Positions 1 to 8,250 of a DNA stretch of 8,250 nucleotides are shown here, piece by piece. Origin of the DNA: Verrucomicrobiales bacterium. Its GTDB lineage: Bacteria; Verrucomicrobiota; Verrucomicrobiia; Verrucomicrobiales; DEV007. The notes under the pieces were generated by a model that made no database searches, was not told the DNA's origin, and saw only the letters and a program-made list of their open reading frames with translations. The stretch is from positions 1-8,250 of the forward strand of contig JALRFZ010000245.1 of assembly GCA_023253615.1 (NCBI GenBank), read 5' to 3'. A program made the position numbers and the translations under genes. Position 1 is the stretch's first letter. Every line of letters starts with the position of its first letter.

Positions 1-355
1 CGACGGTGCCGCTGCCGTATTGGTCGGCGAGGCGGATGCAGGTCTCGATGGCCTCGCAGGCGACGGCTTGGCCGAGCTTGCGGTGGGCATTCCAGCTCTG
101 CACGGCGGGGAAACGGGTCTCGCGCACCTCGATTTGGGCACCGGGGACGCAACCGCCGCTGCCACTGCCGAAGAGTTCGTCGAGGTGGAGGGCCTTGAGG
201 GCGTTGTGGGTGCGGATGCCATGCCACGAGGCCTCACTGCACATGCGGGCGGCCGCCGCGGACTCGTCGGCGAGATAACCGCGGTGCTAGTAGGCGGCGG
301 CGACGAGGTCTTCGTGCTGCTCGCGGGAGACGACAAAGTAGGAGGCGGTGGACAT
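1..355 (-). pseudogene. Ldh-family (malate/L-lactate dehydrogenase-like) oxidoreductase, N-terminal part, with in-frame amber codon
   Basis: Reading leftward from an ATG at 355-353, the frame gives MSTASYFVVSREQHEDLVAA, then AY, then TAG at 287-289. It then continues open to the window edge with HRGYLADESAAAARMCSEAS, WHGIRTHNALKALHLDELFG and, near the edge, LADQYGSGT. This matches the N-terminal domain of the Ldh_2 (PF02615) NAD(P)-dependent 2-hydroxyacid dehydrogenases: an amphipathic first helix, the G-[FY]-x-x-[DE]-[ED]-[SA] turn, and the HG-I-R-x-H segment that replaces the usual DSHG. The homology is recognisable on both sides of the stop, so the stop interrupts a real gene. A C-to-T change in CAG (Gln) is the simplest origin. 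Translation could restart at the ATG at 244-242, but that product would lack the first helix region. It is divergent from the secreted-protein gene, 117 bp away. The plus-strand frame over the same DNA is its antisense. The family call is fairly sure; the exact substrate is unknown. Confidence 0.75.
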
Positions 356-437
356 GGCGGAAGCGATGACACGGAAAACCGGGCCACGCCAGCGAAAAAT
401 GGGCCGGCAGGGCATCGTGGGAAACTCGACTACGGTC

Positions 438-464
438 TTGTCGGGGACGGGAGATTCGTATACA
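438..464 (+). promoter_or_regulatory. Candidate sigma-70-like promoter of the secreted DUF1080-like gene
   Basis: In the 117-bp divergent gap (356-472) there is TTGTCG at 438-443 and TATACA at 459-464, each matching the consensus hexamer at four of six positions, with a short 15-bp spacer. Transcription would begin almost at the ATG at 473, giving a leaderless or near-leaderless message. That would fit the absence of a Shine-Dalgarno sequence in front of this gene. This is a by-eye call and weak. Confidence 0.25.
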
Positions 465-472
465 AACGCGGC

Positions 473-1060
473 ATGAACCGTCTCTTGTTGCTTGCCGTTT
501 TGTCTCTCGTGTCTTCACCTGTCCTCCGCTCCGCCGATCCGGTGCTGAAGGCGAACTTTGCCAGCGAAGAGCTACCCGGGGGATGGAGAGGGGTGAAGGG
601 CCAATGGAAGGTGGTCGATGGGGCGCTCGTCGGATCGGAGTTGGCGGCGGACCAACATGCGGCGGTCTTCAACATTCCCGATCCGCACGTGAACTCGACC
701 TTGAAGATGAAGGTGCGGCTCGACGGGGCGAAGGGATTCCACCTCAGCTACAATCACGCGAAAGGTCACCTCTTCCGTGTCGCGATCACGGGCGGCCAGG
801 CGACGCTGTCGATGGACAAGGACAAGAAGGATCCCGCCTCGAAGGCGGAGGTGCTGGCCAAGGCGGCGGTGAAGACGGCACCGGGCGAATGGGTCGAGAT
901 CTCCTGCGCGGTCGAGGGCACGAAGGTGAAGGTGTCGGTGGGGGACGTCGTCCTCGAAGGGACGCATCCGAATCTGGCGAAGGAAAAGACGGGATATCGT
1001 TTCGTGGTGCAGGGCCAAAGCGTGGCCTTCGATGAGGTGGCGTTTGTGAGTGGGAAGTGA
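473..1060 (+). CDS. Secreted DUF1080/LamG-like (3-keto-disaccharide hydrolase-type fold) protein
   Basis: A 195-residue protein. Residues 1 to about 21 form a signal peptide: MNR, a Leu/Val-rich core LLLLAVLSLV, then a short polar region with cleavage near RSA-DP. The rest looks like one beta-sandwich domain. The landmarks WRGVKGQWKVVDGALVG (38-54), KGFHLSYNHAKGHLFRV (87-103), APGEWVEI (136-143), and HPNLAKEKTGYRFVV (165-179) are the order seen in DUF1080 / family-16-like concanavalin domains. These are abundant in Verrucomicrobia and Planctomycetes and linked to carbohydrate binding or hydrolysis. The single short domain, without added catalytic modules, favours binding or an accessory role; that is inference. 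The ATG at 473 is chosen because it begins the signal peptide. The frame stays open upstream to 20, but that stretch lies antisense to the dehydrogenase gene. No Shine-Dalgarno is visible. A repeat array begins at the base after the stop codon. Confidence 0.8.
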   Translation: MNRLLLLAVLSLVSSPVLRSADPVLKANFASEELPGGWRGVKGQWKVVDGALVGSELAADQHAAVFNIPDPHVNSTLKMKVRLDGAKGFHLSYNHAKGHLFRVAITGGQATLSMDKDKKDPASKAEVLAKAAVKTAPGEWVEISCAVEGTKVKVSVGDVVLEGTHPNLAKEKTGYRFVVQGQSVAFDEVAFVSGK

Positions 1061-1153
1061 CGAAGAGGCGGCCTACAATCGAGCGACGAAGAGGCGGCCT
1101 ACCATCGAGCGAAGAAGGAGCGGCCTACCATCGAGCAAGAAGAGGCGGCCTAC
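1061..1153. repeat. Four ~26-bp direct repeats (GAGGCGGCCTAC family)
   Basis: The core GGCGGCCTAC recurs at 1067-1076, 1093-1102, 1119-1128 (as AGCGGCCTAC) and 1144-1153, with spacings of 26, 26 and 25 bp. The fuller unit is roughly CGAAGAGGCGGCCTACCATC followed by GAGCGA. The array starts directly after the TGA of the secreted-protein gene and leads without a break into the 55-bp repeats. The frame open through it on the plus strand (1050-1400) is an artefact of the periodic sequence. Copies three and four have drifted slightly, so the array is not freshly made. Confidence 0.9.
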
Positions 1154-1408
1154 GGAATACGCGGAAAACACGGAAATACAAGGGGCCGAGATAGATGCCG
1201 CAGGCATCAAAATACGCGGAAAACACGGAATTACAAGAGGCCGAGATAGATGCCGCAGGCATCAAAATACACGGAATACCCGGAAATATCTTGGACCGAG
1301 AAGATGCCTCAGGCATCAAGATACCGAGGTTTTGCATGGGTTGAATGGTGTAATTGAGAAGAAAATAGGAACACTTCTGTGTATTCCGTGTGTTCCGTAG
1401 GCCGCCTC
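1142..1408. repeat. Inverted repeat pair enclosing the tandem array
   Basis: The left arm (1142-1171) contains GAGGCGGCCTACGGAA, and the right arm (1379-1408) contains its reverse complement followed inward by TTCCGTGT-type sequence. About 26 of 30 positions pair, including 16 in a row. The left arm is the fourth copy of the 26-bp repeat plus the start of the first 55-bp unit, so the same junction recurs in opposite orientation at the other end. The arms bracket the 55-bp array and about 55 bp of AT-richer sequence (1325-1378). The arrangement resembles a small non-autonomous element, or one long structured transcript. No transposase or obvious target-site duplication is visible. Confidence 0.75.
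1156..1320. repeat. Three 55-bp tandem repeats, each with a GATGCC/GGCATC palindrome
   Basis: Units begin with AATAC at 1156, 1211 and 1266. Units one and two differ at about two positions. Unit three is more diverged and one base short before its palindrome. A further partial unit follows at 1321. Each unit has an AT-rich left half built on GGAA/ATAC/CGGAA sub-repeats, a GGCCGAG or GGACCGAG box, then a short palindrome: GATGCC-GCA-GGCATC at 1194-1208 and 1249-1263, and GATGCC-TCA-GGCATC at 1303-1317. The palindromes could form three regularly spaced hairpins in RNA or single-stranded DNA. There are no unique spacers between units, so this is not a CRISPR array. Confidence 0.9.
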
Positions 1409-1442
1409 AATTCTTCGATTCCGAGCCTTCTATAAAATCCTG

Positions 1443-1793
1443 TCACTTCCCCTTCTTCTTCACCCCGCTCCGCTTCGCCGCCGCGATCGCCGACTCGGCC
1501 CAGGGGCGCATGGCGTGGGGACTGTCGAGGGCTTCTTCGGGGCAGCGGTGGTAGGACATCACGGAGATCCTGCCATCCTTCATCTCGTATTGGAAGGCCG
1601 CGAGGTCGCGCGCCTCGAAGTCGCCGCGGTTCCCGGCATCGGTTTTCAGAAACAGTTCGCCTTCATCGACGAGCCCGAACATGCGGCCGTCGCGGAAGAT
1701 GCCGTAGGCACCGAACATGCGTTTCGCGGAGACGCCCCCGAGCGGCTCTAGCAGGTCGAGGAGATGGGCGACAAAAGCGGCCTCGGAGGACAT
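1443..1793 (-). CDS. TfoX/Sxy N-terminal domain-containing protein
   Basis: A 116-residue protein that is essentially one TfoX_N domain (PF04993). Seen in order: an N-terminal helix FVAHLLDLLEPLG (7-19), the hallmark SAKRMFGAYGIFRDGRMFGL (22-41), the strand LFLKTD, the FQYEMKDGRISVMSYHRCPE stretch, and a C-terminal helix with PWAESAIAAAKR, ending in a Lys-rich KKKGK tail. Length is normal for stand-alone TfoX_N proteins. The C-terminal TfoX domain of the gammaproteobacterial competence regulator Sxy/TfoX is absent, so a competence role should not be assumed; stand-alone members have no settled function. It starts 15 bp after the stop of the upstream lipoprotein gene on the same strand, so the two are probably co-transcribed. 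It converges on the secreted-protein gene across the repeat element. Confidence 0.88.
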   Translation of the reverse strand: MSSEAAFVAHLLDLLEPLGGVSAKRMFGAYGIFRDGRMFGLVDEGELFLKTDAGNRGDFEARDLAAFQYEMKDGRISVMSYHRCPEEALDSPHAMRPWAESAIAAAKRSGVKKKGK

Positions 1794-1808
1794 GGACGGC
1801 TGCGAATC

Positions 1809-2206
1809 TCAGGGCTTCCGGTCGTCCGGAGGCAATGGCAGGGCGAGCGGGCTCAGATTGAGCGGCTTGGTTTCGTAGGCGGCGCTGTGGATGTGGTTGC
1901 CCGTCCGATCCGGGAGCCCGAAGGGCGGGGCGAGGCGGGCGTTGCCGGCATAGAGGCCCTTGAGGTCTTCATTCAGCACCGGAAACTCCGCGGCGAGGAC
2001 CGCGGCAGAGACCTCGCGGACAAGCACCCGGCCCTTCTCATCCCGCACCGTGTAGCGCGGCCCATCGGGCCGGCGTGGAGGGTGAACTCACGGGTGGTCG
2101 TATTGAGGACACCCACGACGGGAGGTTCTTCCCGTCCGCAGTGACAAAGGAGCGTGGCCGTGAGACCCAGCAGGAGTAAACCGCGGCGATTTCGGAGGAA
2201 GCTCAT
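1809..2206 (-). pseudogene. Probable lipoprotein / exported hypothetical protein, split by a one-base frameshift
   Basis: The first segment (ATG at 2206-2204) gives MSFLRNRRGLLLLGLTATLL, then CHCGREEPPVVGVLN and TTTREFTLHAGP. This is a basic start, a hydrophobic core and Cys 21 or Cys 23, so a lipoprotein or exported protein, although the lipobox is not canonical. Near 2066 this frame turns into an Arg/Ser-rich tail ending at 1973, while the adjacent frame becomes protein-like: DGPRYTVRDEKGRVLV, AAEFPVLNEDLKGLYAG, and PLNLSPLALPLPPDDRKP, stopping at 1809. Restoring one G in the minus-strand run CCCGATGGG gives AGPDGPRYTV and one 132-residue protein. The split is therefore a single-base deletion, either real or a consensus error. 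I do not recognise the family; a YTVRDEKGRVL-type beta strand pair followed by a helix is all that can be said. It is probably co-transcribed with the TfoX-domain gene. Confidence 0.7.
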
Positions 2207-2210
2207 GAAA

Positions 2211-2239
2211 CGGCGATTTTCCGTTTTAGGGAATCGCCG
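2211..2239. promoter_or_regulatory. Perfect 8-bp inverted repeat upstream of the lipoprotein gene (possible operator or leader hairpin)
   Basis: CGGCGATT at 2211-2218 and AATCGCCG at 2232-2239 are exact reverse complements, separated by 13 bases. They lie just upstream of the minus-strand ATG at 2206. A third direct copy of CGGCGATT lies inside the gene at 2184-2191. It could be an operator or a 5' leader hairpin. No regulator is suggested by the neighbours. Confidence 0.35.
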
Positions 2240-2426
2240 CCTTTCTGTCGATGAAAAACGACCGATCGTCCCCGGTGATGATCGCTTTCCTCCCTGCTTT
2301 CCGGCTGATTTCAGTCCACGGTCCCCGTGAATTCCAAGGGTGAGGGTGAAATGGCGTGGCGAGGTGTCGGCAGGGTGGGGGGCTCCGGGTACGGAATCCT
2401 ACGGAACATTGTGACAAACAAAGCAT

Positions 2427-2454
2427 TTGAGCCGGACTTGGCCTTCGCTATGCT
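2427..2454 (+). promoter_or_regulatory. Candidate sigma-70-like promoter of the gsp operon
   Basis: TTGAGC at 2427-2432 and TATGCT at 2449-2454 are separated by 16 bp, with four of six matches each. The expected start of transcription is near 2461, leaving a roughly 20-base leader before the ATG at 2481. This argues against the TTG at 2427 as a translation start, because it would lie inside the promoter. The rest of the 2207-2480 gap holds no gene that I can support. Confidence 0.4.
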
Positions 2455-2480
2455 TCCCGGCCCGGGAGAAGCGGGGGAAC

Positions 2481-4229
2481 ATGTCGGATCAGGCGACCAT
2501 CGAAAAAGGATTTGAACGGGTGCTCGGCCTCATCGGGGAAGCCGCGGGGATGGACTTGCGCCAATCCGTCGACGTCACGGCGCTGCGCGAGCAGTTTTTC
2601 AACGGGGGCTCGCTGATCGATTGGATCCTCGATCACGTGGAGGTGCCGGAGAAGGATTTCGGCTCGAACCTCGCGGAGAAGCTCCATCTCACGTGGGAGG
2701 AGGACCCGCTCGTGGACACGGCCAACGCGGACATTCTCAAGGCGGCCTGTCCGCCGAATATCGCGATCAAACACCGCGCCTTGCTTCTGCGTGCCGAGCT
2801 GGGGGAAGGATCGGTGCGTCCGACGATGCTCGAGATCGCGCACTACGATCCCTTTTCCACGATCGATCGCCAGCTCGTGCGCCGGGCCGCGGGATGCCCG
2901 ATCAAGTGGGTGCTCTCGCCGCGGCGCAAGGTGCTGGCGGGCCTGCAGAAATTCTACGGGGTGGGTGGCGACATCTTCGACGACCTCCTCGCGAACCGCG
3001 ATTGGGACAGCGACGAATTCAGTTTCAAGGAAACGGTGAACGTCATCGACGACGAGGATGAAGAGGCCTCGGTGGTGAAATTCGTGAACCAGATCCTGAA
3101 CGAGGCGCTCAAACAACGGGCCACGGACATCCACATCGAGCCGATGCGGAACGACCTGCGCGTCCGCTACCGCGTCGACGGGGTGCTGCGCCGCGTGCCG
3201 GTGCCGGACAACATCGCCGCGCTGCAGAGCTCGGTGATCGCACGGGTGAAGCTGATGGCGGGGCTCGACATCGCGGAGAAACGCAAGCCGCAGGACGGAC
3301 GTATCGCCCTGCAGGTGGGCGGCCAGCCCATCGACACGCGGGTCGCGACGATCCCGGCGATCGAGGGCGAAAGCATCTCGCTGCGTCTCCTCGGTCAGGA
3401 GAAATTCACGATCGACCGCCTCGACATGTTCGGCGACTTGCGCAAGCAGATCGATGAGATCCTTTCCCGACCGAACGGGATCGTCCTCGTCACTGGTCCG
3501 ACGGGGTGCGGCAAATCGACGAGCCTTTTCTGTTTCCTCTCGGCCCTGAACTCCGAGGATACGAAGATCGTGACAATCGAGGACCCGGTGGAAAACCGGC
3601 TCGAAGGCGCGGTGCAGATCGCGGTGAAGCCGGAGATCAATCTGACTTTCGCCTCGGGTCTGCGCAGCATCCTGCGGGGTGATCCGAACGTGATCATGGT
3701 GGGGGAAATCCGCGACGTCGAGACGGCGGAAATCGCGGTGCAGGCGGCCCTGACCGGTCACCTGGTGTTCTCGACGCTGCACACGAACGACTCGGTCGGC
3801 GGCATCACGCGTCTCGTCGACATGGGGGTGGAGCCTTTCCTGATCGCGGCCTCGGTGCGTGCCTTCATCGCCCAGCGGCTCGTGCGGCGTCTCTGCCTCG
3901 AGTGCCGCGTGCCGGGCGGCGATTATTCGGAGGAGTTCCTCCGCTCGGTCGGTTTCCCGGTGCATCAGGCGGGCCGGATCTATTCGGTGAATCCCCATGG
4001 TTGCGACAGTTGCGGCCACACCGGCTACCGCGGACGGACGGCGGTCTACGAGCTCTTCCGCGTCACCGAAAAGGTGCAGGAGCTGATCGTCAGCGGGGCC
4101 TCGAAGCAGGACCTGCAGCGTCAGGGCATGCTCGACGGCTTCACGAACATGCGCGATTATGGCTGGCGCAAGGTGATCGAAGGCCACACCACGATCGAGG
4201 AGGTCGTCTCGTCGACCGAGCTCGGCTGA
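2481..4229 (+). CDS. gspE: Type II secretion system assembly ATPase GspE
   Basis: A 582-residue cytoplasmic hexameric ATPase that powers pseudopilus assembly. Residues 1 to about 160 form a GSPII_E N-terminal domain (PF05157-like), which normally docks to GspL. Then comes the N2 subdomain, with SVVKFVNQILNEAL and RATDIHIEP (213-221), and the RecA-like C-terminal domain. Walker A is GPTGCGKST (339-347), the Asp box is TIEDPVE (365-371), Walker B is VIMVGEIRD (404-412), and the His box is STLHTND (431-437). Two CxxC pairs (Cys 472/475 and 508/511) form the zinc-binding tetracysteine loop typical of GspE/PilB. All catalytic residues look intact. The ATG at 2481 is preferred over the TTG at 2427: it begins the homologous sequence, follows a candidate promoter, and has GGGAG at 2464-2468 as a weak, distant Shine-Dalgarno. 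PilB is the alternative, but the adjacent gspG supports type II secretion. A long minus-strand frame here is antisense shadow. Confidence 0.95.
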   Translation: MSDQATIEKGFERVLGLIGEAAGMDLRQSVDVTALREQFFNGGSLIDWILDHVEVPEKDFGSNLAEKLHLTWEEDPLVDTANADILKAACPPNIAIKHRALLLRAELGEGSVRPTMLEIAHYDPFSTIDRQLVRRAAGCPIKWVLSPRRKVLAGLQKFYGVGGDIFDDLLANRDWDSDEFSFKETVNVIDDEDEEASVVKFVNQILNEALKQRATDIHIEPMRNDLRVRYRVDGVLRRVPVPDNIAALQSSVIARVKLMAGLDIAEKRKPQDGRIALQVGGQPIDTRVATIPAIEGESISLRLLGQEKFTIDRLDMFGDLRKQIDEILSRPNGIVLVTGPTGCGKSTSLFCFLSALNSEDTKIVTIEDPVENRLEGAVQIAVKPEINLTFASGLRSILRGDPNVIMVGEIRDVETAEIAVQAALTGHLVFSTLHTNDSVGGITRLVDMGVEPFLIAASVRAFIAQRLVRRLCLECRVPGGDYSEEFLRSVGFPVHQAGRIYSVNPHGCDSCGHTGYRGRTAVYELFRVTEKVQELIVSGASKQDLQRQGMLDGFTNMRDYGWRKVIEGHTTIEEVVSSTELG

Positions 4230-4245
4230 TCCTCTCTTTTCCCCG

Positions 4246-5508
4246 ATGGCATCCTTCCGCTACAAGGTCCTGCAGAAGGATGGTTCGCTTTCCGAAGGCC
4301 ACCTCGATGCCTCGAGCCGGGGCGAAGCGACGCGGCGGCTCAACGAGCAGGGGAGCCGCGTCCTTTCCCTGACCGAGGAAAAGCAAAAGGTGGAGAAGAA
4401 AAAGTCCGGGAAGGAATCGACGCCTGACAAACCTGCGAAAAAGGCGGCCTCGGCTCCGGTGGAAAACCGGCTTTCCTCGAAACAGCTCGTGCAGTTCACC
4501 GAGGAGCTCAGCGATCTCCTCGCCGCCGGGGTGCAGCTCGATTCGGCGCTGCATTCGATCGGCAAACGCAGCGAATCGCCCGCGATCGCCCGGGTCGCCG
4601 CCTCCTGCCACGACAAGGTGCGCGACGGGGTGCCGCTCGCCACGGCCCTGCGTTTTTCCTCGCCGAGTTTCAACGAGCTGTATTGCAATCTCGTCTCGGC
4701 CGGCGAGGTCTCGGGGGCTCTGGGCGACATCCTGAAACGGCAGGTGAAGTACCTCAACACCCTCGCCGAGCTGAAGGGTAAGCTCGCCACGGCGTTGATC
4801 TACCCCTCGTTCCTCGTCGTCTCGGGCATCGCGGTGTCGGCGATGTTCACGTTTTTCCTGATTCCGAAACTGCGCCGTCTCGTGGAGTCCACCGGCGGGG
4901 AGCTGCCTCCGATCGCGCGATTGCTGCTCGGGTTGGGGGATTTCATGAAGGCCAACTGGGTCGCCCTGCTCGTGCTGCTGCTGATCGCGATCGTGATCAT
5001 TTTCGTGATGTTCCAGCGCGAGCCGACGAAACGCTGGTGGGACGAGGTGAAGCTGAAGCTGCCGTTGTTTGGGAAACTCCTCATCACGCGTTTCAACGTG
5101 CAATTCGTCGAGACGCTTTCGAATCTGCTCGTCAACGGGCTGCCGATCGTGCGGGCGCTCGAGCTGGTCGAGACGACGACCCCGAACCGCTACATCCGCG
5201 AGCAGATCCAGCAGATGCGGGGACGCGTCTCCGAGGGGGCCCTCTTGAACCGCTGCATGGAAAAGGCGGGCATTTTCGAATCGGGCCTCATCGACATGGT
5301 CCGCATCGGGGAGGATACCGGCCAGCTCGCTCCCTCGATGGCGAAGGCGGGCGACCGGCTCGACCGCGAATTCGGCCGCGCGATCGAGCGGATCGCCTCT
5401 GTCATCCAGCCGGCCATCATCCTGGTGATGTCGCTCATCGTGGGGTTGATGGCCTACATGATGATCTCGGTCATTTACGAAACCATTTCCGTCTTGCGGA
5501 ATCGCTGA
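4246..5508 (+). CDS. gspF: Type II secretion system inner-membrane platform protein GspF
   Basis: A 420-residue polytopic inner-membrane protein that couples GspE to pseudopilin insertion. The N-terminal cap, MASFRYKVLQKDGSLSEGHL with SSRGEATRRLNEQG, is standard for GspF/PilC. Two T2SSF domains (PF00482) follow at about 80-205 and 283-407; LSDLLAAGVQLDSAL and LSNLLVNGLPIVRALE are the matching repeats. Membrane segments lie at about 185-206, 237-256 and 388-410. Residues about 44-75 form an unusually Lys/Glu/Ala-rich charged linker between cap and first domain. The gene starts 16 bp after gspE; the spacer is pyrimidine-rich with no Shine-Dalgarno, so translational coupling to gspE is likely. 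The next gene, gspG, follows 22 bp downstream, so the cluster is almost certainly one transcript. Confidence 0.95.
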   Translation: MASFRYKVLQKDGSLSEGHLDASSRGEATRRLNEQGSRVLSLTEEKQKVEKKKSGKESTPDKPAKKAASAPVENRLSSKQLVQFTEELSDLLAAGVQLDSALHSIGKRSESPAIARVAASCHDKVRDGVPLATALRFSSPSFNELYCNLVSAGEVSGALGDILKRQVKYLNTLAELKGKLATALIYPSFLVVSGIAVSAMFTFFLIPKLRRLVESTGGELPPIARLLLGLGDFMKANWVALLVLLLIAIVIIFVMFQREPTKRWWDEVKLKLPLFGKLLITRFNVQFVETLSNLLVNGLPIVRALELVETTTPNRYIREQIQQMRGRVSEGALLNRCMEKAGIFESGLIDMVRIGEDTGQLAPSMAKAGDRLDREFGRAIERIASVIQPAIILVMSLIVGLMAYMMISVIYETISVLRNR

Positions 5509-5530
5509 ATCCTGTGGTACCGTCCCGAAC

Positions 5531-5956
5531 ATGAAAATTCACCGCTCGCGCCGCGCCAAGGGTTTCACGTTGATGGAGATGCTGCTCGTCCTCGGCATCA
5601 TCGCCCTCCTCGTGGGGATGGGCACCTTCATGATGGTCGACGTGCTCGGCGACGCGGAGGAAGGAAAGGCGAAGGCGGATCTCCAGACGCTGCGGGCGAA
5701 CCTGATCCGCTACAAGACCAAGGGAGGGCTCTATCCGACGACCGAGCAGGGGCTCGATTCGCTCGTCACCAAACCCAGCGACGGTCCCCAGCCGCGCAGC
5801 TACAAATCGCTGATGCAGAAGGAGGCCCTCCTCGATCCTTGGGGGAATCCCTACCAGTATCGCCGCCCCGGCAAACGCAATCCGGAGGAATTTGACATCT
5901 TCTCGATGGGCAAGGACGGCCAGGAAGGCACCGAGGATGACATCGGCAACTGGTGA
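5531..5956 (+). CDS. gspG: Type II secretion system major pseudopilin GspG
   Basis: A 141-residue type IV-like prepilin. The leader is short and basic (MKIHRSRRAKG, 1-11). Cleavage by the prepilin peptidase is expected between Gly 11 and Phe 12, with the conserved Glu at +5 (FTLME) and a hydrophobic helix to about residue 35. The GspG-specific globular part is clear: YPTTEQGLDSLVTKP (68-82), DPWGNPYQYRRPG (102-114), and FDIFSMGKDGQEGTEDDIGNW from 121 to the end. This last part is the acidic loop that binds calcium in known GspG structures. It forms the pseudopilus shaft. It identifies the cluster as type II secretion rather than type IV pili. No Shine-Dalgarno precedes the ATG, and no prepilin peptidase is in the window. 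The last 20 bases overlap the start of the next pseudopilin gene. Confidence 0.96.
   Translation: MKIHRSRRAKGFTLMEMLLVLGIIALLVGMGTFMMVDVLGDAEEGKAKADLQTLRANLIRYKTKGGLYPTTEQGLDSLVTKPSDGPQPRSYKSLMQKEALLDPWGNPYQYRRPGKRNPEEFDIFSMGKDGQEGTEDDIGNW
5922..5928 (+). promoter_or_regulatory. Shine-Dalgarno sequence deciding the gspH start
   Basis: AGGAAGG lies inside the end of gspG, eight bases before the ATG at 5937. It is the only strong ribosome binding site seen in the gsp cluster. It selects this ATG, which gives a normal short prepilin leader, over the upstream in-frame ATG at 5892. Confidence 0.55.
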
Positions 5957-6473
5957 AGGCCGGGCTCGAAGTGCCGCGGGCTTCACGCTCTTCGAAGTCC
6001 TCATCGTGCTCGCGATCATCGCGATGTTCACGGGGTTTTTCCTCCTCCGTTTCGACGACGGTGTCGCCGAGGAATCGCTGAACCAGGCCGCCACGGACCT
6101 CAAATCCGCCGCCCTGAAGGCCAAAAAGCGCGCCTACGCCTTTCGCCGCGACCAGTACATCGTCTTCAACCGGGGAGGTTTTGTGCTGACCGAGAGCCCT
6201 CCGGTGGCCGATGCCGCCCTGGCGATCGAACCGCGTCCCGAAAACCGGGGCGGGGTCTTCAACGAATCCTACCGGCTGCCTCCCGGGACGGAGATGCAAC
6301 TGATGCCGCCCGGCACCACGCGATGGACCGGCGAGCCCGGGATCTTCTGGACCTTCCGCAGCTCGGGTCTCAGTGATCCCCTGGCGGTGCGGTTCACCAT
6401 GGGCAAATCCTATGCGCGGCTCCAGTTCAATGTGCTGACGGGCCTGGCTGAGGAAGAGATCTTCATCGAGTGA
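5937..6473 (+). CDS. gspH: Type II secretion minor pseudopilin, GspH-like
   Basis: A 178-residue prepilin-like protein. The leader MTSATGEGRARSAAG (1-15) is followed by FTLFEVLIVLAIIAMFTGFF: predicted cleavage Gly 15/Phe 16, with Glu at +5. The region after the helix (QAATDLKSAALKAKKRAYAF, RRDQYIVFN) matches the GspH/FimT pattern, in which a long helix leads into a beta-rich head. The head ends in RLQFNVLTGLAEEEIFIE. Known GspH sits near the tip of the pseudopilus with GspI, J and K, none of which is visible downstream before the gene order changes. The chosen ATG overlaps the end of gspG by 20 bases and has AGGAAGG eight bases upstream, so it is translationally coupled. Assignment to GspH rather than another minor pseudopilin rests on position and length. 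Confidence 0.85.
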   Translation: MTSATGEGRARSAAGFTLFEVLIVLAIIAMFTGFFLLRFDDGVAEESLNQAATDLKSAALKAKKRAYAFRRDQYIVFNRGGFVLTESPPVADAALAIEPRPENRGGVFNESYRLPPGTEMQLMPPGTTRWTGEPGIFWTFRSSGLSDPLAVRFTMGKSYARLQFNVLTGLAEEEIFIE

Positions 6474-6487
6474 GCGGGTGGCCGCTC
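6472..6487 (+). other. GAGCGG/CCGCTC hairpin overlapping the gspH stop codon
   Basis: GAGCGG (6472-6477), loop GTGG, and CCGCTC (6482-6487) form a perfect 6-bp stem that includes the last two bases of the gspH stop codon. No T-tract follows, so it is not a clear intrinsic terminator. It may attenuate or stabilise the 3' end of the gsp message. The following 84 bases up to the next ATG are AT-richer around 6513-6536, but I see no convincing promoter there. Confidence 0.3.
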
Positions 6488-6571
6488 CGCAGGATGCCCA
6501 TGTCACAGGGGTGATTATTACGGATCTCTTTACTTTCCCTTCCGCTCTGGTGGGATTAGAATCCGGGGTTC

Positions 6572-7402
6572 ATGCCTCTCGAAGACGACACGGAATCCCT
6601 GCCCTCGAGCGCTCTCGGAGCCCTCGACTTCCTCGTTGTCGAAGGCCTGAAACTGACCCGGCCGACGGCGGGCCGGGGATGGCGTCGACGGCGGGAGGAA
6701 CGCGTCCTCCTCGAGGATCTCTCCTTCACCGTGCAAAAGCGCCGCTCTTATGCCCTCGTCGGTGAGGATCGCGAGGCGCATTTCGCCCTGGCCGCGGCCT
6801 TGTTGAAGATCGGGCCGGCTGCCGCGGGATCGATCACCTTTGCGGGAATCCCCGTGCTGACGTTCGACAGCCAGCGTTTTCGCGCCGTGAGAAAGCGGAT
6901 CCAGGCCGTCTTCCCCGAGTCCTACGGGCAACTGCCTGCCGCCCTCACCGTGCGCGAGGCCTTCCGCGAGGTGCTCGGGGTGTGGTGCCGCCGCGCTTCG
7001 CGCGACGAAAAAGCCCGCCTCGTCGATGCGGTGATGATCGCCTGCGGGCTGCCCGAGGCGGTGCAGGATCTTTTTCCCGCCGAACTCGATGCGGTGGAGC
7101 GCCAGCAGGTCGCCCTCGCCCGCGCCCTGCTCCCCGGGCCCGAGCTGCTGATCTGCCAGGGCATCACCGAAGGCCTCGACGCGGTGCAGCGGGCCGAGCT
7201 TTGCAACCGCGTGCGCCATCTCCGCGAGGAGTTCCGGCTGACCTTGCTCGTTCTCGCCGATGATCTTGCGATGGCGCACCAATTGGGTGATGATATCGGC
7301 GTGCTCCATCGCGGTCGGCTCGTCGAACAAGGGCCGGCGTCCCGTTTGGTCAGTCGTCCCTCCCACGATCACACCCGCCGACTCGTCGCCGCCGCGGCCT
7401 GA
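6572..7402 (+). CDS. OppF/DppF-like ABC ATPase homologue with all catalytic motifs lost (pseudo-ATPase)
   Basis: A 276-residue protein with the full ABC nucleotide-binding-domain layout of oligopeptide-transporter ATPases, but no intact motif. The Walker A position reads VGEDREAHFA (63-72) where VGESGSGKST is expected: the Lys is His 70 and the glycines are gone. The Q-loop is VFPES (Pro 115 for Gln). The LSGGQ signature is LDAVE (172-176), still followed by RQQVALARAL. Walker B is LLICQG (192-197), with Gln 196 and Gly 197 in place of Asp and Glu. The switch His is Asp 230 in LADDLAM. The trailing IGVLHRGRLVEQGP is ordinary. The frame is intact, with the same GC-rich codon use as its neighbours, so it looks maintained rather than decayed. 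No permease gene adjoins it. It starts 98 bp after gspH and ends 14 bp before rodA, suggesting co-transcription with rodA. A scaffolding or regulatory role is inference. Confidence 0.85.
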   Translation: MPLEDDTESLPSSALGALDFLVVEGLKLTRPTAGRGWRRRREERVLLEDLSFTVQKRRSYALVGEDREAHFALAAALLKIGPAAAGSITFAGIPVLTFDSQRFRAVRKRIQAVFPESYGQLPAALTVREAFREVLGVWCRRASRDEKARLVDAVMIACGLPEAVQDLFPAELDAVERQQVALARALLPGPELLICQGITEGLDAVQRAELCNRVRHLREEFRLTLLVLADDLAMAHQLGDDIGVLHRGRLVEQGPASRLVSRPSHDHTRRLVAAAA

Positions 7403-7416
7403 GCCCCGAATCGACC

Positions 7417-8250
7417 ATGACCCCGCTCTTCCGAAAATTCCTGGGAATGAATTGGCTGCTCTTCGCCAATATCATCGCCTTGGCCATTTTCGGAATCTTC
7501 GCGATCTACAGCGCCTGCTGGATGCGCGAGGAGGCGCTCGCCACGAAGTGGCGCGAGCAGGTCTACTGGATGCTCCTCGGGCTCTTCTTCTTTTTCGCCG
7601 CCAGCCTCATCGACTACAAGTGGATCCGTTACCTCGGCATCCCGTTCTACCTGATCGCGACGGGGCTGCTCATCTTCACGACCTTCTTCGGAGTCGAGAT
7701 CAACGGCACGCGCGCCTGGCTCGATCTCGGGGTGATCCTCGTGCAGCCCTCGCAGCTCGCGATCGCCGGCGGTCTCGTCGTCCTCGCCCTCGCGATCAGT
7801 TCGCTCCACAAGCTGCATCCCATTTTCCGCAGCCCCTTCATCCGCCTGTTCGTGACCGGGTTCATCGCCCTCGTGCCTTTCGCTTTCGTGCTCCTGCAGG
7901 GCGACTTCGGTTCGGCCATCGTCTGGGTGCCGGTCTACGGGGCGATGGTGCTGATCGGCAACATCCCGATCCGCTACCTCGCCACGATCGTGCTCTGCGT
8001 GACGATGTTCCTGCCCTTCGCTTTCTTCTTCGGGCTGAAGGATTACCAGAAAAAGCGGATCACGACGCAGATCGAGATGTTGCAGGGCAAGAAGGTGAAC
8101 ATCCTCGCCGAGGCCTACAGCGCCTACAACAACCTCCTCGCGATCGGCAGCGGCGGATGGGGCGGCCCGGCGCCGGCGGGGGCGGCGGTCCGGCGACGTG
8201 CTGGAGGAGGTGATCGGAAGCCAGGCGGCGGTTTCACTCACCCTAGGAGG
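7417..8250 (+). CDS. rodA: Rod shape-determining protein RodA (SEDS glycosyltransferase), 5' part
   Basis: A polytopic membrane protein, open to the right window edge, that in characterised members polymerises lipid II into glycan strands with a class B PBP during elongation. Seen: NWLLFANIIALAIFGIFAIY (12-31, first membrane segment), a second segment around 50-65, GVEINGTRAWLDLGVILVQP (92-111), LLQGDFGSAIVWVPVYGAM (159-177), and AYNNLLAIGSGG (236-247). These match SEDS landmarks NGxRxWL, QPSE, LLQPDLGT and AIGSGG, but with QPSQ for QPSE and QGDFGS for QPDLGT. The conserved Asp of the HTDF-type motif lies beyond the window. From about residue 250 (8164 onward) the translation becomes Pro/Ala/Gly/Arg-rich and the expected GKG-x-GTQ region is not found, suggesting a frame error or poor sequence at the end. 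The ATG at 7417 has no Shine-Dalgarno; the ATG at 7447 is an alternative start. Confidence 0.85.
   Translation, partial: MTPLFRKFLGMNWLLFANIIALAIFGIFAIYSACWMREEALATKWREQVYWMLLGLFFFFAASLIDYKWIRYLGIPFYLIATGLLIFTTFFGVEINGTRAWLDLGVILVQPSQLAIAGGLVVLALAISSLHKLHPIFRSPFIRLFVTGFIALVPFAFVLLQGDFGSAIVWVPVYGAMVLIGNIPIRYLATIVLCVTMFLPFAFFFGLKDYQKKRITTQIEMLQGKKVNILAEAYSAYNNLLAIGSGGWGGPAPAGAAVRRRAGGGDRKPGGGFTHPRR

Follow-up and report, generated by a model that had tools for sequence, protein, structure and literature searches.

An intact ABC pseudo-ATPase encoded directly upstream of rodA in Verrucomicrobiales

The window analysed here, an 8,250-nucleotide stretch of DNA from a Verrucomicrobiales bacterium (assembly GCA_023253615.1, contig JALRFZ010000245.1), encodes an ABC protein of the OppF/DppF type in which, judging from alignments, all ATPase motifs have been replaced while the reading frame is intact. 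The protein is no lone decayed copy but one of a family of degenerate ABC proteins, and the constant neighbour of its gene is rodA. All motifs have been lost, yet the gene is under selection and new motifs have become fixed; for this reason we favour, with moderate confidence, the view that the protein serves the RodA encoded directly downstream, as a subunit or regulator without catalytic activity. ABC proteins are defined by the ATP sandwich, and a full-length member that persists under selection without any catalytic motif would be an ABC-superfamily pseudoenzyme with a new gene partner. In the following, g1 and f1 denote the genus and the family of the window; these codes are internal to the analysis.

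Domain assignment and motif census

The 276-codon frame of the pseudo-ATPase contains no stop codon and no frameshift, and its product scores above the gathering cut-off of the ABC profile PF00005 (32.4 versus 25 bits). The best NCBIfam models, YejF, DppF-type and NikE, all score far below their cut-offs (132.4 versus 834, 116.1 versus 408 and 105.6 versus 332.55 bits, respectively), as does one further model (104.3 versus 540 bits), so that no OppF/DppF equivalog or subfamily cut-off is reached. A profile search for the C-terminal oligo_HPY region (PF08352) found no match in the window protein. The best sequence matches in the PDB were DppD and Rv1281c of M. tuberculosis (Mtb) and OppF and DppF of E. 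coli. AlphaFold2 predicts an ABC fold with high confidence (mean pLDDT 92.2, pTM 0.88); in Foldseek, E. coli OppF and DppF were the best matches to the predicted structure, and MetN, OppF and PhnK headed the list in a second structural comparison. Profile score and predicted fold both place the protein among the ABC nucleotide-binding domains, in agreement with the initial annotation, which had described an intact frame with an OppF/DppF-type domain.

We set the motif positions by alignment to Mtb DppD and to canonical relatives (Table 1). The five replacements that had been read from the sequence (His70, Pro115, LDAVE, Gln196-Gly197 and Asp230) fell at the same positions in these alignments. 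The protein thus has neither the Walker A pattern GxxGxGK[ST] nor the LSGGQ signature, nor the Walker B, Q-loop and switch residues of a catalytic ABC ATPase.

Table 1. Features of the window, in positions of the 8,250-nucleotide stretch
Feature	Position	Strand	Basis
gspE, gspF, gspG and gspH-like pseudopilin gene (upstream neighbours)	2481..6473	+	profile matches
rodA-linked ABC pseudo-ATPase, OppF/DppF-type nucleotide-binding domain, 276 aa	6572..7402	+	ORF, PF00005, motif alignment, AlphaFold2, PDB fold match
Former Walker A, residues 64-71, GEDREAHF (canonical GESGSGKS/T), Lys to His70	6761..6784	+	alignment, census
Former Q-loop Gln, now Pro115	6914..6916	+	alignment; census Pro 53, Ser 27, Ala 3, Gly 1 (84 filled)
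Former signature LSGGQ, now LDAVE (172-176)	7085..7099	+	alignment, census
Former Walker B Asp-Glu, now Gln196-Gly197	7157..7162	+	alignment, census
Former switch His, now Asp230	7259..7261	+	alignment, census
rodA (SEDS glycosyltransferase)	7417..8250	+	PF01098, TIGR02210; blastn to G014 ends at 8165

A protein search with the pseudo-ATPase yielded 589 matches, the best 120 of which were listed. The first 85 of these had 47-91% identity over 56-100% of the query, and they were followed by canonical ATPases and one more degenerate relative, P0087 (44% identity). Close relatives occur in records labelled Akkermansiaceae bacterium UBA5020 and Verrucomicrobiales bacterium. For a census of the motif positions we compared the 85 degenerate relatives with 45 canonical sequences, comprising 34 of the listed matches (P0086, P0088-P0120) and 11 locus sequences; P0087, which has LDAME in the signature and Gly at the switch position, and 469 of the 589 matches were omitted.

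The 45 canonical relatives without exception retain the Ser-Gly-Gly-Gln of the signature, the switch His, the catalytic Glu and the Q-loop Gln. In the degenerate relatives, the replacements are themselves conserved: the switch position has Asp in 85 of 85 rows versus His in 45 of 45, the signature positions have Asp173 in 84, Ala174 in 80, Val175 in 79 and Glu176 in 84 of 85. Where canonical proteins have the catalytic Glu, 74 of the 85 have Gly, and none of the 84 rows filled at the Q-loop position retains the Gln, which has given way to Pro, Ser, Ala or Gly. Position 196 is more variable: His is the most frequent residue (46 of 85), 10 rows have Gln and 3 still have the Asp. Further residues newly fixed in the 85 are Phe131 (100%), Trp138 (99%), Glu162 (100%) and Glu209 (100% of filled rows). 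Since 85 protein clusters and further genomes show replacements at the same sites, chance or sequencing error can be excluded, and the degenerate proteins constitute a family.

Walker A behaves differently. Its Lys is kept in 34 of 83 rows (about 40%) and replaced by Leu in 35, so the loss of Lys70 in the window protein is a trait of only part of the family; the proposed loss at all five sites therefore holds for the window protein, but not, as far as this Lys is concerned, for its relatives at large. In the clade of the window, the Lys and the Gly preceding it are both gone, and the residue after the Lys is Ser in only 4 and Thr in only 2 of the 85 rows. Arg or Lys at position 67 is found in 36 of 48 sequences without Lys70 versus 13 of 34 with it, a difference that is confounded by kinship and merely suggestive of a compensation for Lys70 loss within the P-loop.

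Gene neighbourhood and co-occurrence with RodA

In all 22 g1 genomes that carry it, the pseudo-ATPase gene lies directly 5' of rodA on the same strand, at a distance of 3-28 bp in each of the 10 g1 loci, out of 11, in which the gap was resolved; in the window, rodA starts 14 bases past the pseudo-ATPase stop codon. One genome, G009, has only the C-terminal half of the gene, at a contig end. Outside g1, 12 other degenerate copies of family f1 retrieved with the ABC search and a further one retrieved from the rodA side (G079) also precede rodA, with gaps of up to about 310 bp.

The product of the window rodA resembles RodA to about residue 250, and the match stops short of the final ~85 bases of the contig. 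These bases, positions 8166-8250, are unlike the rodA of the close relative G014, yet the frame remains open throughout. This mismatching end is likely a contig-end artefact, in which case the window rodA has been truncated by the assembly.

In the loci compared, neither of the other neighbours is a conserved partner. The type II secretion genes upstream of the pseudo-ATPase, to which the initial annotation had also linked it, are present in just 4 of 13 g1 loci (the window and 12 fetched loci), namely those of the window genome, G014, G010 and G001, and we therefore rejected this link; the other g1 loci have different upstream genes, often one on the opposite strand that we take, from its sequence, to be moaA-like. 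Downstream of rodA, g1 genomes have a GldA/GldF/GldG-like ABC-2 transporter operon, which encodes an ABC ATPase and an ABC-2 permease together with a protein with a weak ABC_transp_aux match, a DUF4340 protein and a cytochrome c. The statement that no permease is adjacent is thus correct for the window, but g1 does have an ABC-2 transporter operon with its own ATPase after rodA. In the stretches fetched for 11 ABC-rodA loci of other genera, which extend 1.8-4 kb beyond the start of rodA, we did not find this operon after rodA, and the same was true of the downstream sequence of G040 and G042; as far as these stretches reach, it follows rodA in g1 only and was rejected as a conserved partner as well.

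Among 33 g1 genomes, 22 have both the pseudo-ATPase and RodA, 3 have RodA only, 8 have neither and none has the pseudo-ATPase only. Five of the 8 genomes with neither gene are just 52-77% complete. When only the 23 genomes of at least 90% completeness are considered, 18 have both, 2 RodA only, 3 neither and none the pseudo-ATPase only. This co-occurrence corresponds to a Fisher p of 0.0056, uncorrected for kinship, which rises to about 0.04 if a C-terminal RodA remnant in G013 is counted as RodA. In the locus of this genome (L157), the ABC gene and residues 1-294 of RodA are gone, and the remnant is flanked by the moaA-like gene and the downstream operon. As neighbouring genes may be lost in one deletion, such co-loss supports a functional link without proving it.

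The three near-complete genomes with neither gene (G011, G013, G020) have no MreB match above the cut-off, but PBP2-type matches above the cut-off persist in all three, and we rejected loss of the whole elongasome as an explanation. MreB likewise does not reach the cut-off in G015, in G017 and in the genome of the window; in this last genome it is divided between contigs.

RodA occurs without the pseudo-ATPase in G018, where rodA starts at a contig edge, and in G040 and G042, which are 2 of the 20 near-complete g1 genomes with RodA. A gene that we assume from its sequence to be thiG-like takes the place of the ABC gene as the frame nearest to rodA on its 5' side in several related genera and one other family (L134-L139, L142, L144, L145, L150-L152), and some related genera have yet another gene there. 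These genera and the two g1 genomes indicate that the ABC gene is dispensable in some lineages.

Canonical orthologues and stages of motif loss

Three other families of the order have, directly before rodA, a gene for an ATPase that is short, OppF-like and canonical in its motifs, as seen in the first 6 genomes. A wider draw gave matches at an E-value of 1e-90 or better in 40 of 112 genomes, some of them to longer OppF-type copies. Of these, we checked the loci of the best 30 matches (L158-L187): all 30 have canonical motifs by regular expression, and 29 have the gene directly before rodA, the thirtieth ending at a contig edge. The gap to rodA is 25-118 bp in 6 loci; in G051, a canonical member is located away from rodA. 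By eye, we recognised no ABC permease beside the canonical rodA-linked copies. Among the open-licence papers listed by targeted searches there was no report of a pair of an ABC gene and rodA; the canonical ATPase and rodA apparently represent an undescribed conserved pair in their own right.

Longer-frame copies in the order share about 58-60% identity with the canonical rodA-linked orthologue, and the G010 copy among them has an OppF-type profile that includes oligo_HPY. For the rodA-linked form, a search of one canonical orthologue gave an oligo_HPY match over positions 1-26 of 65 only, just below the cut-off. Separately, an OppF-like ABC frame on another contig of the window genome (C317, L190:4043-5434) continues into MbhD and MbhE domains and represents a chimeric contig or an odd fusion.

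A mixture-model IQ-TREE phylogeny of 53 rows recovers the 34 degenerate rows as one clade (support 95/98). This clade is nested in a larger one of 42 rows (96/85), which also holds the canonical rodA-linked proteins. In an earlier FastTree run (LG), the degenerate clade had fallen outside the group of canonical rodA-linked proteins; this run included P0085 and P0087, which were omitted from the IQ-TREE analysis, and the partial gene of G009 was left out of the tree. Because long branches are involved, we prefer the mixture-model tree. By position before rodA and by nesting in this tree, the window gene belongs to the rodA-linked short ABC lineage as we define it here. The initial annotation had reasoned that orthologues with canonical Walker motifs would point to a lineage-specific decaying copy. 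Such orthologues do exist in other families, but their existence is no proof of decay, since the degenerate proteins make up a single clade in which new motifs have become fixed.

Genera of f1 display intermediate stages of the motif loss, in copies that all precede rodA. At one end, G078 has canonical motifs, again before rodA. In G079, Walker A, the Q-loop Gln, the Walker B Asp and the switch His are intact, while the signature is LAHGQ and the catalytic Glu has become Asp. Three genomes of genus g26 share these changes and in addition have Gln to Ser and His to Arg. The four genomes of g15 and g23 keep the switch His and have lost the Ser/Thr of Walker A (to Met), the Q-loop Gln (to Pro or Ala) and the Walker B Asp (to His); in the four genomes of g18, the Walker A Lys has become Thr, with the switch His kept in two. 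In g16 (G070), the switch His has changed to Asp and the catalytic Glu is still there. In the window's own genus, g1, all 21 rows have Asp at the switch position, and the signature reads LDAVE in 17 of them.

Counted by hand in the alignment, the signature is altered in all 34 degenerate rows. The Q-loop Gln has been replaced in 33 of them and the catalytic Glu in 31 (it remains Glu in G070, G073 and G004); 27 rows have lost the Walker B Asp, 27 the switch His and only 14 the Walker A Lys. This Lys has been lost more than once, to Thr in g18 and in several lines within g1. The order of loss is read here from living states rather than from an ancestral reconstruction. As canonical, half-degenerate and fully degenerate orthologues share their place before rodA, the order in which an ABC ATPase can shed its parts, and which of these it retains, is open to experiment. 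The RodA-linked ABC lineage, whose living members preserve stages of a catalytic retirement, is apparently undescribed as well.

Selection, possible roles and comparison with known systems

We estimated dN/dS (NG86) from the three closest pairs, with dS of 0.38-0.79. The values for the pseudo-ATPase were 0.130 (G000-G014), 0.111 (G014-G010) and 0.136 (G000-G010); for RodA, the same pairs gave 0.055, 0.028 and 0.065, and for the ATPase downstream of rodA the sole pair compared (G014-G010) gave 0.064. The pseudo-ATPase values are thus 2-4 times those of RodA and, in one pair, 1.7 times that of the downstream ATPase. Purifying selection acts on the gene, but constrains it less tightly than its neighbours. 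No stop codon lies inside the frame in any of 35 family matches; two stops counted in G012 and G086 sit 5' of the start codon, outside the frame. Selection for a non-catalytic role, as originally proposed, is borne out by these ratios, by the replacement motifs fixed throughout the family and by the confidently predicted ABC fold. The neutral dN/dS that would have indicated a lineage-specific decaying copy was not what we measured, and together with the motif census the ratios disfavour a lone copy of this kind.

A slow form of decay, in which a dispensable ATPase is being eroded and the frame has stayed intact so far as a mere matter of time, would be compatible with the higher dN/dS relative to RodA, with the drift of Walker A and with the absence of the gene from G040 and G042, which keep RodA. 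We nevertheless consider it unlikely, given ratios of 0.11-0.14, the lack of in-frame stops and the fixation of new residues over 85 sequences with identities to the window protein down to 47%.

Asymmetric ABC dimers are known, and with an ABC-2 transporter operon 3' of rodA in g1, the pseudo-ATPase might be the degenerate partner in a heterodimeric ABC transporter, the other half being a canonical ATPase such as the one downstream of rodA, or OppD. ABC dimers combine a Walker side and a signature side in each composite ATP site. Since both sides are gone from the pseudo-ATPase, a working ATP site with any partner is unlikely, and neither composite site would function with a canonical partner. 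Further, the ABC-2 operon was not found in the downstream stretches searched at the 11 other ABC-rodA loci and in G040 and G042, and no ABC permease was recognised by eye beside the canonical rodA-linked copies. G010 keeps a separate Opp-type operon encoding a permease, a solute-binding protein and two ABC ATPases with oligo_HPY, so that the rodA-linked copy is not needed as an importer's ATPase. The pseudo-ATPase is therefore probably not an importer's ATPase, and a heterodimeric transporter also seems improbable.

The protein might also be a sensor whose pocket has kept, in modified form, an ability to bind a nucleotide or some other ligand, as the members that keep the Walker A Lys (34 of 83) would suggest; we regard this as quite unlikely, because the clade of the window lacks this Lys and the preceding Gly, and Ser or Thr hardly ever follows the Lys position in the family. 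It is very improbable that the gene serves mainly as a leader cistron whose translation, coupled to that of rodA across the short gaps seen in g1 (3-28 bp in 10 loci, 14 bases in the window) and in the 6 canonical loci (25-118 bp), sets the level of RodA with the protein being secondary, as coupling alone would not require the selection on amino acids such as Phe131, Trp138, Asp173, Glu176 and Asp230.

For the non-catalytic RodA partner that we prefer, the link to RodA is supported by the synteny seen in several families and by the pattern in which the two genes occur together or are missing; the initial annotation had suggested a scaffold or regulator linked to RodA, and the pseudo-ATPase may indeed be one. 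By analogy to PhnK/PhnL, which remodel C-P lyase, and to FtsE, the canonical ABC protein would dock on RodA or on RodA-PBP2 and switch RodA with ATP. In the lineage of the window, the nucleotide switch would have been dismantled and the docking role retained, so that the pseudo-ATPase would now hold or modulate RodA without a nucleotide. Evolutionary rates of the ABC protein and RodA did not covary significantly (Spearman 0.29, p 0.22; Pearson 0.53; 11 genomes, 19 branches, 7 genes), and the enrichment of newly fixed residues on the helical subdomain, which would face a membrane partner, was not significant either (10 of 29 versus 56 of 240, p 0.10).

A more specific and rather doubtful proposal is that the RodA of Verrucomicrobiales has a dedicated ABC subunit, an ATP-gating ATPase in several families and, in the family of the window, a stepwise-dismantled, nucleotide-free clamp. 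Here the acidic LDAVE loop of one protomer would replace ATP, pairing with the basic P-loop of the other. If true, this would make the protein a new component of the elongasome and its lineage a living record of the transition from ATPase to pseudo-ATPase. The canonical version also points to the possibility that several families of the order possess a new ATP-linked regulator of RodA.

Among known systems, the pseudo-ATPase resembles the ATPases of OppF/DppF importers most in fold and sequence, with the E. coli proteins among its best PDB matches. It differs from them in that the rodA-linked form is short, lacking most or all of the C-terminal oligo_HPY region, and in that the window gene lies outside an opp operon, is not encoded together with an Opp/Dpp permease and has its catalytic motifs replaced. 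In asymmetric ABC transporters, a degenerate site loses some catalytic residues while one composite site still works; this loss is partial, whereas in the pseudo-ATPase all five motifs are lost on one polypeptide and no permease is adjacent. FtsE of the FtsEX system is an ABC ATPase that serves cell-wall remodelling rather than transport. It shares with the pseudo-ATPase the proposed cell-wall role of an ABC protein, and differs in being catalytic and in having its own membrane partner, FtsX.

PhnK and PhnL of the C-P lyase are ABC proteins that ride on an enzyme with no permease involved, and both are reported to require ATP binding and hydrolysis in vivo (PMC9947105). They have the same fold as the pseudo-ATPase, and PhnK is among its closest structural matches; the sequence identity is about 21%. 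The parallel to PhnK/PhnL- and FtsE-type proteins that serve an enzyme is, for the pseudo-ATPase, drawn from the adjacency of its gene to rodA. On this account PhnK and PhnL need ATP, while the pseudo-ATPase has lost the motifs.
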